Part shown: positions 1 through 64,000 of the stretch, in pieces | How positions within the stretch are numbered: position 1 is the first letter of the stretch | Layout: the number at the start of each line of letters is the position of its first letter | Made by a program: the position numbers and the translations under genes | Assembly (NCBI RefSeq): GCF_022346425.1 | Contig: NZ_JAKRCW010000004.1 | Span: 62,001-126,000 of the forward strand | Reading direction: 5' to 3' | DNA length: 64,000 bases | DNA from: Pseudoglutamicibacter albus | GTDB taxonomy: Bacteria; Actinomycetota; Actinomycetes; Actinomycetales; Micrococcaceae | The notes under the pieces: generated by a model | What the model saw: the letters and a program-made list of their open reading frames with translations, nothing else | Database searches by the model: none | Told to the model about the DNA's origin: nothing

Positions 1-664
1 GGACCTCAGGCATGATCTTGCCCATCGCTTCAACGAGCTGGAAGTCAAGGTCTGCCGGTGTGATGTTGTTGCAACGCTTAGCGGCAAGAACCGCCGCATC
101 GTGCAATTCGGAGATGGTTTCAACACCGTTGAAGCCACCACCCACAACAACAACACGCAGCGCACGCTTACGCGCCACCGGGTCATCGGTATTGTCAGCG
201 AACTGGATGCGTTCCTGCACGTGGTCGCGCAAATAGATCGCTTCCTCCACACGCTTCACCCCGATGCCGGCATCAGCAAGGCCCGGGATCGGGAACGTCT
301 TGGTGATCGCACCAGCGGCGAGGACTACATCCTGGTAAGGGATGGTGAACTCTTCACCGTTGTCATCCTTGACGAGTGCTTCCTTCGCCTGATGGTCGAT
401 GCGGACTACCGAGCCGCGCACGAGCTCGCTGTGACGAAGCCAACGTGCGTGAGGCACCGTGATGTGGCGTGGCTCGATCGATCCACCCATAACTTCCGGG
501 AGGAACGGCTGATAGGTCATGTATGGAAGCGGATCGACAACGGTGACGACGCCGCCAAGTGCACGAACCTTCTTCTGCAGGTTCTTAGCAACGTAAAGAC
601 CGAGGTATCCACCCCCAACAACAAGAGTACGTGGGCGTTGGGACAGTTGCTGTGAGCTAGGCAT
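1..664 (-). CDS. ndh: Type II NADH dehydrogenase (NDH-2), N-terminal part, cut by window start
   Basis: Reading the minus strand from ATG at 664 gives a flavoprotein that begins with a Rossmann FAD motif (TLVVGGGYLGLYVAKNL), and has a second nucleotide-binding motif about 165 residues in (VVVVGGGFNGVET). The segment PYMTYQPFLPEV is typical of non-proton-pumping NADH:quinone oxidoreductases, which pass electrons from NADH to menaquinone at the inner face of the membrane. About 221 codons are visible; the C-terminal membrane-anchoring half lies outside the window. The start is chosen because it gives the normal short N-terminus before the FAD motif. The ribosome-binding site is weak (GGAA) and the ATG sits inside an inverted repeat. 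It could be another member of the pyridine nucleotide-disulphide reductase family, but NDH-2 fits best. Confidence 0.85.
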   Translation of the reverse strand, partial: MPSSQQLSQRPRTLVVGGGYLGLYVAKNLQKKVRALGGVVTVVDPLPYMTYQPFLPEVMGGSIEPRHITVPHARWLRHSELVRGSVVRIDHQAKEALVKDDNGEEFTIPYQDVVLAAGAITKTFPIPGLADAGIGVKRVEEAIYLRDHVQERIQFADNTDDPVARKRALRVVVVGGGFNGVETISELHDAAVLAAKRCNNITPADLDFQLVEAMGKIMPEV

Positions 665-679
665 AGTTCCATTCTATGC
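661..679. promoter_or_regulatory. Inverted repeat covering the ndh start codon
   Basis: GCATAG (661-666) and CTATGC (674-679) form a 6-bp inverted repeat with a 7-base spacer. The ndh ATG lies in one arm. It may be a small operator or an mRNA hairpin over the start; a 6-bp arm can also occur by chance. Confidence 0.25.
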
Positions 680-711
680 CTGATCTGCGATTGTCAAACT
701 TCACGCGGCAC

Positions 712-1662
712 TCAGCGGCGCATGAGATCGATCGCAACGCCGTCAAGAATGTCGTTTTCACTCGCCGCGAGCTCTTTGACGCGCCCGCCGGTGCGTTCCT
801 GGATGGTTTCAAGGATCGTTTTGAGGATCATCGCGCCACCGGTCATGATGTCGACCCGGCCAGGGTGCATGTACGGCAGGTCAGCGAGCCGCTTCTTAGA
901 GAACGATGCGAGTTCGCCACACACTGCGATCGCCAACGGGACGGGGATCGCGGCGCCGGTGATGCGTTCTGGGACATACGAAGGCAGGTCGAGCGCGTGA
1001 GCGAGCACCGTGGTCACGGTACCGGCGACACCCACGAGCCTGTCAACCGAGCTGAAATCAATCGTGTCTGAGATCCCCGCCAGGACCTCCCCGACGGCCT
1101 GAGCGAGTTCTTCTTTCTGTTCCTCTGATGGCGGATCAGAATGCATGAAACGCTCGGCGTAACGGACCGCACCCATCTGCGTTGATACTTCAGCAGTCAC
1201 CTCGCCGCCGCGCCCGGTCACGAACTCGGTGGACCCTCCCCCAAGGTCCAGGACCAAAACATTCTCAACCGGAGCCACATCGACCGCAGAGACCGCGCCC
1301 GTGAACGAGAAGCGAGCCTCCTCCTCGCCCGTGATGACGCGCGGCTCGACCCCGAGATGATGGCGCACCACATCGTGCACCTCCTCAGCGTTGGCGGCAT
1401 CCCGGGTAGCTGAGGTAGCCACGAACGTGGTCTGCTCCGGCTGGAACCGTTTGATCGTGGCCGCGAAACCATCGAGGGCTTTCGCAAGCCTGCCTAGGGC
1501 CTCTGCCGAGACCCGGCCGTGAGAGTCCACGCCCTCCCCGAGCCGCACAACCTCCATCGTGCGTACACAGTCGGTGAGTTCGATCTCGCCGTCAGTGACC
1601 GTCATATCAGCAATCAGGAGTCGGACGGAGTTCGTTCCACAGTCGATGACGGCAGCACGCAT
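712..1662 (-). CDS. ppx: Ppx/GppA family phosphatase (exopolyphosphatase-like)
   Basis: This 316-aa protein belongs to the ASKHA-fold Ppx/GppA family, which releases phosphate from polyphosphate or converts pppGpp to ppGpp in the cytoplasm. The family signatures are present in order: the first phosphate loop IDCGTNSVRLL at residues 6-16, SATRDA at 84-89, TGEEEAR at 111-117 and LDLGGGSTEF at 138-147. At 316 residues it is the short actinobacterial form, like mycobacterial Ppx2, without the C-terminal HD domain of long bacterial Ppx. The start ATG follows the stop of the DUF501 gene directly (TAG then ATG), so the two are almost certainly translationally coupled. Polyphosphate versus pppGpp preference cannot be told from sequence. 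Confidence 0.88.
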   Translation of the reverse strand: MRAAVIDCGTNSVRLLIADMTVTDGEIELTDCVRTMEVVRLGEGVDSHGRVSAEALGRLAKALDGFAATIKRFQPEQTTFVATSATRDAANAEEVHDVVRHHLGVEPRVITGEEEARFSFTGAVSAVDVAPVENVLVLDLGGGSTEFVTGRGGEVTAEVSTQMGAVRYAERFMHSDPPSEEQKEELAQAVGEVLAGISDTIDFSSVDRLVGVAGTVTTVLAHALDLPSYVPERITGAAIPVPLAIAVCGELASFSKKRLADLPYMHPGRVDIMTGGAMILKTILETIQERTGGRVKELAASENDILDGVAIDLMRR

Positions 1663-2391
1663 CTAGTTACCCTCCGCCTGGTTCGTGCCATCGGCCGCGC
1701 TGCTGCCGGCCTTGCTGTTGTCGCTAGCCTCGTCTGCCGCGCGTTTGGCGGCTCGTTCAAGTCGCTTCTTCTCCGGGTCACCCGCTTGGGTGCGCACGTG
1801 GCGGGACTTGTCTTTCGATGGCGCGGGACCTTCGGTGTCCCACGCGCCTTGGCACGAACAGACATCGGGGCGCCACCACTGAGCGATCGCTTCGAGAGCT
1901 TGGTCGCCGAGCGGATTGGTCCCCGGGCCAGCTGCCAGCGAATGCCCCACCAGCACGTGAATACATTTGACGCGGTCCGGCATCCCGCCCGCGGATACTC
2001 CCGCGATCTCAGGGACCTCACCCACGCCGGAGCGCTTACCGATCGCATCCCGCACCGCAAGATAGTGTTCGTGCGCCGCGGCGTAGGCTTTCGCGAGCTC
2101 AGGGTCTTTAGAAAGTTGTTCGTTCATTGTGACCATGAGGCCTTCAGCCTCAACACGTGAGCACGCCGAGGTCGCGACCGGATGCGTCAAATAGTAGGTC
2201 GTGGGGAACGGGATACCGGAGCTGAGACGAGGCGCGGTGGTTGCCACGAGAGGATTACCGCACACGCAGCGAGCGCCGATCTCCACGATGTCACGAGCGG
2301 GCCGGCCAAGCTGACGCGAAACGGTGTCAACGTCCTTCTCGGTGGGGACCCGCTGTTCGCTATTGAGCGCCTCTGCTGCGGGGGTCGTCAT
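1663..2391 (-). CDS. DUF501 domain-containing protein
   Basis: This 242-aa protein carries the DUF501 block typical of Actinobacteria between the ftsB-like and ppx genes (the same order as mycobacterial Rv1024-Rv1026). Two conserved cysteine/histidine clusters are visible: CVCGNPLVATTAPRL near residue 42, followed by FPTTYYLTHP, and GMPDRVKCIHVLVGHSLA near residue 136, with CSCQGAW further on. The pattern suggests a metal site, but no biochemical function is established for the family. The last 60 residues are a low-complexity K/R/A/S tail. Start: ATG preceded by GAGGAGAAG. Its stop codon abuts the ppx start. Confidence 0.8.
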   Translation of the reverse strand: MTTPAAEALNSEQRVPTEKDVDTVSRQLGRPARDIVEIGARCVCGNPLVATTAPRLSSGIPFPTTYYLTHPVATSACSRVEAEGLMVTMNEQLSKDPELAKAYAAAHEHYLAVRDAIGKRSGVGEVPEIAGVSAGGMPDRVKCIHVLVGHSLAAGPGTNPLGDQALEAIAQWWRPDVCSCQGAWDTEGPAPSKDKSRHVRTQAGDPEKKRLERAAKRAADEASDNSKAGSSAADGTNQAEGN

Positions 2392-2446
2392 GTCTTCTCC
2401 TCACTCGGTGCCGCGCCTATCGATACCTGCACCGATCAACTTCTAC

Positions 2447-3592
2447 TCAGTCTTTTTCACCTTCGGGCTCTTGAGCATTTTTCTCTGAGTCCTGGAAGCG
2501 CGTGGTCGGGTTGACGGCTAGCGACACGGTGGAATCCCACAGCCCTTCGACCCACGGCAGCCCTTGGCGGTAGCCGCTCGGGTGGTTGGTTGAGGCGAGC
2601 TTCTTTTTAGCAGGCTTACCCACCGGGACGTAGAGCTTCTCCCCCGGCGCATACACATTGAGCCGGTTGCGGGACTGTTGCCTAATGTATTCCGGGTCAT
2701 CCCAGCGTTTGAGCTCGCGGGTGAGCCGTTCTTGTTCCGCTTTTGCCTTCGCGATGTCCGCGCGGGCTTTGTTGAGTTCGGCGGTCTGCTGGCCAAGGGT
2801 TGTGAGCGCTGGGAACACTGTTACCACCGAGATCGCGATGACGATGGTGAGCACGATGACGCGCATCGACAAGCTTTTAGCCGGAACGGGCTGTTGTGGG
2901 GCTGGCTTGTTCTTCTCGGCTGGGGTGCGCTTGCCCGTCGATCGGATTGCGCCTTGAAGTGCTGCGCGTTCCGTGAGGCGATCGTTGATGCGGGCTTTGC
3001 GGCGTCGAATCGCTGCCGCTCGGAGACCGCGGCCGGGTTTCGTCGGCGGCTCAGCCAGTGACTCGCGCTCTTGCTTAGCCCGCCCTTGCTTTGCTTGACT
3101 CTGTTGAGATTGGCCCTGCTGGGATGGATCCTGCCTGGCTTGCTGTTGGCGGGCGTGGAATCGCGCTTTACGTTCTTCGGTGTCTTGGGCTCGGGCTTCC
3201 GCGAGTTTCTGCGCATGCTCGCGTTGTGCACGGCGGCGTTCGGTTTTCTCTAGGCGGCGTTGCTTCTTCGCTAAACGACGCTGGCTAGCACTGTTTCCCG
3301 CTTGGGCTTCAACCCGCGGCTGGCCTTTTTCTCCGCCTTTAGCGGTCGCTGAGAACGTGTCCTTCGTAGGTGATGCAGAGCCCTGTGGCTGACCTTCGGC
3401 GCGTTGGCGTTCGCGCTCACGATCTTGCCTCAGTTGTTGCTCGCGCTCTTGCTGGAGCTCTTGTTCTCGCTGTTGCGCGCGTTGTTGTTCTAGCTCGTGT
3501 TCACGCTGTTGCGCACGGCGCAGGGCTTCTTCGGATTTACGCGCCTGCTGTGCACTGTGCGCATGCGGAACGCGTGGGCGTCGCGGGCTCAT
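2447..3592 (-). CDS. FtsB/DivIC-type septum formation initiator with long basic N-terminal extension
   Basis: The C-terminal third shows the septum-initiator layout: one transmembrane helix (about residues 243-263, SMRVIVLTIVIAISVV), a coiled coil rich in A/E/K/R just outside the membrane, then WDDPEYIRQQSRNRL and the GEKLYVPVG segment typical of FtsB. FtsB bridges FtsL and FtsQ in the divisome. The roughly 240 residues before the helix are cytoplasmic, almost entirely Q/R/E/A/K, and probably form a long charged coiled coil; mycobacterial homologues also carry a basic extension, but this one is large. The ATG at 3592 is preferred over the GTG at 3598 because GAGAGGA lies 7 bases upstream of it. 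The gene lies upstream of DUF501 and downstream of eno, the conserved actinobacterial order. Confidence 0.8.
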   Translation of the reverse strand: MSPRRPRVPHAHSAQQARKSEEALRRAQQREHELEQQRAQQREQELQQEREQQLRQDRERERQRAEGQPQGSASPTKDTFSATAKGGEKGQPRVEAQAGNSASQRRLAKKQRRLEKTERRRAQREHAQKLAEARAQDTEERKARFHARQQQARQDPSQQGQSQQSQAKQGRAKQERESLAEPPTKPGRGLRAAAIRRRKARINDRLTERAALQGAIRSTGKRTPAEKNKPAPQQPVPAKSLSMRVIVLTIVIAISVVTVFPALTTLGQQTAELNKARADIAKAKAEQERLTRELKRWDDPEYIRQQSRNRLNVYAPGEKLYVPVGKPAKKKLASTNHPSGYRQGLPWVEGLWDSTVSLAVNPTTRFQDSEKNAQEPEGEKD

Positions 3593-3694
3593 TGACACAT
3601 CCTCTCGGCGCTCAATCCATCCAGTCTTTGCCTGCTCCCAGGCGAGGCTCCCCCCACCTTCATTCCTGGGCCAACCCAGCTGGGGTGAGAAAGC

Positions 3695-3731
3695 AGGAAA
3701 CCACCGAAGCGTGAGGCTTCGGTGGTTTCCT
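3695..3731 (-). terminator. Terminator downstream of eno
   Basis: A perfect 16-bp inverted repeat (3695-3710 with 3716-3731) with a 5-base loop lies just past the enolase stop codon. On the minus strand it is followed by a short T-rich stretch (GCTTTCTC). It separates eno from the ftsB-like gene. Confidence 0.75.
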
Positions 3732-3776
3732 ATCCTACTCAGCTGAGGCGGGCCTGCGGGCTAACCTCGCCGTGCA

Positions 3777-5546
<1,770 letters not shown>

Positions 5547-5557
<11 letters not shown>

Positions 5558-6347
5558 CTGGATCTTTCGGATTGCGCTCTGCCTGCTTCTGCTCACGCGA
5601 CTCTGCTTGCTTCGGTTCGCGCGGCTCGGCCTGCTGCTGGGTTGGGTCCCTGTGGACTTCGCGGCGCGGGATTTTCGGTTTCGGCTCGGTTTCTTCCCAC
5701 TCAGGGTTCACGCGCCAGATCACGCGGTGGACGATGCGGTCCAGGATCCACCCGAGCACCATCGCGATGCAGATGGAGATGATGATCCCGAGCAGGCGGT
5801 TCGATTCCATCCACTGGCCGGCCACGGTCCCGATCAGCACGGAGTATGCGCCCCACATGAGGCAACCGATCGCGTCAAACAGCATGAACGTTTTACGTGA
5901 ATATCCGGTGGCCCCGGCGGTGAAGTTCACGGCAACGCGGCCGATTGGCACGTATCGGGCCGTGAAGATGAGCACGCCACCGCGTTTTTCGAGCTGTTTC
6001 TCTGCGGTCACGAGCATTTTCGCGACCGCGGGCCTGCGCATCCACTTGAACCCTTGCCTGCCCACGGCTCGGCCTAACGAGTACGCGATCTGATCGCCGA
6101 TGAACGCACCCATTGCACCCACTAACGCGAGCACCATGACAGGCAAGAAGCCTTGAGAGGCCCACACCGAGGACAAGCCAACGAGCAAAGACTCTGAAGG
6201 CACCACTGGGAAGAACCCGTCGATCACAGACATGATGAAAACCACGGGCAACACCCACCATGCGGTGGCGGCGTGCAGGATCCAGTCGTTGATCATGTCC
6301 ATGGTCTCGCCGAGTTTTGTGGCGATGACTAGACCGGTGAGGCTCAT
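5547..6347 (-). CDS. DedA family membrane protein
   Basis: This 266-aa multi-span protein has the DedA/VTT pattern: re-entrant SVIDGFFPVVPSESLL near residue 40, the GDQIAYSLGR segment, and FTARYVPIGRVAVNFTAG with the conserved arginines and proline. DedA proteins sit in the cytoplasmic membrane and are linked to undecaprenyl-phosphate or phospholipid flipping and to proton-dependent membrane homeostasis. The last 60 residues are a soluble, highly charged tail with an imperfect EP-REPKQAESREQKQAE repeat. The chosen ATG at 6347 has GGGAAG about 11 bases upstream; a second ATG at 6302 (MDMIND) would also give a full DedA core. It overlaps the mazG-like gene downstream. Confidence 0.88.
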
Positions 6348-6376
6348 CTCGTCATGCTCTTCCCTTTTCAGTGTGT

Positions 6377-7576
6377 TTACTGTTTGTGTGCGGCTTCCTC
6401 TGCCGCGAGTAGCGCGGCGCGCGTCATGACGGCAACGCCGGTCTTGATCGCGGATTCATCCGGGTCATAGTCGCCCTGATGGAGGTCATACACTGGCCCG
6501 CCTGGCCTGCGCGTACCCAGGCGCATCAGTACGCCTGGCTTGCGCATCGTCATCCACGCGAAGTCTTCGCCACCCATCGATTGCGGCATGAGCTCGATGG
6601 CCTCGCCGCCTATCTCTTGGCGCGCGGCTTCTTCGATGAGCGCGGTTTCGGTTTCCGCGTTGACAACCGGCGGGACTCCGCGGATGTGTTCGAGCTCGAC
6701 CTCGACGTTGTAGGGGGCTGCAACCTGCTTGATGACCTGATCCAGCAGCTCTCCTGCCTGATCCCAAGCTGAAGCGTCGAGGCAACGCATCGTGCCGGAT
6801 AGGGTTCCGAACGCCGGAATCGCGTTCGGAGCGTTACCTGCGTTGATCTGGCCCCACACAACCGATACGGCCGAGCGGACGTCGATGCGGCGGCTTAGGA
6901 CCGCCGGAACGCCGAGCGCGATCTGCGCCATCGCGTATATGAGGTCTTCGGTCAGGTGCGGGCGGGAGGTGTGACCGCCGCGCCCGTGCAGGCGGATACG
7001 GATCGTGTCAGATGCCGAGGTGATCGCGCCGATGCGGGTGCCGACGCGGCCGGCGAGGATACGGGGTTCGCAATGCAGGGCCGCAAGCCGCGGCAACGGA
7101 TCGATTACGCCTTGCTTGATGACCTTCTTAGCCCCGCCTGGCATTTTCTCTTCAGCAGGCTGGAAGATCACCCGAACCCGGGCGTTGAGTCTGCCTTCGG
7201 TGTTCAGGCGGTGCAGAACCAGCGCAACGCCGAGCATCACCGTGGTGTGGACGTCGTGGCCGCACGCGTGTGCCACGCCCTTGTTCTGGGATGCAAACTC
7301 CAGGCCTGTCACTTCCGTGACGGGTAGCGCGTCGATGTCGGCGCGTAAACCGATCGCGAAAGGCCCCTCCCCGATATCGACGTAGGCGCCGGTGTCTTGG
7401 AGGCGGACCGGCTCCAGCCCGGCTTTTTCAAGCGCTTCTACGATCCGGTCTGTGGTACGGAATTCTTCGAAAGAGAGCTCCGGGTCAGCGTGGACTTCAC
7501 GGCGGAATGCGACGAGGGTATCGAACAGGTCCTCGATGTGCTCAGCGGTATCAGGGGCGGGCCTTTGAGATGTCAC
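6377..7576 (-). CDS. M20D-family amidohydrolase / peptidase
   Basis: This is a metal-dependent amidohydrolase of the M20D group (hippurate hydrolase, IAA-amino-acid hydrolase, N-acyl-amino-acid deacylase). Visible motifs are CGHDVHTTVMLG (metal-binding His and Asp), PAEEKMPGGAKK (catalytic and bridging glutamates), an inserted dimerisation domain around GGHTSRPHLTEDL, and SMGGEDFAWM with the last metal ligand near the C-terminus. Length of 399 aa is typical. The GTG at 7576 is used because GAGGAGAG lies about 7 bases upstream; the frame stays open to a TTG at 7603. The substrate cannot be named; family members cleave acyl groups from amino acids. It is followed by dedA with a 30-base gap. Confidence 0.85.
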   Translation of the reverse strand: MTSQRPAPDTAEHIEDLFDTLVAFRREVHADPELSFEEFRTTDRIVEALEKAGLEPVRLQDTGAYVDIGEGPFAIGLRADIDALPVTEVTGLEFASQNKGVAHACGHDVHTTVMLGVALVLHRLNTEGRLNARVRVIFQPAEEKMPGGAKKVIKQGVIDPLPRLAALHCEPRILAGRVGTRIGAITSASDTIRIRLHGRGGHTSRPHLTEDLIYAMAQIALGVPAVLSRRIDVRSAVSVVWGQINAGNAPNAIPAFGTLSGTMRCLDASAWDQAGELLDQVIKQVAAPYNVEVELEHIRGVPPVVNAETETALIEEAARQEIGGEAIELMPQSMGGEDFAWMTMRKPGVLMRLGTRRPGGPVYDLHQGDYDPDESAIKTGVAVMTRAALLAAEEAAHKQ

Positions 7577-7624
7577 GGCGTATCTCTCCTCTTTGTCTCT
7601 CAATCAGAGTAGGTGCCTCTAGAT

Positions 7625-8722
7625 TCAGAGTACGTCCGTTTGACCGTGAGCTTTCAACGCGTTAACTGCATCCTTAACCTGCTGTGCATGGGACTTTGTG
7701 GTCACCAGAAGCGCGTCCGGAGTATCGACCACGACAACGTCTTCAACGCCGATCAACGCGATCACGCGGTTCGTATCAGAAACCACGATGCCGGAGGAGT
7801 CATCGACGTAGACGCGGCTTCCGTGGCCCAGGACTTTCACGCGTGTGTCATCCTCGGCAGGGTTGAGCCGGCCCAGGGCGGCGAAGTCGCCGACGTCGTC
7901 CCACGTGAATTCGCCTGGGACCACCGCAACATCACCGGCTAGCGCGGCAGGCTCGGCGACCGCGTAGTCGATCGCGGTTTTAGGTAGGCCCGGCCACACC
8001 TCGTTGAGGACCCGCTCTTGACGCTCAGTTCCCCACGCGTCAGCGATCTCTTCAAGCCCTGCGGCAAGCGCTGGCTCGTTTTCCCGTAGGTGCTGGAGCA
8101 TGAGCCCCACCGGGGCCACGAACATTCCGGCGTTCCAGAGGTAGCTACCGCTGGCCAGGTAGCGCTGTGCTGCGGCCCCGCCTGGCTTCTCAACGAATTC
8201 GATGACTTTCCGGCCGCTCGGTGCACCAGGGATATCGAGCTTGCCGCCGGTGCGGATATAACCGAAACCGGTTGCAGCGTAGGTAGGTGTAATGCCGATC
8301 GTGACGATCTTGCCGGTCGCGGCGATATGCACCGCTTCAGTGACTGCCTCACGGAACTGTTCTTCCGGAGTGATCACCTGATCGGCCGCGAACGATCCCA
8401 TGATGATGTCCGGGTCGCACTTATTGAGGATCGCTGCCGCCAAACCGATCGCGGCAGCCGAATCCTTCGGTTCAGGCTCCAACACGAGGTCATGCTCTTT
8501 AAGCTCAGTGATCTGCCGGCGCACCGCGTCTCCATGTGCGCGGCCTGTGACGACCAGGACACGGTCATTCATCAAAGGCAAGAGACGCTCGTACGTCGAG
8601 CGGATCAGCGTTGTTCCGGAGCCTGTGAGGTCATGCAGGAACTTAGGGGCTGCTGCACGAGAGAGCGGCCAAAGCCTAGTGCCCGTCCCGCCTGCAGGGA
8701 TGACGCCGTAAAAGCGTTCCAT
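7625..8722 (-). CDS. manC: Mannose-1-phosphate guanylyltransferase
   Basis: The protein starts with the nucleotidyltransferase loop GVIPAGGTGTRLWPLSR, followed by AAPKFLHDLTG, VVTGRAH, FGYIRTGG and the lysine-bearing FVEKPG, the pattern of GDP-mannose pyrophosphorylases. It makes GDP-mannose from mannose-1-phosphate and GTP for mannan, glycolipid or protein mannosylation. About 365 residues is the single-domain actinobacterial form without the C-terminal isomerase cupin of enterobacterial ManC. The ATG at 8722 places the loop at the usual distance from the N-terminus. Its ribosome-binding site is poor (AAAGGG about 14 bases up), and an upstream start at up to 8764 cannot be excluded. It diverges from the sdh operon. 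Confidence 0.9.
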   Translation of the reverse strand: MERFYGVIPAGGTGTRLWPLSRAAAPKFLHDLTGSGTTLIRSTYERLLPLMNDRVLVVTGRAHGDAVRRQITELKEHDLVLEPEPKDSAAAIGLAAAILNKCDPDIIMGSFAADQVITPEEQFREAVTEAVHIAATGKIVTIGITPTYAATGFGYIRTGGKLDIPGAPSGRKVIEFVEKPGGAAAQRYLASGSYLWNAGMFVAPVGLMLQHLRENEPALAAGLEEIADAWGTERQERVLNEVWPGLPKTAIDYAVAEPAALAGDVAVVPGEFTWDDVGDFAALGRLNPAEDDTRVKVLGHGSRVYVDDSSGIVVSDTNRVIALIGVEDVVVVDTPDALLVTTKSHAQQVKDAVNALKAHGQTDVL

Positions 8723-9033
8723 GACATCGCCCGAAAACCCTTTATTCTTCATCATTTGCATCACACTACCCGAGATGATGTGACCGGCGTCCTACCGAAG
8801 GATGAGTCGAAGTAGACCAAAGTATTAGGAAAGCTTTGGCGTGCATATTTCACCCAGATGACATGCGCCCATGAAGCAACCGACATATTTAAGGGTCGCA
8901 GATCACACTGGCGGCCAAGCACTCGGCACGCAAACTCAAAGTGCATTAGTCTAGATAGGAACGCTGACATCGGCGCGCACCCGAAATTGTGCCCAAAGTG
9001 GCACATACGCCCGGTGGTCTTGGAGGTAGATCA
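8723..9033. other. Divergent intergenic region between manC and sdhC
   Basis: This 311-base gap must hold promoters for manC (minus) and sdhCDAB (plus). I see an AT-rich patch around 8815-8855 with a 6-bp inverted repeat CCAAAG/CTTTGG (8817-8822, 8834-8839; 11-base spacer), and a second AT-rich patch near 8940-8960. No strong consensus promoter, riboswitch or small ORF stands out. The only clear element is the sdhC ribosome-binding site GGAGG at 9022-9026. Confidence 0.4.
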
Positions 9034-9426
9034 GTGTCGAAGACATCTTCTGGCACCCTGTATCGCGGCCGTGAAGGCATGTGGTCATGGGTGGGACACC
9101 GCGTTACCGGTGTCGTTATTTTCTTCTTTTTGCTCGTCCACGTTCTGGACACCGCCCTGGTTCGCATTGACCCAGGCGCATACGACGCCGTGATTGGCGC
9201 GTACAAGAACCCGATCATGGCTCTCGGTGAGCTCGCGCTAGTCGCCGCGATCGTGTTCCACGCCTTCAACGGTGTCCGCTTGATCTTGGTTGACTTCCTG
9301 AAGCAGGGCACCAAGATCCAGCGCGGCCTCTTCTGGGGCGTCATCGTCCTGTGGGTCGTGACCGTCGCCGCATTCGCTGCACGTCACTTGGCCCTCGTGT
9401 TCAGCCACTTCTTTGGGGGTAACTAA
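9034..9426 (+). CDS. sdhC: Succinate dehydrogenase cytochrome b556 subunit
   Basis: SdhC is one of two membrane anchors of succinate dehydrogenase (complex II), binding haem b and the quinone site. The 130-aa product has three transmembrane helices, the family motif WSWVGHRVTGVVIFF near the N-terminus, and HAFNGVRLILVD at the start of the third helix. The GTG at 9034 is chosen because GGAGG lies 7 bases upstream; an in-frame GTG at 8989 lacks a ribosome-binding site. It is the first gene of sdhCDAB, the usual order in Actinobacteria, and is followed by sdhD after two bases. Confidence 0.93.
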   Translation: MSKTSSGTLYRGREGMWSWVGHRVTGVVIFFFLLVHVLDTALVRIDPGAYDAVIGAYKNPIMALGELALVAAIVFHAFNGVRLILVDFLKQGTKIQRGLFWGVIVLWVVTVAAFAARHLALVFSHFFGGN

Positions 9427-9428
9427 TC

Positions 9429-9881
9429 ATGGCTACTGCACAGATTGAAGCTCCCCGTTCCCCACGAATTGACCCGAAGTACAACCGGTCACGTAAGTCT
9501 CGCAACAACTTCGAGATGATGGCGTGGCTGTTCATGCGCTTCTCGGGCGTGGTCCTGATCGTACTGATCTTCGGCCACCTCATCACCAACCTGCTGGTGG
9601 GCGACGGTGTAGCCGCTATCGATTTCGGTTTCGTTGCCGGTAAGTGGGCTAACCCGCTGTGGCAGTTCTGGGACCTGACGATGCTGTGGCTGGCAATGTT
9701 GCATGGCACCAACGGTGTTCGCACCATCATCAATGACTACGCTGAGAAGGATCGCACCCGTTTCTGGCTCAAGACGATCCTCTACATCGCCTCGATCTTC
9801 ACGGTGATCCTCGGCACCTTGGTCATCTTCACCTTTGATCCATGCATCCCTGGCTCGACTCTCGCCGTGTGCGGCGCCTGA
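9429..9881 (+). CDS. sdhD: Succinate dehydrogenase membrane anchor subunit
   Basis: The 150-aa product is the second membrane anchor of complex II. It has a soluble N-terminus of about 35 residues, then three hydrophobic helices. MRFSGVVLIVLIFGHLITNL carries the histidine expected for haem or quinone binding, and MLHGTNGVRTIINDY is the second family motif. The C-terminus ends in a short cysteine-containing periplasmic tail (DPCIPGSTLAVCGA). The start is ATG with a GGGGGT stretch upstream that overlaps the end of sdhC. The gene is separated from sdhA by 34 bases, which hold the sdhA ribosome-binding site. Confidence 0.93.
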   Translation: MATAQIEAPRSPRIDPKYNRSRKSRNNFEMMAWLFMRFSGVVLIVLIFGHLITNLLVGDGVAAIDFGFVAGKWANPLWQFWDLTMLWLAMLHGTNGVRTIINDYAEKDRTRFWLKTILYIASIFTVILGTLVIFTFDPCIPGSTLAVCGA

Positions 9882-9915
9882 GTAGCCCCCTGACGTTTCG
9901 AAAAGGAAAACACGA

Positions 9916-11703
9916 ATGCAGGTACATCAGTACGACGTCGTGATCGTCGGTGCCGGCGGCGCCGGCATGCGCGCAGCCATCGAGGCTGGTCAGCGTGCAC
10001 ACACCGCGGTCTTGACTAAGCTCTACCCAACCCGTTCTCACACCGGTGCCGCTCAGGGCGGTATGTGTGCAGCGTTGGCCAACGTTGAAGAGGACAACTG
10101 GGAATGGCACACGTTCGACACCATTAAGGGTGGCGACTACCTGGTTGACCAGGATGCCGCAGAGATCATGGCTAAAGAGGCCATTGACGCGGTGATCGAC
10201 CTTGAGCAGATGGGTCTCCCGTTCAACCGCACCCCAGAGGGCAAGATTGACCAGCGTCGCTTCGGTGGCCACACCCGCGACCACGGCAAGGCCCCGGTCC
10301 GCCGTGCATGCTACGCCGCTGACCGCACGGGTCACATGATTCTGCAGACCCTCTACCAAAACTGCGTTAAGCACAACGTCGAGTTCTTCAACGAGGTATA
10401 TGTTCTTGACCTGTTGCTGACCGAAGAGGACGCAACCCGTGAGGACGGCACCGCCTACAAGCAGAAGCGCGTTGCAGGTGTGGTGACCTACGATCTGGCA
10501 ACTGGTGAGATCGAGGTCTTCCAGGCTAAGTCGGTTGTCTTCGCAACCGGCGGTGCAGGCAAGATCTTCAAGACCACCTCGAACGCTCACACCCTCACCG
10601 GTGACGGCATGGCGATCGCGTTCCGCGCAGGCCTGCCGCTTGAGGACATGGAGTTCGTCCAGTTCCACCCAACCGGCCTCGCAGGCCTCGGCATCCTCCT
10701 TTCCGAGGCTGCCCGCGGTGAAGGTGGCGTGCTGCGTAACGGTGACGGTGAGCGCTTTATGGAGCGTTATGCACCAACCATTAAGGACCTCGCACCACGT
10801 GACATCGTGGCGCGTTCGATGGCTCAGGAAGTTCGCGAAGGCCGCGGTGCCGGCCCGAAGAAGGACTACGTCCTGCTCGACCTGACCCACCTCGAGCCGT
10901 CCCACATCGACGAGAAGCTCCCGGACATCACCGAGTTCGCACGCACCTACCTCGGTGTTGAGCCTTACACAGAGCCAGTGCCGGTCTTCCCGACCGCTCA
11001 TTACGTCATGGGTGGTATCCCAACCAACGTCAAGGGCGAGGTTCTCCAGGATAACGACACGATCGTGCCGGGCCTCTACGCCGCAGGTGAGGTCGCTTGC
11101 GTTTCCGTCCACGGCTCCAACCGTTTGGGCACCAACTCGCTTCTGGACATCAACGTGTTCGGTAAGCGTTCCGGTATCAACGCGGCAGCTTACGCTCGCG
11201 ATGCCGAGTTCGTTGCCGTCCCAGAGAACCCGACCGCGTTTGTCGAAGAGCAGATCAACCACGCTCTGCACAACGACGGCCCGGAGCGCGTTGCACACAT
11301 CCGTGCAGAACTGCAGCAGACCATGGACACCAACATGCAGGTGTTCCGTTCTCAAGCCTCCATGAAGCAGGCCCTCGATGACATCGAGGCTCTGCGTGAG
11401 CGCTACAAGTCGGTAGGTATCCAGGACAAGGGCAAGCGCTTCAACCTGGACCTGCTCGAAGCGATCGAGCTCGGCTTCCTGCTCGACCTTGCCGAGGTCA
11501 TGACTGTTGCTGCTATGCACCGTCACGAATCCCGCGGTGGCCACTACCACGAGGACTACCCGAACCGTGACGACGAGAACTTCATGAAGCACTCCATGAT
11601 CTACAAGGACGAGTCCGCCAACATTGACGGCACTCGCGGCCTGCGTTTCGATACCAAGCCGGTTGTCTTCACCCGCTACGAACCAATGGAGCGTAAGTAC
11701 TGA
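9916..11703 (+). CDS. sdhA: Succinate dehydrogenase flavoprotein subunit
   Basis: SdhA carries covalent FAD and oxidises succinate to fumarate on the cytoplasmic face of the membrane. The 595-aa sequence has the FAD dinucleotide loop VVIVGAGGAGMRAA at residues 8-21, the flavinylation motif RSHTGAAQGG with His42 as the covalent FAD ligand, the substrate-binding QFHPTGLAGLG, the catalytic arginine region VREGRGAGP, and HGSNRLGTNSLLD near the C-terminal third. AAAAGGA about 9 bases upstream supports the ATG. The stop codon shares one base with the sdhB ATG (TGATG), so the two subunits are translationally coupled. Confidence 0.97.
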   Translation: MQVHQYDVVIVGAGGAGMRAAIEAGQRAHTAVLTKLYPTRSHTGAAQGGMCAALANVEEDNWEWHTFDTIKGGDYLVDQDAAEIMAKEAIDAVIDLEQMGLPFNRTPEGKIDQRRFGGHTRDHGKAPVRRACYAADRTGHMILQTLYQNCVKHNVEFFNEVYVLDLLLTEEDATREDGTAYKQKRVAGVVTYDLATGEIEVFQAKSVVFATGGAGKIFKTTSNAHTLTGDGMAIAFRAGLPLEDMEFVQFHPTGLAGLGILLSEAARGEGGVLRNGDGERFMERYAPTIKDLAPRDIVARSMAQEVREGRGAGPKKDYVLLDLTHLEPSHIDEKLPDITEFARTYLGVEPYTEPVPVFPTAHYVMGGIPTNVKGEVLQDNDTIVPGLYAAGEVACVSVHGSNRLGTNSLLDINVFGKRSGINAAAYARDAEFVAVPENPTAFVEEQINHALHNDGPERVAHIRAELQQTMDTNMQVFRSQASMKQALDDIEALRERYKSVGIQDKGKRFNLDLLEAIELGFLLDLAEVMTVAAMHRHESRGGHYHEDYPNRDDENFMKHSMIYKDESANIDGTRGLRFDTKPVVFTRYEPMERKY

Positions 11704-12479
11704 TGTCTACCAACGTTGCTGAACCAGCATCCAAGATTGAGGTTGCTGGCTCCGATTCCGGCGAAATCGAGCAGTTCGATATCACCCTGAAGGTCCGCCG
11801 CTACAACCCGGAGGTCTCCGACGAGGCTCGCTGGGATGAGTTCAAGCTCACCATGTACGGCACCGACCGTGTTCTGGATGCCCTGCATCAAGCCAAGTGG
11901 GATCAGGACGGTTCGCTTTCGTTCCGTCGTTCCTGCGCACACGGTATTTGCGGCTCCGATGCTATGCGCATCAACGGTCGCAACCGTCTGGCTTGCAAGA
12001 CCCTGCTCAAGGACTTGGATACCTCCAAGCCAATCACCGTTGAGCCGATCAAGGGCCTGCCAGTCGAGAAGGACCTCATCGTGGACATGGAACCGTTCTT
12101 CCAGTCCTACCGTGAAGTCATGCCGTTCCTCGTGACCAAAGGCAACGCTCCAACGCGTGAGCGCCTGCAGTCCCAGGAAGAGCGCGCACGCTTCGATGAC
12201 ACGACCAAGTGCATCCTGTGTGCTGCATGCACCACTTCGTGCCCGATCTTCTGGACCGACGGCCAGTACTTCGGCCCTGCAGCAGTTGTGAACGCCCACC
12301 GCTTCATCTTCGACTCACGTGACGAGGCCGGGGATATGCGTCTTGAGGTTCTCAACGATAAGGAAGGCGTATGGCGTTGCCGCACAACCTTCAACTGCAC
12401 CGAGGCATGCCCACGCGGCATTCAGGTGACGAAGGCTATCGCTGAGGTCAAGCGCGCAATCCTGAACCGCACAATCTAA
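11703..12479 (+). CDS. sdhB: Succinate dehydrogenase iron-sulfur subunit
   Basis: SdhB passes electrons from FAD to quinone through three Fe-S clusters. All ligands are visible: the [2Fe-2S] site C78-x4-C83-x2-D86 and C98 (an aspartate in third place, as in E. coli SdhB), the [4Fe-4S] site C170-x2-C173-x2-C176 plus C180, and the [3Fe-4S] site C226-x5-C232-x3-C236. The 258-aa length is normal for the actinobacterial form with a short N-terminal extension. It ends the sdhCDAB operon and is followed within 35 bases by a very strong terminator hairpin. Confidence 0.97.
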   Translation: MSTNVAEPASKIEVAGSDSGEIEQFDITLKVRRYNPEVSDEARWDEFKLTMYGTDRVLDALHQAKWDQDGSLSFRRSCAHGICGSDAMRINGRNRLACKTLLKDLDTSKPITVEPIKGLPVEKDLIVDMEPFFQSYREVMPFLVTKGNAPTRERLQSQEERARFDDTTKCILCAACTTSCPIFWTDGQYFGPAAVVNAHRFIFDSRDEAGDMRLEVLNDKEGVWRCRTTFNCTEACPRGIQVTKAIAEVKRAILNRTI

Positions 12480-12513
12480 GGTGACAGGATGAACGCGTAG
12501 GGCTGAGCCCCTC

Positions 12514-12564
12514 AAACGTGTGCGGGCCGGAAAGGGAATGTCCCTTTCCGGCCCGCACACGTTT
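12514..12564. terminator. Bidirectional terminator between sdhB and the 2H phosphoesterase gene
   Basis: Two perfect 24-base arms (12514-12537 and 12541-12564) flank a 3-base loop. The right arm ends in GTTT and the left begins AAAC, so it can act on both strands and ends both converging genes. Confidence 0.9.
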
Positions 12565-12569
12565 AACGG

Positions 12570-13181
12570 TCATCCGCTGAAGGCAAGTTCCTCGATCTGG
12601 GTCCAGGACCCAGCGCCATCGCCCACATGCACCGTGACGCCGTGGGCGGACATGTTGAATGAGACGTCCTCCCATTCGCGGCGCACCTGCGCAAGCCGCT
12701 CCGGCGCTACCTCCTGGGCCAGGGTCAGATGCGGCACAAACGGGTAGGCAGGCTTCGCATCGAGCGGGCCTGAATGGAGGCGTTCATGCAGTTCGGTGAG
12801 TTCCCGCTCCCCTTCCGCAACGCGCAGATAGGTCACCGGCGAGACCGGATAGAACGTGTCTGTACCTGCGAACCTCAACGGGAACGGAGAGAACGCCGAA
12901 ACGACATTGCGGATATGCGCTATGGCCTCGGCCGGGTCAGGTAACGGGACCCCCGACATCAGCGTGATGTGAGGAGGGATGTACGCGTACGGGTCACCGG
13001 TGGCGGCACGGGTCGCAGACACCTTGCGGGCGTACTCGCCCTCGACGGGGATCACGATGCCAAGAAAGGACCGGCCCTCGCCTATCGCGCCTGCCATCTG
13101 GCCTGCGCTTAGCTGCGTGCTCGTAGCAAGAGTGCGCGCACTTTCCTCGTGTGTGCCGTGCTCATAGCGTTCGGTACCCAT
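12570..13181 (-). CDS. 2'-5' RNA ligase / 2H phosphoesterase family protein
   Basis: Two HxT-type motifs, HITL with His71 and HLTL with His150, identify a 2H phosphoesterase, the fold shared by ThpR/LigT RNA 2'-5' ligases and cyclic nucleotide phosphodiesterases. The two histidines face each other in the active site. At 203 residues it is a single-domain protein; about 35 N-terminal residues before the fold are disordered and rich in S/T/A. Physiological substrates of bacterial members are generally unknown, so only the family is assigned. It converges with sdhB, sharing the terminator at 12514-12564. Start: ATG with AAGG about 8 bases upstream. Confidence 0.82.
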   Translation of the reverse strand: MGTERYEHGTHEESARTLATSTQLSAGQMAGAIGEGRSFLGIVIPVEGEYARKVSATRAATGDPYAYIPPHITLMSGVPLPDPAEAIAHIRNVVSAFSPFPLRFAGTDTFYPVSPVTYLRVAEGERELTELHERLHSGPLDAKPAYPFVPHLTLAQEVAPERLAQVRREWEDVSFNMSAHGVTVHVGDGAGSWTQIEELAFSG

Positions 13182-13234
13182 AGTTGAACCTTACCGTGGC
13201 ATTCTCACACCTTCGCGTAATAACAGTTGCCGCG

Positions 13235-14308
13235 TTAGTTCAGGCGTGCAGGTGGCAGGAAACCTACCGCGTCGTAGACCTCTTTGAGGGTCTCTTGAGC
13301 CACGGCGCGGGCCTTCGCGGCACCAACGGCGAGCAGCCGGTCGAGTTCGGCTGGGTCGTCCAGCAGTTCCAGCGTGCGTTCGCGTACCGGCTCGAGCGCT
13401 GCGACCACGGCGTCGGCAACATCGACCTTGAGGTGACCGTACATCTTGCCTTCGTATTCGGCAACGAGGGTATCGATCGGCTTCTCGGTCACGGCGGAGA
13501 GGATCGAGAGCAGGTTGGATACGCCCGGCTTGGATTCGCGGTCGAAGGACACCTCAGTCCCGGTGTCAGTTACCGCGGACTTGATGCGCTTAGCGATCGT
13601 CTTGGGTGCGTCCAGGATGTCGATACGGCCGTTCGGTGACGCCCCGGACTTCGACATCTTCGACGTCGGCTCCTGCAGATCATAGATGCGCGCACCGTTG
13701 GGTGGGTTGACGGCCTTCGGAACCACGAACACCTCGCCGAAGCGATGGTTGAAGCGTTGCGCGAGCGTGCGGGTCAGCTCGACGTGCTGGGTCTGGTCGT
13801 CGCCGACCGGCACCTGATCTGCCTTGTACAGCAGGATGTCGGCCGCCATGAGCGACGGGTAGGTGAACAGGCCGACGTTGGTTGAGTCGGCGCCGTAGCG
13901 GCTCGATTTGTCTTTGAACTGGGTCATGCGGGAGGCCTCACCGAAACCGGTGATGCACTGCAGAACCCAGTTGAGTTCGGCGTGCTCTGGGATGTGGGAC
14001 TGGATGAACAGCGTGGCTTTGTCGACGTCCACCCCGCCTGCGATGTACTGCGCGGCGGTCGTGCGGGTGCGCTGAGCAAGGTTGGTTGAGCCGTCTGGGG
14101 AGGTGATCGAGTGCAGGTCCGGAACAAAATAGAAGGCATCCGCATCGTGCTGGAGCTTCACGAACTGCACGAGCGCACCGAGGTAGTTACCGAGGTGCAG
14201 GGAGTCCGCAGATGGCTGCATCCCTGACAGGATGCGCGGACGGTGCGGCGTTTCGGTTGCCTCAGTTGTTTCAGTCGCTGTTTCGGTTTCGGTCGCTTCG
14301 GTGCTCAT
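13235..14308 (-). CDS. trpS: Tryptophan--tRNA ligase
   Basis: TrpS charges tRNA-Trp. This 357-aa class I synthetase shows the HIGH-like motif HLGN at residues 38-41 in [15 protein letters not shown], the tryptophan-pocket segment [12 protein letters not shown], and the KMSKS loop ([10 protein letters not shown]). The first 22 residues are a T/E-rich repeat ([17 protein letters not shown]) absent from most homologues and encoded by near-repetitive codons. An internal start after it cannot be excluded, but no in-frame ATG lies between it and the fold. A weak AAGGA sits about 13 bases upstream. The gene stands alone on the minus strand between xth and the 2H gene. Confidence 0.95.
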
Positions 14309-14383
14309 GGTGATGCTGATGTCCTTCGGGTGTATGCGCTGTTGCCGTGTGTGCTGGAGGCTACGCTTAGTGCAGCCGGCGCG

Positions 14384-15190
14384 CTAGATGCTGTAATCGA
14401 TGACGAGTGCGGAGTGGTCTGATACTCGCTTGTCGTAGGATTCGGCGCGGTCCACTCGCGCTTCGATCGCGCGGCCGGCAAGCTCTGGCGTGGCCATGTG
14501 GTAGTCGATGCGCCAGCCGGCGTCGTTGTCGAAGGCCTTCCCGCGGTAGGACCACCACGTGTACGGTCCCGGAACGTCCCCTGCGAGTTCGCGGGCGACA
14601 TCCTTGTAGCCGATCTCGCCGAAGAACTTATCGAAGTAGGCGCGCTCTTCCGGGAGGAAGCCGGCGTTCTTGACGTTGCCCTTCCAGTTCTTGATGTCAA
14701 GTTCGGTGTGTCCCACGTTGAGATCGCCCACGATCAGCACGTCGTCTGCCTGCTTTGCCAGTTCCGGCATGCGCACGAGCATCGTGTCGAGGAACTTGTA
14801 TTTATCGTCCTGGCGTGGGGTGTCCACCTCGCCAGAGTGAACATATGCGGAGACGACGGTGAGCTTACGGCCGTTGATGGTGTAGTCGGCTTCGACCCAG
14901 CGGCCGGAGGTCTCAAAGTATGGTTCACCGATTCCAATGCGGGTCGCATCCGGCTCCCGTTTCGAGGCGATGAGCACGCCAGCACGGCCCTTATCTGCGG
15001 CTTCTGCGTGCAGAACGTGCCAGTCGCTTCCTTCGAAGTGTTTCTCAACGATCGCATCGGGTGCGCGCACTTCCTGGAGCGCGAGGATGTCTACGCCGCG
15101 GTCCTCGAGCCACTCATCAAATCCGCGGCGGGCGGCGGCGCGGATTCCGTTGACGTTGAAGGATGCTACTCGCAATACGTTCTCAGACAC
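14384..15190 (-). CDS. xth: Exodeoxyribonuclease III
   Basis: This 268-aa enzyme belongs to the ExoIII/APE1 endonuclease-exonuclease-phosphatase fold, which nicks DNA at abasic sites and removes 3' blocking groups in base excision repair. Motifs in order: FNVNGIRAA (11-19), LALQEVR with the metal-binding Glu40, ADYTINGRKLTVVSAYV, VGDLNVGH (catalytic Asp and Asn), WRIDYHMAT and the terminal SDHSALVID with the catalytic Asp-His pair. The start is a GTG at 15190 with AAAGG about 7 bases upstream. Transcribed in the same direction as trpS. Confidence 0.95.
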   Translation of the reverse strand: MSENVLRVASFNVNGIRAAARRGFDEWLEDRGVDILALQEVRAPDAIVEKHFEGSDWHVLHAEAADKGRAGVLIASKREPDATRIGIGEPYFETSGRWVEADYTINGRKLTVVSAYVHSGEVDTPRQDDKYKFLDTMLVRMPELAKQADDVLIVGDLNVGHTELDIKNWKGNVKNAGFLPEERAYFDKFFGEIGYKDVARELAGDVPGPYTWWSYRGKAFDNDAGWRIDYHMATPELAGRAIEARVDRAESYDKRVSDHSALVIDYSI

Positions 15191-15241
15191 TCAAATACCT
15201 TTAGCTTGATCGGTTTCCTGTGCGTGTATAGCGCGCATTCG

Positions 15242-15286
15242 GCGCAGGTTCGCTGCGGGCTGGATGCGGGTTCAGTGCGGGCCTGC
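15242..15286. repeat. Four 11-bp tandem repeat units between xth and the downstream membrane protein gene
   Basis: TGCGGG starts at 15254, 15265 and 15276 (period 11), preceded by a degenerate copy (GCGCAGGTTCG) at 15242. It lies in the 105-base gap upstream of xth. No function is evident. Confidence 0.45.
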
Positions 15287-15295
15287 CGCCCAGTG

Positions 15296-15859
15296 TTAGT
15301 CGATGATCTCGCCTTCGACTGTGCTGGTGTGGCGGTCTTTGCGGCGCTGCTTGATCATGTCGCGTGCGTTGGTCGCGGTGATGTTGATGGTGTCCAGAGC
15401 GCGGTTGACCATGTCTTTGGCTTGTTCGTCGTCTTTGCCGAGGTTGTCCATAACCACGCCGTATTGGACCTGGACGATCTTGAAGGAGTGATCAAGCTTC
15501 ATCTCGTGGTTCATTTCGGCTTCACTGATCACGCCTGGGCGGGTGCTGTCTGGGCTCGCGTCGTTGGAGAGTTTCGCGGCGAGGTTCGCGTTCGTTTTAT
15601 CCCACCTACGTCCCACGGCCCGGGCACCGGCGCGCAGGGTCAAGAACACGCCAGCAACGAGCAAAAGCCACAGGCCGGTGATGATCACGACGATCCAGCC
15701 GACAACCTGGTTGGAGTTCGCGGCGAAGATGATGGCAACGATGAGCGCGAACGTCAGCACGGCCATCATCCAGGGGGCCATGCCGAGCGGGCGAGCGACG
15801 TTCCGAGCGCGCGCGTTGGCCTGTTTATTAGACGAAGGGAGTTCAGACATGATGTCCAT
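15296..15859 (-). CDS. Small two-helix membrane protein of unknown function
   Basis: I do not recognise a characterised family. The 187-aa product has a short basic N-terminus, two closely spaced hydrophobic helices (about residues 28-48 and 53-75, a hairpin in the membrane), then about 110 soluble residues. The soluble part contains a helical acidic/basic stretch (MVNRALDTINITATNARDMIKQRRKDRH) and ends EGEIID. Its codon use matches its neighbours. Either ATG 15859 or ATG 15850 could start it; neither has a strong ribosome-binding site. It lies between xth and the ABC exporter genes, on the same strand. Confidence 0.65.
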   Translation of the reverse strand: MDIMSELPSSNKQANARARNVARPLGMAPWMMAVLTFALIVAIIFAANSNQVVGWIVVIITGLWLLLVAGVFLTLRAGARAVGRRWDKTNANLAAKLSNDASPDSTRPGVISEAEMNHEMKLDHSFKIVQVQYGVVMDNLGKDDEQAKDMVNRALDTINITATNARDMIKQRRKDRHTSTVEGEIID

Positions 15860-15917
15860 TATCCCAGATGCCTCAGCCGCCCACGTCCCCGCTCACGTGT
15901 TGTGTCCAGCTCACTCG

Positions 15918-17834
15918 TTAGGTGAGGAACATCTTCTTGAACCGCATCGTCGCGACCGTCAGCCCTGCGACCGCCATGACAACGAAGTACAGAACGTGCC
16001 ACAGGATGTCGATGGTGAAGGTCGAGGTCGCAAGCATGCGCAGCAGGTCGACGCCGTGCCACAGCGGTAGCGACGCGATGACGGCCTGTACGGCTTGCGG
16101 GTACACGTCCAGCGGGAAGAAGGTCGCGGAAAACAGGGTCAGCGGCTGGACGATCATGTTGAGCCAGTCGAGGTGCTGGAATCGGGTGAACCACGTGGTG
16201 ATGGCCATGAACACTGCCGCGAATCCGAACGCGATCAGCACCGCTGCCGGGATCATGAGCAGGCCACTACCCCACTCCACGAGGCCCGCCGCCGCGGCAA
16301 TGAGGTAGAAGCCGAGCGAATAGATGAACCCGCGGATCATCGCCATCGTAATTTCACCGATCGCAACGTCCATCGGGCCGAGCGAGGTGTTGAGCATGAC
16401 CCGGTACAGCTTCGCGTAGCGCAGCTTGAAGAACATGTTGTTGGTGTCCATGAGGGCACCGTTCATCGCTGAAACCGCGAGCAAGCCCGGCGCGATGTAT
16501 GCCGCGTAGCTCATCGTCTGCCCGCCTGGGCCTTCGACCCCGCTGATGACCACGCCGAGGCCGAAACCGAGCGAGGCGAGATACAGCACCGGCTCCGCAA
16601 AGCCGGTCACGATCACGATCCACGTGGAGTTCTTGGTCGCCATCCACGAACGTTCCATGACCGCTTTAGCGTTGCGGCCATACAGGTTAGATAGCCAACG
16701 ACGCCGTGGCTTGCTAGCTTGCGAAAGCGCGGCTTGTGCTGTGCCCTGGGCCTGGGCAGCTGCCGGGGCGGAAGGTGCGGAGTCTTCATGCGCATTCTGC
16801 GCATCGGCGGAACCGGTGCCCTGGCTTCCGTAACCGACCGCGTACGGATCGCCTGCTTCACCCGAGGTGTCAGCGGGGCTCACGCTCGCCATCGTCTTCT
16901 TGGCGGCGCGGGCACCCCACACGCGCGTCTTGACTTTTTCGCCGCGCAAACGGCGGTAATAGCGGGTCTGGGCGATCAGGAACGCGATCACGGCGACCAC
17001 GATCATGACGCCGAGGTGGACCGGGAACATCCACGGCTCAACCTCGTGCCCGTAGATCGCCCACCGGTTCAGCTCGGTTGCATGCCAGATGGGTGAGATC
17101 CAGCCGATCCACTGCAGGTAGATCGGCAGGTGCTCGAGCGGGTAGAACGTTCCCGAAAACAGGAACATCGGCGTGACGATGAAGCGCATGATGACCGAGA
17201 ACTGGCCGCGCTCCTGGAAAATACCCGCCGCGAACGCCATACACGGCAAGCCGAAAGCGAGTGCTGCGATCGTCGAAAACACGATCACCAGGACGGCGCT
17301 CAGGCTGTGGATGACGCCGAAGGCCGCGAGGATCAGGAGCAACAGTAGGGTCTGCGCAACCACGCGTATAGAGACAGCGATCACCGTGCCCCGGGCGATC
17401 TGTTGCGGCGTGATCGGGGTGACCTGCGGCCCGTAATAGGTTCGGTTCCATTTGAACCCGCCCATCACTGGGAAGGTCATTTCCTCCATCGCGATGCCGA
17501 CCGCCATGGTCGCGGCGAGCGCGCCGGCGATGAAGGTGATGTACGGGACGCCATCGAAGCTCGTCTGATTATTCGTCAGGACGGCACCGAGGCCCACGCC
17601 CATCGTGACGAGGTACATGAGAGGGGTGCCGACGGAGTCCGCGAGGATCACGTCGATGTAGCGGCGCATCCCGCGGAAGAGGTACTCCGCGAAGTACCAG
17701 GAGCCTGCGCGGGAGACCTTCCGTGCGGAGCGGTCGCCTTGCTCCGTGGGCCCGGAGATCGGCTCGCGGCGGACGAGGACGTCGGCGCCTGTTGCTGAGG
17801 CGTCGATTACGTGTGCGTTATGAGGGTCAGTCAA
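15918..17834 (-). CDS. ABC-2 type exporter permease, two modules fused in one chain
   Basis: The 638-aa protein contains two complete ABC-2/NodJ-DrrB-type permease modules, about residues 45-300 and 385-638. Each has roughly six hydrophobic helices, a late FSGTFYPLEHLP / FSATFFPLDVYP segment and a following PIWHATELNR / PLWHGVDLLR box, the family signature. They are joined by an 80-residue soluble linker rich in A/Q/S. In most Actinobacteria the two permeases are separate genes or a single permease homodimerises; here one polypeptide supplies the whole membrane dimer. It overlaps the ATPase gene by 8 bases, so the two form one transporter. The substrate is unknown; related systems export lipids, oligosaccharides or drugs. 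Confidence 0.85.
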   Translation of the reverse strand: MTDPHNAHVIDASATGADVLVRREPISGPTEQGDRSARKVSRAGSWYFAEYLFRGMRRYIDVILADSVGTPLMYLVTMGVGLGAVLTNNQTSFDGVPYITFIAGALAATMAVGIAMEEMTFPVMGGFKWNRTYYGPQVTPITPQQIARGTVIAVSIRVVAQTLLLLLILAAFGVIHSLSAVLVIVFSTIAALAFGLPCMAFAAGIFQERGQFSVIMRFIVTPMFLFSGTFYPLEHLPIYLQWIGWISPIWHATELNRWAIYGHEVEPWMFPVHLGVMIVVAVIAFLIAQTRYYRRLRGEKVKTRVWGARAAKKTMASVSPADTSGEAGDPYAVGYGSQGTGSADAQNAHEDSAPSAPAAAQAQGTAQAALSQASKPRRRWLSNLYGRNAKAVMERSWMATKNSTWIVIVTGFAEPVLYLASLGFGLGVVISGVEGPGGQTMSYAAYIAPGLLAVSAMNGALMDTNNMFFKLRYAKLYRVMLNTSLGPMDVAIGEITMAMIRGFIYSLGFYLIAAAAGLVEWGSGLLMIPAAVLIAFGFAAVFMAITTWFTRFQHLDWLNMIVQPLTLFSATFFPLDVYPQAVQAVIASLPLWHGVDLLRMLATSTFTIDILWHVLYFVVMAVAGLTVATMRFKKMFLT

Positions 17835-18819
17835 TGAGGGACCGTCCTGTCAGGATCAGGAACACGTCTTCAAGCGATGCGCGGCGGGCCAGCGTCGATA
17901 CGGGGCGCAGCCCCAAGCTCACAGCGCGGGCAACCGCGGCCTCGCCGTCGTCGGCGTAGACAAGCACGCGGTCGGCCAGCGTTTCGGTTCGGAAGCCGTC
18001 TTTATTCAGGACCTCGGCCGCCGCAGCGTTCTTGTCGGAGCCGAAACGCATCTCTGCGACTTCGCGAGTCGCGTACTCGCGCACAAGCGCGGACGGCGAA
18101 CCTTCAGCTTTGATCTCGCCGCCATCGACCACGATGAGCCGGTCTGCGAGTTGCTCGGCCTCATCCATGAAGTGGGTCGTGATGATGAGCGTCGTGCCGC
18201 GTTCTTTGAGCCGGTAGAGGCGGTCCCACAGGATGTGACGGGCCTGTGGGTCGAGGCCAGTGGTTGGCTCGTCGAGCAGTAGCACGGCTGGATCGTTGAT
18301 GAGCGAGCGCGCGATGGTCAGGCGGCGCTTCATACCGCCTGAGAGCTGGTCGACGCGGTTGGCGGCCTTTTCCTCAAGTTGCGCAAACGCGAGCAGGTCT
18401 TTGATGCGCGGCACGATTTCGCGGCGTTTCATCCCGAAGTAGCGGCCGTAGATGTAGAGGTTGTCGCGGACGGTGAGCTCTTCGTCGAGGTTGTCTTGCT
18501 GCGGCACGACGCCGAGGTGGGCACGCAGGCGTGGACCTTCTTCGCTCGGGTCCATCCCGAGGATGCTGAGCTCGCCCGATGTGCGGGTTGAGACGCCGCC
18601 GATCATGTTCATGGTCGTGGACTTGCCTGCGCCGTTGGGGCCTAACAGGCCAAAGGATTCGCCTGCGGCGACGTCAAAGTCAATGCCGTTGACGGCTGTG
18701 AAATCCCCAAACTTCTTGGTTAGCGAACGCGCGCGCAGAACCGTTGGCGCGTCATTAGAAGAAGGTGTTTGAGGAGATGGTGCAGGTACCCCAGAATGGG
18801 CTTTTGAGTCGTGTGCCAC
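17827..18819 (-). CDS. ABC exporter ATP-binding protein (DrrA/NodI type)
   Basis: The 330-aa ATPase has Walker A GLLGPNGAGKST, Q-loop VVPQQDNLD, signature LSGGMKRRL, Walker B VLLLDEPTTGLD and the switch histidine in LIITTHFMDEAEQLADR. The last 90 residues form the extra C-terminal domain common in drug and lipid exporters of the DrrA group. The N-terminal 25 residues are a disordered S/P-rich stretch. The start is a GTG at 18819 with no obvious ribosome-binding site. It powers the fused permease encoded immediately downstream with 8 bases of overlap. Confidence 0.9.
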   Translation of the reverse strand: MAHDSKAHSGVPAPSPQTPSSNDAPTVLRARSLTKKFGDFTAVNGIDFDVAAGESFGLLGPNGAGKSTTMNMIGGVSTRTSGELSILGMDPSEEGPRLRAHLGVVPQQDNLDEELTVRDNLYIYGRYFGMKRREIVPRIKDLLAFAQLEEKAANRVDQLSGGMKRRLTIARSLINDPAVLLLDEPTTGLDPQARHILWDRLYRLKERGTTLIITTHFMDEAEQLADRLIVVDGGEIKAEGSPSALVREYATREVAEMRFGSDKNAAAAEVLNKDGFRTETLADRVLVYADDGEAAVARAVSLGLRPVSTLARRASLEDVFLILTGRSLID

Positions 18820-18912
18820 ACCATGACACTACATAAGGTGTGCCCACGGTCGCAACGAACACCCCGCCTCATCGCTCACCACGCTGTTACCGAGACGCCA
18901 AGAGTTCATTTC

Positions 18913-18935
18913 TTATTCTGAATTGTTCGGAATAA
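18913..18935. promoter_or_regulatory. Fur/PerR-type operator upstream of fur-katA
   Basis: The 23-bp segment centred on 18924 is a near-perfect palindrome: 9 of 11 arm positions pair, with TTATTC (18913-18918) and GAATAA (18930-18935) at the ends. It lies 18 bases before the fur start codon, where binding would block transcription. The AT-rich arms and autoregulatory position match FurA/CatR/PerR boxes of actinobacterial fur-catalase pairs. Confidence 0.6.
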
Positions 18936-18953
18936 TTTGTTAGAGTGTGTTGC

Positions 18954-19412
18954 ATGACACTCGGACCGATCACGGCGGCTTCACCTGTTGACGACCGTGA
19001 ACGCTCATGGGCGGACACGCTCAAAGCGCATAATCGCCGTGTCACCAAGCAACGGATGGCGGTGATGCGAGCAACAGCCGCGTCATCCCATGCGTCGGCA
19101 GAACAGATCCACAAGTACGCATCGGAAGCTCTACCCCAGTTAGCGCTTTCAACCACGCACATGATCCTGCATGACCTCACGAACGTGAGGCTGTTACGGC
19201 GCGTGGAAGTCCCTAACTCCCCCACCCTGTATGAGGTGGAGACCGGGGATAACCATCACCATGTTCAGTGCGTGAAATGCGGCAGACTTGAGGACGTGGA
19301 GTGTGCCCTCGGGCACGCCCCGTGCCTTGAACCTTCACACACCCACGGCATCGACATTGACGTGGCGGAGGTTCTCTACCGCGGTCTTTGCGAGGACTGC
19401 AAAGAAGCATAA
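18954..19412 (+). CDS. Fur family transcriptional regulator (FurA/CatR/PerR type)
   Basis: This 152-aa metalloregulator has an N-terminal winged helix (residues 20-95, NRRVTKQRMAVMRA is the usual first helix) and a C-terminal metal/dimerisation domain: HHH at 101-103, C106-x2-C109 and C146-x2-C149, the structural zinc site. Placement directly before a catalase gene, with 43 bases between, is the FurA-katG / CatR-catA arrangement, in which the regulator senses peroxide or iron and represses both genes. The palindrome at 18913-18935 is the likely autoregulatory site. The ATG at 18954 is preferred to a start three codons earlier; its ribosome-binding site is weak. Confidence 0.88.
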   Translation: MTLGPITAASPVDDRERSWADTLKAHNRRVTKQRMAVMRATAASSHASAEQIHKYASEALPQLALSTTHMILHDLTNVRLLRRVEVPNSPTLYEVETGDNHHHVQCVKCGRLEDVECALGHAPCLEPSHTHGIDIDVAEVLYRGLCEDCKEA

Positions 19413-19455
19413 GGTCGTCCACAAAGTTTCAATCTCATCCAAGTAAAGGAGCAAC

Positions 19456-20913
19456 ATGGCTGAGAACACCAAGCCCCACGGCACTGGTTCAACCACCCAA
19501 GCCGGCATCCCCGCGGTCAGCGACCGCAACTCGCTGACCGTTGGTCAGGACGGCCCGATCGTCCTGCACGACCACCACCTGGTCGAGACGCTGGCACACT
19601 TCAACCGCATGAACGTTCCAGAGCGCCGCCCACACGCAAAGGGTTCCGGCGCATTCGGTGAGCTCGAGGTCACCGAGGACGTTTCGAAGTGGACCAAGGC
19701 TGACTTCCTGCAGCCTGGCAAGAAGACCCCGATGCTGGCTCGTTTCTCCACGGTTGCTGGTGAGCTCGGCTCCCCAGACACGTGGCGTGACGTTCGCGGC
19801 TTCGCGCTCAAGTTCTACACCGAAGAGGGCAACTTCGACCTCGTCGGTAACAACACCCCAGTCTTCTTTGTGCGCGACCCAATGAAGTTCCCACACTTCA
19901 TCCGTTCGCAGAAACGCCTGCCTGAAAACGGCTTGCGCGACAACACGATGCAGTGGGACTTCTGGACCCAGAACCCAGAGACCGCACACCAGGTCTCCTA
20001 CCTCATGGGTGACCGCGGTATCCCTAAGAGCTACCGCCACATGAACGGCTACGGCTCCCACACCTACCTGTGGGTCAACGCTGAAGGCGAGCGCTTCTGG
20101 GTTCGCTACCACTTCCTTTCCCAGCAGGGTGTTGAGGGCCTCACCAACGAGGAAGCAGAGCACCTGGCAGGTACCGACGCCGAGGCTCACCGCCGCGACC
20201 TGTTCGAGGCAATCAAGAACGGCGACTACCCGAAGTGGGACATGCACGTTCAGATCATGCCGTACGAAGAGGCTAAGACCTACCGTCTGAACCCATTCGA
20301 CCTCACCAAGATCTGGCCGCTGGGTGACTACCCTCGCCACAAGGTCGGTACCTTCACGCTGAACCGCAACCCTGAGAACTTCTTCGCTGAGATCGAGCAG
20401 GCTGCTTTCTCCCCAGCGAACATGGTTCCAGGTACCGGTAACTCCCCAGACAAAATGCTGCTGGGCCGTAACTTCGCCTACGCGGATGCACAGCGCTACC
20501 GTATCGGCACCAACTTCCAGCAGCTACCTGTCAACCGTCCAATCAACGACGTCCACACCTACAACTTCGAGGGCAACATGTGGTACGAGCACACCGGTGC
20601 TCGCTCCGTTTACGCCCCGAACTCCTTCGGTGACTCGTGGTCGGATGAAGAGGGCCCGGTCGACAACGGTTGGGAAGCTGACGGCGACCTGACCCGCGCG
20701 GCCTACACACTCCGCAAGGACGACGACGACTTCTCGCAGGCACACGACCTGGTCCGCAACGTCTTCGACGACGCGGCCCGTGACCGCCTGGTCGAGACCG
20801 TATCCGGCGCACTCGCCGACGTTGTAGAGCCAGTCCTCTCCAACGCGATCGAGTACTGGAAGAACATCGACGAAGAAGTCGGCCAGCGCATCGAAGGCAA
20901 CGTCCGCAAGTAA
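19456..20913 (+). CDS. katA: Catalase (monofunctional, small-subunit haem type)
   Basis: The 485-aa enzyme decomposes hydrogen peroxide. It has the distal catalytic histidine (His60 in [12 protein letters not shown]), the haem-pocket asparagine segment [11 protein letters not shown], and the proximal haem ligand tyrosine (about Tyr342) in [13 protein letters not shown]. Length and motifs fit the small-subunit clade without the C-terminal flavodoxin-like domain. AAAGGAG about 6 bases upstream of the ATG is a strong ribosome-binding site. Codon use is strongly biased to C-ending codons, as expected for a highly expressed gene. It is co-directional with fur and ends at a 21-bp terminator hairpin. 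Confidence 0.97.
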
Positions 20914-20938
20914 GCTGACGCGGCCTACCGCTTAAACG

Positions 20939-20982
20939 AGTGGGGGCGTCCAAACAGTTCAAACTGTTTGGACGCCCCCACT
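20939..20982. terminator. Terminator after katA, shared with folD
   Basis: Arms 20939-20959 and 20962-20982 are perfectly complementary (21 bp; the real loop will open to six bases, TTCAAA). It lies between the converging katA and folD genes. There is no long T-run on either side. Confidence 0.8.
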
Positions 20983-21043
20983 TCGCGTATCAAGCGAGGT
21001 TTCGTTCCGCTAGCCGGCTCGATTCCCCCTCTTGATGTGTTCT

Positions 21044-21928
21044 CTACTTCTTGAGGGAGCGCTCCGCGGCTTCAACAACGTTGGTCATGAGCAACGCAAC
21101 CGTCATCGGGCCCACACCACCCGGATTCGGCGAAAGGTAACCTGCTACCTCTTCAACCGCCGGGTCGACGTCGCCATAGACCTTATCGCGGCCGCCCTCA
21201 GGGTCCGGTTCGCGGGTGACCCCGACATCGAGCACCGCGGCACCCGGCTTGATGTCTTCAGCCTTGATCATGTGCTTCACACCGGCGCCGGCCACCACGA
21301 TGTCGGCCTGACGCAAGTGCTCGCTCATGTCCTTGGTTCCGGTGTGGGTCAGGGTCACGGTCGCGTTGTGTTCGCGGCGGGTCAGCAACAGGCCGATCGG
21401 GCGGCCGATCGTGACGCCGCGTCCCACAACGACCACGTGCTTGCCGGCGATCTCAACACCGTTGCGAGTCAAAAGCTCGATCACACCGCGCGGGGTGCAC
21501 GGCAACGGGGTGTCGATCGGGTCATTGACGTTGAGCACCAGCTTGCCGAGATTCGTTGGGTGCAGGCCATCCGCGTCCTTCTTCGGATCGATCCTCTCCA
21601 AGATCGCATCCGTGTCCAGGTGCTTCGGCAACGGCAACTGAACGATGTAGCCGTGGCAGGACTCGTCCGCGTTGAGCTCATCGATCAGAGCCTCGACGTC
21701 TTCCTGGGTCGCATCCGCAGGTAGTTCACGCATGATCGAGTTCATGCCCAAAGCAACCGACTGCTTGTGCTTCATCCCCACATACAGTTGCGAGGCAGGG
21801 TCAGCGCCCACCAGGACCGTAGCGATCCCCGGGGTCACACCCTGTTCCTTGAGCGCCTCGATACGCTCAGCGAGCTCTTCCTTGATCGCCTTGGACGCCG
21901 CGCGCCCATCAAGCTTTACTGCCGTCAT
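21044..21928 (-). CDS. folD: Bifunctional methylenetetrahydrofolate dehydrogenase / methenyltetrahydrofolate cyclohydrolase
   Basis: FolD interconverts 5,10-methylene-, methenyl- and 10-formyl-tetrahydrofolate, supplying formyl groups for purine synthesis. In this 294-aa protein the catalytic Tyr49 and Lys53 lie in [11 protein letters not shown], the NADP loop is [16 protein letters not shown], and the C-terminal signature [17 protein letters not shown] is intact. It starts 8 bases after the glyA stop codon, forming a glyA-folD unit that links serine cleavage to one-carbon reduction state. Confidence 0.96.
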
Positions 21929-21936
21929 GACTCCCC

Positions 21937-23226
21937 TTACCAGTTCTCGTGGCCAGGATAGAGCGGGAAGTCAGCGGCGAGCTTATCCACGCGGGCACGC
22001 AACGCATCAACATCAGCGTTCTTGCCGTCACGCAAAGCAACCGCGATGATGTCAGCGACCTCGGTGAACTCCTTGTCGCCAAAGCCGCGGGTCGCCAGAG
22101 CCGGGGTGCCGATGCGCAGACCGGAGGTCACCATCGGCGGGCGTGGATCCCACGGGACTGAGTTGCGGTTGACCGTGATGCCGACCTCGTGCAGCAGGTC
22201 TTCGCCCTGCTGGCCATCGAGCTCGGATTCGCGCAGGTCAACCAGGACCAAGTGGACGTCGGTGCCGCCGGTCAGAACCGAAACACCGGTATCGGCAACG
22301 TCCTTGGCGGTCAGCCGTTCGGCGAGGATCTTGGCACCGCTCAGCGTGCGCTCCTGGCGGTTCTTGAACTCCTCAGAAGCGGCAACCTTGAACGCAACAG
22401 CCTTACCGGCGATCGCGTGCATGAGCGGGCCGCCCTGCTGGCCAGGGAACACTGCGGAGTTGATCTTCTTGGACATCTCAGCGGTGTTGGACAAGATCAC
22501 GCCCGAGCGTGGGCCGGCGAGCGTCTTGTGAACGGTCGAGGTCGTCACATCAGCTACGGGCACCGGGTTCGGGTGCAAGCCAGCCGCCACCAGGCCAGCG
22601 AAGTGCGCCATGTCCACCCACAGAAGCGCGCCAACCTCGTCGGCGATCGAACGGAAGGCCTCGAAATCCAGCTGGCGAGGGTACGCCGACCAGCCAGCAA
22701 CGATCACGTTCGGGCGGGCCTCAAGAGCCTGCTCACGCACCTTATCCATGTCGATGCGGAACGTCTCCGGGTCTACTTCGTAAGCGGCAACGTTGTAGAG
22801 CTTGCCGGAGAAGTTGAGCTTCATGCCGTGCGTCAAGTGGCCGCCGTGAGCGAGCGAAAGGCCCAGCATCGTGTCGCCTGGGTTGATCATCGCCGCCAAC
22901 GCGGCGGCGTTGGCGGAAGCTCCCGAGTGCGGCTGAACGTTGGCGAAACCCGCGCCGAACAGGGCCTTGACGCGGTCCCGCGCCAGGTCTTCAACCTGAT
23001 CCACGTATTCGCAGCCGCCGTAATAGCGGCGCCCCGGATAACCTTCGGCATACTTATTCGTCAGAACCGAGCCCTGAGCCTCCAAAACACCGCGCGGAGC
23101 GAAGTTCTCAGAAGCGATCATTTCCAGGGTGTCGCGCTGACGCCCCAATTCCTGATCGATCAGGGCAGCGATTTCGGGGTCAACCTCAGCAAGCGGCTGA
23201 TTAGTGACATCGGAAGTCTGTGACAC
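21937..23226 (-). CDS. glyA: Serine hydroxymethyltransferase
   Basis: GlyA splits serine into glycine and methylene-tetrahydrofolate using pyridoxal phosphate. This 429-aa protein has the PLP lysine in [13 protein letters not shown] (about residue 233), the preceding [14 protein letters not shown], and the N-terminal [13 protein letters not shown]. The start is GTG at 23226 with AGGAGAG five bases upstream. It is the first gene of glyA-folD. I looked for a folate or ZTP riboswitch in the 200-base leader and found no convincing one; a palindrome AGCGCTTAGCGCT-like element lies at 23246-23258. Confidence 0.97.
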
Positions 23227-23428
23227 GGGGCCTCTCCTGTGCAGCGCTTAGCGCTCGTTGGTGTTCGGCAACAGCGATGCCGCGGCACCCGGCACGTGAG
23301 GTGTCGAGTGAACACACGGCGGACGCCTCCATTCTAGCCCGTGAACACCCATCAGACACCGAACATAACTCGACGCACCAACTCAACGAATAGCAACCCC
23401 ACCGCAAGCCCCCGCTATCGTGAACCCT

Positions 23429-24307
23429 ATGGAGCGCAAAACTAGCCACCGCGATGTCAACAGCAGCCACCGTATTGTGGTGAGCTTGTCCTGCCCAGAC
23501 CAGCCGGGCATCGTCCACCACGTGACCGGGGCGCTGTTTCAAGCCGGCGGCAACATCGTGGAATCCCAGCAGTACGGTTCTGACCAGACCGGCACGTTCT
23601 TCATGCGGATTGAAGCGGACGTGTGTCTGCCCACCGTGGATGTCGAGGCTCATCTCCGCGCGGTCGCTCAGCAGTTCCAGATGGATTTGAAGGTGTGGGA
23701 CGCGGACGCGCCACTGCGGACCCTCATCATGTGTTCAAAGGCCCCGCACGCGCTCGAAGAGTTGTTGAGCCGCCAGCACGCAGGCTACCTGCCGATCGAG
23801 GTGCCGCTCATTGTCTCCAACCACACCGCGTTGAAGCCGCTCGCTGAGTTTTATGGCGTACCGTTCACGCACATCCCAGTCACGAAAGACACCAAGGCAG
23901 ACGCCGAGGCGAAGCTGCGTGAGCTTGTTGCTGAGCACGAGATCGACCTCGTGGTGCTCGCCCGTTACATGCAGATCCTCTCCGATGAGCTCTGCAACGA
24001 ACTATCTGGCCGGGCGATCAACATCCACCACTCGTTCCTGCCCTCCTTCAAGGGGGCCCGGCCGTACCACCAGGCGCATGCCCGCGGTGTCAAACTCATC
24101 GGCGCCACCGCGCACTATGTGACCAGCGACCTCGACGAAGGCCCGATCATCGACCAGGCCGTGACCCCGGTGCGTCACGACCGCACCCCGGAAGAACTCG
24201 TGCAGCAAGGTAGCGCTACCGAGGCACAGACGCTCGCGCGCGCGGTACGGTGGCACGCCCAGCATCGCGTGCTCCTGGACGGCCACCGCACGGTTGTCTT
24301 CGATTAG
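23429..24307 (+). CDS. purU: Formyltetrahydrofolate deformylase
   Basis: PurU hydrolyses 10-formyl-tetrahydrofolate to formate and tetrahydrofolate, balancing the one-carbon pool. The protein has an N-terminal ACT domain (VVSLSCPDQPGIVHHVTGAL) and a C-terminal formyltransferase fold with INIHHSFLPSFKGA and GATAHYVTSDLDEGPI, which carry the catalytic Asn, His and Asp. About 292 residues is standard. Start choice is open: ATG 23429 or an in-frame GTG at 23420. Neither has a ribosome-binding site, and a -10-like TATCGT ends at 23419, so a leaderless mRNA is possible. It diverges from glyA-folD, which makes its substrate. Confidence 0.93.
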   Translation: MERKTSHRDVNSSHRIVVSLSCPDQPGIVHHVTGALFQAGGNIVESQQYGSDQTGTFFMRIEADVCLPTVDVEAHLRAVAQQFQMDLKVWDADAPLRTLIMCSKAPHALEELLSRQHAGYLPIEVPLIVSNHTALKPLAEFYGVPFTHIPVTKDTKADAEAKLRELVAEHEIDLVVLARYMQILSDELCNELSGRAINIHHSFLPSFKGARPYHQAHARGVKLIGATAHYVTSDLDEGPIIDQAVTPVRHDRTPEELVQQGSATEAQTLARAVRWHAQHRVLLDGHRTVVFD

Positions 24308-24359
24308 GCACAGTTGTTTTCGACTGAACTGTTTATTTTCGACTGTTTATTTTCGACCG
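24293..24359. repeat. Degenerate tandem repeat echoing the purU 3' end
   Basis: GTTGTCTTCGATTAG (24293-24307, the last codons and stop of purU) is followed by GTTGTTTTCGACTGA (24313-24327) and two copies of TTTATTTTCGAC (from 24332 and 24346). Spacings are 20, 19 and 14 bases, so this is an irregular array. Confidence 0.5.
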
Positions 24360-24365
24360 CGCCGG

Positions 24366-24398
24366 AGGGCTCGGTTAGGCAGTGTTGCCCTAAGCCCT
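24366..24398. terminator. Probable bidirectional terminator between purU and rlmC
   Basis: AGGGCT (24366-24371) pairs with AGCCCT (24393-24398), with further inner pairing TTAGGCA/TTGCCCTAA and a small bulge. It overlaps the rlmC stop codon. Two genes converge here. Confidence 0.4.
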
Positions 24399-25535
24399 GC
24401 GTAGCAGCGCGATGACCTCCATGTGCGGGGTTTGAGGGAACATGTCGAACAAGCGCGCCTGCTCGATGCTCCAGTTGCTCATCGCGGCGAGGTCACGGGC
24501 GAGCGTGGTGGGGTTGCAACTCGAATAGATGATGCTCTCGGCTTCGCATTCGTTGAGCCACACGGGCAGGTCTGGACCTAGTCCGCGCCGAGGCGGATTG
24601 ACGATGATGAGCTCTGGCGCAGGTTTCTCGCGAACCCACTGCGTCGCATCAGCCGCGATGAACTCGACCTCGCTGATTCCCTGTTCGGCTGCCGCGGCGT
24701 TGCCGGCAGCGACCGCCTCGACAGAGGTCTCAACGCCGATCACGTGCCCGGCCCCGGCCTGGGCCGCTGTGAACCCGAAACCGCCGACGCCCGCATACAG
24801 ATCCCACACGGTCTCCGGCGGCCCTGCATGGCTGTCCGGCGAGGCTGCTGCGATCCACTCCCCCGCCTGGGCATAAAGCCCCTCGGCAACCGCCTGATTA
24901 GTCTGCACAAACCCTTGCGGACGAACCCGCAACGGCAGGCGGCTGATCGTGAGCGGGAACGTGGTTTCACCGGCTAGATGGATTTCTTCTTCTCCCTCGG
25001 CGAGCGCGACGTGATCCGGCAACATGTTGGCTGTCACGGTCACGATGTGCGGGGCTCTTTCGAGGAATCCTGCCAGGTTCGGCCGCAAGGCTTTGACGCC
25101 GGCGCGGGAGCGCATCACGAAGCGCAGCATGATCTGCCCGGCCTCGTTCAACGTCATGTGGACTTGTTTGAGCTCTCCGGCGCGCTCGGGGACGGAATAC
25201 GGGGCGAGCTTGCTGATGCGGATGAGCGAGTGGATCAGCCCGAACATGCGGGTCAGTTCCGGGTGGATCACCCTGCATTCGCGCAAGTCCACACCGCGGC
25301 GCTCCCGGTCCAGAATCCCGAAAGTCGGGCGTCGATAGGTTCCGCCCACCACCATTTTGATGCGGGTGCGGTAGCCCTGCTCAGGCCCAGTGAACGGTTC
25401 AAGCCAGGCCGTTGGCCCGTACGGCTCGAGCAACGTTTGAGCCTGGCTCTGTTTGAGTTCAACCTGTTGGGCGTAGGGCTGTTGAATGAGCGTGCAGGAT
25501 AAACACACTCCCGCATCGTAATAATCGCACTGCAT
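24390..25535 (-). CDS. rlmC: 23S rRNA (uracil-C5)-methyltransferase RlmC-like
   Basis: The N-terminus MQCDYYDAGVCLSC closely follows the RlmC pattern, with three Fe-S cysteines at 3, 11 and 14 and the fourth at about 87 (LRECRV). The methyltransferase domain has the SAM loop VWDLYAGVGGFGFTAAQ, IIVNPPRRGLG and the catalytic cysteine in IIYSSCNPTTLARDL. RlmC makes m5U747 in 23S rRNA in E. coli; position specificity here is by homology only, and the related RlmD/TrmA families are the alternatives. The frame is open 37 codons further upstream, but the ATG at 25535 matches the family N-terminus exactly. Length 381 aa. Confidence 0.88.
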   Translation of the reverse strand: MQCDYYDAGVCLSCTLIQQPYAQQVELKQSQAQTLLEPYGPTAWLEPFTGPEQGYRTRIKMVVGGTYRRPTFGILDRERRGVDLRECRVIHPELTRMFGLIHSLIRISKLAPYSVPERAGELKQVHMTLNEAGQIMLRFVMRSRAGVKALRPNLAGFLERAPHIVTVTANMLPDHVALAEGEEEIHLAGETTFPLTISRLPLRVRPQGFVQTNQAVAEGLYAQAGEWIAAASPDSHAGPPETVWDLYAGVGGFGFTAAQAGAGHVIGVETSVEAVAAGNAAAAEQGISEVEFIAADATQWVREKPAPELIIVNPPRRGLGPDLPVWLNECEAESIIYSSCNPTTLARDLAAMSNWSIEQARLFDMFPQTPHMEVIALLRRA

Positions 25536-25628
25536 GATGCATCCATTATGGCGGTAGATCCCGTTGCGTGATGCTTCACATACGCGTGCATGGCGAGCCG
25601 AACTCGCGGCGCGAGCGCGGGTTGGTGG

Positions 25629-26528
25629 ATGATGCTCGGTATGCAACGAAAGTCTGGCGCCTCACGAAAATTCAAGAAAACGTTTAACAAACTCATGGCC
25701 CTTGCTGTGACTGCGCTCTTGATTTTCGTGATCGGCAAGCTCTCCATCAACGGTAGTTCAACCGCACCGAATGAAACCGCGCCGGGTGAAAGCAAGCCCA
25801 GCGCGACCGCACCCTCCACGCCGGCGCCTTCCAAAACCGCGCCTTCCAAAACAGCGCCGTCCCAAACCGCGCCGGGTGACAATAAAGCCACTGATCCCGC
25901 GCGGTCTCATAATGCGGCAGCGGTCCTGGAGACCCTCGAGGTCAAGGGCCGCGCACCTAAGACCGGCTATAACCGTAAAGAGTCTTTCGGGCGGGCGTGG
26001 CTCGATACCGACCGTAACGGTTGCCGCACCCGCGACGACATCCTCAAGCGAGACCTGAGCGATATCACCCAACAAGGCCGCTGCGGCGTCGAAAAAGGTG
26101 TCCTACGTGACCCGTATTCGGGCGACATGATCAACTTTCAGCGCGGCCCCCGCACCTCCGAGGCGGTCCAGATCGACCATGTCGTAGCGTTATCTGACGC
26201 GTGGCAGAAGGGCGCCCAGAACTTGAGCAAACGCGAACGGATCTTGCTCGCGAATGACCCGCTGAACCTGCTAGCGGTCTCCGGGCCACTCAACCAGCAG
26301 AAATCTGACCGCGACGCCGCAAGCTGGCTCCCACCCAATAAGGCCTACAGGTGCCCGATGGTGGCCCGCCAGATCGCCGTGAAGTCCCGCTATAAACTGT
26401 GGGTCACCCAGGCTGAAAAGGACGCGATGAAACAGGTCCTGAAACGCTGCCCCGACCAAACCGTGCCCACCGAAGGGTTCGATCCCCAGGATGCTCCAGA
26501 GATGCCGAGCTCCTGGAAACAAGACTGA
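25629..26528 (+). CDS. Membrane-anchored HNH endonuclease family protein (GmrSD/DUF1524-like)
   Basis: After a short basic N-terminus comes one hydrophobic helix (about residues 20-42), then a P/A/S/T/K-rich linker with PSKTAPSKTAPSQTAPG repeats, then a nuclease domain. The domain shows DRNGCRTRDDIL, VQIDHVVALSDAW (about Asp183-His184) and LANDPLNLLAVSGPLNQQKSD followed by SWLPP, the usual pattern of secreted actinobacterial HNH nucleases. Topology puts the domain outside the cell, so roles in nutrient DNA use, defence or competition are possible. The start is uncertain: ATG 25629, 25632 or 25641; none has a clean ribosome-binding site. The gene diverges from rlmC. No immunity gene is apparent. 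Confidence 0.8.
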   Translation: MMLGMQRKSGASRKFKKTFNKLMALAVTALLIFVIGKLSINGSSTAPNETAPGESKPSATAPSTPAPSKTAPSKTAPSQTAPGDNKATDPARSHNAAAVLETLEVKGRAPKTGYNRKESFGRAWLDTDRNGCRTRDDILKRDLSDITQQGRCGVEKGVLRDPYSGDMINFQRGPRTSEAVQIDHVVALSDAWQKGAQNLSKRERILLANDPLNLLAVSGPLNQQKSDRDAASWLPPNKAYRCPMVARQIAVKSRYKLWVTQAEKDAMKQVLKRCPDQTVPTEGFDPQDAPEMPSSWKQD

Positions 26529-26573
26529 ACGGCTTTGGATGCAAGAGTGGGCCTGCGTCAGTAGGCTTGCTAC

Positions 26574-27095
26574 ATGGCACACATCATTGCACTCGATAAC
26601 GGCACCCCTGACGTGGGCGCTGCCGCATTCCTAGCCCCAACCGCCACGGTAAGTGGCGATGCAGTTTTAGCAGAAGACTCTTCGGCGTTCTATGGGGTAT
26701 CAGTCCGTGGGGATTCCGCGCCGATCCGCATCGGCGCCCGCACCAACCTGCAGGATAACGTGGTGGTCCACGCTGACCCTGAGTACCCGTGCACGCTCGG
26801 CGATGACGTTACGGTCGGCCACGCCGCAGTGGTGCACGGCTGCACGGTGGGTGATGGCACGCTCATCGGGATGTCGGCGACCATCATGAACGGCGCGGTC
26901 ATCGGCGAGCAGTCGCTCATCGCCGCTGGCGCGCTGGTTCTGGAGGGTATGGAGGTCCCTCCGCGCTCGCTGGTCGCCGGGGCTCCTGCGAAGGTTCGCC
27001 GCGAACTGACCGACGAGGAAGTCGCTGCACTCTCAACGTCCGCTGAAACCTACGTCGGCCTGGCTCGCCGCCACGCAGCAGCGCTAAGCAGCTAA
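26574..27095 (+). CDS. Gamma-class carbonic anhydrase family protein
   Basis: A left-handed beta-helix of hexapeptide repeats (for example IRIGARTNLQDNVVVHADPE) marks the gamma carbonic anhydrase / acyltransferase-like family. The three zinc-ligand histidines are present: His66 in VVHAD, and His83 and His88 in VGHAAVVHG. The 173-aa length matches bacterial Cam/YrdA proteins. Many members lack measurable anhydrase activity, so the function is by family. The start ATG has no strong ribosome-binding site. It follows the HNH gene by 45 bases and ends before a convergent terminator with icd. Confidence 0.85.
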   Translation: MAHIIALDNGTPDVGAAAFLAPTATVSGDAVLAEDSSAFYGVSVRGDSAPIRIGARTNLQDNVVVHADPEYPCTLGDDVTVGHAAVVHGCTVGDGTLIGMSATIMNGAVIGEQSLIAAGALVLEGMEVPPRSLVAGAPAKVRRELTDEEVAALSTSAETYVGLARRHAAALSS

Positions 27096-27116
27096 AGCAC
27101 TGCGGCGCTGCCACAC

Positions 27117-27164
27117 AAACACACTGGAACTTAAACACACTGACGTTTAAACACACGGGCGGCG
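27117..27164. repeat. Three 16-bp tandem units before the convergent terminator
   Basis: AAACACAC begins at 27117, 27133 and 27149, an exact 16-base period; the third unit runs into the terminator arm. No function is evident. Confidence 0.5.
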
Positions 27165-27187
27165 TGACCATGTGGTCACGCCGCCCG
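27156..27187. terminator. Bidirectional terminator between the gamma-CA gene and icd
   Basis: Perfect 15-base arms (27156-27170 and 27173-27187) flank CATG. The converging genes end on either side. Confidence 0.8.
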
Positions 27188-27208
27188 TTCGCTGTATCAG
27201 CGAGAAAC

Positions 27209-29431
27209 TTAAGCTTTGAGACCGTCGATGATCTCGTTGAGGGTTGCGGATGGCCGCATGATCTCGGAGACCTTCTTCTCGTCTGGGCGGTAGTAGCCAC
27301 CCAGCTCAACAGCCACACCCTGTGCGCCGTTGAGCTCGGAGATGATCTGCTCTTCCTTCTCAACCAGTGCCTTCGCAACAGGTGCGAAGACCTCCGCGAG
27401 GCGTGCGTCCTCGGTCTGCTTGGCGAGCTCTTCAGCCCAGTAGCGGACCAGGTAGTAGTGGGAGCCGCGGTTGTCGAGCTCGCCTACCTTGCGGGATGGG
27501 GACTTGTTCTCATCCAGGAACGTGCCGGTCGCTGCGTCGAGTGCGCGGCCGAGAACCTCAGCTGCTGGGGTCTCGGTCTGGCGGCCGAACTTCTCGAAGG
27601 ATTCAGCCAAAGCGAGGAACTCGCCGAGGGAGTCCCAACGCAGGTGGTTCTCTTCAACGAGCTGCTGGACGTGCTTCGGTGCGGAACCGCCAGCGCCGGT
27701 CTCGAACAGGCCACCGCCAGCGAGCAACGGGACGATCGAGAGCATCTTCGCAGACGTGCCGAGCTCGAGGATCGGGAACAGATCGGTCAGGTAGTCACGT
27801 AGGACGTTACCGGTCACCGAGATGGTGTCCTCACCCTTGCGGATGCGGTCCACCGAGAACTGGGTTGCTTCCTTCGGGGCGAGGATGCGGATGTCCAGGC
27901 CGTCGGTGTCGAGGTCCTTGAGGTAGGTGTTGACCTTCTCGATGAGGTTCGCATCGTGTGCGCGGTTCTCATCGAGCCAGAACACAACTGGCATACCGGA
28001 CTGGCGGGAGCGCTCAACTGCGAGCTCAACCCAGTTGCGGATCGGCAGGTCCTTGGTCTGGCATGCACGCCAGATGTCGCCGGCCTCAACCTCGTGGGAG
28101 ATCAGGACGTCGCCCGCGGAGTTGACGACCTCAACTGTGCCGTCTTCCTCAAGCTGGAAGGTCTTGTCGTGCGAACCGTACTCTTCGGCCTTCTGGGCCA
28201 TGAGGCCGACGTTCGGGACGGTACCCATGGTTGCTGGGTCGAATGCACCGTTGGCGCGGCAGTCCTCGATCACGGTCTGGTAGACGCCCGCGTAGGAGGA
28301 GTCTGGGATGATCGCCAGGGTGTCCTGGGTCTTATCGTCCGCGTTCCACATCTGGCCGGAGGTGCGGATCATCGCTGGCATGGATGCGTCAACGATGATG
28401 TCCGATGGGACGTGCAGGTTGGTGATCCCGCGCGAGGAATCGACCATCGCGATCGCTGGGCCTTCGTTGTAGGCCTTCTCGATCTCAGCCTTGACGCCTT
28501 CGGCCGTCTCGGAGTCGAGGGAATCCAAGCCGGAGATGATCGAGGCCAGGCCGTTGTTCGGGGACAAACCGGCTTCAGCGAGCTTCTCGCCGTACTTGGC
28601 GAACAGGTCAGCGAAGTATGCGCGCACAACGCGGCCAAAGATGATCGGGTCGGAGACCTTCATCATGGTCGCCTTGAGGTGCGCGGAGAACAGGATGCCT
28701 TCATCCTTAGCGCGTGCAACCTGTTCCTTGAGGAACGCATCGAGCGCCTTCACAGACATGAAGGTACCGTCAACAACCTCGCCTTCAAGCACCTTGAACG
28801 CAGGCTTGAGAACCTTAGCCTCGCCACCGGCAGGGGTGAAGCGGATGGTGAGTTCGTCGTCTTTCTCCAGGACAACGGACTTCTCGTTGGACGCGAAGTC
28901 GTTCTTGCCCATCGTCGCGACGTTGGTCTTGGATTCTTTAGTCCACTCACCCATCGAGTGTGGGTTCTTCTTCGCGTAGCTCTTGACCGACTGCGGTGCG
29001 CGGCGGTCAGAGTTACCCTCACGCAGAACCGGGTTCACGGCCGAACCCATGACCTTGCCGTAGAGCTCACGGATCTCGCGCTCTTCGTCAGTCTTTGGCT
29101 CATCTGGGAAGTCCGGCAGGTCATAGCCCTGCCCCTGCAGCTCAGCAACGGCTGCCTTTAGCTGTGGAACAGAAGCCGAAATGTTCGGTAGCTTCACGAT
29201 GTTCGCGTCCGGGCTCTGGGTCATCTCGCCCAGCTCGGCCAGTGCATCGTTGATGCGCTGGTTTTCCGGGAGCAAGTGAGAAAACGTTGCGATGATGCGG
29301 CCAGCCAGCGAAATATCGCGGGTCTCCATCGGCACGTCCGCTTGGGAGGCGAAAGCCTCAACCATCGGCAGGAACGAGTGCGTGGCCAGCATCGGCGCTT
29401 CGTCAGTGTGTGTATAGATGATTTTTGCCAT
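27209..29431 (-). CDS. icd: NADP-dependent isocitrate dehydrogenase, monomeric type
   Basis: The 740-aa protein is the large monomeric IDH found in Actinobacteria and some proteobacteria, which oxidises isocitrate to 2-oxoglutarate with NADP. Recognisable family segments include [13 protein letters not shown] at the N-terminus, [50 protein letters not shown] and [10 protein letters not shown]. The frame is open 22 codons upstream, but the ATG at 29431 has the family N-terminus and GAGGGAG about 12 bases before it. The gene is transcribed alone. Together with sdhCDAB and the methylcitrate genes in this window it belongs to central carbon metabolism. Confidence 0.97.
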
Positions 29432-29524
29432 GTGGTGGCGTTCTCCCTCAACAGTCGCTGATGAGTTGACTTGTGCCCTGAGCTTGGCAGGGCACACTCG
29501 CTTCTATTCTAGATGGTCGCAAGA

Positions 29525-29581
29525 AGGCCGGTGAGGTTTATTGCCGAACACGCGTTCACGAGCAATCAACCACACCGGCCT
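29525..29581 (-). terminator. Terminator downstream of purH
   Basis: Two 20-base arms (29525-29544, 29562-29581) match at 18 of 20 positions, and the 17-base loop itself holds GAAC/GTTC pairing. It lies 15 bases past the purH stop on the minus strand, followed by CTTCTT. Confidence 0.7.
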
Positions 29582-29596
29582 CTCTAGCTGGCTTCT

Positions 29597-31273
29597 TTAG
29601 TGGAAGAAGTGGCGTTCGCCGGTGAAGTACATCGTCACGCCGGCTTTGTTCGCCGCGTCGATCGTGTCTTGGTCACGCACCGATCCTCCCGGTTGGACGA
29701 TCGCGCGCACACCGGCGTTGATCAGGACCTCCGGGCCGTCAGCGAACGGGAAGAAAGCGTCCGATGCGGCCACGGCACCGCGTGCGCGTTCCTCCGACTG
29801 TGCGTTGGCGTCGGCCTCAGCACCGCCTGCGGCGTTGACGTCGGATGCGACTGTGACACCGAGGGTGTTGGCACGTTCGACCGCGAGCCGGCAGGAATCC
29901 ACGCGGTTGACCTGGCCCATCCCGATGCCGACCGCGGCGCCGTCGTTGGCGAGCAGGATCGCGTTCGACTTAGCCGAACGCAGGGCACGCCACGCGAATG
30001 CGAGATCAGCCAAGGTCTTCTCATCGGCTGGTTCACCTGCGGCCAGGGTCCAGGTCTGCGGGTCATCACCTGGGGCATCGAGCTGATCGGTGGTCTGGAG
30101 CAGTGCGCCGCCGGAAATCTGGCGGATCGAGACCGTGTCCTGCGTGAAGCCCTCAGGCAGGCTCAACAGGCGGATGTTCTTTTTCTTCGAAAGGATCTCA
30201 ACGGCCTCGTCCTCGAAGCCTGGGGCGACAACAACCTCGGTGAAGATCTCAGAAACCGTGCGCGCCATACCCGCTGTGACAGGGCGGTTAGCCGCGATCA
30301 CGCCACCGAAAGCAGACAACGGATCGGTTGCGTGGGCCTTACGGTGCGCATCAGCGATCGGGTCCTCAGCCCCCGGGGTCGCGACCGCGATGCCGCACGG
30401 ATTCGCGTGCTTAATCACGGCAACGGCAGGCTCATCGAAGTCATAGGCGGCACGCACTGCCGCGTCCGCGTCCTGATAGTTGTTGTAGCTCATCGCCTTA
30501 CCGTGCAACTGCTCAGCCTGAGCAATACCCGGGGAAGCCGCGTGATCAACATACAGCGCTGCCGGCTGGTGCGGGTTCTCGCCGTAACGCAGAACCTCAG
30601 CACGCTCAAGCGACAAACCCGCATACGGCGGGAAGACCGGGGCCTCCGCGGCCTCGGGATCACCGAACTGCGCCGCAGTCCACGCGGCAACCGCATTGTC
30701 ATAAGCGGCAGTGTGAGCGAAAGCCAGCGAAGCCAGACGACGGCGGGTCGCCAGGTCGAAGCCCTCACCACGGGCCGCCTCAACCACCTGGCCATAGAAC
30801 TCAGGGTTGACCACCACAGCAACCGAAGGATGGTTCTTAGCTGCCGCACGCACCATCGACGGGCCGCCGATGTCGATCTGCTCAATCACCGCGTCCTGGT
30901 CAGCGCCCGAACGCACCGTCTCAACGAACGGGTACAGGTTCACAACCACCAGATCAAACGGCTCAATCTCCATATCCTTGAGCTGCTGAACATGATCATC
31001 CTTACGGCGGTCCGCCAGAATACCGGCGTGAACCCGCGGATGCAGCGTCTTCACACGGCCTTCAAGGCATTCCTGGAACCCCGTCACCTCAGAGACCTCA
31101 GTCACCGGGATGCCCGCATCAGCGATACGGCCAGCAGTAGAACCGGTAGAGACAATCGCAACGCCGGCCTCATGCAGGCCGCGGGCTAGATCTTCCAAAC
31201 CGGTCTTGTCATATACAGAGATCAGTGCACGCTTAATCGGAACAGTCGTGGGCGTGGAATCCTGAACGGTCAC
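29597..31273 (-). CDS. purH: Bifunctional AICAR formyltransferase / IMP cyclohydrolase
   Basis: PurH performs the last two steps to IMP: formylation of AICAR with 10-formyl-tetrahydrofolate and ring closure. The 558-aa protein starts with the MGS-like domain ([20 protein letters not shown]), and contains [15 protein letters not shown], the catalytic lysine motif [10 protein letters not shown], and the C-terminal [18 protein letters not shown]. The GTG at 31273 is chosen since GAGGAG lies 9 bases upstream; the frame stays open to 31360 without supporting signal. It follows purN and the perM-like gene on the same strand, the order known from mycobacteria (perM-purN-purH). Confidence 0.95.
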
Positions 31274-31372
31274 GAGAAAAGGCTCCTCAGGAGAAATCGC
31301 GGAACAAGACGCACTACACGTGCGCACCAGAAAGCGCCCGCCGCGAAACGGCAGGCACACCCAGTCTACGCG

Positions 31373-31966
31373 TCAGGCGTACGCGTGAGGGAAGCTGATC
31401 ACGCCATCAGCCAAGCCCTGCAAAACCTCAATCAACGCAGAACGCTCCTGAACCTTGATCCGCTCATGCAGCTCATCCTGGGATTCACCATCCCGCACCT
31501 CAACGGCACGCTGAGCGATGATCGGGCCCGTATCCACCCCAGCATCAACCCAGTGCACAGTACAGCCGGTGACCTTGACCCCATAAGCCAACGCGTCCCG
31601 CACACCGTGAGCACCAGGGAAAGACGGCAGCAACGCCGGATGCGTATTCACCGTCCTATCCCCGAAACGCTCCAGAAACGCCGCCCCCAGAATCCGCATA
31701 AACCCCGAACACACCACCACATCCGGGGAAAAACCAGCCACCGCAGAAGCCAACGCCGCATCCCAGCCAGCACGCGCATCGTAATCCCGAGGGTCCACCA
31801 CAAACGTTTCAGCACCCAAAACATCAGCCCGATGCAAACCAGCCGCCCCCGGCTGATCCGTACCCACCGCGACAATCTCCACACCCGTCAACCGGCCAGC
31901 AGAAACCGCATCAACAACAGCCTGAAAATTCGTACCAGACCCAGAAAGCAGAACAACAGCACGCAT
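31373..31966 (-). CDS. purN: Phosphoribosylglycinamide formyltransferase
   Basis: PurN transfers a formyl group from 10-formyl-tetrahydrofolate to GAR in purine synthesis. In this 197-aa protein the N-terminal phosphate loop is VVLLSGSGTNFQAVVDA, the catalytic region is NTHPALLPSFPGAHGVRDAL (Asn and His) and the conserved aspartate is in DAGVDTGPIIAQRAV. The ATG at 31966 is preferred to a TTG two codons earlier; GTAGGG sits upstream. It is 19 bases after the perM-like gene. The coding strand is unusually G/T-rich, a feature shared with the perM-like gene. Confidence 0.95.
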   Translation of the reverse strand: MRAVVLLSGSGTNFQAVVDAVSAGRLTGVEIVAVGTDQPGAAGLHRADVLGAETFVVDPRDYDARAGWDAALASAVAGFSPDVVVCSGFMRILGAAFLERFGDRTVNTHPALLPSFPGAHGVRDALAYGVKVTGCTVHWVDAGVDTGPIIAQRAVEVRDGESQDELHERIKVQERSALIEVLQGLADGVISFPHAYA

Positions 31967-31985
31967 ACCCAAACCCTACCTAGAC

Positions 31986-33431
31986 TCAGTCATCCAAAAC
32001 CGGGTCACGCTCAAACAATGGCGCAGCAACATTACCGAGCACAGCGCCCACGCCGATCTCCGCAACCAACAAGCCAGCCGAAACCCACACGTGCGGCCCG
32101 ATCCACGTGAAAATACCCAGCCCCAACGTGCCAGAAGACAACAGAGCCAACACCACGAAACCCACTGCAGAGACCGCGCCCACCAACAAACCCAACATGA
32201 GCGAAGACAACGTCACACCAATCCAGCGCTGCGAAAAACGAAGAGTCAACCACTCCTCCAAATGGTTCTCGCCCTCACGCATAAACCACCAGCCGGCAAC
32301 AACACCAGCAAGCACCGGGATAGCCACAACCCACACCTGCGGGCCATCCGGCAACATCCCCAAAACCGGCAACGGAGGCATATCCGTCCCGAACGAACCA
32401 AACGCAGAAATCGAGGTGGTGCTACCCAACGCGAACCCGCCACCACTGACATAAGCCAGCGTGTACATCACCATGTTCGGCACAAACACAAGCTGCAGCA
32501 ACATCAACGCGGCACCACCCCACAGGCCCGGATTCAGGCGCATCACAGTGTTGATCACATCAACCCAATGCAGCACCAACTGCACCGTGAACGCCGCCGA
32601 AGCCAACCCCACAGCCATCACAAGCCCCACAAAACCAGCGCGAACCACAGCCCACACATACGAGCCAGCCCACCGCTGATACTGCGAATGGTGAAGCACC
32701 CGCTCCGCCGCATTAAAACCAATCAACCGGCCAAACGAACCCGCCTCACGCCACGCGCCACCAATCAAACCGAGCCCGTGAATCACCAACGGAATCAACA
32801 ACGCGCCCCACCACGGCGAAGCAATCAGCTCAGAGGACGCCCACCACGTCGTCACAATCCCGAGCACCCCGTACACCAGAAGCGAACCCAGCATCGCCTG
32901 CCACAACTGATCAGACCACGAGGCCCGCGCCAACCGCCGCCCAGCACGCCACGCCAACCAGCCAGGCAACACAACAAAACCTAGAGGCAAGAACCACATC
33001 GTGCCAGCCCCGCCAATAGCGGCCTCGGAACGCACCAACGGAACCCCATGCCCCAACAGCCACCACCGCCCCGTGACACGAGCGACCTCGCTGACATCCG
33101 CGCCCAACCAGCCACCAGACATCGCGGCGCCAGCCACCGGAAGCGCAACAACAAGCAAACCCAGAACATACACCTGGATCGCCTCAATACCGCCCTGGAT
33201 CACCAACGGAAGCGGCATGCCCTCCTGCAAGCCCACGCGGAAACGGTACAGAGCCTCGCGGGTGCGGGTCGTCAAAGAAACACGCTCATCCCCTACCCCA
33301 TACACGAGCTGCTCCGCCGCACCCTCACCGGCTGCCGCCGCCTCAGCATCACGTGGACTACCGGCCTCAGATGACGTTTCAGCGTCCCCGGCTCCGCCGG
33401 CGTCGCGCGAATCCTTAAAATCCGTAGGCAT
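31986..33431 (-). CDS. PerM-like DUF6350 polytopic membrane protein
   Basis: The 481-aa protein has about ten hydrophobic helices and an acidic cytoplasmic N-terminus (EASSEAGSPRDAEAAAAGEG). Its place directly upstream of purN-purH is that of mycobacterial PerM (Rv0955), an integral membrane protein linked to cell-division-complex stability and persistence. Assignment rests on topology, length and gene order rather than catalytic motifs. The start ATG has GAGGGATG about 8 bases upstream. It carries the strongest base skew of the window, with the plus strand very poor in G and T. Confidence 0.7.
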   Translation of the reverse strand: MPTDFKDSRDAGGAGDAETSSEAGSPRDAEAAAAGEGAAEQLVYGVGDERVSLTTRTREALYRFRVGLQEGMPLPLVIQGGIEAIQVYVLGLLVVALPVAGAAMSGGWLGADVSEVARVTGRWWLLGHGVPLVRSEAAIGGAGTMWFLPLGFVVLPGWLAWRAGRRLARASWSDQLWQAMLGSLLVYGVLGIVTTWWASSELIASPWWGALLIPLVIHGLGLIGGAWREAGSFGRLIGFNAAERVLHHSQYQRWAGSYVWAVVRAGFVGLVMAVGLASAAFTVQLVLHWVDVINTVMRLNPGLWGGAALMLLQLVFVPNMVMYTLAYVSGGGFALGSTTSISAFGSFGTDMPPLPVLGMLPDGPQVWVVAIPVLAGVVAGWWFMREGENHLEEWLTLRFSQRWIGVTLSSLMLGLLVGAVSAVGFVVLALLSSGTLGLGIFTWIGPHVWVSAGLLVAEIGVGAVLGNVAAPLFERDPVLDD

Positions 33432-33636
33432 CCTGCAACATCCCTCAACAAACTCACTTCAGCATCCACGGCCACGCCGCATGCTTCACCACCGATCGTG
33501 CCATCTTAGAACCCACACCACACGCAGGCGCGGCGAAATCGCCCACCCTTGAGCCCCAAAAACTCCAAAGTGTGGCATCCGATCTGTGAGATGGTTAGGC
33601 TCTAGATGAATAACATCCATCAGGAAGGCCCCCACC

Positions 33637-34830
33637 GTGGAGAGAAGCATCACGGCAGACCCCGACGCGAAAGAAGCGATCGAGGAACGCATGGACAAAG
33701 CCGGACCAATTCCGGCAGCCGGATGGAAATACATTTTCGGTAGAGCACTACGCGAGTTCACACGCGACGGCGGCATGGACATGGCCGCTTCCCTGACCTA
33801 CAGGACAGTGTTCGCGATGTTCCCGGCACTGCTCGCCCTCGTCTCCACGCTGGGCTTGTTCGGCCAGGGCGAAGAGACCACCAAACTGCTACTCGACACC
33901 GTTCAGGACGTCGGCTCCCCGGAGATGGCGAAAGTCCTCGAAGAACCCATCACGAGCCTGACTGAAGGCGGCGGCGCTGGGTTGTTCTTCGTCATCGGTG
34001 TCCTCGGTGCCGTGTGGACGTCCTCGAACTACGTCAACGCGTTCTCCCGCTCGATCAACACCGTCTACGGCGTTGAAGAGGGCCGCGCCCCAATGTTCTT
34101 GCGCATCCAGATGTACCTCATCACCCTCGCGTTGCTGTTCGGTTCGGTGATCTGCATCCTGTTGCTGCTGGTCTCCGGTGACTTCGCGTCCATGATCGGC
34201 AGCTGGATCGGTCTAGGCGCTGAGGCCGTGACCGCATGGAACATCCTGAAATGGCCGGTTCTTATCCTGGTTGCGATCGTCATGATCGGCCTGCTGTATA
34301 ACTTCACCCCGAACGTGCGCCGCCCGCAGATCCGTTGGGTCACCCTAGGTGCCACGTTCGCGCTGGTCACGATGGCGTTGGCGACCGCCGGTTTCGCGTG
34401 GTACCTCTCCAACTTCGCTAACTACAACAAGACCTACGGCTCCATCGGTGGTGCTATCGCTGGTCTGATGTGGATCTGGATCATCAACTGCGTACTGGTC
34501 TTGGGTGCGGAGGTCGATGTTGAGGCTCAGCGTGCACGCCAGCTCACCGCGGGCCTGATCGCTGAGGAACAGGTCTTGCTTCCGCCTCGCTCGGTTTCTG
34601 GGATCAAGAAGAAGGAAAAGGCCTACGCCAAGGACGTGTTCGAAGGCCGTAAGTTGCGTTTGATGACCAACCCGATTGGTCCTGAGCCGATGGACCCTAA
34701 ACGTAAGAAGAGGCGTCTGAAAGCACTCGCGGGCTTCGGTGGCGTGGTTGCCGTGTTGAGCATGATCCGCCAGGCTTCCCACACCCCGCCGGAACCGGAA
34801 GAAACCTCCGGTAAGGACGATTCCAACTAA
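33637..34830 (+). CDS. YihY/BrkB family inner-membrane protein
   Basis: This 397-aa protein has the YihY/virulence-factor-BrkB pattern: a cytoplasmic N-terminus, then six transmembrane helices starting with DGGMDMAASLTYRTVFAMFPAL, an EEPITSLTEGGGAGLFFVIG segment, AVWTSSNYVNAFSRSINTVY, and LLYNFTPNVRRPQIRWVTLGA, ending GSIGGAIAGLMWIWIINCVLVLGAEVD-type helices. A basic 100-residue cytoplasmic tail follows. The molecular function of the family is not settled; it is not the tRNA nuclease once proposed. The start GTG at 33637 has AGGAAGG 8 bases upstream. It diverges from the perM-like gene. Confidence 0.88.
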   Translation: MERSITADPDAKEAIEERMDKAGPIPAAGWKYIFGRALREFTRDGGMDMAASLTYRTVFAMFPALLALVSTLGLFGQGEETTKLLLDTVQDVGSPEMAKVLEEPITSLTEGGGAGLFFVIGVLGAVWTSSNYVNAFSRSINTVYGVEEGRAPMFLRIQMYLITLALLFGSVICILLLLVSGDFASMIGSWIGLGAEAVTAWNILKWPVLILVAIVMIGLLYNFTPNVRRPQIRWVTLGATFALVTMALATAGFAWYLSNFANYNKTYGSIGGAIAGLMWIWIINCVLVLGAEVDVEAQRARQLTAGLIAEEQVLLPPRSVSGIKKKEKAYAKDVFEGRKLRLMTNPIGPEPMDPKRKKRRLKALAGFGGVVAVLSMIRQASHTPPEPEETSGKDDSN

Positions 34831-34838
34831 CGCCAGGC

Positions 34839-34860
34839 GGCGGTGCAGAACGGCACCGCC
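34839..34860 (+). terminator. Hairpin after the yihY/brkB gene
   Basis: GGCGGTGC (34839-34846) pairs with GCACCGCC (34853-34860) across a 6-base loop, 8 bases past the stop codon, followed by a pyrimidine-rich stretch. Confidence 0.5.
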
Positions 34861-34904
34861 CCGGCTTGTCTTCTCGACGCTTTTCCACACATAAGGAGAG
34901 CCTT

Positions 34905-35300
34905 ATGGCTAATCTGACTACTCCACTCTTGACGACTACCGGACTCGTGGGCGGCTTCGAGGTTGCCCGCCGCACCAAGAACCGTCCGCTTGGCGGCGCC
35001 GTGTTGGCGGTCTGCGGCATCTTCGCTACCTTCATTTGGGTCAAGAAGGTCGGCTGGCCACGCGCGCTTGTGTTACTGGGGATCTATCTTGGCGCGTTCG
35101 GCTACTCGCATCCACTCGCCAAGAAGGTGGGTGCAGAGGAGGCCGTGGCGATCGTGACCGCGGCATCCGGTCTCAGCGCGTTGCTCTTCGGCGGCTCCAA
35201 GCGCAGCGAAGCGAAAGTGGCGGCCAAGCGTGAGGAACGCAAGGCCGCCCGCGCCCACAAAGCAGCCCAGAAAAAGGTCGCGGCACTCTCAGCTAAGTAA
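34905..35300 (+). CDS. Small membrane protein of unknown function
   Basis: I do not recognise the family. The 131-aa product has a short N-terminus, then three or four hydrophobic segments (about residues 8-20, 28-47, 52-70 and 78-97; the first is weak) and a very basic A/K/R-rich cytoplasmic tail (EAKVAAKREERKAARAHKAA). A strong ribosome-binding site AAGGAGAG about 5 bases before the ATG at 34905 shows it is really translated. It lies between yihY/brkB and pncA, with hairpins on both sides, so it is probably its own transcript. Confidence 0.75.
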   Translation: MANLTTPLLTTTGLVGGFEVARRTKNRPLGGAVLAVCGIFATFIWVKKVGWPRALVLLGIYLGAFGYSHPLAKKVGAEEAVAIVTAASGLSALLFGGSKRSEAKVAAKREERKAARAHKAAQKKVAALSAK

Positions 35301-35322
35301 GGCGCGAACTGGGTTCCCGCCT

Positions 35323-35352
35323 AGGAGACGTCCCTTCACTGGGCGTCCTTTT
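35323..35352 (+). terminator. Terminator between the small membrane protein gene and pncA
   Basis: AGGAGACGTCCC (35323-35334) pairs with GGGCGTCCT (35341-35349) with small bulges around a TTCACT loop, followed by a TTTT run. The stem is short and imperfect. Confidence 0.5.
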
Positions 35353-35371
35353 ACCGGAAAGAAGGAAAACG

Positions 35372-35992
35372 ATGGTAGCTGACAACGTTGCTGGCCAGAG
35401 CCGCGAGGGCGCCGCGAATGGCCGCGCGCTACTGATTGTGGATGTGCAGAACGACTTCGCTGAAGGTGGTGCCTTGGGGTGTGATGGCGGAGCCGCGGTT
35501 GCGGCGTCCATCAACTCGCTGACAGCTCCGGGCCACGACTATCATCTGATCGCGGCATCACGGGATTGGCATTCACCGGAAGGCGATAATGGCGGCCATT
35601 TCGCTCCAGCTGGTGAGGAACCGAACTGGACCACCACGTGGCCAGTCCACTGTGTAGCCAACACCGAGGGCGCGGCATATCACCCGAATCTTGATGCCTC
35701 GCGCATCGAGCTTGAGGTCCGTAAAGGCATGGGAAGCCCCGCCTACTCGGCTTTCGAGGGTGTATCCGATGACGGCAGCGGCCTCGCCGAGATCCTCAAA
35801 GAGGAGGACATCACCAAGCTTGATGTTGTAGGGATCGCAACCGACCACTGCGTTCTGGCCTCTGCGCGCGACGCCCTAGCCAACGGTTTCACCGTCACCG
35901 TGCTCAACCAGCACACCGCTTACGTGGACGCTGACGCGGCGGAAGCGGCACTGGCCTCCCTCGAGGAGGCCGGCGCGACCGTCGTGCGTTAA
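35372..35992 (+). CDS. pncA: Nicotinamidase / isochorismatase family hydrolase
   Basis: PncA deamidates nicotinamide to nicotinate for NAD salvage and also activates pyrazinamide in mycobacteria. The catalytic triad is visible as Asp24 (LLIVDVQNDF), Lys118 (EVRKGMG) and Cys160 (ATDHCVLASA). The metal ligands fit Asp65, His67 and His76 in SRDWHSPEGDNGGHF. The cis-peptide motif GIATD is intact. Length 206 aa, with about 18 extra N-terminal residues. AAGGAAAAC precedes the ATG. Its final codons and stop (GTG CGT TAA) form the first unit of the 25-bp tandem repeat that follows. Confidence 0.92.
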   Translation: MVADNVAGQSREGAANGRALLIVDVQNDFAEGGALGCDGGAAVAASINSLTAPGHDYHLIAASRDWHSPEGDNGGHFAPAGEEPNWTTTWPVHCVANTEGAAYHPNLDASRIELEVRKGMGSPAYSAFEGVSDDGSGLAEILKEEDITKLDVVGIATDHCVLASARDALANGFTVTVLNQHTAYVDADAAEAALASLEEAGATVVR

Positions 35993-36072
35993 GCGCGCCG
36001 AAGGAACTGTGCGTTAAGCGTGCGGAACACACCGTGCGTTAAGCGCATCGAATTGACGGTGTGTTGGGCGCG
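35984..36072. repeat. 25-bp tandem repeat, four units, starting in the pncA stop codon
   Basis: GTGCGTTAAGCG occurs at 35984, 36009 and 36034, exactly 25 bases apart; a fourth, degenerate unit (GTGTGTTGGGCG) begins at 36059. The first copy is the end of pncA, including its stop. Positions 1-12 of each unit are conserved, while 13-25 diverge. The array ends at the stop of the converging thioesterase gene. Confidence 0.75.
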
Positions 36073-36074
36073 GC

Positions 36075-36539
36075 TTATTCGTTGTCCCGGCTCTCGTCTG
36101 TGAATGCCTGCATGGCTTCGCGGATCTCGGCCGGGATTCTCATGAGGCGCCCCGTCTCGCCCTCGGCGAGCGCCATGAGAGTTTTGGCGCGTGAGCAGAG
36201 GGTTCCGTCGTGGCCGTCGCGGATTTCGTAGTTGACGGTGAAGGTTGCGGGTTTGATGTCGGAGATCCAGATGTCCACGGCGGCGGGTACGTCGCGGTAT
36301 GGAAGTTGCGCTAGGTAGCGGATGGTGTGTTCGACGACGAGGATCATGATGCCCTCGCCGACGTTTTCGAACAGGTCGTTTTTGCCTTCGCGGCCTACTG
36401 GTGAGCCGGTTCCGCCGGGGACGCCGAAGCCGGCGACGCGGGCTTCTTCCATGAGGCGGATCTGGTTGGCGTTGTTGATGTGCCCGTAGGCGTCCATGTC
36501 TGCCCACCGTAGTGGCACAGAGACGGTTTGGCGGCTCAC
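36075..36539 (-). CDS. Acyl-CoA thioesterase, hotdog fold (4HBT family)
   Basis: The 154-aa protein carries the 4-hydroxybenzoyl-CoA thioesterase motif RWADMDAYGHINNANQIR, with Asp16 as the likely catalytic carboxylate, and a single hotdog domain. It should hydrolyse acyl-CoA thioesters; chain preference cannot be told. The start is GTG at 36539 with AGGAAGGA about 7-9 bases upstream; the frame runs a further 13 codons upstream without support. It lies 113 bases downstream of the DUF2183 gene on the same strand, separated by a 12-bp tandem repeat. Confidence 0.88.
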   Translation of the reverse strand: MSRQTVSVPLRWADMDAYGHINNANQIRLMEEARVAGFGVPGGTGSPVGREGKNDLFENVGEGIMILVVEHTIRYLAQLPYRDVPAAVDIWISDIKPATFTVNYEIRDGHDGTLCSRAKTLMALAEGETGRLMRIPAEIREAMQAFTDESRDNE

Positions 36540-36564
36540 GTGGCTGTCCTTCCTGCTTGGGGGC

Positions 36565-36647
36565 TTGTTTCGACGCAAGATCTGGCGCCGATTTCGGCGC
36601 TGATTTCAGCGCGGGCTTCGCGCTGGTTTCAGCACCTGTTCTGGCGC
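36565..36647. repeat. 12-bp tandem repeat, seven units, between the DUF2183 and thioesterase genes
   Basis: On the plus strand, units of consensus TGATTTCAGCGC start at 36565, 36577, 36589, 36601, 36613 (11 bases), 36624 and 36636. Units 3 and 4 each make a palindromic junction, GCGCCGATTTCGGCGC and GCGCTGATTTCAGCGC. It fills nearly all of the 113-base gap. Confidence 0.65.
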
Positions 36648-36652
36648 CGGGG

Positions 36653-37747
36653 CTAGTGGTCCGGATGGAGCGCGTCGGGGGCTTCTGGCATGAGGCCCAA
36701 GGCGGCCAGCCGGGCGGCGATGCGCCCACCATCGGGTTCATAGACCCACGGGACACCCGGGGTCGTGTTCATGATGGCGGCGTTACGCCCGCCGGCGAGC
36801 GCGGCTTCCGATGGGGTGAGTTGGCGGATCACGATCGCGGACACGTTGTCTGGGTAGCGGCGGGCGAATTCGGCGTAAATGTTGGGGTCTTTTTGGCCGT
36901 CGTCGCCGACCAGTAGCCAGGAGATGTCGGGGAATTCTCTGGCGAGGCGGCGTAGGTTGTCTACTTTGTGTTGGATGCCGGAGCGGAACCAGCGGCCTTC
37001 GACTGGCCCCCAGTCGGTGAGCAGTAGCGGGCCGTCGGGGAATAGGTTGCGGGCCATGAAGCGGCTGAGTGCCCGGTTTGTGTTCCACGCGCCCGTGGAG
37101 AGGTAGAGCGTGGGTGCGCCGGGGTGTGCGGTGGCGAAGCGGTCGAGGAACACTGCCATGCCTGGGGTTGGTACGCGTGCGTGTTCGTCGATGACGAAGG
37201 AGTTCCATGCCGCGAGTAGTGGGCGCGGGAGCATCGTGACTACAACGGTGTCGTCCACGTCGCAGATGATCCCGTGTTTTTGTTTCTCGTTGACCATGAA
37301 CACGTGCCCGCTGACGGGTTCGGAGTCATCGACGATGAATTCTACGTGGTGCCAGCCGGGTTCGAGGTTCACGGCGAGGCGTTCGTCGATCACGCCGCCG
37401 CGGTCTGAGTACACGTCATAGGTTGCGCCGTTGATGCGGATTGTGACGGGGTATTCCGCGACGGTGGGTGAGATGAAGTGACGCCATCCACGCACGCCTT
37501 CTTCAACGACTGCGGGCAGGTGGAGGTCTTCAAGCCGTGACCCGGGTTTCGCCATGACAACTCGTGCGAATACGCGCACCCACCCGTTTTCTCCGCTGCG
37601 GCCGTAGCCGCGGTATGGGACGACGGCGACTTTGTCTCCACGGCGTTGGGACATTTTGAGGCGGAAGTCTTGCCAACGGTCTTCAAGCGCGAGAGCGAAC
37701 TCTTTATGGGCTCGTTTGGTGTGCTGTTTTTTACCGTCTTTCATCAC
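36653..37747 (-). CDS. DUF2183 / App1-like phosphatase domain protein
   Basis: The 364-aa protein has a two-part layout: a beta-rich N-terminal half (residues 25-165), then a HAD-like App1 catalytic domain. The latter has GIICDVDDTVVVTMLPRP (nucleophile aspartates), TLYLSTGAWN, the FPDGPLLLTDWG segment and WLLVGDDGQKDPNIY. Eukaryotic App1 is a phosphatidate phosphatase; bacterial DUF2183 proteins are uncharacterised, so only a phosphatase fold is inferred. The start may be GTG 37747 or ATG 37744; no ribosome-binding site is visible, so a leaderless message is possible. It diverges from the inositol-phosphatase-like gene. Confidence 0.82.
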   Translation of the reverse strand: MMKDGKKQHTKRAHKEFALALEDRWQDFRLKMSQRRGDKVAVVPYRGYGRSGENGWVRVFARVVMAKPGSRLEDLHLPAVVEEGVRGWRHFISPTVAEYPVTIRINGATYDVYSDRGGVIDERLAVNLEPGWHHVEFIVDDSEPVSGHVFMVNEKQKHGIICDVDDTVVVTMLPRPLLAAWNSFVIDEHARVPTPGMAVFLDRFATAHPGAPTLYLSTGAWNTNRALSRFMARNLFPDGPLLLTDWGPVEGRWFRSGIQHKVDNLRRLAREFPDISWLLVGDDGQKDPNIYAEFARRYPDNVSAIVIRQLTPSEAALAGGRNAAIMNTTPGVPWVYEPDGGRIAARLAALGLMPEAPDALHPDH

Positions 37748-37862
37748 GCAACTAGTTTCTCATGTGGCACGGTCACGGAGGGTGCGGCGTCCCTCACACG
37801 GCAGTGGTTTCAGGTGGCGGCGGCTGGCATTTGGTTTGTGTGTTCTTGGTTAGGCTGAAGTT

Positions 37863-39059
37863 ATGAGTTCGGATGACTTTGATGCGCTGGAGGGGCTCGA
37901 TGCGGTAAAGGGTCGCGTGTGGCCTGGAGCTGAGGCGGTGGTCGCGCGGCTCGGGGTCGGAGAGCCTGAGCGTTTGCGGGATATCGCGGTGGATGCGGTT
38001 GCGGCTGTGGCGGCGGATGTTGAGGCTGCGTGGCGTGCCGGTGTGAGTGCGCAGCAGAAGTCTTCGGCGCACGATGTGGTGACTCAAACGGACATCGTGA
38101 CTGAAGCCCGGCTGGTTGAGTTCCTGCGCGAGCGGACCCCGCAGGCCGTGTTCCTCGGCGAAGAAGGCGCTGGTGAGGATGGCGTTGGCGAGGATGGCGC
38201 TGGTGAGGGCGGACCGGGTACCGACAGCGGGGCCGGCGCCGATGTCGACAAGGCCGGCGTTCCCGCCGCAGGAGTGGTGTGCTGGGTTATTGACCCGATC
38301 GACGGGACGAGTAATTTTGTTCACGGCCTCCCGGATTTTGGGATTTCGGTTGCCGCGGTCGTGGATGGTGTCCCGGTGGCCGGGGTTGTGCGCGCGCCTG
38401 CATTGGAGCGTATGTGGCGCGCGTGGATCGGCGCGGACGGGGTCGTGGTCTCTCAGCAACGTGACTTTCAGCAGCGCACCTTTGACTCTGCAGGCGGCGC
38501 GGACGCTTGGGTTCCATGCGCGTCTTCTGGCCGCGGTGCTGAATCGTTATGCGCGCTGGTCACGGATCACCCGCATCCTGAAGCCCTCGAGGTCTCGCCC
38601 GATGCGGCACGCGAGTTTTCTGACCTTGTGCAGGCCTTCGCGACGGTGCGCCGACATGTGTGCACCACGGTGGATGTGTGCAGACTGGCCTCGGGGGTGC
38701 ATGATGCAGTGCTCGGCCCGGCCGTGAAACCGTGGGATATCGCTGCCGCGGCTTTGATCGCAGTGGGTTCGGGGGCCACGTGGCTTTATGGTGGCCGCCG
38801 CGCTGGTATTCCGGGGCCTTCCTCAGCTCCCGTTGCCCTGCTCAGCCGCGGCGCAGGCCCTGGCACAAGCGCCTGTTCCGGCGCTGCCTCTACCAGCGAC
38901 GCGGACTCCAGTTCCCGACGCGCCAGCGACACGGACTCCGGTTCCGGCGGCAGTGTTCTGGATGCGCCGATGTTCCTGGTGCATGCGAACGGCGCGAGCG
39001 TTCCGACCGCGCGGAAGATCCTCAACCAGATGATCGCCCGGACGCTTCCAAACGACTAA
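37863..39059 (+). CDS. Inositol monophosphatase family protein with low-complexity inserts
   Basis: The metal-dependent phosphatase core is intact: DVVTQTDIVTEARLVEFL, FLGEEG (metal-binding glutamate), WVIDPIDGTSNFVHGLP (signature with the metal aspartates), and KPWDIAAAALI near the C-terminus. At 398 aa it is longer than the usual 260-290. The excess is two inserts: an acidic GEDGxG stretch after residue 100 and a S/D/R-rich stretch near residue 345, each coded by tandem DNA repeats. The substrate may be inositol phosphate, histidinol phosphate or another sugar phosphate. The ribosome-binding site is weak. No operon partner is obvious. Confidence 0.85.
   Translation: MSSDDFDALEGLDAVKGRVWPGAEAVVARLGVGEPERLRDIAVDAVAAVAADVEAAWRAGVSAQQKSSAHDVVTQTDIVTEARLVEFLRERTPQAVFLGEEGAGEDGVGEDGAGEGGPGTDSGAGADVDKAGVPAAGVVCWVIDPIDGTSNFVHGLPDFGISVAAVVDGVPVAGVVRAPALERMWRAWIGADGVVVSQQRDFQQRTFDSAGGADAWVPCASSGRGAESLCALVTDHPHPEALEVSPDAAREFSDLVQAFATVRRHVCTTVDVCRLASGVHDAVLGPAVKPWDIAAAALIAVGSGATWLYGGRRAGIPGPSSAPVALLSRGAGPGTSACSGAASTSDADSSSRRASDTDSGSGGSVLDAPMFLVHANGASVPTARKILNQMIARTLPND
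38160..38219 (+). repeat. 15-bp in-frame tandem repeat inside the inositol-phosphatase-like gene
   Basis: Four 15-base units start at 38160, 38175, 38190 and 38205 (GAGGATGGCGCTGGT is the best match), coding EDGAG-type pentapeptides. They lie between the glutamate motif and the PIDGT motif, where a surface loop is expected. Confidence 0.65.
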
Positions 39060-39095
39060 CGGAAACTTCCGGAGAATTAAAGGTGGCATAACTTT

Positions 39096-40322
39096 TTGCC
39101 CGGCACCGGCGTCGAAAGTTTTTCTAAACTGGTGCCCGTGAGTACCTCATCGTCTTCGCCTGCCCGCCCCTCCCCCACCCAAAACCCCAACGATAACTCT
39201 CCAGCCCAGCGCCCGGATTCCCAACGACCGGAGCCAACACCCGCACAGATCCGCCGTTGGCGCCGCTATTTGGCTGATGAGTTGACGGAGGGCGCGATCT
39301 ATGAGGCGCTCGCCGCGAAAGTGAAGTCCCCGGAGGATGCCCGCATTCTGAAGGGGCTCGCCGCAGCTGAGGAGCGTCACGCTGATCATTGGCGTGAGCT
39401 TTTAGGTGAGCACGCTAAGCCGTCGCGGCCTTCGGTCCAGCGGTCGCTTCTGCGTTTTTTGGCTACGCATTTCGGTTCGATTTTCGTTTTGGCGTTGGTC
39501 CAGCGTGCCGAGGGCAATAACCCGTATGCGAAGGATTCGGATGTTCCAGACAAGATGGCCGCGGACGAGTTGGTGCATGAGGAGGTTGTGCGCGGGCTCG
39601 CCACAGAGGGCCGGATGCGGCTTTCGGGTAATTTCCGTGCCGCGGTGTTCGGTGCTAACGATGGTTTGGTGTCTAACTTCGCGCTCGTGTTAGGTATCGG
39701 CGCGACCGGTGTTGCGCCGTCGATCGTGATGTTTACGGGTATCGCGGGCCTGCTCGCGGGCGCGTTGTCGATGGGTGCTGGCGAGTTCGTTTCGATTCGT
39801 TCCCAGCGGGAACTTTTGGATGCCTCCCGGCCAACGCACGCAACCTTGCATGCCGCCCCACACCTAGATATTGACGAGAACGAGCTTGTGCTGGTGTATC
39901 TGGCACGAGGAATGTCCCAGGCCGCTGCTGAGCATCGCGCCGCTGAACGCATGGGCCGCTTCGATTGCGACTGCGACCCGTCTACGTCTCTGCCGTTGCC
40001 GCATGAGGAGCGTTCCCTGCCAGGTGATGAGGAGCTCGACGGGCACGGCAGCGCGTGGGGTGCGGCGACATCGTCCTTCGTGATGTTTTCGATCGGTGCG
40101 ATCATCCCGATCCTCCCTTACATCTTCGGTATATCCGGCCTCGGCGCCGTGCTCGTGGCTACCGTGCTTGTCAGCGCTGCTCTGCTCATCACGGGGGGCT
40201 TTGTGGGGCTGATCTCCGGTTCTCCCCCGGTATCGCGTGGGTTCCGGCAACTGTTCATCGGCCTGGGCGCCGCAGCTGTGACCTACGGGCTGGGTCTGGC
40301 TTTCGGCACCGTCGCCTTATAG
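39096..40322 (+). CDS. Rubrerythrin-like / VIT1-CCC1 fusion transporter
   Basis: The N-terminal 170 residues hold a ferritin-like di-iron bundle (ELTEGAIYEALAAK and EERHADHW, two of the E/ExxH motifs) and the last 230 a VIT1/CCC1 membrane domain with ANDGLVSNFALVLGIG, GAGEFVSIRSQRELL and GAIIPILPYIFG. Related fused proteins (MbfA) export iron or manganese and use the ferritin-like domain to sense or load metal. Start choice is open: TTG 39096 with AAAGGTGG 9 bases upstream, or GTG 39132/39138 with none. The first 40 residues are disordered in any case. It fits the iron theme of the region at 43.8-50.3 kb. Confidence 0.85.
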   Translation: MPGTGVESFSKLVPVSTSSSSPARPSPTQNPNDNSPAQRPDSQRPEPTPAQIRRWRRYLADELTEGAIYEALAAKVKSPEDARILKGLAAAEERHADHWRELLGEHAKPSRPSVQRSLLRFLATHFGSIFVLALVQRAEGNNPYAKDSDVPDKMAADELVHEEVVRGLATEGRMRLSGNFRAAVFGANDGLVSNFALVLGIGATGVAPSIVMFTGIAGLLAGALSMGAGEFVSIRSQRELLDASRPTHATLHAAPHLDIDENELVLVYLARGMSQAAAEHRAAERMGRFDCDCDPSTSLPLPHEERSLPGDEELDGHGSAWGAATSSFVMFSIGAIIPILPYIFGISGLGAVLVATVLVSAALLITGGFVGLISGSPPVSRGFRQLFIGLGAAAVTYGLGLAFGTVAL

Positions 40323-40406
40323 AACCCGCCACACGCGGTGCAGAACCCCTCGGCATGACGTCCCCGATTTCATGACACCTGCCTCAGGATGAGAAACTAT
40401 GCGGTG

Positions 40407-43400
40407 ATGAGTTCTGCGAAGTTTCCTTTGGTTGATGCCCGTGAGGTCCTGAAGAAGGTCGGTGGTGGCTCTTTTACCCGCGGGAAAATGCTGGTTGATG
40501 CGGGTAAGTTGTCTGAGCTTTCGTGGGATTCGGATGCGTTGGTGCTGACTGGCACAGTGGTCGATGACGATGTTGAGGCTCGCGCGCATGTCACGTTGGT
40601 TGCGGATCAGTCTGGGTTCTTGATTGGTGAGATGACCTGCAGCGCGGACGAGGAGCCGGGTTGTAAGCATGCTGCCGCTGTGTTGATCGATTCGAATGCC
40701 CGCCATATGAAGGCGAAGGATGAGCGGGAGGCGGAGGAGGCTCTGCAGCCTGTTGACGCCGAGTGGGAGCAGGCTCTGTACCGGATTGTGGAGAGCGGGC
40801 GTGCTGGCCGTGACGGTCAGAAACCTGAGGATATTCAGCCGCTGGGTTTGCAGTTTGAGTTGCGTGATTCCCGGGATGCCTCGAGGCGCCAGTATGGCGC
40901 GGGGCAGAACCCGAAGGCTGTGGGTGCGCGTGGTGTGCGTAGCCGGTTCACGTTGGCGATCCGCCCTGTGATCCGTAACCCGCAGGGCCGTTGGATTCGT
41001 TCTGCTTTGCGGTGGAACACGATTTCTTTCAAGACCTATGGTTTGCCGTTGGATCCGGAGCAGCACCGGTGGTTCTGTCAGTTGGTTCCTCTGTATAGGG
41101 CTAATGGGGAGCTGTATTTCGGCGAGGATAACGACTGGCTCATTTTCGATGATTTCGCCTCCGGCTTGGTGTTTTCCTTGCTTGAGGAGGCTCACGAGCT
41201 GGGGATCGAACTCGTGGGTTCCAGTGAAATCTCCGGTATCGAGCTGGTTGATGCCGGCCGCGTGTATTTCGATGCGCAGCGCAGCGATGAGGGTCTCGAG
41301 CTAACTCCGACGATGGACATCGGCTCCCGTACTATCGCGCTAGGTGAGGACGTCGTGGCGGGCAGTGTGGGTCGGCATGGTGTGTGGGCGTTGGCTGAGG
41401 ATGGCCACACCATAGAGATCGCCCCGGTGGAGCACACGTTGGAGCCGGAGACTCGTTTCTTGGTGCGCCGCCCGTCGACCATCACGGTCCCCGCTGGTGA
41501 ACAGCGGCAGTTCTTCTCGGGCCTGTATCAGCGTTTGGGTCGCCGCGTTTCTTTTGTGTCCCGTGATGGTTCGGTTTCGTTGCCGCAGATCACTCCCCCG
41601 TCGTTGGTTGTTGTTGCGACGTATCAACCGGACGATGTGGTGGTCGTCGATTCGGAGATCGATTACGGTGCCGCTGGACTCGATGATTACGCCCGCGATG
41701 TGCAGGCTGAGGGGCAGTTGCGTTCCGCGGCGCTGAAGGTTTTGGTCAATCACGGCTGGGATGAGCTCGAGCCCCATCGCAGTAACGGCGGCCTGGTTTC
41801 GCATACGCTCGAGGGGCTTGCCACCGTAGACTTCGTCCGCCGCGGCCTGCCTGCTTTGGAACGGACCCCGCACGTGCGGGTGCTCGATGTGGGTAGGCGT
41901 CCTGTCTATAAGGAACTTACCGAGGCCCCCGAGCTCACGGTGACCACGGTTGAGTCGGATAAGAACGACTGGTTTGATCTAGGTTTGATGATCACGGTGG
42001 GTGACCGCCGGATCCCTTATGCCGATATTCTGCGGGCGCTCTCCGCCGGGCAGAAGCGCATGCTGATGTCGGATAAGACCTACGTCTCGCTTGATCAGCC
42101 GCTCTTCCACCAGCTTCGCAGCCTCATCGAGGAAGCGAACATGCTGAAAGAGAACCCGAAAGACCCGTTGCGGATCACCCGCTATCAAGTGAACCTGTGG
42201 GACGAGCTGGCCGGTTTAGCGACTGAGGTGTCCGGCCCGGATTCCTGGTATGCGGCCATCTCCGGTCTAGCGACGGGTTCGGAGAAAGCGAGTGAAACCC
42301 CGGTCCCTGACACTGTCGATGCCACGTTGCGCCCGTATCAGGTGGATGGTTTCCGTTGGCTCGCTTCGCTGTGGCGGCAGGGTCTCGGCGGGATCCTGGC
42401 TGATGACATGGGCCTGGGTAAAACACTGCAGATCATCACCTTGTTAGTCCACATGCGCGAAGCATGGACGCGCGAGGAGCAGAGCGCACCCGACCTGCCT
42501 GCCGCATCGGACGCTGCAGACACAGCCTCAGCCGCCGCATCGGATGCTAGCGCGCACACCGCCTTGATGGGCGGCGCCGGCCCGGTTTTGGTGGTCGCGC
42601 CGACCTCGGTGGTTCCTAACTGGCTGGCTGAGTTGCGCCGGTTCGCCCCGGGCGTGAGGGTTGCCGGGGTGCGGGATACGCAGGCGAAAGCGGCTCAGTC
42701 GCTGGCTGAGGTCGCCGCGCACAACGATGTGGTGGTGACCTCCTATACGCTGTTCCGTCTGGATTCGGATGTTTATCACGACGTGGAATGGGCGGCGCTG
42801 ATCCTGGATGAGGCGCAGTTCGTGAAGAATAAATCCACGAAGGCACACCAGACGGCGCGTGAGTTGAAGGCTCGTGTGAAGTTCGCGATCACGGGTACTC
42901 CGCTTGAGAACAACCTTATGGAGTTGTGGGCGCTGCTGGCGATCACTTCCCCTGGGTTGTTCCCGTCCTCGAGTAAGTTCGCTGAAGTGTTTGGCCGTCC
43001 CATCGAACGGATGGGTGCTGTTGAGCCGTTGGAGCGGTTGCGCCGCAGGGTGCGTCCGTTCATGCTGCGGCGCACCAAGACTGAAGTGATGACGGACCTG
43101 CCGAGCAAGCAAGAGCAGGTTCTGGCGATCGACCTTTCGGATGAGCACCGCCGGATCTATGACACGCGGCTGCAGCGTGAGCGGCAGAAGGTTCTGCATC
43201 TGGTGGAGGACATCAACCGGAACCGTTTCACGATCTTCACCTCGCTCACCACGTTGCGCCTCATGGCGTTGGATCCCGCGTTGGTGGATGAGGAAGAGTT
43301 CGCCGATGTCGGTTCAGCCAAGCTGGATACTCTGTTGGACTACCTGAACTCGCTCCTGGCTGAAGGCCACCGTGCGCTGGTGTTCTCCCAGTTCACGTCC

Positions 43401-43820
43401 TTCCTCAAACGCGCTGGTGCCCGACTCGATGAGGCGGGGATCGACTACGCATACCTGGATGGCGCTACCCGCAACCGTGAAGAGGCAATCCAAGAGTTCA
43501 AGGACGGCGAGGCCCCGGTGTTCTTGATCTCGCTCAAGGCCGGCGGTTTCGGGCTGAACCTCACGGAGGCTGACTACATCTTCCTCATGGATCCGTGGTG
43601 GAACCCGGCCGCGGAGGCTCAGGCGGTGGACCGTGCCCACCGCATCGGACAGACCCGCAACGTCATGGTGTACCGCATGGTCTCTGCTGGAACCATCGAA
43701 GAGAAGGTCGTGGCTCTGCAGGATGCCAAACGCGAGCTCATCACATCCGTCATGGACGGCGGCGACGGATTCGGTTCCGCGCTCAGCGCGGACGACATCC
43801 GCGAACTGCTCGCCGAATAG
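40407..43820 (+). CDS. SNF2 family DEAD/DEAH helicase
   Basis: This protein of about 1137 residues is a bacterial SWI2/SNF2 ATPase. The ATPase core starts near residue 635: RPYQVDGFRWL, Walker A DDMGLGKTLQ (about 665), VVAPTSVVPNW, DEAQ box LILDEAQFVKN (about 800), TGTPLENNLMELW, and in the second lobe LVFSQFTSFLKRAG and DPWWNPAAEAQAVDRAHRIGQ (about 1080). The N-terminal 600 residues include a SWIM-like zinc motif around residue 75 (MTCSADEEPGCKHAAAVL) in which the second cysteine of the CxC pair is missing. It probably remodels protein-DNA or RNA polymerase complexes. The start may also be ATG 40389. Confidence 0.9.
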   Translation: MSSAKFPLVDAREVLKKVGGGSFTRGKMLVDAGKLSELSWDSDALVLTGTVVDDDVEARAHVTLVADQSGFLIGEMTCSADEEPGCKHAAAVLIDSNARHMKAKDEREAEEALQPVDAEWEQALYRIVESGRAGRDGQKPEDIQPLGLQFELRDSRDASRRQYGAGQNPKAVGARGVRSRFTLAIRPVIRNPQGRWIRSALRWNTISFKTYGLPLDPEQHRWFCQLVPLYRANGELYFGEDNDWLIFDDFASGLVFSLLEEAHELGIELVGSSEISGIELVDAGRVYFDAQRSDEGLELTPTMDIGSRTIALGEDVVAGSVGRHGVWALAEDGHTIEIAPVEHTLEPETRFLVRRPSTITVPAGEQRQFFSGLYQRLGRRVSFVSRDGSVSLPQITPPSLVVVATYQPDDVVVVDSEIDYGAAGLDDYARDVQAEGQLRSAALKVLVNHGWDELEPHRSNGGLVSHTLEGLATVDFVRRGLPALERTPHVRVLDVGRRPVYKELTEAPELTVTTVESDKNDWFDLGLMITVGDRRIPYADILRALSAGQKRMLMSDKTYVSLDQPLFHQLRSLIEEANMLKENPKDPLRITRYQVNLWDELAGLATEVSGPDSWYAAISGLATGSEKASETPVPDTVDATLRPYQVDGFRWLASLWRQGLGGILADDMGLGKTLQIITLLVHMREAWTREEQSAPDLPAASDAADTASAAASDASAHTALMGGAGPVLVVAPTSVVPNWLAELRRFAPGVRVAGVRDTQAKAAQSLAEVAAHNDVVVTSYTLFRLDSDVYHDVEWAALILDEAQFVKNKSTKAHQTARELKARVKFAITGTPLENNLMELWALLAITSPGLFPSSSKFAEVFGRPIERMGAVEPLERLRRRVRPFMLRRTKTEVMTDLPSKQEQVLAIDLSDEHRRIYDTRLQRERQKVLHLVEDINRNRFTIFTSLTTLRLMALDPALVDEEEFADVGSAKLDTLLDYLNSLLAEGHRALVFSQFTSFLKRAGARLDEAGIDYAYLDGATRNREEAIQEFKDGEAPVFLISLKAGGFGLNLTEADYIFLMDPWWNPAAEAQAVDRAHRIGQTRNVMVYRMVSAGTIEEKVVALQDAKRELITSVMDGGDGFGSALSADDIRELLAE

Positions 43821-43834
43821 GCCCCACCTCGCGC

Positions 43835-44689
43835 TTAGCTTTCCGTGATTCCGGCGCTGTTGTTGCCGCTGCCGCTGTTGTGGCTAACACTGTGGGTGTC
43901 GCGTGGTTTCAGGAACCGGCAGGGCCGTACGGGGCTGATGCGTGTGCGGCCGGCGGCTTCGAACACTTCGAGTGAGGTCCGGTAGACCGAGCTCAACAGC
44001 CGCGCGTCACAGACTTCCGCCGTGGCTCCGGCGGCGCGGACCCTGCCTTGGTCGAGCACGATGAGGTCATCTGCGTAGGATGCGGCGGCGTCGAGGTCGT
44101 GGATCACCACCACAACTGCGGAACCTTGGGCGGCGAACTCTTGAGTCAGTGCCAGGGTGTGTTCGGCGTAGGCGACGTCCATCGCAGCGGTGGGTTCATC
44201 GAGCAAGAGGACCCGGCCCGCGCACATCGGGAAAGCCTGGGCGATGACCCGCGCAAACGCGGTTCGTTGGCGCTCCCCGCCCGAAAGGGTCGTGATTTCA
44301 CGATCGAGCAGGTGGCTGAGCCCAGTCAGCTCGATCGCTTGCTCAACGGCTGTGCTGTTGGCTGGGTTGGTTCCCCACGGGGTGCGCCCCATCTCCACTA
44401 TTTCCCGGATCGTGTAAGGGAAGGCGACATCCGAGTTCTGGTTCATGACGGCACGCTGTTGGGCTAGTTCCAGGTGCGGGATCGTGTGTATGTCTACCCC
44501 ATTGACCCGAACTACCCCTCGGCGTGGGTGGGTGAAGCCGGCGAGCGCGGCCAGCAGTGTCGATTTCCCTGCTCCGTTCGGGCCGATGATCCCGGTCACG
44601 GCTCCTTGCCGCACAGACACTGTTACGGAGTCGAGCAGCGTTGCGCCGTTGATGGTGATGTTCAGGTCTTCGGCTTCGAGCGCGTTCAT
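43835..44689 (-). CDS. hmuV: Haem ABC importer ATP-binding protein
   Basis: HmuV energises haem import. It has Walker A GIIGPNGAGKST, Q-loop MNQNSD, signature LSGGERQRTAFARV and Walker B VLLLDEPTAAMD, with the HD switch in VVVIHDLDAAASYADDL. At 284 aa it carries a 30-residue C-terminal tail beyond the usual end. It overlaps hmuU by 4 bases (ATGA), and GGAGG lies about 10 bases upstream of the start. The haem rather than siderophore assignment rests on the adjoining HtaA-domain protein and haem oxygenase. Confidence 0.9.
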   Translation of the reverse strand: MNALEAEDLNITINGATLLDSVTVSVRQGAVTGIIGPNGAGKSTLLAALAGFTHPRRGVVRVNGVDIHTIPHLELAQQRAVMNQNSDVAFPYTIREIVEMGRTPWGTNPANSTAVEQAIELTGLSHLLDREITTLSGGERQRTAFARVIAQAFPMCAGRVLLLDEPTAAMDVAYAEHTLALTQEFAAQGSAVVVVIHDLDAAASYADDLIVLDQGRVRAAGATAEVCDARLLSSVYRTSLEVFEAAGRTRISPVRPCRFLKPRDTHSVSHNSGSGNNSAGITES

Positions 44690-45747
44690 GACCTGATGCC
44701 TCCTTTTTTGAGGGTTCCGCGCAGCAAGACGATGAAGACGGGTCCGCCTACGAGTGCGGTGAAGACGCCGACGGGGATGTCGCTGAGCGGGATCAGTGTG
44801 CGGGCCGCGGTGTCGGCGAGTCCAAGCAGGGTTGCCCCACCCAGGAGGGATAGCGGGACGAGGTATTTATGGGAGGGCCCCACTATGAGCCGTAGAGCGT
44901 GGGGGACGACGAGCCCCACGAATCCGATCATCCCGGAGAACGCGACCGCGGTTCCGGTCAGGATGCAGACGAGGATCACGCTGATGAACCGTAGCCGTTC
45001 GACGTTGATTCCGGTTCCGTGGGCGGCGGCGTCCCCGAGTGCCAGAACGTCGAGCCTGTTCCTATAGAGCCAGATGCATAGGGCTGTCACGGCGAGCACG
45101 GCGAGGCACACGCCTACTTGCTCCCAGCGGGCCGCGGCGAGGGATCCCATTTGCCAGAAGATGATTTCTTCGCGCGAGCTTGTGTCCCCCAGGTACACCA
45201 GGAAGCTGGTGAGTGCCCCGCCGATTGCGTTGATCGCGATACCGGTCAACACGAGCGTGAGTACCAGGACCTTACCCGAGCCTTTGGCGAGCATCCACAC
45301 GCATGCGGTGGCGATCATCGCGCCGATGAATGCGCTGACTGGCAGGACCCAGGAGCCAGTCGATGTGTATCCGAAGACGATGGCGAGGCACGCGCCGACG
45401 CTCGCGCCGGCGCTGACGCCTACAACGCTTGGTTCAGCTAGCGGGTTGGCGAAGATGCCTTGCATCACGGTGCCGGCTAACGCGAGGCTCGCCCCGATGA
45501 CCGCTGCGAGCAGGGCTCTCGGGAACCGGATCGTCCACAGCGCGGCGTCGGTCGGGTTGTCGGTGGGTTCGGCCCCATCGAACGCGACTCTCTTGATTGA
45601 ACTGAGGACTTCTATGGGTGTTGTCGCGTACTGGCCAGCCGCGGACGAGATCAGCAGAACACACACCACGGCAATGGTCAGTACGATGCCGGTGAGCCAA
45701 GCCGCGCGTGCCCTCGCGCTACGGTTGCTCGCCACGGTCTGGGTCAT
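44686..45747 (-). CDS. hmuU: Haem ABC importer permease (FecCD family)
   Basis: The 353-aa protein has about ten transmembrane helices and the FecCD signatures GAVLALAGT-like ASLALAGTVMQGIFANPLAEP, VGVSAGASVGACLA, and FVGLVVPHALRLIVGPSHKYLVPLS, which contacts the ATPase. It forms the membrane channel of the haem importer. Both ends overlap neighbours by 4 bases (hmuT upstream, hmuV downstream), so the three are one transcript with coupled translation. Confidence 0.92.
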   Translation of the reverse strand: MTQTVASNRSARARAAWLTGIVLTIAVVCVLLISSAAGQYATTPIEVLSSIKRVAFDGAEPTDNPTDAALWTIRFPRALLAAVIGASLALAGTVMQGIFANPLAEPSVVGVSAGASVGACLAIVFGYTSTGSWVLPVSAFIGAMIATACVWMLAKGSGKVLVLTLVLTGIAINAIGGALTSFLVYLGDTSSREEIIFWQMGSLAAARWEQVGVCLAVLAVTALCIWLYRNRLDVLALGDAAAHGTGINVERLRFISVILVCILTGTAVAFSGMIGFVGLVVPHALRLIVGPSHKYLVPLSLLGGATLLGLADTAARTLIPLSDIPVGVFTALVGGPVFIVLLRGTLKKGGIRS

Positions 45748-46895
45748 TTCTTGGCTTGTCCGTCCTGATATACGGCTTCTGCGAGCGCTTTAAGGTTCTC
45801 GTGTGTGCGTGGCCCGAAAGATAAAAGCTGGCCATCAGCCGCAGTGATGATGCGTTTATTCTTGCCCGCCACTGTTGCGGCCATACCTGGGCGCTTGAGG
45901 AAACCATCCATTCCACCTGCGGATTCGATCCCGCGTTTCATCGCGAAGACAATCTCCGGGTTGAGGTTCAAAAGCGCTTCCGCGTTAGCGGGTTTCACGC
46001 CTTCGATGTTGTTCTCCCGTGCCGTATCTTGCAGGCCGAGCGCCTCAACGATGTCGGAAGCGCCATGTTCGTTGCCGAGGATGAAGAACACTCCCCCAGT
46101 TCCGCGCACATACAGCACGGCGGCGCGCGGTGCCCGCGGGGTCTTAGACCGCAGTTCTTTGACGTATTCGGCCGCTTCATCGAGGTTCTTCTTGGTTTCT
46201 TTGGCGAGTTTTTCTGCTGCTTCTGGCACGCCGAACACTTTTCCTACCGCGCGGATTCCGTCCGGGATCCCCTCGATGCTGGTGGCTGGTTCGAGCCTCA
46301 CCACTGTGATTCCCGCGTTTTCCAGTTGGCGGTAGGACTCGGCCCCACCGATGTTTTCGGTGGTGATGATGAGGTCCGGTTTGAGGTTCAGGATCGCCTC
46401 AACGTTGGTGTCGTGACCGTCTTTGGTGACAACGGGGAGGTCTTTGAGTAGCGCGCTCGTATCGGAGTTTGAGCGCCCGATCAGCCGGTCGTGCAAACCC
46501 AGCCCGACCATCGTGTCTGTCAGGGTTCCGTTGAGATCCAACGCAAGCACTTTCTTGGCTGATGTGACCGTGATTTCCTTACCGTGCGCATCGGTCACTG
46601 TGGTGGGTAGCGCCGGTTTCACTCCGGATAGAACCGGTTTCATATCCGGGATGTCGCGTGCCTCGGCAGGGCCAGTGAGTTTCAGTGCATCCGCCGCGTT
46701 TGCGCTGCTATCTTTACCGCTGGATTCACCTGAGCTGGACGCCGTTGCTGTTGCGTGCGGGCTCGGCGATTCGGCTGTGGACGGCGCTGACGTGCACCCT
46801 GCGAGCAAGCTGATAAGTGTTAGCCCCGTTGCCCCGAACAAGGCCACACGGGTGGTGCGGGAAGGTGTCTTCTCGAAGGGCGAGCTGTGAGTCAT
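45744..46895 (-). CDS. hmuT: Haem-binding lipoprotein of the ABC importer
   Basis: HmuT is the surface lipoprotein that passes haem to HmuU. The 383-aa precursor has a signal peptide with lipobox LLAGC (Cys34), an S/A-rich spacer, and a periplasmic-binding-protein fold: VLALDLNGTLTDTMVGLGLHDRLIGRS, LKPDLIITTENIGG and IVFAMKRGIESAGG. In Corynebacterium HmuT the haem ligands are a histidine and a tyrosine; candidates here are not assigned. It is the first gene of hmuTUV, 154 bases downstream of the HtaA gene, with a hairpin between them that may lower read-through. Confidence 0.9.
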   Translation of the reverse strand: MTHSSPFEKTPSRTTRVALFGATGLTLISLLAGCTSAPSTAESPSPHATATASSSGESSGKDSSANAADALKLTGPAEARDIPDMKPVLSGVKPALPTTVTDAHGKEITVTSAKKVLALDLNGTLTDTMVGLGLHDRLIGRSNSDTSALLKDLPVVTKDGHDTNVEAILNLKPDLIITTENIGGAESYRQLENAGITVVRLEPATSIEGIPDGIRAVGKVFGVPEAAEKLAKETKKNLDEAAEYVKELRSKTPRAPRAAVLYVRGTGGVFFILGNEHGASDIVEALGLQDTARENNIEGVKPANAEALLNLNPEIVFAMKRGIESAGGMDGFLKRPGMAATVAGKNKRIITAADGQLLSFGPRTHENLKALAEAVYQDGQAKK

Positions 46896-46965
46896 GATCC
46901 CATCGCTTTACATTGTCACGACGTTAAGAGCACGTCGGAGTGAGGACGTTAGAAATGAAGGAGGG

Positions 46966-47004
46966 CGTGTGGTTGTAGCCCGTTGGAGGAGCTACAACCA
47001 CACG
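46966..47004 (-). terminator. Hairpin between the HtaA gene and hmuT
   Basis: Perfect 14-base arms (46966-46979, 46991-47004) with an 11-base loop follow the HtaA stop codon on the minus strand. The downstream stretch (CCCTCCTTCATTTC) is pyrimidine-rich but not a T-run, so partial termination or mRNA stabilisation is as likely as full termination. Confidence 0.55.
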
Positions 47005-47049
47005 CGGTTTCCGCTGCATGAGTGGGCAGAATTACGCCAGGAGGCGTGA

Positions 47050-49356
47050 TTATGCAGCGGAGTCTTTACGGCGCACGCCCCGCATGAGCACCAGCCCGAT
47101 GAGGGCCAGGATGCCTGCGGTCCCCGCCAAGGTGGCGTTGCCGAAGCCGGTAGCGGCAAGCTGTCCGCCGGAAGCACCGGACGCGGAGCCTGCACCTGCA
47201 GGGCCGTTACCTGCACCCGGTGTGTTGGTTCCGTCTGGGGAGACAACCTCACCGGTTACTGGGTCGGTGCAGATCTCCTTTTCAACCGTGCCTGCAGACC
47301 CCACGGTCACGGTGAGTGGATCCAGCACCAGGCCGGCATCGTAGAAGCCCGCGAACCCTGCCGCGCCTTCCTTAGTGAGGGTTACCGTCGCGTTCTTGAT
47401 GCCTTTGGAGGCATCGCCGCTGAAGGAGAGGGTTGCGAACACGATGTTGCTGCCGGACAGGTCTTTACCTTCCATCGACTGCGACTTCACGTTTGCGATC
47501 AACTGGCCCTTGCCAGGTCCCGTGACCTTGACGCGCAGCCCGGAGATGGTGGTGTCGAGGATGCCCTTGTGGCCGGTGAAGTGGACGCTGCCGGGGAAGG
47601 ACACGGTTCCAGAGTTGGAGGTGAGAGTTCCAGAACCTGCGCCCCATGTGAACCCGTTCGCGGTGCGGGCCGCGCCGTTGCCGGCAGAGATGGATCCCTT
47701 AGCGATACCGCCGGTGACGTAGTTCCGGAAGGAACTCTTAACACCCCAGGAAAGAGTTGAAGCGCCCGGGGTTCCAGGGGTCTTCTCGATGCGGCAAATC
47801 GGTGCTGCTGGGCTCTTACCCTGGCCAGCCTCAGCGCCTTGAGTGTCAGTACCTTGAGCGCCAGAGCCTTGAGTGTCAGACCCCTGGGCCTGAGCACCCT
47901 GGGTTTGGGTGCCCTGCACCTGCAGGCCCTGTGAACCTGGGGTCTGCACGTCAACGCTTGGCTTCTGCGGAGCTGGTTTAGGTCCCGGCTTCGGCTTCTC
48001 TGGCGCAGGCTTAGGCTTGTCTGGTGCAGGCAGAGGTGCCGGCTTTGTCTTTTCTGGCGCAGGCTTTGGCGCAGGTTTTGGCTTCTGCGGTGCAGGCAGA
48101 GGTGCCGGCTTGTTTCCCGTGATCAATGCGGCCTTGATAGATACCGAGTCCATCTCGGTTCCTGGTTCGTAGAACCCAGCCATGGCTACAGCGCCGTCTT
48201 TGGTCAACTTCGCTCGAGCGTTAGCAAGGCTGAGTTTTCCGTTCTTGACCTTCAGGGCGTTCTTGGGGAACGTGAGGTTCGCAACGCGCGCGTTCTTCAA
48301 GTCCACAGCCTCCGTGACAGAGGTCTTTGGCGCCTTGACAGTCATGATGAGCTGTGCGGTGGTGCCGGAAGTGAAGTTGACCGCGAACTTAGACATCGTG
48401 AGGTTCATCTGGCCGCCGTGTCCCTTGAAAGTCACAGTGCCATCGAAGGTCACGGTTCCCTTGCCATTCTTATATGCGCCCTTACCGTTGGGGAAGGTGA
48501 AGGTGCCGTTGTTTGGCTTCTGTGCCGCACCACCACCGGTTACGACGGAACCTTTAGCGATACGTCCCACAACGTATTTACGGAAGCTTTCTTTGACGCC
48601 CCACTCGAGCTGGCCGCCCTTGCCGGCTTGCTTCTTCGCCGCGCGTGGCTTTGGCTTTGTCTGCTCTGGCTTTGGCTGCGCTGGCTTTGGCTGCGGTTGT
48701 TCGGGCTTCGGCTGTTCAGGCGTTGGCTGAGGTTTCGGCTGAGGCTGAGGTTTCTCAGGCTGAGGCTGTGGAGCTGGCTTCTCAGGCTGAGGCTCCGGCT
48801 GCTCAGGTTCAGGCTTCTCAGGCTGAGGCCGCTCCGGTTGAGGCTCGGCCTTTTCCAGGTAGGTAATGGGGGCTTTAGCGTCCTGGCTAGTGTCCCTCAT
48901 GCCCTTGCCGTGGCCCTTGGAGGTAAAGAAGGAGAGGTTTTGCTGCGACTGCGCGGGGACGTCGACTTTGACTGTGAACGAGCCGTCAGCGTTTAGCGGA
49001 GCGGTGCGTCCACGTGCGGTGTCTTCGTCTTTCTTCCCAGCTGCGATCCATACGGGATTCTGACTCCCGCCTTGGTAGAAGCCCGCGGCGTCGGATGGGC
49101 CGTAGCCCAGATAGATTCCTGCTGTTGCGGCGCCCTTATCGTCGCCTCGGTAGAAGTTCTTGCCGGTAACGGTAACTTCGCCGCCCTCAGCGGGTGCAGG
49201 TGTCACCGTAATGGTGGGCTTTGTTTCTGCCGCAGAGCCGGTGTCCGCGTGGGCAGTGGCAACTGGAACCGATGCCATCGCGCCAGCCAGCGCGAAGGAC
49301 AGCATCGTACCCAGAACCCTCCTCACGCTTCGCTTACGGGTGGTTTTCTGCTTCAT
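47050..49356 (-). CDS. Cell-surface haem-binding protein with two HtaA domains and LAxTG anchor
   Basis: The 768-aa precursor begins with a twin-basic signal peptide (MKQKTTRKRSVRRVL, hydrophobic core, cut near AHA). A beta-rich domain follows (about 45-165), then a P/E/K/Q-rich rod, HtaA domain 1 (about 247-412), a second P/K-rich and Q/G/T-rich rod, HtaA domain 2 (about 533-680), then LAATG (about 733), a hydrophobic helix and an RRKDSAA tail. Each HtaA domain keeps the tyrosine-histidine-tyrosine set needed for haem binding in Corynebacterium: SFRKYV, KGHGG, GFYEP and SFRNYV, TGHKG, GFYDA. LAxTG is the sortase E recognition type. It should take haem from host haemoproteins and hand it to HmuT. 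The ATG at 49356 is the only start giving a signal peptide. Confidence 0.88.
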   Translation of the reverse strand: MKQKTTRKRSVRRVLGTMLSFALAGAMASVPVATAHADTGSAAETKPTITVTPAPAEGGEVTVTGKNFYRGDDKGAATAGIYLGYGPSDAAGFYQGGSQNPVWIAAGKKDEDTARGRTAPLNADGSFTVKVDVPAQSQQNLSFFTSKGHGKGMRDTSQDAKAPITYLEKAEPQPERPQPEKPEPEQPEPQPEKPAPQPQPEKPQPQPKPQPTPEQPKPEQPQPKPAQPKPEQTKPKPRAAKKQAGKGGQLEWGVKESFRKYVVGRIAKGSVVTGGGAAQKPNNGTFTFPNGKGAYKNGKGTVTFDGTVTFKGHGGQMNLTMSKFAVNFTSGTTAQLIMTVKAPKTSVTEAVDLKNARVANLTFPKNALKVKNGKLSLANARAKLTKDGAVAMAGFYEPGTEMDSVSIKAALITGNKPAPLPAPQKPKPAPKPAPEKTKPAPLPAPDKPKPAPEKPKPGPKPAPQKPSVDVQTPGSQGLQVQGTQTQGAQAQGSDTQGSGAQGTDTQGAEAGQGKSPAAPICRIEKTPGTPGASTLSWGVKSSFRNYVTGGIAKGSISAGNGAARTANGFTWGAGSGTLTSNSGTVSFPGSVHFTGHKGILDTTISGLRVKVTGPGKGQLIANVKSQSMEGKDLSGSNIVFATLSFSGDASKGIKNATVTLTKEGAAGFAGFYDAGLVLDPLTVTVGSAGTVEKEICTDPVTGEVVSPDGTNTPGAGNGPAGAGSASGASGGQLAATGFGNATLAGTAGILALIGLVLMRGVRRKDSAA

Positions 49357-49451
49357 AGCTTTTACGATCCTTGCTTGATGGGCACCCCAATGGCGTCGGG
49401 TGCAGATGCGGAGATGTCGTGATTTCGGGTGGTGCCCACAGCCACCGTCAA

Positions 49452-49470
49452 GCAACACAGGCAAGCCTAA
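49452..49470. promoter_or_regulatory. DtxR/IdeR-like iron box, weaker copy (HtaA side)
   Basis: By hand alignment 11 of 19 positions match the DtxR consensus, almost all in one half (AGGCAAGCCTAA). It lies about 95 bases upstream of the HtaA start, next to an AT-rich patch (49471-49488) suited to a promoter. Confidence 0.35.
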
Positions 49471-49487
49471 ACTTAATTTATCTAATA

Positions 49488-49507
49488 ACGCAAGACACCC
49501 CTTGCGT
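49488..49507. promoter_or_regulatory. Inverted repeat in the HtaA/hmuO divergent promoter
   Basis: ACGCAAG (49488-49494) and CTTGCGT (49501-49507) are perfectly complementary with a 6-base spacer. It lies between the two iron-box candidates and could be the site of a second regulator. Confidence 0.35.
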
Positions 49508-49519
49508 AACTCGAGATCG

Positions 49520-49538
49520 CATGGTTAGGTTGACCTTA
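49520..49538. promoter_or_regulatory. DtxR/IdeR-like iron box upstream of hmuO
   Basis: Thirteen of 19 positions match the DtxR/IdeR consensus, including the run GGTTAGG and the ACCT half. A -35-like TTGACC (49530-49535) for hmuO falls inside it, so a bound repressor would block the promoter. A candidate -10 (TGATTC, 49553-49558) is poor. It is 51 bases from the hmuO start. Confidence 0.5.
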
Positions 49539-49589
49539 GAAAAGCGATCTACTGATTCGCAAGGCCACTGATTCCTGAAAGATAGACCG

Positions 49590-50264
49590 ATGACTGCTCC
49601 ACCCACCCAAGCACCGTCTTTCGCAGCACAACTGAAATCAGCAACGCGTGCTGAACATACCGCGGCGGAACACTCTTCGTTCATCCAGAACCTCATGGAA
49701 GGCAAGCTCTCTGCTGAGGACTACGTGCGGCTGCTCGCTCAATATCAGCCGCTCTATAGGGCACTTGAAAAGGCCTGCGCTAGATGGCGGTGCGAGTCCA
49801 GTGTCCGGCAATTGCTCGACCCTGCACTTGAACGCAGCGAGTCAATCCGCAACGATCTAGCTGGCTTGACCGAATACCTCGGCATCCAGATGCCGGACCT
49901 CACCACGGCCGTGATGCTCTACACCCAGCGCATCCACGAAGTCGGCGCTATGGCCTCCCCTGAGCGGCTCATCGCACACCACTACCTGCGCTACCTTGGC
50001 GATCTGTCCGGCGGCCAAGCGATCGGCGCTCTCGTGGCACGCCACTACAACATTCCGAGCGAACTGCTCACGATGTGGAAGTTCCCCACCATCGATAAAC
50101 CGAAAATCTACAAAGACACGTACCGAATCCACCTGGATCACTTCGCTCAACAAGCGAACCAGGCCGAAATCGTTGACGAAGCCCGCCTAGGCTTCGCACT
50201 CAACCGAAACCTCTTTGTTGAGCTGGGCGCTCCTCTCAGCGACAACAAAGACCTCTACGTCTAA
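49590..50264 (+). CDS. hmuO: Haem oxygenase (biliverdin-forming)
   Basis: The enzyme opens imported haem to biliverdin, CO and free iron. The 224-aa length is usual. SATRAEHTAAEHSSFIQNLM holds the proximal haem histidine region, and YLGDLSGGQAIGALVARHY is the distal-helix signature with the conserved glycines. The start ATG has only a weak ribosome-binding site (GAAAGA). It diverges from the HtaA-domain gene across 233 bases with iron-box candidates, completing a haem capture, import and degradation set. It ends at a strong hairpin shared with prpE. Confidence 0.95.
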   Translation: MTAPPTQAPSFAAQLKSATRAEHTAAEHSSFIQNLMEGKLSAEDYVRLLAQYQPLYRALEKACARWRCESSVRQLLDPALERSESIRNDLAGLTEYLGIQMPDLTTAVMLYTQRIHEVGAMASPERLIAHHYLRYLGDLSGGQAIGALVARHYNIPSELLTMWKFPTIDKPKIYKDTYRIHLDHFAQQANQAEIVDEARLGFALNRNLFVELGAPLSDNKDLYV

Positions 50265-50299
50265 GCGCATCTCCTCTCGCAAACCTGCGCCACGACGTC

Positions 50300-50350
50300 A
50301 AACGGCCTCGTGTGCCAACTGAACGCATCAGTTGACACACGAGGCCGTTT
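50300..50350. terminator. Bidirectional terminator between hmuO and prpE
   Basis: Arms 50300-50322 and 50328-50350 pair over 23 positions with one mismatch (50315 with 50335) and a 5-base loop. AAA and TTT ends allow use on both strands. Two genes converge here. Confidence 0.85.
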
Positions 50351-50430
50351 CCTTCGCCCTTCCGGGCCCTCATTCTCTGCCCCGCTGAGCCTAGCGCCTG
50401 CCCCAGCGAGGCCCTACCCTCTGCCCCTGC

Positions 50431-52350
50431 CTAGCTCTTGCGGGTCAGCACCTCATGAAGCGCCTCCAGGATCGAATCGTCCTCGATGGTGGAGGGCACT
50501 ACGTAGTCTTCGCCGTCGGCCATCTGCCGCATCGTTTTGCGCAGAATCTTGCCCGAGCGAGTCTTTGGAAGCGCCTCAACCACAGCAACATGCTTGAAGT
50601 CAGCCACCGGGCCGATCTCCTTGCGCACCAAGGCGACTATCTCCTCGCGCAGTTGCTGCTCATCGATCTCAACGCCGTGCTTGAGGATCACATAACCGGA
50701 AGGGCGCTGGCCTTTCAGCGGGTCCGCAACGCCAATCACCGCGCACTCAGCCACCGCCGGATGCTCCGCTACCACCTGCTCCATTTGGCCGGTGGAGAGC
50801 CGGTGGCCAGAGACGTTGATGACGTCATCGGTGCGGCCCATCACGAAAACGTAGCCGTCCTCATCGACCATGCCCGAATCCCCGGTCGCATAAAAGCCAG
50901 GGAAGGCGTCCAGATAGGCGGACCTGAAACGTTCATCGTTACCCCACAAGGTCTGCAACGTACCTGGAGGCATCGGTAGCTTGATCACCAGGTTGCCTTC
51001 CTGACCTGCCGGCATCGGTTCACCGATCGGGTCCAACACCTGCACGTTATAGCCGGGCACCGGGACGGTTGGGGATCCGGCTTTGACCGGCATTGGGTCA
51101 AGCCCACGCAGATTCGCGCAGATAGGCCAACCGGTTTCGGTCTGCCACCAGTTATCGATCACGGGGACGTTCAGCAGTTCAGAGGCCCACGTATAGGTTT
51201 CGGGGTCCAGCCGCTCCCCTGCCGCGAACAGTGTTTCCATCGAGGAGAGATCGTATTTCTTACTCAGCTCACCGTCCGGATCCATCTTCCGGATAGCGCG
51301 CAACGCGGTCGGTGCGGTGAACAGGATCTTCGCTTTATGCTCAGACACAACCCGCCAGAAAGCGCCGGCATCCGGGGTTCCGACCGGCTTGCCTTCGTAG
51401 ACGATCGTGGTTGCGCCCGCAAGCAGCGGCGCGTACACGATGTAGGTGTGACCCACAACCCAGCCAACATCCGATGCGGTCCACGAAACATCGCCAGGGT
51501 TGATGTTATAGACGTTCTTCATCGACCACACACCGGCTACCGCGTATCCGCCGTTATCGCGCACAACACCTTTCGGTTTGCCCGTGGTTCCGGAGGTGTA
51601 GAGGATATAGAGCGGATCAGTGGCCTTGACGGTGACCGGGTCAGCCGGCTGGGCGGCAGCTACCGCATCGTCCCATGAAATCCATGCCGCTCCCCTGCTC
51701 TCAGCGGCGCGCTCGCGAGCCTCCGCGACAGTGGTATGGAAACCGTCGCGTTCATAGACAATCACGCTAGTCGGCTTGTGCTCGGCGATGCTCATACCCT
51801 CTTCGATGATCGGGATGTATTCGATGCGGCGCGAAGGCTCAATACCGCCGGAGGTCGTCACCACAACCTTTGGTGTGCCGTCGTCGATGCGGCTGGCAAG
51901 CTCCCGGGCGGCAAAGCCGCCGAAGACGCCGATGTGTACGGCGCCGAGGCGAGCGGTCGCCAACATCGCGATCAAAGCCTCAGGGACCATCGGCATGTAG
52001 ATCATGACCCGATCTCCTTTGCCCACACCTTGGTCGCGCAGAGCGCCTGCGAACACGGATACACGCTCAAGGAGCTCTTGGTACGTGATCGTCTCCTGTT
52101 TGCCGAGTACCGCGGAGTCATAAATGATCGCGGCCTGATCCCCGCGGCCATTCTCCACGTGACGGTCCACGGCGTTGTAGCACGTGTTCAGTTCGGCGCC
52201 GGGAAACCACTTATAGAACGGCGGGTTCGAGTCATCGAGCGCCTTATTCGGTGGGCTGACCCAGTCGATGCCGCTGGCCGCCTCAAGCCAGAAGCCCTCC
52301 GGATCATTGATGCTGCGTTCATATACCTCGCGGTAGTTTTCTCCCGTCAT
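50431..52350 (-). CDS. prpE: Propionate--CoA ligase (propionyl-CoA synthetase)
   Basis: This 639-aa AMP-forming acyl-CoA synthetase activates propionate. Motifs: the P-loop YTSGTTGKPKGVVRD, WWQTETGWPI, TGDSGMVDEDGYVFVMGR, and the C-terminal catalytic lysine LPKTRSGKILRKTM. The N-terminal GFWLEAASGIDWVSPP resembles PrpE rather than acetyl-CoA synthetase, and it diverges from a GntR regulator followed by the methylcitrate genes, which supports propionate as substrate; acetate cannot be excluded. ATG 52350 has GGAGAGG 5 bases upstream. A promoter TTGATT-17-TAGCGT lies about 92 bases before the start codon. Confidence 0.88.
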   Translation of the reverse strand: MTGENYREVYERSINDPEGFWLEAASGIDWVSPPNKALDDSNPPFYKWFPGAELNTCYNAVDRHVENGRGDQAAIIYDSAVLGKQETITYQELLERVSVFAGALRDQGVGKGDRVMIYMPMVPEALIAMLATARLGAVHIGVFGGFAARELASRIDDGTPKVVVTTSGGIEPSRRIEYIPIIEEGMSIAEHKPTSVIVYERDGFHTTVAEARERAAESRGAAWISWDDAVAAAQPADPVTVKATDPLYILYTSGTTGKPKGVVRDNGGYAVAGVWSMKNVYNINPGDVSWTASDVGWVVGHTYIVYAPLLAGATTIVYEGKPVGTPDAGAFWRVVSEHKAKILFTAPTALRAIRKMDPDGELSKKYDLSSMETLFAAGERLDPETYTWASELLNVPVIDNWWQTETGWPICANLRGLDPMPVKAGSPTVPVPGYNVQVLDPIGEPMPAGQEGNLVIKLPMPPGTLQTLWGNDERFRSAYLDAFPGFYATGDSGMVDEDGYVFVMGRTDDVINVSGHRLSTGQMEQVVAEHPAVAECAVIGVADPLKGQRPSGYVILKHGVEIDEQQLREEIVALVRKEIGPVADFKHVAVVEALPKTRSGKILRKTMRQMADGEDYVVPSTIEDDSILEALHEVLTRKS

Positions 52351-52442
52351 GATGCCTCTCCCCAACTCGCCTGTTTGCTGATTGCTGATCAGTTGTCACA
52401 GACCCCGCGAAGATCAACCTCACAGGCTGTGGCGTGAATCAC

Positions 52443-52471
52443 ACGCTAGCCCTCGGAGTGAAGCAAATCAA
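52443..52471 (-). promoter_or_regulatory. Candidate promoter of prpE
   Basis: On the minus strand TTGATT (52471-52466) and TAGCGT (52448-52443) are 17 bases apart. The first GntR operator candidate ends 3 bases upstream of this -35. Confidence 0.4.
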
Positions 52472-52474
52472 TAG

Positions 52475-52488
52475 TTATGTATACATAA
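52475..52488. promoter_or_regulatory. GntR-type operator 1 (prpE side)
   Basis: TTATGTATACATAA is a perfect 14-bp palindrome centred on GTATAC, a core common among FadR/FCD-type GntR operators. It abuts the candidate prpE promoter. Confidence 0.6.
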
Positions 52489-52536
52489 ATCTGAAAATCC
52501 AGGAGACTTCTTTGATTCCTCGCATCAAGCATTTAG

Positions 52537-52550
52537 TTGTGTATACAATC
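52537..52550. promoter_or_regulatory. GntR-type operator 2 (gntR-prp side)
   Basis: TTGTGTATACAATC shares the GTATAC core and flanks with operator 1; the cores are 62 bases apart, about six helical turns. A -10-like TATACA for the gntR-prpDBC direction lies within it. Confidence 0.5.
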
Positions 52551-52623
52551 GAGCATGGGGCGCTCAGGAGCGCTCTGCCGGGACACTCACTGGAACCGGG
52601 ACTCTCAATGGAAGGGAGACGCG

Positions 52624-53340
52624 ATGCGAGCCAGCGAACGCGCCTACCGGAAACTACGCGCTGACATCACCCAATGGCGGCTACGGCCAGGCGCAGTCCT
52701 CGGCGAGGTCGATCTCTCGGAGCGCCTCGGTATATCCCGCACACCGGTTCGCGAGGCGATCTCCCGCCTCGTAGCAGACGGCCTAGCGGAACCCGCTGGC
52801 GGGCGCGGATTCGCCGTCTCACACATCTCAGAAGATGACGTACGCAAGCTCTATGACCTACGCGACGTGCTTGACACCCGAGCAGCTGCCCTCGCAGCAG
52901 AGCACGTCAACGCCGCGCAACGCGCGAACACGGCGGCGGGTGTTAGCGCTGCAACGTTCACGGAGCTGGCGCAGAGCTTCGCTGACACCGCGCAAAAGCT
53001 CAGCGCTGAGCACACCGCCCACCCGGGCTATTACGAGCTCATCGACCAGCTGGATGCCGCGATCGACCACGCGGCCGACAACCCTTATCTAACTCAAGCC
53101 CAGGCAAGCGTGCGCTTGCGGCTCGCCCGGGTCCGCAGGCTATCCACATCGAATCCCGATCGCCTCATCGCAGCCGCGAACGAACACCGAGCCATCTCAG
53201 AGGCCATCGCGTCCGGCTCACCACAACTAGCGATCGCAACCACGCGCGTCCACCTATCCAATGCGCTCAAGAACGCGCTGGCATCCAAAGAGCTAACCCA
53301 TCAAGCCGAAGAAAAACGGCACCTCAGTGCAGCATCATAA
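52624..53340 (+). CDS. GntR family regulator, FCD subgroup, of the methylcitrate genes
   Basis: The 239-aa protein has an N-terminal winged helix (RASERAYRKLRADITQWRLRPG, then ISRTPVREAISRLVADGLA, the GntR recognition helix) and an all-helical FCD ligand domain (DVRKLYDLRDVLDTRAAALA; metal-binding histidines in the C-terminal half such as NEHRAIS and RVHLSNAL). Position between prpE and prpDBC, and the paired GTATAC operators, suggest it controls both sides in response to propionate or a methylcitrate intermediate. AAGGGAG about 6 bases before ATG 52624 fixes the start. Its last codons and stop begin a 38-bp tandem repeat. Confidence 0.85.
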   Translation: MRASERAYRKLRADITQWRLRPGAVLGEVDLSERLGISRTPVREAISRLVADGLAEPAGGRGFAVSHISEDDVRKLYDLRDVLDTRAAALAAEHVNAAQRANTAAGVSAATFTELAQSFADTAQKLSAEHTAHPGYYELIDQLDAAIDHAADNPYLTQAQASVRLRLARVRRLSTSNPDRLIAAANEHRAISEAIASGSPQLAIATTRVHLSNALKNALASKELTHQAEEKRHLSAAS

Positions 53341-53422
53341 GCACCTCGCCGCATCGTGAACACCGGGCAGCATCATAAGCACCTCGCCGCATCGTGAACA
53401 CCGGGCAGCATCATAAGCACCG
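53329..53422. repeat. 38-bp tandem repeat, about 2.5 units, starting in the gntR stop codon
   Basis: GCAGCATCATAAGCACC begins at 53329, 53367 and 53405. Units 1 and 2 are essentially identical over 38 bases; unit 3 diverges after about 17. The first unit contains the last three codons and TAA of the regulator. Confidence 0.8.
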
Positions 53423-53535
53423 CGCCTCAGCGTAAGCGGCGCGATCCAGAGTAAGCCACGCAGCAGAACTGAATATCGAACGTAGAACTGAGAACCCAAC
53501 CACGCGGCCACGACCGCCCAGAAGGAAGGCACAAC

Positions 53536-55068
53536 GTGACTGTCAACCACACGGTACGAACCTACCCATCGGCAGAGCACCTGCCGCACGAAGAGCAGCT
53601 GGCTTATAAGCTCGCGCTCGTTGCAACTGACCCGGTCGAGGTCGATGACGAGGTCACCGAGATGATCATCAACCGGATCATCGACAACGCCTCCGTAGCT
53701 ATCGCGTCGCTGAACCGCGGCCCGATCGTCTCGGCGCGCGGGCAGGCCCTCACCCACCGCGTGACCCCGGACGGTGGCTACACGGGCAAGGGCGCGCTCA
53801 TCTTCGGTGCGCCAGAGGACAACGCTGCCGTCTCCCCTGACTGGGCGGCGTGGGCCAACGGCGTGGCCGTGCGTGACCTCGACTACCACGACACGTTCCT
53901 CGCCGCCGAATATTCCCACCCGGGTGACAACATCCCGCCGATCCTCGCGGTAGCCCAGCACACCGGGGCAAGCGGTAAGGACCTCATCCGCGGCATCGCG
54001 ACCGGCTACGAGGTCCACGTGAACCTCGTCAAGGGAATCTGCTTGCACGAGCACAAGATCGACCACATCGCCCACGTCGGCCCGGCATCCGCTGCCGGCA
54101 TCGGTACTTTGCTCGGCTTGGATGCCGAGACGATCTTCCAGGCGATCGGCCAGGCTCTGCACACCACCACGCAGACCCGCCAGTCCCGTAAGGGTGAGAT
54201 TTCAACATGGAAGGCCCACGCGCCAGCGTTCGCGGGCAAGATGGCGGTTGAGGCGGTGGATCGTGCGATGCGCGGCCAGACCTCCCCTGTCCCGATCTAT
54301 GAGGGCGAAGATGGCGTGATCGCGTGGCTACTTTCCGGCCCGGAGGCCGAATACACCGTCCCGCTTCCAGCGGCAGGTGAAGCCAAGCGAGCCATACTGG
54401 ACACATACACCAAGGAACACTCCGCTGAATACCAGGCGCAGGCGTGGATCGATTTGGCGCGCAAGCTCAACAAGGAACACCCTGAGGCCACCGACCCAGC
54501 TAACGTCGAGTCGGTTCTGATCAAGACCTCGCACCATACCCACTACGTGATCGGCTCGGGCGCGAATGACCCGCAGAAGTACGATCCGAAGGCATCCCGG
54601 GAGACCCTGGACCACTCGATCCCATACATTTTCACGGTCGCGTTGCAGGATGGTGCGTGGCATCACGTGGATTCCTACGCACCGGAGCGCGCTCAGCGCC
54701 CGGACACCGTGGAGCTGTGGCACAAGGTCACCACCGAAGAAGACCCTGAATGGACTCGCCGCTATCACTCGCTGGATCTGGAGGAGAAGGCGTTTGGCGG
54801 CTCGGTTGAGATCACCCTGAAGGACGGCACGGTGATCGCTGACGAGATCGCTGTTGCTGACGCTCATCCGTTGGGTGCTCGTCCGTTCGCTCGCGAGCAG
54901 TACATCAACAAGTTCCGCACACTGGCTGAAGGCAAGGTCGCTCCGGAGGAGATCGAGCGTTTCCTGGATGCGGTTCAGCGTTTGCCTGAACTCGGTGTGG
55001 GCGAGCTGGATCAGCTCAACATCGAGGCCAGCGTTGACCTTGAAGAAGCGCAGAAGGGTGTGTTCTAA
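53536..55068 (+). CDS. prpD: 2-Methylcitrate dehydratase
   Basis: PrpD dehydrates 2-methylcitrate to 2-methyl-cis-aconitate in propionate breakdown. The 510-aa protein belongs to the MmgE/PrpD family: an all-helical domain with [21 protein letters not shown] near the start, the [11 protein letters not shown] segment, the signature [16 protein letters not shown], and [20 protein letters not shown]. The start is GTG at 53536 with GAAGGAAGG about 6 bases upstream. It is followed by prpB after only two bases, so the pair is coupled. The spacing from gntR (195 bases, mostly repeats) leaves open whether prpD has its own promoter. Confidence 0.95.
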
Positions 55069-55070
55069 GA

Positions 55071-55982
55071 ATGCTGTATTCCAACGTCACTGCCGAAGAA
55101 AAGCGTGTTGCGTTCCGTGAGGCGCTAGCGGCCGATGAGGTGGCTCAGTTCCCGGGCGCGTTCACCCCGTTGTCTACCAAGCTCATCCAGGAGCAGGGTT
55201 TCGAGGGCGTCTATATTTCTGGTGGGGTGCTCGCTAACGAGCTCGGGCTGCCGGATATTGGGCTCACTACCCTGACTGAGGTTGCGACCCGTGCAGGCCA
55301 GATCGCTCGAACCACGGACCTGCCGTGCCTGGTTGATGCTGACACCGGTTTCGGTGAACCGATGAACGTGGCCCGCACCATCCAGGAGCTTGAGAACGCA
55401 GGCTTGGCTGGTTGCCACATCGAGGATCAGTTCAACCCGAAGCGTTGTGGTCACCTCGATGGGAAAAGCGTGGTCGACGAGGAGACCGCGGTCAAGCGGA
55501 TCCGTGCCGCAGTCGAGGCCCGCCGGGACAGTAACTTTGTGATCATGGCACGCACCGACATCCGCGGCGTAGACGGATTCGACGCGGCCCTGGAACGCGC
55601 TCAGAAGCTCGCTGATGCTGGCGCTGACGCAATCTTTCCTGAAGCGATGGCGGACCTCGCCGAGTTCGAGGCGATGGCTTCCAACCTTGATGTTCCGGTG
55701 CTTGCGAACATGACCGAATTCGGTAAGTCCCAGCTGTTCACCAAGCAGCAGCTTCAGGACGCGGGCGTGTCCATGATCATCTATCCGGTGACGCTGCAGC
55801 GGCAAGCGATGGGCGCCATCGAACGCGTGCTCAGCGCGATTCGTACGCAAGGCACCCAGGAATCAGAGGTTGACAACATGCTTACACGCGCGCGGTTGTA
55901 CGAGCTTGTTGACTACAACGCCTACAACCAGTTCGACACTGGCGTGTTCAATTTCGAAGTCCCCGGCAAGCCGCTGACCTAA
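55071..55982 (+). CDS. prpB: 2-Methylisocitrate lyase
   Basis: PrpB cleaves methylisocitrate to pyruvate and succinate, closing the methylcitrate cycle. The 303-aa enzyme has the PEP mutase/isocitrate-lyase fold: PGAFTPLSTKLIQEQGFEGVYISGG, metal-binding DADTGFGEP, the catalytic loop HIEDQFNPKRCGHLDGK with the nucleophilic region KRCGH, and IMARTDIRGVDG. The short KRCGH loop marks the methylisocitrate rather than the isocitrate enzyme. Its start lies two bases after the prpD stop, with AGAAGG in the prpD end as ribosome-binding site. Confidence 0.96.
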   Translation: MLYSNVTAEEKRVAFREALAADEVAQFPGAFTPLSTKLIQEQGFEGVYISGGVLANELGLPDIGLTTLTEVATRAGQIARTTDLPCLVDADTGFGEPMNVARTIQELENAGLAGCHIEDQFNPKRCGHLDGKSVVDEETAVKRIRAAVEARRDSNFVIMARTDIRGVDGFDAALERAQKLADAGADAIFPEAMADLAEFEAMASNLDVPVLANMTEFGKSQLFTKQQLQDAGVSMIIYPVTLQRQAMGAIERVLSAIRTQGTQESEVDNMLTRARLYELVDYNAYNQFDTGVFNFEVPGKPLT

Positions 55983-56038
55983 AGCCGACCCCGCATCGGT
56001 GCTTTCACGGCATCGAACCAAGCCTTAAAGGAGGCGTC

Positions 56039-57181
56039 ATGACTGAGCAAACTATTTATAAGGGCCTTGCCGGCGTTGTCGCAGACACCACCGCGATTTC
56101 CAAGGTCAACGCAGAAACGAACTCGCTTCTCTACCGCGGTTACCCGGTTCAGGAGCTGGCCGCGAAGTGCTCCGTTGAACAAGTCGCTCTACTGCTGTGG
56201 AACGGTGACTTGCCGAGCGAGGAGCAGCTCGCGGAGTTCACTCGCCGTGAGCGTTCCGGCCGCGCGCTGAGTAAGGAGCTCAAGCGCGTGATTGATGAGT
56301 TGCCGACCACGTGTCACCCGATGGATGTGTGCCATGCCGCCGCCGCTGTGATTGGCGCGTCGCATCCAGACGGTGAGGACAACTCGCCTGAGGCTGAGTT
56401 GCGTAAGGCACAGGAGTTGTTCGCTCTGATGCCTGCGGTGGTTTGTTATGACCAGCGCCGCCGTCGCGGGCTTGAGCTTGTGGAACCGCGTGAGGACCTG
56501 GATTATTCGCAGAACTTCCTGTGGATGGCCTTCGGTGAGGAAGCTGCGGAGGAGGTTGTGGATGCGTTCCGTGTTTCGATGATCTTGTATGCAGAGCATT
56601 CGTTCAACGCATCCACGTTCACCGCGCGCGTGATCACGTCCACGTTGTCTGATCTGCATTCGGCTGTGGGTGGCGCGATCGGCGCGCTCAAGGGCCCGCT
56701 GCATGGCGGCGCGAACGAGGCTGTGATGCACACGTTCGAGGAGCTCGGGATCAGGGCCGATGAGTCGGCTGAGGCAGCGGAGGCCCGTGCGAAGGCCTGG
56801 ATGGATGATGCGTTGGCTCAGAAAAAGAAAATCATGGGCTTTGGCCACCGTGTCTACAAGAACGGCGACTCGCGTGTACCGACCATGCAGGATGCGTTGT
56901 TCCGGATGCTGGATTACTATGACCGCCACGAGCTGCTCGGCTTGTATCGAGGGTTGGAGAAGTCGATGGATGAGGCGAAGGGCATCAAACCGAACCTCGA
57001 CTACCCGGCGGGCCCAACGTATTGGCTCATGGGTTTCGACATCCCGATGTTCACCCCGATCTTCGTGTGCTCCCGCATCATGGGCTGGACGGCACACATC
57101 ATGGAGCAGCGCGCCAACAACGCATTGATCCGCCCGCTGTCCGCATACGACGGCCCAGCCGAACGCCACATCGAAGGGTAG
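56039..57181 (+). CDS. prpC: 2-Methylcitrate synthase
   Basis: PrpC condenses propionyl-CoA with oxaloacetate, the entry reaction of the cycle. The 380-aa citrate-synthase-fold protein carries the catalytic histidines in LHGGANEAVMHTFEEL and GFGHRVYKNGDSRVP and an aspartate region near MGFDIPMFTPIF. The short length and the N-terminal GLAGVVADTTAISKVNAETNSLLYRGYPV are typical of methylcitrate synthases; many also accept acetyl-CoA. AAAGGAGG lies about 5 bases before the ATG. Last gene of the prpDBC run, ended by a 16-bp hairpin. Confidence 0.95.
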   Translation: MTEQTIYKGLAGVVADTTAISKVNAETNSLLYRGYPVQELAAKCSVEQVALLLWNGDLPSEEQLAEFTRRERSGRALSKELKRVIDELPTTCHPMDVCHAAAAVIGASHPDGEDNSPEAELRKAQELFALMPAVVCYDQRRRRGLELVEPREDLDYSQNFLWMAFGEEAAEEVVDAFRVSMILYAEHSFNASTFTARVITSTLSDLHSAVGGAIGALKGPLHGGANEAVMHTFEELGIRADESAEAAEARAKAWMDDALAQKKKIMGFGHRVYKNGDSRVPTMQDALFRMLDYYDRHELLGLYRGLEKSMDEAKGIKPNLDYPAGPTYWLMGFDIPMFTPIFVCSRIMGWTAHIMEQRANNALIRPLSAYDGPAERHIEG

Positions 57182-57204
57182 GTAGCTAGTTTCTAGCCAA
57201 GAAC

Positions 57205-57238
57205 AGGGCGGCCAGACGATTGATCGTCTGGCCGCCCT
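57205..57238. terminator. Bidirectional terminator between prpC and the MHS transporter gene
   Basis: Arms 57205-57220 and 57223-57238 are perfectly complementary over 16 bases. Converging genes end on both sides. Confidence 0.85.
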
Positions 57239-57272
57239 TAGATGTTATCCACCGTTCACCGACGGTTTGTCC

Positions 57273-58586
57273 TCAGGTTTCTTCCGAATACTTGCGGGAC
57301 GCAACCACCGAGACCAGAGTGATCAGGCACATGCCGATCAGATAAATCACGATAGGTAGCGGGGAATCGAATTTGAGCAACAGCGCTGTCGCTATCAGCG
57401 GAGCAATGCCACCGGCGAAAACGGAAGCCACTTCGTGTGCAATTGAGATCGCCGAATACCGAACCTCTGCCGGGAACAGTTCGTGGAAGAGTGAAGGCTG
57501 GGTACCAATCATTGCTCCGTGGCAAACACCCAAAGCAAGAACGAACCCCAACAACATCAGCGGCATCGAACCGGTCTCCAAGAGAGAAAAGAACGGAGCC
57601 GCAACAATCATCATGCCTATCGCACCGAAAGCGTAGACACGACGCCGGCCGAGCACGTCAGATAAATGGCCGAAGAAAACGAAAGAGAAGAAACACAGCG
57701 TCATAGTGATCGCCAGAATCAGCAAGATCAAGCTGTCATCTACCCCAACGTGCTTGCCATAAACAACGGAGAAGGTCATAAAGATATAGGAGCCGCCGTT
57801 CTCGGCGATGCGCATGCCCATCGCGGTGAGCATTTGGCCAGGGAAACGCCGGAAAGCCTCGATCATCGGGATGCGTTCGTTATCACTGCTCGCTGACTCG
57901 GCCTCATCAACAGTTTCATCCGGAAGGCCCTTACGAATATAGATGCCCACGAAAAGCAGCACGATGCTGAACAAAAACGGAAGGCGCCAGCCCCATGTTA
58001 GAAATTGTTCTTCAGGTAGCTGTTTGACTGCATAAAAGGCTAGCGCCGACGTTACGAAACCGAGGCTCACACCGCTTTGGCTGAAAGCCGCGAGCATCCC
58101 TCTACGTTTCTGGGAAGAGTTCTCACTGATCAGGAGTACTGCGCCTCCCCATTCCCCGCCAGCAGCGACCCCTTGCGCGACACGAAGCAACACCAAGATG
58201 ATGGGTGCTGCGGCACCGATGGATGCATACGTTGGCAGCAGACCCATCGCTGTTGAGGCCAGCCCCATGACCCCAAGCGTGATGATGAGCGAGGTTTTAC
58301 GCGAGACTTTATCGCCGATATGCCCAAAAATTACCCCGCCCAACGGCCGAGCAACAAACCCAACCGCTAGCCCAACGTATGCCCCAAGCGCACCTACTAG
58401 CGGGTCTGTACCTGCAGGGAACATGAGGACGTTGAACACCACAGCCGAGGCAGTCGCATAGAGGAAGAAGTCATACCACTCAAGTGAGTTACCAATCAGG
58501 GAAGCAACAACGTATTTGGTGGTACTGGCCTGGCGAGGTTCAGCTTGCGGCGGGGTGTGGGCCGCAGTCATTACTTGTTTGCTCAT
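57273..58586 (-). CDS. MFS transporter, metabolite:H+ symporter (MHS) subfamily
   Basis: The 437-aa protein has 12 predicted membrane helices and MHS hallmarks: SLIGNSLEWYDFFLYATASA in helix 1, the loop motif ARPLGGVIFGHIGDKVSRKTSL between helices 2 and 3, GEWGGAVLLISENSSQKRRG, and a second-half GHLSDVLGRRR. MHS members import organic acids and compatible solutes such as shikimate, proline/betaine, dicarboxylates or aromatic acids with protons. The substrate is unknown. The start ATG has no strong ribosome-binding site. It opens the right-hand accessory cluster and is 118 bases downstream of the flavin reductase gene on the same strand, so the two could be co-transcribed. Confidence 0.9.
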   Translation of the reverse strand: MSKQVMTAAHTPPQAEPRQASTTKYVVASLIGNSLEWYDFFLYATASAVVFNVLMFPAGTDPLVGALGAYVGLAVGFVARPLGGVIFGHIGDKVSRKTSLIITLGVMGLASTAMGLLPTYASIGAAAPIILVLLRVAQGVAAGGEWGGAVLLISENSSQKRRGMLAAFSQSGVSLGFVTSALAFYAVKQLPEEQFLTWGWRLPFLFSIVLLFVGIYIRKGLPDETVDEAESASSDNERIPMIEAFRRFPGQMLTAMGMRIAENGGSYIFMTFSVVYGKHVGVDDSLILLILAITMTLCFFSFVFFGHLSDVLGRRRVYAFGAIGMMIVAAPFFSLLETGSMPLMLLGFVLALGVCHGAMIGTQPSLFHELFPAEVRYSAISIAHEVASVFAGGIAPLIATALLLKFDSPLPIVIYLIGMCLITLVSVVASRKYSEET

Positions 58587-58704
58587 GACTAACGACTACT
58601 TTCTATGAAACGAGCTCTCTTGTCCCACGATTGTTTTCTCCTCGAACCGCTTCCGACTACCAGTGTTTGCGGATTCGGGTTAACGGATAAAGACTCCGAA
58701 CGAG

Positions 58705-59907
58705 TTATGACTGTTGTGTTTGTGAGAAGCCGATCAGGCTTTCGATGAGGTTGACTGCGCTCTTGCCTCGTTCGATCCAGTCGAGCACTCGATGCCCCAG
58801 CCGAGGTCCCGGGAATTGGGAGAGCCGGAGTGTGTATTCCACTCCTCCTTCTGGGCTTTGCACAGGAAAAACCATGGAGCCGATCCTGTATGCAGTGTGC
58901 GGGTCGATGTCGCGGAGCTCGTAATCTACGGAGGAGTTGAAGATTGTCTCCCGAACTCGGCGCTCCTCAGCTGGTGTCATACGGCCTTGCGCATACTGGC
59001 GTGTGGCTTCGTTGACGTCGTCATATGCCGCTTCATTGTCGTCAGGCAAGAAGGCGACCAGATAACCGTGCCGGCGGACAAAATCCATCCGCTGCCGGAA
59101 CACTTCCTTAGTTTCATCACTGACTCCCCGCGCTTTAGCGATCCACCGTTCCTGTTCACTCTCAGGTTGGGCATACATATAGGTATCGCCGATGGGAGGG
59201 ACGATCGGAAGACGCCGCCCAACCCCTCCTGACCGGTCAACTCCGGGGCCGGTAGCGGAGAGCACCTGGGCGAATTCATCACGACTTACAGCGCGGTAGA
59301 GGGTCACCTGGCAACCGATTCCGCTTGCTAACCCTTCGAGGATGCCTCGCGTAGATTCGACTTCCTCGAGTAGGTCCGCAAACTCTTTATCGGTACGTGC
59401 CGCCAGTGACGTGCTCAAGAAGCCACCGTAACCGCCCTGAAAAAACAACAGTGGTGAGCCCGCGTTAACCACGGCAAGGTCCAAGACCCTGCAAAGAACA
59501 ATCCAGTGATCGCCTGCTTCGACGATATTGTCAGTTTCAACATCAACCCAGGCCACGCTTCCCGCCAAAACTGGATTGCCTGCCGGCGAACGGAATGAGT
59601 CCACACCGTGATACTTGTTTTCCCACCGGCGGGCGATGGTTGTGACCAGGTCTTCCTGCTCCTCCCCCAGGATATTGATGCACATCGTTTTCAGATTGCG
59701 TAATTTCTCAAACGTCTTCGACGTCTTCATTGGCATGAATGACACAAGCGGTGGATCAAGAGATACAGAACTAAACGTCCCTACTACCAATGCGAGCTCT
59801 TCACCGTCTTCGGCGATGCCCGTCACCACCGCTACGCCGGTCGGATAATGACCCATCACTTCTCGAAACACGAGCGGGTCAATGAGAGGAGTCTCTTCCG
59901 GAGTCAC
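58705..59907 (-). CDS. Flavin reductase fused to an IclR-effector-like domain
   Basis: Residues 10-165 form a flavin_Reduct domain: REVMGHYPTGVAVVTG, GTFSSVSLDPPLVSFMP, AGDHWIVLCRVLDL and PLLFFQGGYGGF, as in NAD(P)H:FMN oxidoreductases that feed reduced flavin to two-component monooxygenases. Residues 180-400 are extra and resemble an IclR effector-binding domain: CQVTLYRAVSRDEF, VGRRLPIVPPIGDTYMYAQ, RRHGYLVAFLP and IGSMVFPVQSPEGGVEYTLRLSQFPG. There is no HTH, so the domain probably senses a ligand to control the reductase. The GTG at 59907 is chosen because AAAGGA lies 7 bases upstream; the frame runs 74 codons further without signal. No oxygenase partner is in the window. Confidence 0.8.
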   Translation of the reverse strand: MTPEETPLIDPLVFREVMGHYPTGVAVVTGIAEDGEELALVVGTFSSVSLDPPLVSFMPMKTSKTFEKLRNLKTMCINILGEEQEDLVTTIARRWENKYHGVDSFRSPAGNPVLAGSVAWVDVETDNIVEAGDHWIVLCRVLDLAVVNAGSPLLFFQGGYGGFLSTSLAARTDKEFADLLEEVESTRGILEGLASGIGCQVTLYRAVSRDEFAQVLSATGPGVDRSGGVGRRLPIVPPIGDTYMYAQPESEQERWIAKARGVSDETKEVFRQRMDFVRRHGYLVAFLPDDNEAAYDDVNEATRQYAQGRMTPAEERRVRETIFNSSVDYELRDIDPHTAYRIGSMVFPVQSPEGGVEYTLRLSQFPGPRLGHRVLDWIERGKSAVNLIESLIGFSQTQQS

Positions 59908-59953
59908 AATAAGGTCCTTTCCCACTGTCTTGACCAGAATCTTTGAATTCTGA

Positions 59954-59965
59954 GTCACTAGTGAC
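59954..59965. promoter_or_regulatory. Palindrome in the flavin reductase/amidase divergent region
   Basis: GTCACTAGTGAC is a perfect 12-bp palindrome 47 bases upstream of the flavin reductase start, in the 264-base gap to the amidase gene. It is a plausible operator; two CATATG sites lie further right (60001-60035). Confidence 0.35.
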
Positions 59966-60171
59966 ACGAGAGGTCTAGCGAGGGCAATAAGGCCTACCGT
60001 CATATGAGTGACCCAGGCCACATACCGTTCACATATGCAAGCTAGCCAACCCTTCCTTTCACCCATAGAGGGGAAACCTTTACTTTCAAATAGCGAACAA
60101 GTCGCCAAGAATTGTGACCGGGGACACATGTAAGTTATTTGAGCTATGGAGAGCTACGAGGGAACGAAACC

Positions 60172-61452
60172 GTGAAATCCACACCTGTACCTTCAATTGC
60201 TGAACGAGTCACCGCTGTCCAGGCTGATGCCGCAAAAGCTCAGCGGTTCATTGCAGACGACCTCGCTGCCGTTCAAGCACGAGAAGAAGAGCTACAAGCA
60301 TGGGTTCTCATCGACGAATCGGCCCCTGACTCGGTCAGTGCTTCACCGGATGGGCCACTAGCAGGCGTTTCCTTCGGGGTGAAAGATCTCATTGATGTTG
60401 CCGGCATGCCAACGCGCAGTGGTTCCCCTACGACGGATTCGGCTAACAAGTCTTCAACAGCGGCCTGTGTAGAGCGCTTCGAAAGTCTAGGCGCCATCGT
60501 TCTCGGAAAGACCACCACCACCGAGTTCGGTTTCTTCAAACCATCGAAAACACGCAACCCAGCTAACACGGAACATACCCCTGGGGGCTCTTCGAGCGGT
60601 TCAGCGGCAGCAGTCGCGGCAGGAACTGTCCCGCTAGCGCTTGGCACACAAACAGCTGGCTCGGTAACGCGCCCGGCGGCATACTGCGGCACAGCCGGTT
60701 TTGTGTTGGCAAGGAAAGACGTTGATCCCACTGGCGTCGACGGCATGGCAAAATCGCTCGACAGCCTCGGCCTATTAACTCAAACAACCGAAGATCTACG
60801 CATCGCCACATCTGCATTTTTAGGGCGTGACCTGTCCACAGAGATCAGCCACGCCACTGTATTGACGTGGCCTGGTTCAGATGTCGCTGACATCGCATCC
60901 CCCATGTCTGGGGCCATCGGTACCGCAACTGACCAATTGGCCGCTTTCGGTGTTGTCTCGTCGCCTTTCGACCTGCTAGATCATGTGGCCACCCTGGTTC
61001 AGGACCATCCCATCATCATGGCTTATGAGGCACACCAAAAACATGGGCACCTACTAAACGACTTCCCGGAAGAAATCAGCCCACAATTTCGCACTTTGCT
61101 CACTACCGGTCGTGGCATCAACAATCAGCAATACTGGAACGCCTTGTCCCGTACCCGCCGTACTGATGAACTATTCAAAGCTCAACTCAAACCTGGGACG
61201 GTCATCCTGGGCCCAGCTGCACAGGATTCTGCCCCTTACGGCCTCGAAAGCACCGGCGACCCAGTTCTTAGTCGGCCCTGGCAAGCACTCGGCTATCCTG
61301 CACTGACTGTTCCTGGCGCGCGCAACGAAAGCGGACTGCCCCTAGGGCTCCAACTAATCAGCCTGCCCGGTGATGAGGCTGAACTATTCGCAATCGGGCA
61401 ACTGCTCGAACAAAAACTCATAGAGTACTACGGAGGGAATGAATCGCTATGA
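60172..61452 (+). CDS. Amidase (amidase signature family)
   Basis: The 426-aa hydrolase has the amidase-signature Ser-cisSer-Lys triad: Lys71 in GVSFGVKDLIDVAG, the GGSSSGSAAAVAAG glycine/serine stretch at 138-151 and the nucleophile Ser164 in TQTAGSVTRPAAYCG. It converts an amide to acid and ammonia; the family spans glutamyl-tRNA amidotransferase subunit A, acylamidases and catabolic amidases, and the lack of gatB/gatC neighbours argues for catabolism. The start is GTG at 60172 with GAGGGAA about 8 bases upstream. Its stop overlaps the next gene by 4 bases (ATGA). Base composition looks lower in G+C than in the rest of the window. Confidence 0.88.
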   Translation: MKSTPVPSIAERVTAVQADAAKAQRFIADDLAAVQAREEELQAWVLIDESAPDSVSASPDGPLAGVSFGVKDLIDVAGMPTRSGSPTTDSANKSSTAACVERFESLGAIVLGKTTTTEFGFFKPSKTRNPANTEHTPGGSSSGSAAAVAAGTVPLALGTQTAGSVTRPAAYCGTAGFVLARKDVDPTGVDGMAKSLDSLGLLTQTTEDLRIATSAFLGRDLSTEISHATVLTWPGSDVADIASPMSGAIGTATDQLAAFGVVSSPFDLLDHVATLVQDHPIIMAYEAHQKHGHLLNDFPEEISPQFRTLLTTGRGINNQQYWNALSRTRRTDELFKAQLKPGTVILGPAAQDSAPYGLESTGDPVLSRPWQALGYPALTVPGARNESGLPLGLQLISLPGDEAELFAIGQLLEQKLIEYYGGNESL

Positions 61453-61781
61453 CGAACACTTCAACTGAACCGGTTCGCAAGTCTCCACGACCACTCAACC
61501 ATGCCCGAACCTTCCTCACCTGCTACGAGGACACGTTCAACTACGGCTGGCATCACGTAGATCTCTTTGTTCATGACGAGTTTGGGCGCGAGGTCAACTG
61601 GGTCCACTGGACAGTCCAAGCCGACGGACCTGAAGCAGCCGACGAATCAGTACGTCGAGAAGAGCCTTCGCTCCGTAGGCTGACCCCATGGCAACACCAC
61701 GTCAGCGCTTTCGGCATGAACTACTGGACAGCCGACGCAGCCTTTGACGAAGACGGAGATGCAACGTCTGATGACAACTAA
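61449..61781 (+). CDS. Hypothetical protein, 110 aa, between amidase and regulator
   Basis: I do not recognise this protein. It is soluble, acidic, rich in W, H, Y and F (YGWHHVDLFVHDEFG, VNWVHWTV, WQHHVSAFGMNYW), and has no signal peptide or membrane segment. The aromatic and histidine richness suggests a compact domain that could bind a metal or an aromatic ligand, but this is inference. Its ATG overlaps the amidase stop by 4 bases and its end overlaps the FixJ-type regulator by 11, so it is translated as part of a three-gene unit. Real coding is supported by this tight packing. Confidence 0.7.
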   Translation: MTNTSTEPVRKSPRPLNHARTFLTCYEDTFNYGWHHVDLFVHDEFGREVNWVHWTVQADGPEAADESVRREEPSLRRLTPWQHHVSAFGMNYWTADAAFDEDGDATSDDN

Positions 61782-62469
61782 TCCTCTCGCTGACAAATTG
61801 CTCGAACGTTCGGTTTCAGTCGGGTCAGCAGTTACAGAGGAGGACGTCTCGGTCTTTGTTGTTGATGATGACCCAGCTGTGCGTGAGTCTGCGCAGTGGC
61901 TGCTAGGCAGCATCGGTTTATCTCCGATCTTGTGCGGAAGCGCTCAGGAGTTGCTAAATGCATACGACGGTAGCGCCCCAGCGTGCATCATCTTGGATGT
62001 TCGAATGCCGCATATGAGTGGCCCGAAGCTACAGCAAGAACTCAACCGAATCGCTCCTCACGCCGTCATTATTTTTGTTTCTGCTCACGGAGATATCCCT
62101 TTGTCTGTATCCGTGCTACGAGCGGGAGCTACTGACTTCCTTGAAAAGCCGTACAACCCGCAAGAGTTGTTGGAACGTGTGCAATCTTCGATCCCTCTGG
62201 CTTGTGAACGATTCAATGGTCACGCGTTACGAAAGGATGTCACTGATCGCATCGGCGTGTTGACCCATCGTGAACGGGAGATTTTGTCTCTAGTGATCGA
62301 AGGAATCCCGAGCAAAAATATCGCTCGCAAGCTCGGCCTCAGTACCAAGACTGTCGATGTGCACCGAGCTCGCATCACACATAAAACGGGGTCTGCGACC
62401 ATTCAGACATTGATTCGGGACATTCTGCGCGCGAATCTCGAGTCTGCGGTTTATCCACTAGCAAGCTAG
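61771..62469 (+). CDS. FixJ/LuxR-type response regulator without adjacent kinase
   Basis: The 232-aa protein has a receiver domain with the acidic pair in VVDDDPAVR, phospho-acceptor Asp76 in IILDVRMPHMSG, Ser in FVSAHGDIPLS and Lys in EKPYNPQEL, all intact, so it should be phosphorylated. The LuxR-type HTH is LTHREREILSLVIEGIPSKNIARKLGLSTKTVDVHR, the FixJ/TodT/StyR pattern common in aromatic catabolism. The ATG at 61771 has GGAG 12 bases upstream; ATG 61759 and 61744 are in frame. No sensor kinase is encoded nearby, so phosphorylation must come from elsewhere or from a gene beyond 64 kb. Confidence 0.88.
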   Translation: MTTNPLADKLLERSVSVGSAVTEEDVSVFVVDDDPAVRESAQWLLGSIGLSPILCGSAQELLNAYDGSAPACIILDVRMPHMSGPKLQQELNRIAPHAVIIFVSAHGDIPLSVSVLRAGATDFLEKPYNPQELLERVQSSIPLACERFNGHALRKDVTDRIGVLTHREREILSLVIEGIPSKNIARKLGLSTKTVDVHRARITHKTGSATIQTLIRDILRANLESAVYPLAS

Positions 62470-62493
62470 AACAGCCCCTGTTAGAAATACGAA

Positions 62494-62541
62494 TTGTGGG
62501 ACCAACAATCTGAACTGCAGTTTCAGCTGTTGGTCCCACAA
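62494..62541. terminator. Bidirectional terminator between the FixJ-type gene and the ferredoxin reductase gene
   Basis: Outer 14-base arms (62494-62507, 62528-62541) pair perfectly, and the interior has CTGAA/TTCAG around CTGCAG. Converging genes end on both sides. Confidence 0.8.
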
Positions 62542-62571
62542 ATTTTAGTTTGTGTCTCTGGGCCTCAGTGA

Positions 62572-63522
62572 CTAATCCCAATCCAGCTCGAGCTTGGATG
62601 ACTTACTACGCGAAACGCAGATCGCGATGAGCTCCCCGCTTTCTTTTTCACTTTTCGTCAGGACATTGTCCCGGTGCTCTGGCTCACCGCAGAGAACTTG
62701 CATGATGCATGTTCCGCAGATGCCTTCTTCACAGGACGTTTCAACATCGATTCCGTTTTCTTCAAGCACAGATACGATGCTGCGATCGGCCGGGATCTCG
62801 TATTCTTCACCTTCAAGCTCAACCACGAAGGCCGAATTCTCGGACGCAGCTGGCTGTTCTTGAGCTTTGAAGTTCTCCAGATGCACTGAGTTCTCGCCTA
62901 CGAGTGGTTCCGCAATGGCGACGACTTTGTCCATGAACCCTTCCGGGCCACAAACATAGACGTGAGTGCCTTCAGGGGCCTTCTCGATAGCTTCCTCAAG
63001 CACCCCATCCTGATCATGACGAGCCAGACCGAGATGCGCGCTGAGTTTCTCGGGGCAACGGTCAGTCAATAAAGGCAAGAAACTCGCTTCTTCCTCACTA
63101 CGGGCAAAGTAGTGAAGATGAAACGGGATGTCGTGAACATCCATATAGCGAGCCATGCTCAACATCGGGGTAATGCCGATTCCCGCAGCTACCAAGACAT
63201 GGAAATCTGCCTCTTCGGCGATATTGAGAAGATTGCGAGGTTCGCTAATTCGCAAGGTATCGCCGACCTTGAGGCCATGCAATGCCTCCGAACCCCCACG
63301 AGACTCTTCTTCCCGTTTGACGGCAATTGCGAAACTATCACCGGCTTCTGGAGTGCTAAAGAGCGAGTACTGACGTGTGATGGCGGTGGGGCCTTCAACA
63401 TCAATATGTGCTCCTGGAACATACGGACCTAGCGGCGTTCCGTCTTCCCGCTCGAGCCAAAACGACTTGACGTTAGGGGCTTCGTCCACGATTTTTGTAA
63501 CTTTAACGTCGATTAACGCCAC
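62572..63522 (-). CDS. Oxygenase reductase: FMN/NAD oxidoreductase with C-terminal [2Fe-2S] ferredoxin (PDR/VanB type)
   Basis: The 316-aa protein has the phthalate dioxygenase reductase order: flavin-binding barrel (GAHIDVEG, RQYSLFSTPEAG), NAD domain (VLVAAGIGITPMLSMARY and YVCGPEGFMD), and a plant-type ferredoxin with SCEEGICGTC, plus the fourth cysteine in LIAICVSRS. Class IA reductases pass electrons from NADH to a Rieske-type oxygenase such as vanillate demethylase. No oxygenase gene is in the window. GTG 63522 with AGGAGT about 7 bases upstream is the start. It lies 49 bases downstream of the SDR gene on the same strand. Confidence 0.9.
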   Translation of the reverse strand: MALIDVKVTKIVDEAPNVKSFWLEREDGTPLGPYVPGAHIDVEGPTAITRQYSLFSTPEAGDSFAIAVKREEESRGGSEALHGLKVGDTLRISEPRNLLNIAEEADFHVLVAAGIGITPMLSMARYMDVHDIPFHLHYFARSEEEASFLPLLTDRCPEKLSAHLGLARHDQDGVLEEAIEKAPEGTHVYVCGPEGFMDKVVAIAEPLVGENSVHLENFKAQEQPAASENSAFVVELEGEEYEIPADRSIVSVLEENGIDVETSCEEGICGTCIMQVLCGEPEHRDNVLTKSEKESGELIAICVSRSKSSKLELDWD

Positions 63523-63571
63523 TTGTTACTCCTACTATCCTCACACTACGACTGACTGAGACGCTTGGGGA

Positions 63572-64000
63572 TCATCTGACGTAAAGACCACCGTTGATAT
63601 CCCACGAGGCACCCGTAACGAAGTAGGCCTCCTCGGAAGCCAATAACGCAATGGTTTGACCGATGAAGTCAGGGCTCCCCAGCTTGCCAACCGGGATCGA
63701 TGCGATGACTCCCTCCAGTTTGTCTTCTGGGACGGTTTCGTACACGATCGGAAGGTCATGGGGGCCTGGAACGATCTGGTTGACGGTCACCCCCTGCGCC
63801 GCGTATTGCTTTGCAAAGATCTTGGTAATCGTCCCAATCGCTCCCTTCGAGGCTGCGTAGTGCACACCGGTTGCGGTACCACCATTCAGCCCAGCGAGTG
63901 ACCCCATGTTGACGATCCTGCCGTAGCCAGCTTCAGCCATAGCTTGACCTATCACCTGACAGCCGAAGAAGACTGAATCCGTATTGATCCGGACTACACG
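63572..64000 (-). CDS. SDR family oxidoreductase, C-terminal part, cut by window end
   Basis: The 143 visible codons carry the active-site half of a classical short-chain dehydrogenase: a conserved asparagine segment (RINTDSVFFGCQ), the catalytic serine in IVNMGSLAG, YAASKGA with the catalytic Tyr and Lys, and the C-terminal VTGASWDINGGLYVR. It would oxidise or reduce an alcohol/keto group with NAD(P). The N-terminal cofactor domain lies beyond 64,000. Immediately upstream of the ferredoxin-type reductase gene, it is probably in the same catabolic transcript. Confidence 0.88.
   Translation of the reverse strand, partial: RVVRINTDSVFFGCQVIGQAMAEAGYGRIVNMGSLAGLNGGTATGVHYAASKGAIGTITKIFAKQYAAQGVTVNQIVPGPHDLPIVYETVPEDKLEGVIASIPVGKLGSPDFIGQTIALLASEEAYFVTGASWDINGGLYVR

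Follow-up and report, generated by a model that had tools for sequence, protein, structure and literature searches.

The gene for an unnamed 110-amino-acid protein (P110) lies between those for an amidase and a response regulator in the window (the whole 64,000-nucleotide stretch of Pseudoglutamicibacter albus DNA that was analysed), which raises the question of what this protein does and with which partners. The initial annotation proposed that it acts either with the amidase or as a ligand-responsive partner of the regulator. Comparison with related loci points to a broader catabolic context, and we consider it probable (roughly 0.6) that P110 is a dedicated catabolic protein functioning with IacCDF and a malonamidase-type amidase in the conversion of 3-hydroxy-2-oxindole-3-acetate (DOAA) to catechol, with the amidase in the role of IacH and the regulator serving as the output of a two-component system.

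Organization of the locus

The gene for the amidase-signature hydrolase (60172..61452, + strand), whose malonamidase E2-like product carries the motifs VKD 70, GSSSG 139 and GSVTR 163, overlaps the P110 gene (61449..61781, +) by 4 bases, as originally described. An overlap of 11 bases had likewise been reported between the P110 gene and the downstream FixJ/NarL-type response regulator gene (61771..62469, +); this holds with the ATG start at 61771, but becomes 38 bases with an in-frame TTG at 61744, and the figure thus hinges on the regulator start chosen. Neither overlap is a conserved feature, amidase and P110 genes being separated by gaps of 38 and 65 bases in two Rhodococcus plasmids, but the gene order is often kept.

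The trio is flanked by genes on the opposite strand. Upstream are located an IacG-type flavin reductase gene (58705..60129, −; start codon uncertain), whose product has an additional C-terminal part without a match to any family, and a gene for an MFS symporter (57273..58586, −) sharing 45-49% identity with two Caballeronia iac-region transporters. Downstream are genes for an IacF-type ferredoxin reductase with FAD, NAD and 2Fe-2S domains (62572..63522, −) and an IacE-type short-chain dehydrogenase (63572..64000, −), the latter cut by the window end and complete at 7572-8333 of L002, a stretch reaching past that end in whose coordinates the remaining genes are given. These encode IacD (L002:8342-8833, −), IacC (L002:8826-10103, −), IacB (L002:10133-10501, −), IacA (L002:10510-11850 as read here, to 11916 in the open reading frame list, −), a PAS-HisKA-HATPase histidine kinase (L002:11861-13375, equivalent to window positions 67861-69375, +), a SnoaL/IacI-like protein (L002:13366-13947 as read here, from 13258 in the list, +) and an MFS transporter (L002:14038-15426 as read here, to 15537 in the list, −).

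An accessory iac-type island

Together these genes form an island of 14.5 kb (L002:1185-15686; in-window portion 57185..64000, assigned to neither strand) with a G+C content below that of its flanks. It is missing from a second genome of the same species (G065), where the flanks abut, and from another genome of the same genus (G011). The island carries a complete iacA-I-like complement, comprising homologues of iacA-G and iacI together with the amidase gene, as well as MFS transporter genes, and on the basis of sequence comparison the three overlapping genes are part of an accessory iac-type (indole-3-acetic acid catabolism) cluster, a type which degrades the plant hormone auxin. The products of iacA, iacB and iacI, genes which are treated as iac cluster markers in part of a published account (PMC9613470), are represented by an ACAD-type oxygenase, an IacB homologue and a SnoaL protein, sharing 39-51%, 51-58% and 30-36% identity, respectively, with four proteobacterial clusters (tblastn). 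The IacB homologue is 57% identical to a Klebsiella plasmid protein named IacB, and the further cluster members iacC, D, E, F and G are likewise all present. By annotation, none of the island genes resembles the iad marker genes iadA or iadB. A catechol 1,2-dioxygenase gene is found elsewhere in the same genome.

Distribution and genomic context of P110

P110 (E ≤ 0.001) was detected in 43 of 498 genomes sampled from two actinobacterial families (6/197 and 37/301), and exactly the same genomes hold the IacC-type Rieske oxygenase alpha subunit. The amidase is found in 42 of these 43; G808, which is 75% complete, has none at threshold. G788, G855 and G859 carry P110, the oxygenase and the amidase in duplicate, with one IacB each, while G007 has all three proteins but both IacB and the kinase (E ≤ 1e-40) fall below threshold. 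Copy numbers are mismatched in G150, with two amidases to a single P110 and a single oxygenase. A phylum-wide sample of 396 genomes, queried with the oxygenase only (E ≤ 1e-130), was too sparse and returned the genome of origin alone. P110 is missing from all four proteobacterial iac clusters compared, including that of Cupriavidus pMTS1, which has the same regulator pair, and the pathway can therefore do without it. Taken together, the copy numbers, G007 and the proteobacterial absence indicate that P110 tracks the oxygenase and amidase rather than the regulator.

The possibility, raised with the original proposal, that homologues of P110 sit mainly in unrelated contexts was not borne out, as the iac oxygenase alpha gene lies in the fetched stretch of 45/52 P110 loci. 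Among the remaining seven, the oxygenase occurs elsewhere in the genome or record for L014, L019 and L059, and was not found for L054, L057, L064 and L065. L054 and L057 match P110 well and come from draft assemblies, where they lie on short contigs. The matches in L064 and L065 are weak (43% identity over 38 residues; e-values: 4e-4 and 6e-4). These two of 49 loci, which have neither a neighbouring cluster gene nor an oxygenase in their genomes, were excluded from the alignments, the HMM and the neighbour tally.

Neighbours were tallied over 63 loci, a set which includes relatives and in which L009 and L017 represent the same contig, after dropping SDR and MFS matches below 33% identity. The amidase adjoins P110 on the same strand, with under 400 bases between the aligned parts, in 45/63 loci, and the regulator is next downstream on the same strand, also in 45/63. 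SnoaL or flavin reductase genes lie upstream in 11/63 and 4/63 loci, P110 immediately precedes IacC in 2/63, and in several Streptomyces loci amidase and P110 are about 9 kb apart. This variation in neighbours (amidase, SnoaL, flavin reductase) means that no single partner is proved. In L013, L139, L143 and L144, neither regulator nor kinase accompanies P110 within the stretch retrieved. L062 and L139 show the order SnoaL-P110-IacC-IacD-IacF-amidase, and IacA, IacB and IacE are all absent from the retrieved stretch (which in L139 ends with its contig); such variant clusters may serve other substrates. No amidase-P110 fusion was observed among neighbours within 600 bases in the 63 loci, since in L031, L032 and L047, where the two share a frame, a stop codon intervenes.

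Conservation and predicted fold of P110

Conservation in tens of genomes and comparison with its Pseudoglutamicibacter cumminsii counterpart (dN/dS about 0.02; dS 1.36, near saturation) identify P110 as a real gene. Its product is rich in W, H and Y, as described previously (5, 7 and 3 per 110 residues, respectively), and ranks second in conservation, after IacC, among ten cluster proteins over 39/46 loci. Mean identities over these loci, calculated from the best aligned piece only, are 80.0% for IacC, 71.8% for P110, 56.9% for the regulator and 46.6% for the amidase. An alignment of P110 (omitting L009, L013, L019, L026, L027, L033, L043, L054 and L062, with L054 cut short) contains 32 invariant columns, including His36, Asp38, Glu48 and His53. 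When these were checked in the sequences outside the alignment, excluding L013 with its in-frame stop, two were broken by L062 (D59E and S86R).

P110 belongs to no named family, and none of the Pfam or NCBIfam families is matched above its cut-off. The PixA inclusion-body protein family (PF12306) was rejected as noise (14.8 bits for the window protein against a gathering cut-off of 21; 6/44 P110 members match, best e-value: 0.0069), as were matches to PHROGs (E 0.065 or worse), NosD (E 0.052) and PDB sequences (E 0.58 or worse). An HMM was built without L013, L054 and L062. The predicted structure is a mixed β/α fold (β-β-β-α-β-β-β), for which the best e-value was 0.15 in a Foldseek search of the PDB and 2.1e-3 in a viral structure library (an uncharacterised phage protein; TM 0.38), while VIA-align Z scores reached at most 4.7, with KCTD H1 domains and herpes gB at the top. 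The modelled fold thus appears to have no clear match or usable relative, a comparison which leaves GatC/AtzG-type relatives among the candidates. No title or abstract opening in the openly licensed literature on iac genes, two-component systems or actinobacterial auxin degraders pointed to a P110-like protein, although an unnamed protein is hard to find by words.

The amidase and the probable two-component system

The closest solved relative of the amidase is malonamidase E2 (PDB 1ock and related; e-value: 3.8e-63), with which it shares the motif GSVxRPAxYCG. The arginine is located, as in malonamidase E2, at Ser+3 in 59/59 readable amidases of the 63 P110 loci, versus Ser+2 in all four proteobacterial IacH proteins, with which the window amidase shares 28-30% identity. 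Klebsiella IacH, by comparison, is closest to GatA among solved proteins. The enzyme in the putative IacH role is thus of a different subtype, and the iac-pathway amidase exists in two. Malonamidase E2 acts on a small carboxylated amide.

The regulator combines a receiver (Response_reg; e-value: 3.3e-25) with a LuxR-type helix-turn-helix domain (GerE; e-value: 5.5e-14), as expected of the FixJ/NarL type, and all residues for phosphorylation are present, as initially reported: the acidic pair (VDDD), the acceptor Asp (DVRMP), Ser (VSAHG) and Lys (EKPY). Its description as kinase-less is true only inside the window and is overturned by the PAS kinase gene of the same island, which begins 3,861 bases beyond the window; a kinase gene just outside had been named in the original proposal as grounds for refutation. 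This kinase is likely the partner of the regulator, given that the two genes adjoin in seven Streptomyces loci (L016, L051, L053, L055, L056, L057 and L059) and in Cupriavidus pMTS1. The regulator would form the output side of a two-component switch whose kinase is encoded a few genes onward, and which most likely activates the island upon sensing a substrate or intermediate.

Proposed role of P110

The two halves of the original interpretation fare differently. A role as ligand-binding partner of the regulator or kinase, for which the regulator gene next downstream in 45/63 loci and the 11-base overlap speak, is countered by the regulator and kinase of Cupriavidus pMTS1 without P110, by P110 without a kinase in G007 and by the four loci with neither; P110 is also much more conserved than either protein. 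On these dissociations the role was rejected, and we regard it as highly improbable. The association with the amidase, by contrast, is supported by the 42/43 genomes and the 45/63 neighbouring genes. These figures, the 4-base overlap and the occurrence of P110 solely with the Ser+3 subtype would be explained if the actinobacterial amidase depended on P110 as a small subunit or as a partner in its maturation, in which case P110 would parallel the non-homologous AtzG/GatC that serve AtzE/GatA. This is nevertheless unlikely: GatC and AtzG are helical, unlike the mixed β/α model of P110, the genes are widely separated in several Streptomyces loci, conservation is far higher in P110 than in the amidase, G150 carries an additional amidase but a single P110, and malonamidase E2 is not known to need a partner. 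Between the two Pseudoglutamicibacter islands, the amidase is the most diverged of the set (72%, against 95% for P110), which weakens the case for a tight complex. It is conceivable, if somewhat improbable, that P110 supports the Rieske oxygenase alone, in assembly or electron-transfer coupling, with the amidase adjacency reflecting operon layout. IacC occurs in 43/43 of the same genomes with matching copy numbers, is closest to P110 in conservation and directly follows it in two loci; however, amidase co-occurrence is nearly equal, proteobacterial clusters hold 54-65% identical IacC proteins without P110, and L054 and L057 have P110 but no detected oxygenase, albeit in draft assemblies. The latter two loci, the amidase copy numbers of G150 and G808, the divergence of the amidase, the varied neighbours of P110 and its absence from the four proteobacterial clusters also stand against a joint role with oxygenase and amidase.

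That joint role remains our preferred reading, in favour of which also speak the complete iac gene complement, the L062 and L139 clusters, the high conservation of P110, the malonamidase E2-type arginine of the amidase and the catechol 1,2-dioxygenase gene elsewhere in the genome. The presence of P110 in all 43 oxygenase-positive genomes, and its tie to the oxygenase and amidase over IacB and the kinase, points to the step from DOAA to catechol, in which P110 would most likely act and which a 2020 paper (PMC7225977) identifies as a missing link in how bacteria degrade auxin. In a hand-balanced scheme, the oxygenase would dioxygenate DOAA at ring carbons C3a and C7a, using O2 and NADH, and the resulting unstable diol would break into catechol and oxaloacetate 1-amide, from which the amidase would release oxaloacetate and ammonia. 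Between oxygenase and amidase, P110 may handle or channel the intermediate; alternatively, it may itself catalyse the break-up. In a bolder and rather unlikely version, P110 would found an enzyme family of its own, perhaps metal-dependent through the invariant His36, Asp38, Glu48 and His53, and would carry out the fragmentation on the way from DOAA to catechol, with the amidase hydrolysing the oxaloacetate 1-amide set free. If this version is true, actinobacteria would complete auxin breakdown with catalysts unlike the proteobacterial ones. P110 furthermore represents a possible marker of actinobacterial iac loci.

Comparison with known iac systems

The iac gene cluster is described from Pseudomonas putida 1290, Caballeronia glathei and Paraburkholderia (PMC9613470, PMC7225977, PMC11676955), while a further study reports three Rhodococcus chromosomes without iac homologues, one of which nevertheless belongs to a strain that grew on IAA (PMC7002392). 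The island resembles the proteobacterial clusters, here plasmid-borne ones as opposed to those of type strains, in its iacA-G and iacI homologues, amidase and MFS genes, but differs in the Ser+3 Arg, malonamidase E2-like amidase and the extra protein P110. IacB is similarly a small, conserved cluster member whose function is described as unclear in part of one account (PMC7225977); it and P110, compared here by occurrence, are separate genes, both in the island, and P110 was not found in the four proteobacterial clusters. A LuxR-type regulator and the kinase IacS form a two-component pair in iac operons of P. phytofirmans and some Pseudomonas (PMC11630574). The present locus similarly combines a LuxR/FixJ-type regulator with a sensor kinase within an iac cluster, the Cupriavidus pMTS1 pair serving for direct comparison at 47% and 36% identity, but here the iacA-F genes separate the two. 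The amidase, finally, resembles malonamidase E2 in sequence and signature motif, but differs in that its substrate is putative and its gene overlaps that of P110.

Accessory island and its gene content

The amidase gene (60172-61452), a 110-amino acid ORF (61449-61781; hereafter P110) and the FixJ/NarL-type regulator gene (61771-62469) on contig C29 of the 2.22 Mb genome lie in a 14.5 kb accessory island. This extends from window position 57185 to position 15686 of L002, a fetched stretch reaching past the window end (L002:1185 equals 57185), and is bordered by a 2-methylcitrate-synthase-like gene and sucCD-like genes, named by eye from sequence alone. The genes between an MFS symporter gene (57273) and a second MFS gene (L002:15426), both included, have a G+C content of about 51-55%, against about 60% outside. 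Two genomes, G065 from the same species and G011 from the same genus, lack the region L002:1185-15686; their flanks abut, with 12 and 28 bases, respectively, between the matched pieces. G041 has the region at 82% DNA identity.

The island contains a full iac-type (indole-3-acetic acid catabolism) gene set, comprising an ACAD-type oxygenase (IacA), a 122 aa protein sharing 57% identity with a Klebsiella plasmid protein annotated as IacB, a Rieske oxygenase (IacC/D), an SDR (IacE), a ferredoxin reductase (IacF) and a flavin reductase (IacG; 58705-60129), completed by the amidase and an IacI-like SnoaL protein. Each of these is matched in all four plasmid-borne proteobacterial clusters, and a catechol 1,2-dioxygenase gene also occurs in the genome (TIGR02438; 454.8 bits; cut-off: 404.4). 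In PMC9613470, iacA, iacB and iacI are the markers that tell iac from iad loci, and the phyla with auxin-degradation loci include Actinobacteria. The Flavin_Reduct domain occupies residues 92-235 of the 474 in the flavin reductase, while the following ~240 residues match no family in family searches; by eye this C-terminal part resembles an effector-binding domain, and the hydroxylase-reductase model NF045919 is among the matches.

The regulator and its probable kinase

The overlaps seen in the initial annotation, 4 bases between amidase and P110 and 11 between P110 and regulator, are borne out, with ATG (61771) chosen as the regulator start over TTG (61744). The same annotation considered the regulator kinase-less, yet a PAS-HisKA-HATPase kinase gene (L002:11861-13375) starts 3,861 bases beyond the window end. 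P110, regulator and kinase genes succeed one another on one strand in seven Streptomyces loci, and regulator adjoins kinase in plasmid pMTS1 of Cupriavidus sp. P-10. The regulator is therefore not kinase-less but an ordinary two-component one, and the gene adjacencies in Streptomyces and pMTS1 suggest that it is partnered by this kinase. PMC11630574 describes a LuxR regulator accompanied by IacS, in P. phytofirmans and in some of the iac operons of Pseudomonas.

Genomic context and co-occurrence of P110

A single-query scan, reaching close relatives only, yielded 49 genome-collection loci, all with actinobacterial names, which together with three plasmid loci (two Rhodococcus and one Streptomyces) gave 52. 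Their fetched stretches contain the regulator in 49 cases, the amidase in 47 and the oxygenase alpha gene in 45. Among the seven loci without the latter, L014, L019 and L059 have an oxygenase elsewhere; none was found in the genomes of the weak P110 matches L064 and L065, nor elsewhere for the good matches L054 (3.7 kb metagenome contig) and L057 (10.5 kb draft contig). A check of homologue context, as proposed in the initial annotation, finds the amidase next to P110 in 45/63 loci (36 upstream of P110, 9 downstream) and the regulator next downstream of P110 in 45/63 (same strand, aligned parts less than 400 bases apart). Other upstream neighbours are SnoaL (11/63) and flavin reductase (4/63).

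Across 197 genomes of the window's family, P110 (E ≤ 0.001) occurs in six, and these same six contain the oxygenase of IacC type (E ≤ 1e-90; weakest match: 1.6e-203). Likewise, P110 occurs in 37 of the 301 genomes of a second family, centred on G233, and IacC (E ≤ 1e-120; weakest match: 6.5e-200) in the same 37, such that 43/498 genomes contain both and none contains either alone. Genomes G788, G855 and G859 have two copies each of P110 and IacC, with two amidases and one IacB each, and one, one and two kinases, respectively. The amidase (E ≤ 1e-60) is found in 42/43 P110 genomes, the exception (G808) being 75% complete, while IacB (E ≤ 0.001) and the kinase (E ≤ 1e-40) are each found in 42/43, the exception for both being G007 (99% complete). 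G150 has two amidase matches to one P110 and one oxygenase, and the amidase/P110 correspondence is therefore imperfect. The whole-genome surveys stand despite the two draft-assembly exceptions, L054 and L057, and despite G150.

P110, oxygenase and amidase occur at L013, L143 and L144, with no IacB, IacE, regulator or kinase found within the fetched stretch. P110, Rieske oxygenase and amidase are likewise kept at L062 and L139, where no IacA, IacB or IacE was found within the stretch. The substrate of these reduced variants may be a different indole or oxindole. Plasmid pMTS1 has the regulator and kinase, but P110 was not found there by tblastn or HMM. The distribution of P110 thus matches that of the oxygenase and the amidase, rather than that of the regulator or of the first two enzymes. 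Of the two partners initially proposed for the small protein, the amidase is retained, together with the oxygenase, while pMTS1 and L013, L143 and L144 speak against the regulator.

Conservation and predicted structure of P110

Pfam and NCBIfam give P110 no name, and PixA is matched only below threshold, in 6/44 family members. The closest named relative among the matches is that of Pseudoglutamicibacter cumminsii (Micrococcaceae). Identities between the two Pseudoglutamicibacter copies are 97% for IacC, 95% for P110 and 83% for the regulator; the amidase, at 72%, is far more diverged than P110 and the oxygenase alpha, perhaps through replacement of one copy by recombination. In mean identity (best aligned piece; the 39/46 loci with all ten genes) P110, at 71.8%, is second to IacC alone (80.0%). 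An alignment of 47 P110 sequences has 32 invariant columns, including Cys25, Asp28, Trp34, His36, Asp38, Glu48, Trp51, His53, Trp54, Arg77, Trp81 and Trp93; L062, outside the alignment, departs at two others, Asp59 and Ser86. Such sequence conservation would be in keeping with a catalytic or substrate-binding protein. The AlphaFold2 model (44 sequences; mean pLDDT: 83; ten-residue block means of 90-95 across residues 21-100) predicts strands at 20-26, 36-42 and 48-55, a helix at 60-71 and strands at 75-77, 82-85 and 91-99. Structure libraries gave this model no convincing match, which should not be read as evidence of a new fold.

Proposed route from DOAA to catechol

The gap between 3-hydroxy-2-oxindole-3-acetate (DOAA) and catechol is stated as unfilled in PMC7225977, where IacB with IacI in E. 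coli gave no DOAA conversion; iacCDF, and possibly iacI, are reported to be involved in this step in PMC9613470. We propose a scheme, balanced by hand, in which C3a/C7a dioxygenation of DOAA (C10H9NO4) with O2 and two hydrogens would yield C10H11NO6, equal to catechol (C6H6O2) plus the 1-amide of oxaloacetate (C4H5NO4). The latter is a small amide bearing a carboxyl group, of a type that would suit malonamidase-like hydrolysis. Alternatively, the amidase may open the lactam first, with the same end products. P110 could have a handling or catalytic role at the DOAA-to-catechol step, fitting its place with oxygenase and amidase.

Comparison with known iac systems

The closest solved relative of the amidase is malonamidase E2 (E-value: 3.8e-63), with which it shares the motif GSVxRPAxYCG, with Arg three residues past Ser. 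This Arg is at Ser+3 in all 59 P110 loci readable at the motif (of 63), whereas it is at Ser+2 in all four proteobacterial IacH proteins, so that P110 is seen with one amidase subtype only. Klebsiella IacH, unlike the window amidase, is closest to GatA. The Klebsiella pneumoniae plasmid with an iac cluster, pRX.G5M15_1 (L069), is typed as conjugative, and the record used for pMTS1 (L066) leaves its iac stretch unannotated. The pMTS1 iac cluster has the same regulator-kinase pair as the actinobacterial clusters. The cluster described here is a known kind of system, carried in an accessory island. Its unexplained part is P110, whose unnamed family is bound to the iac pathway in its actinobacterial form.
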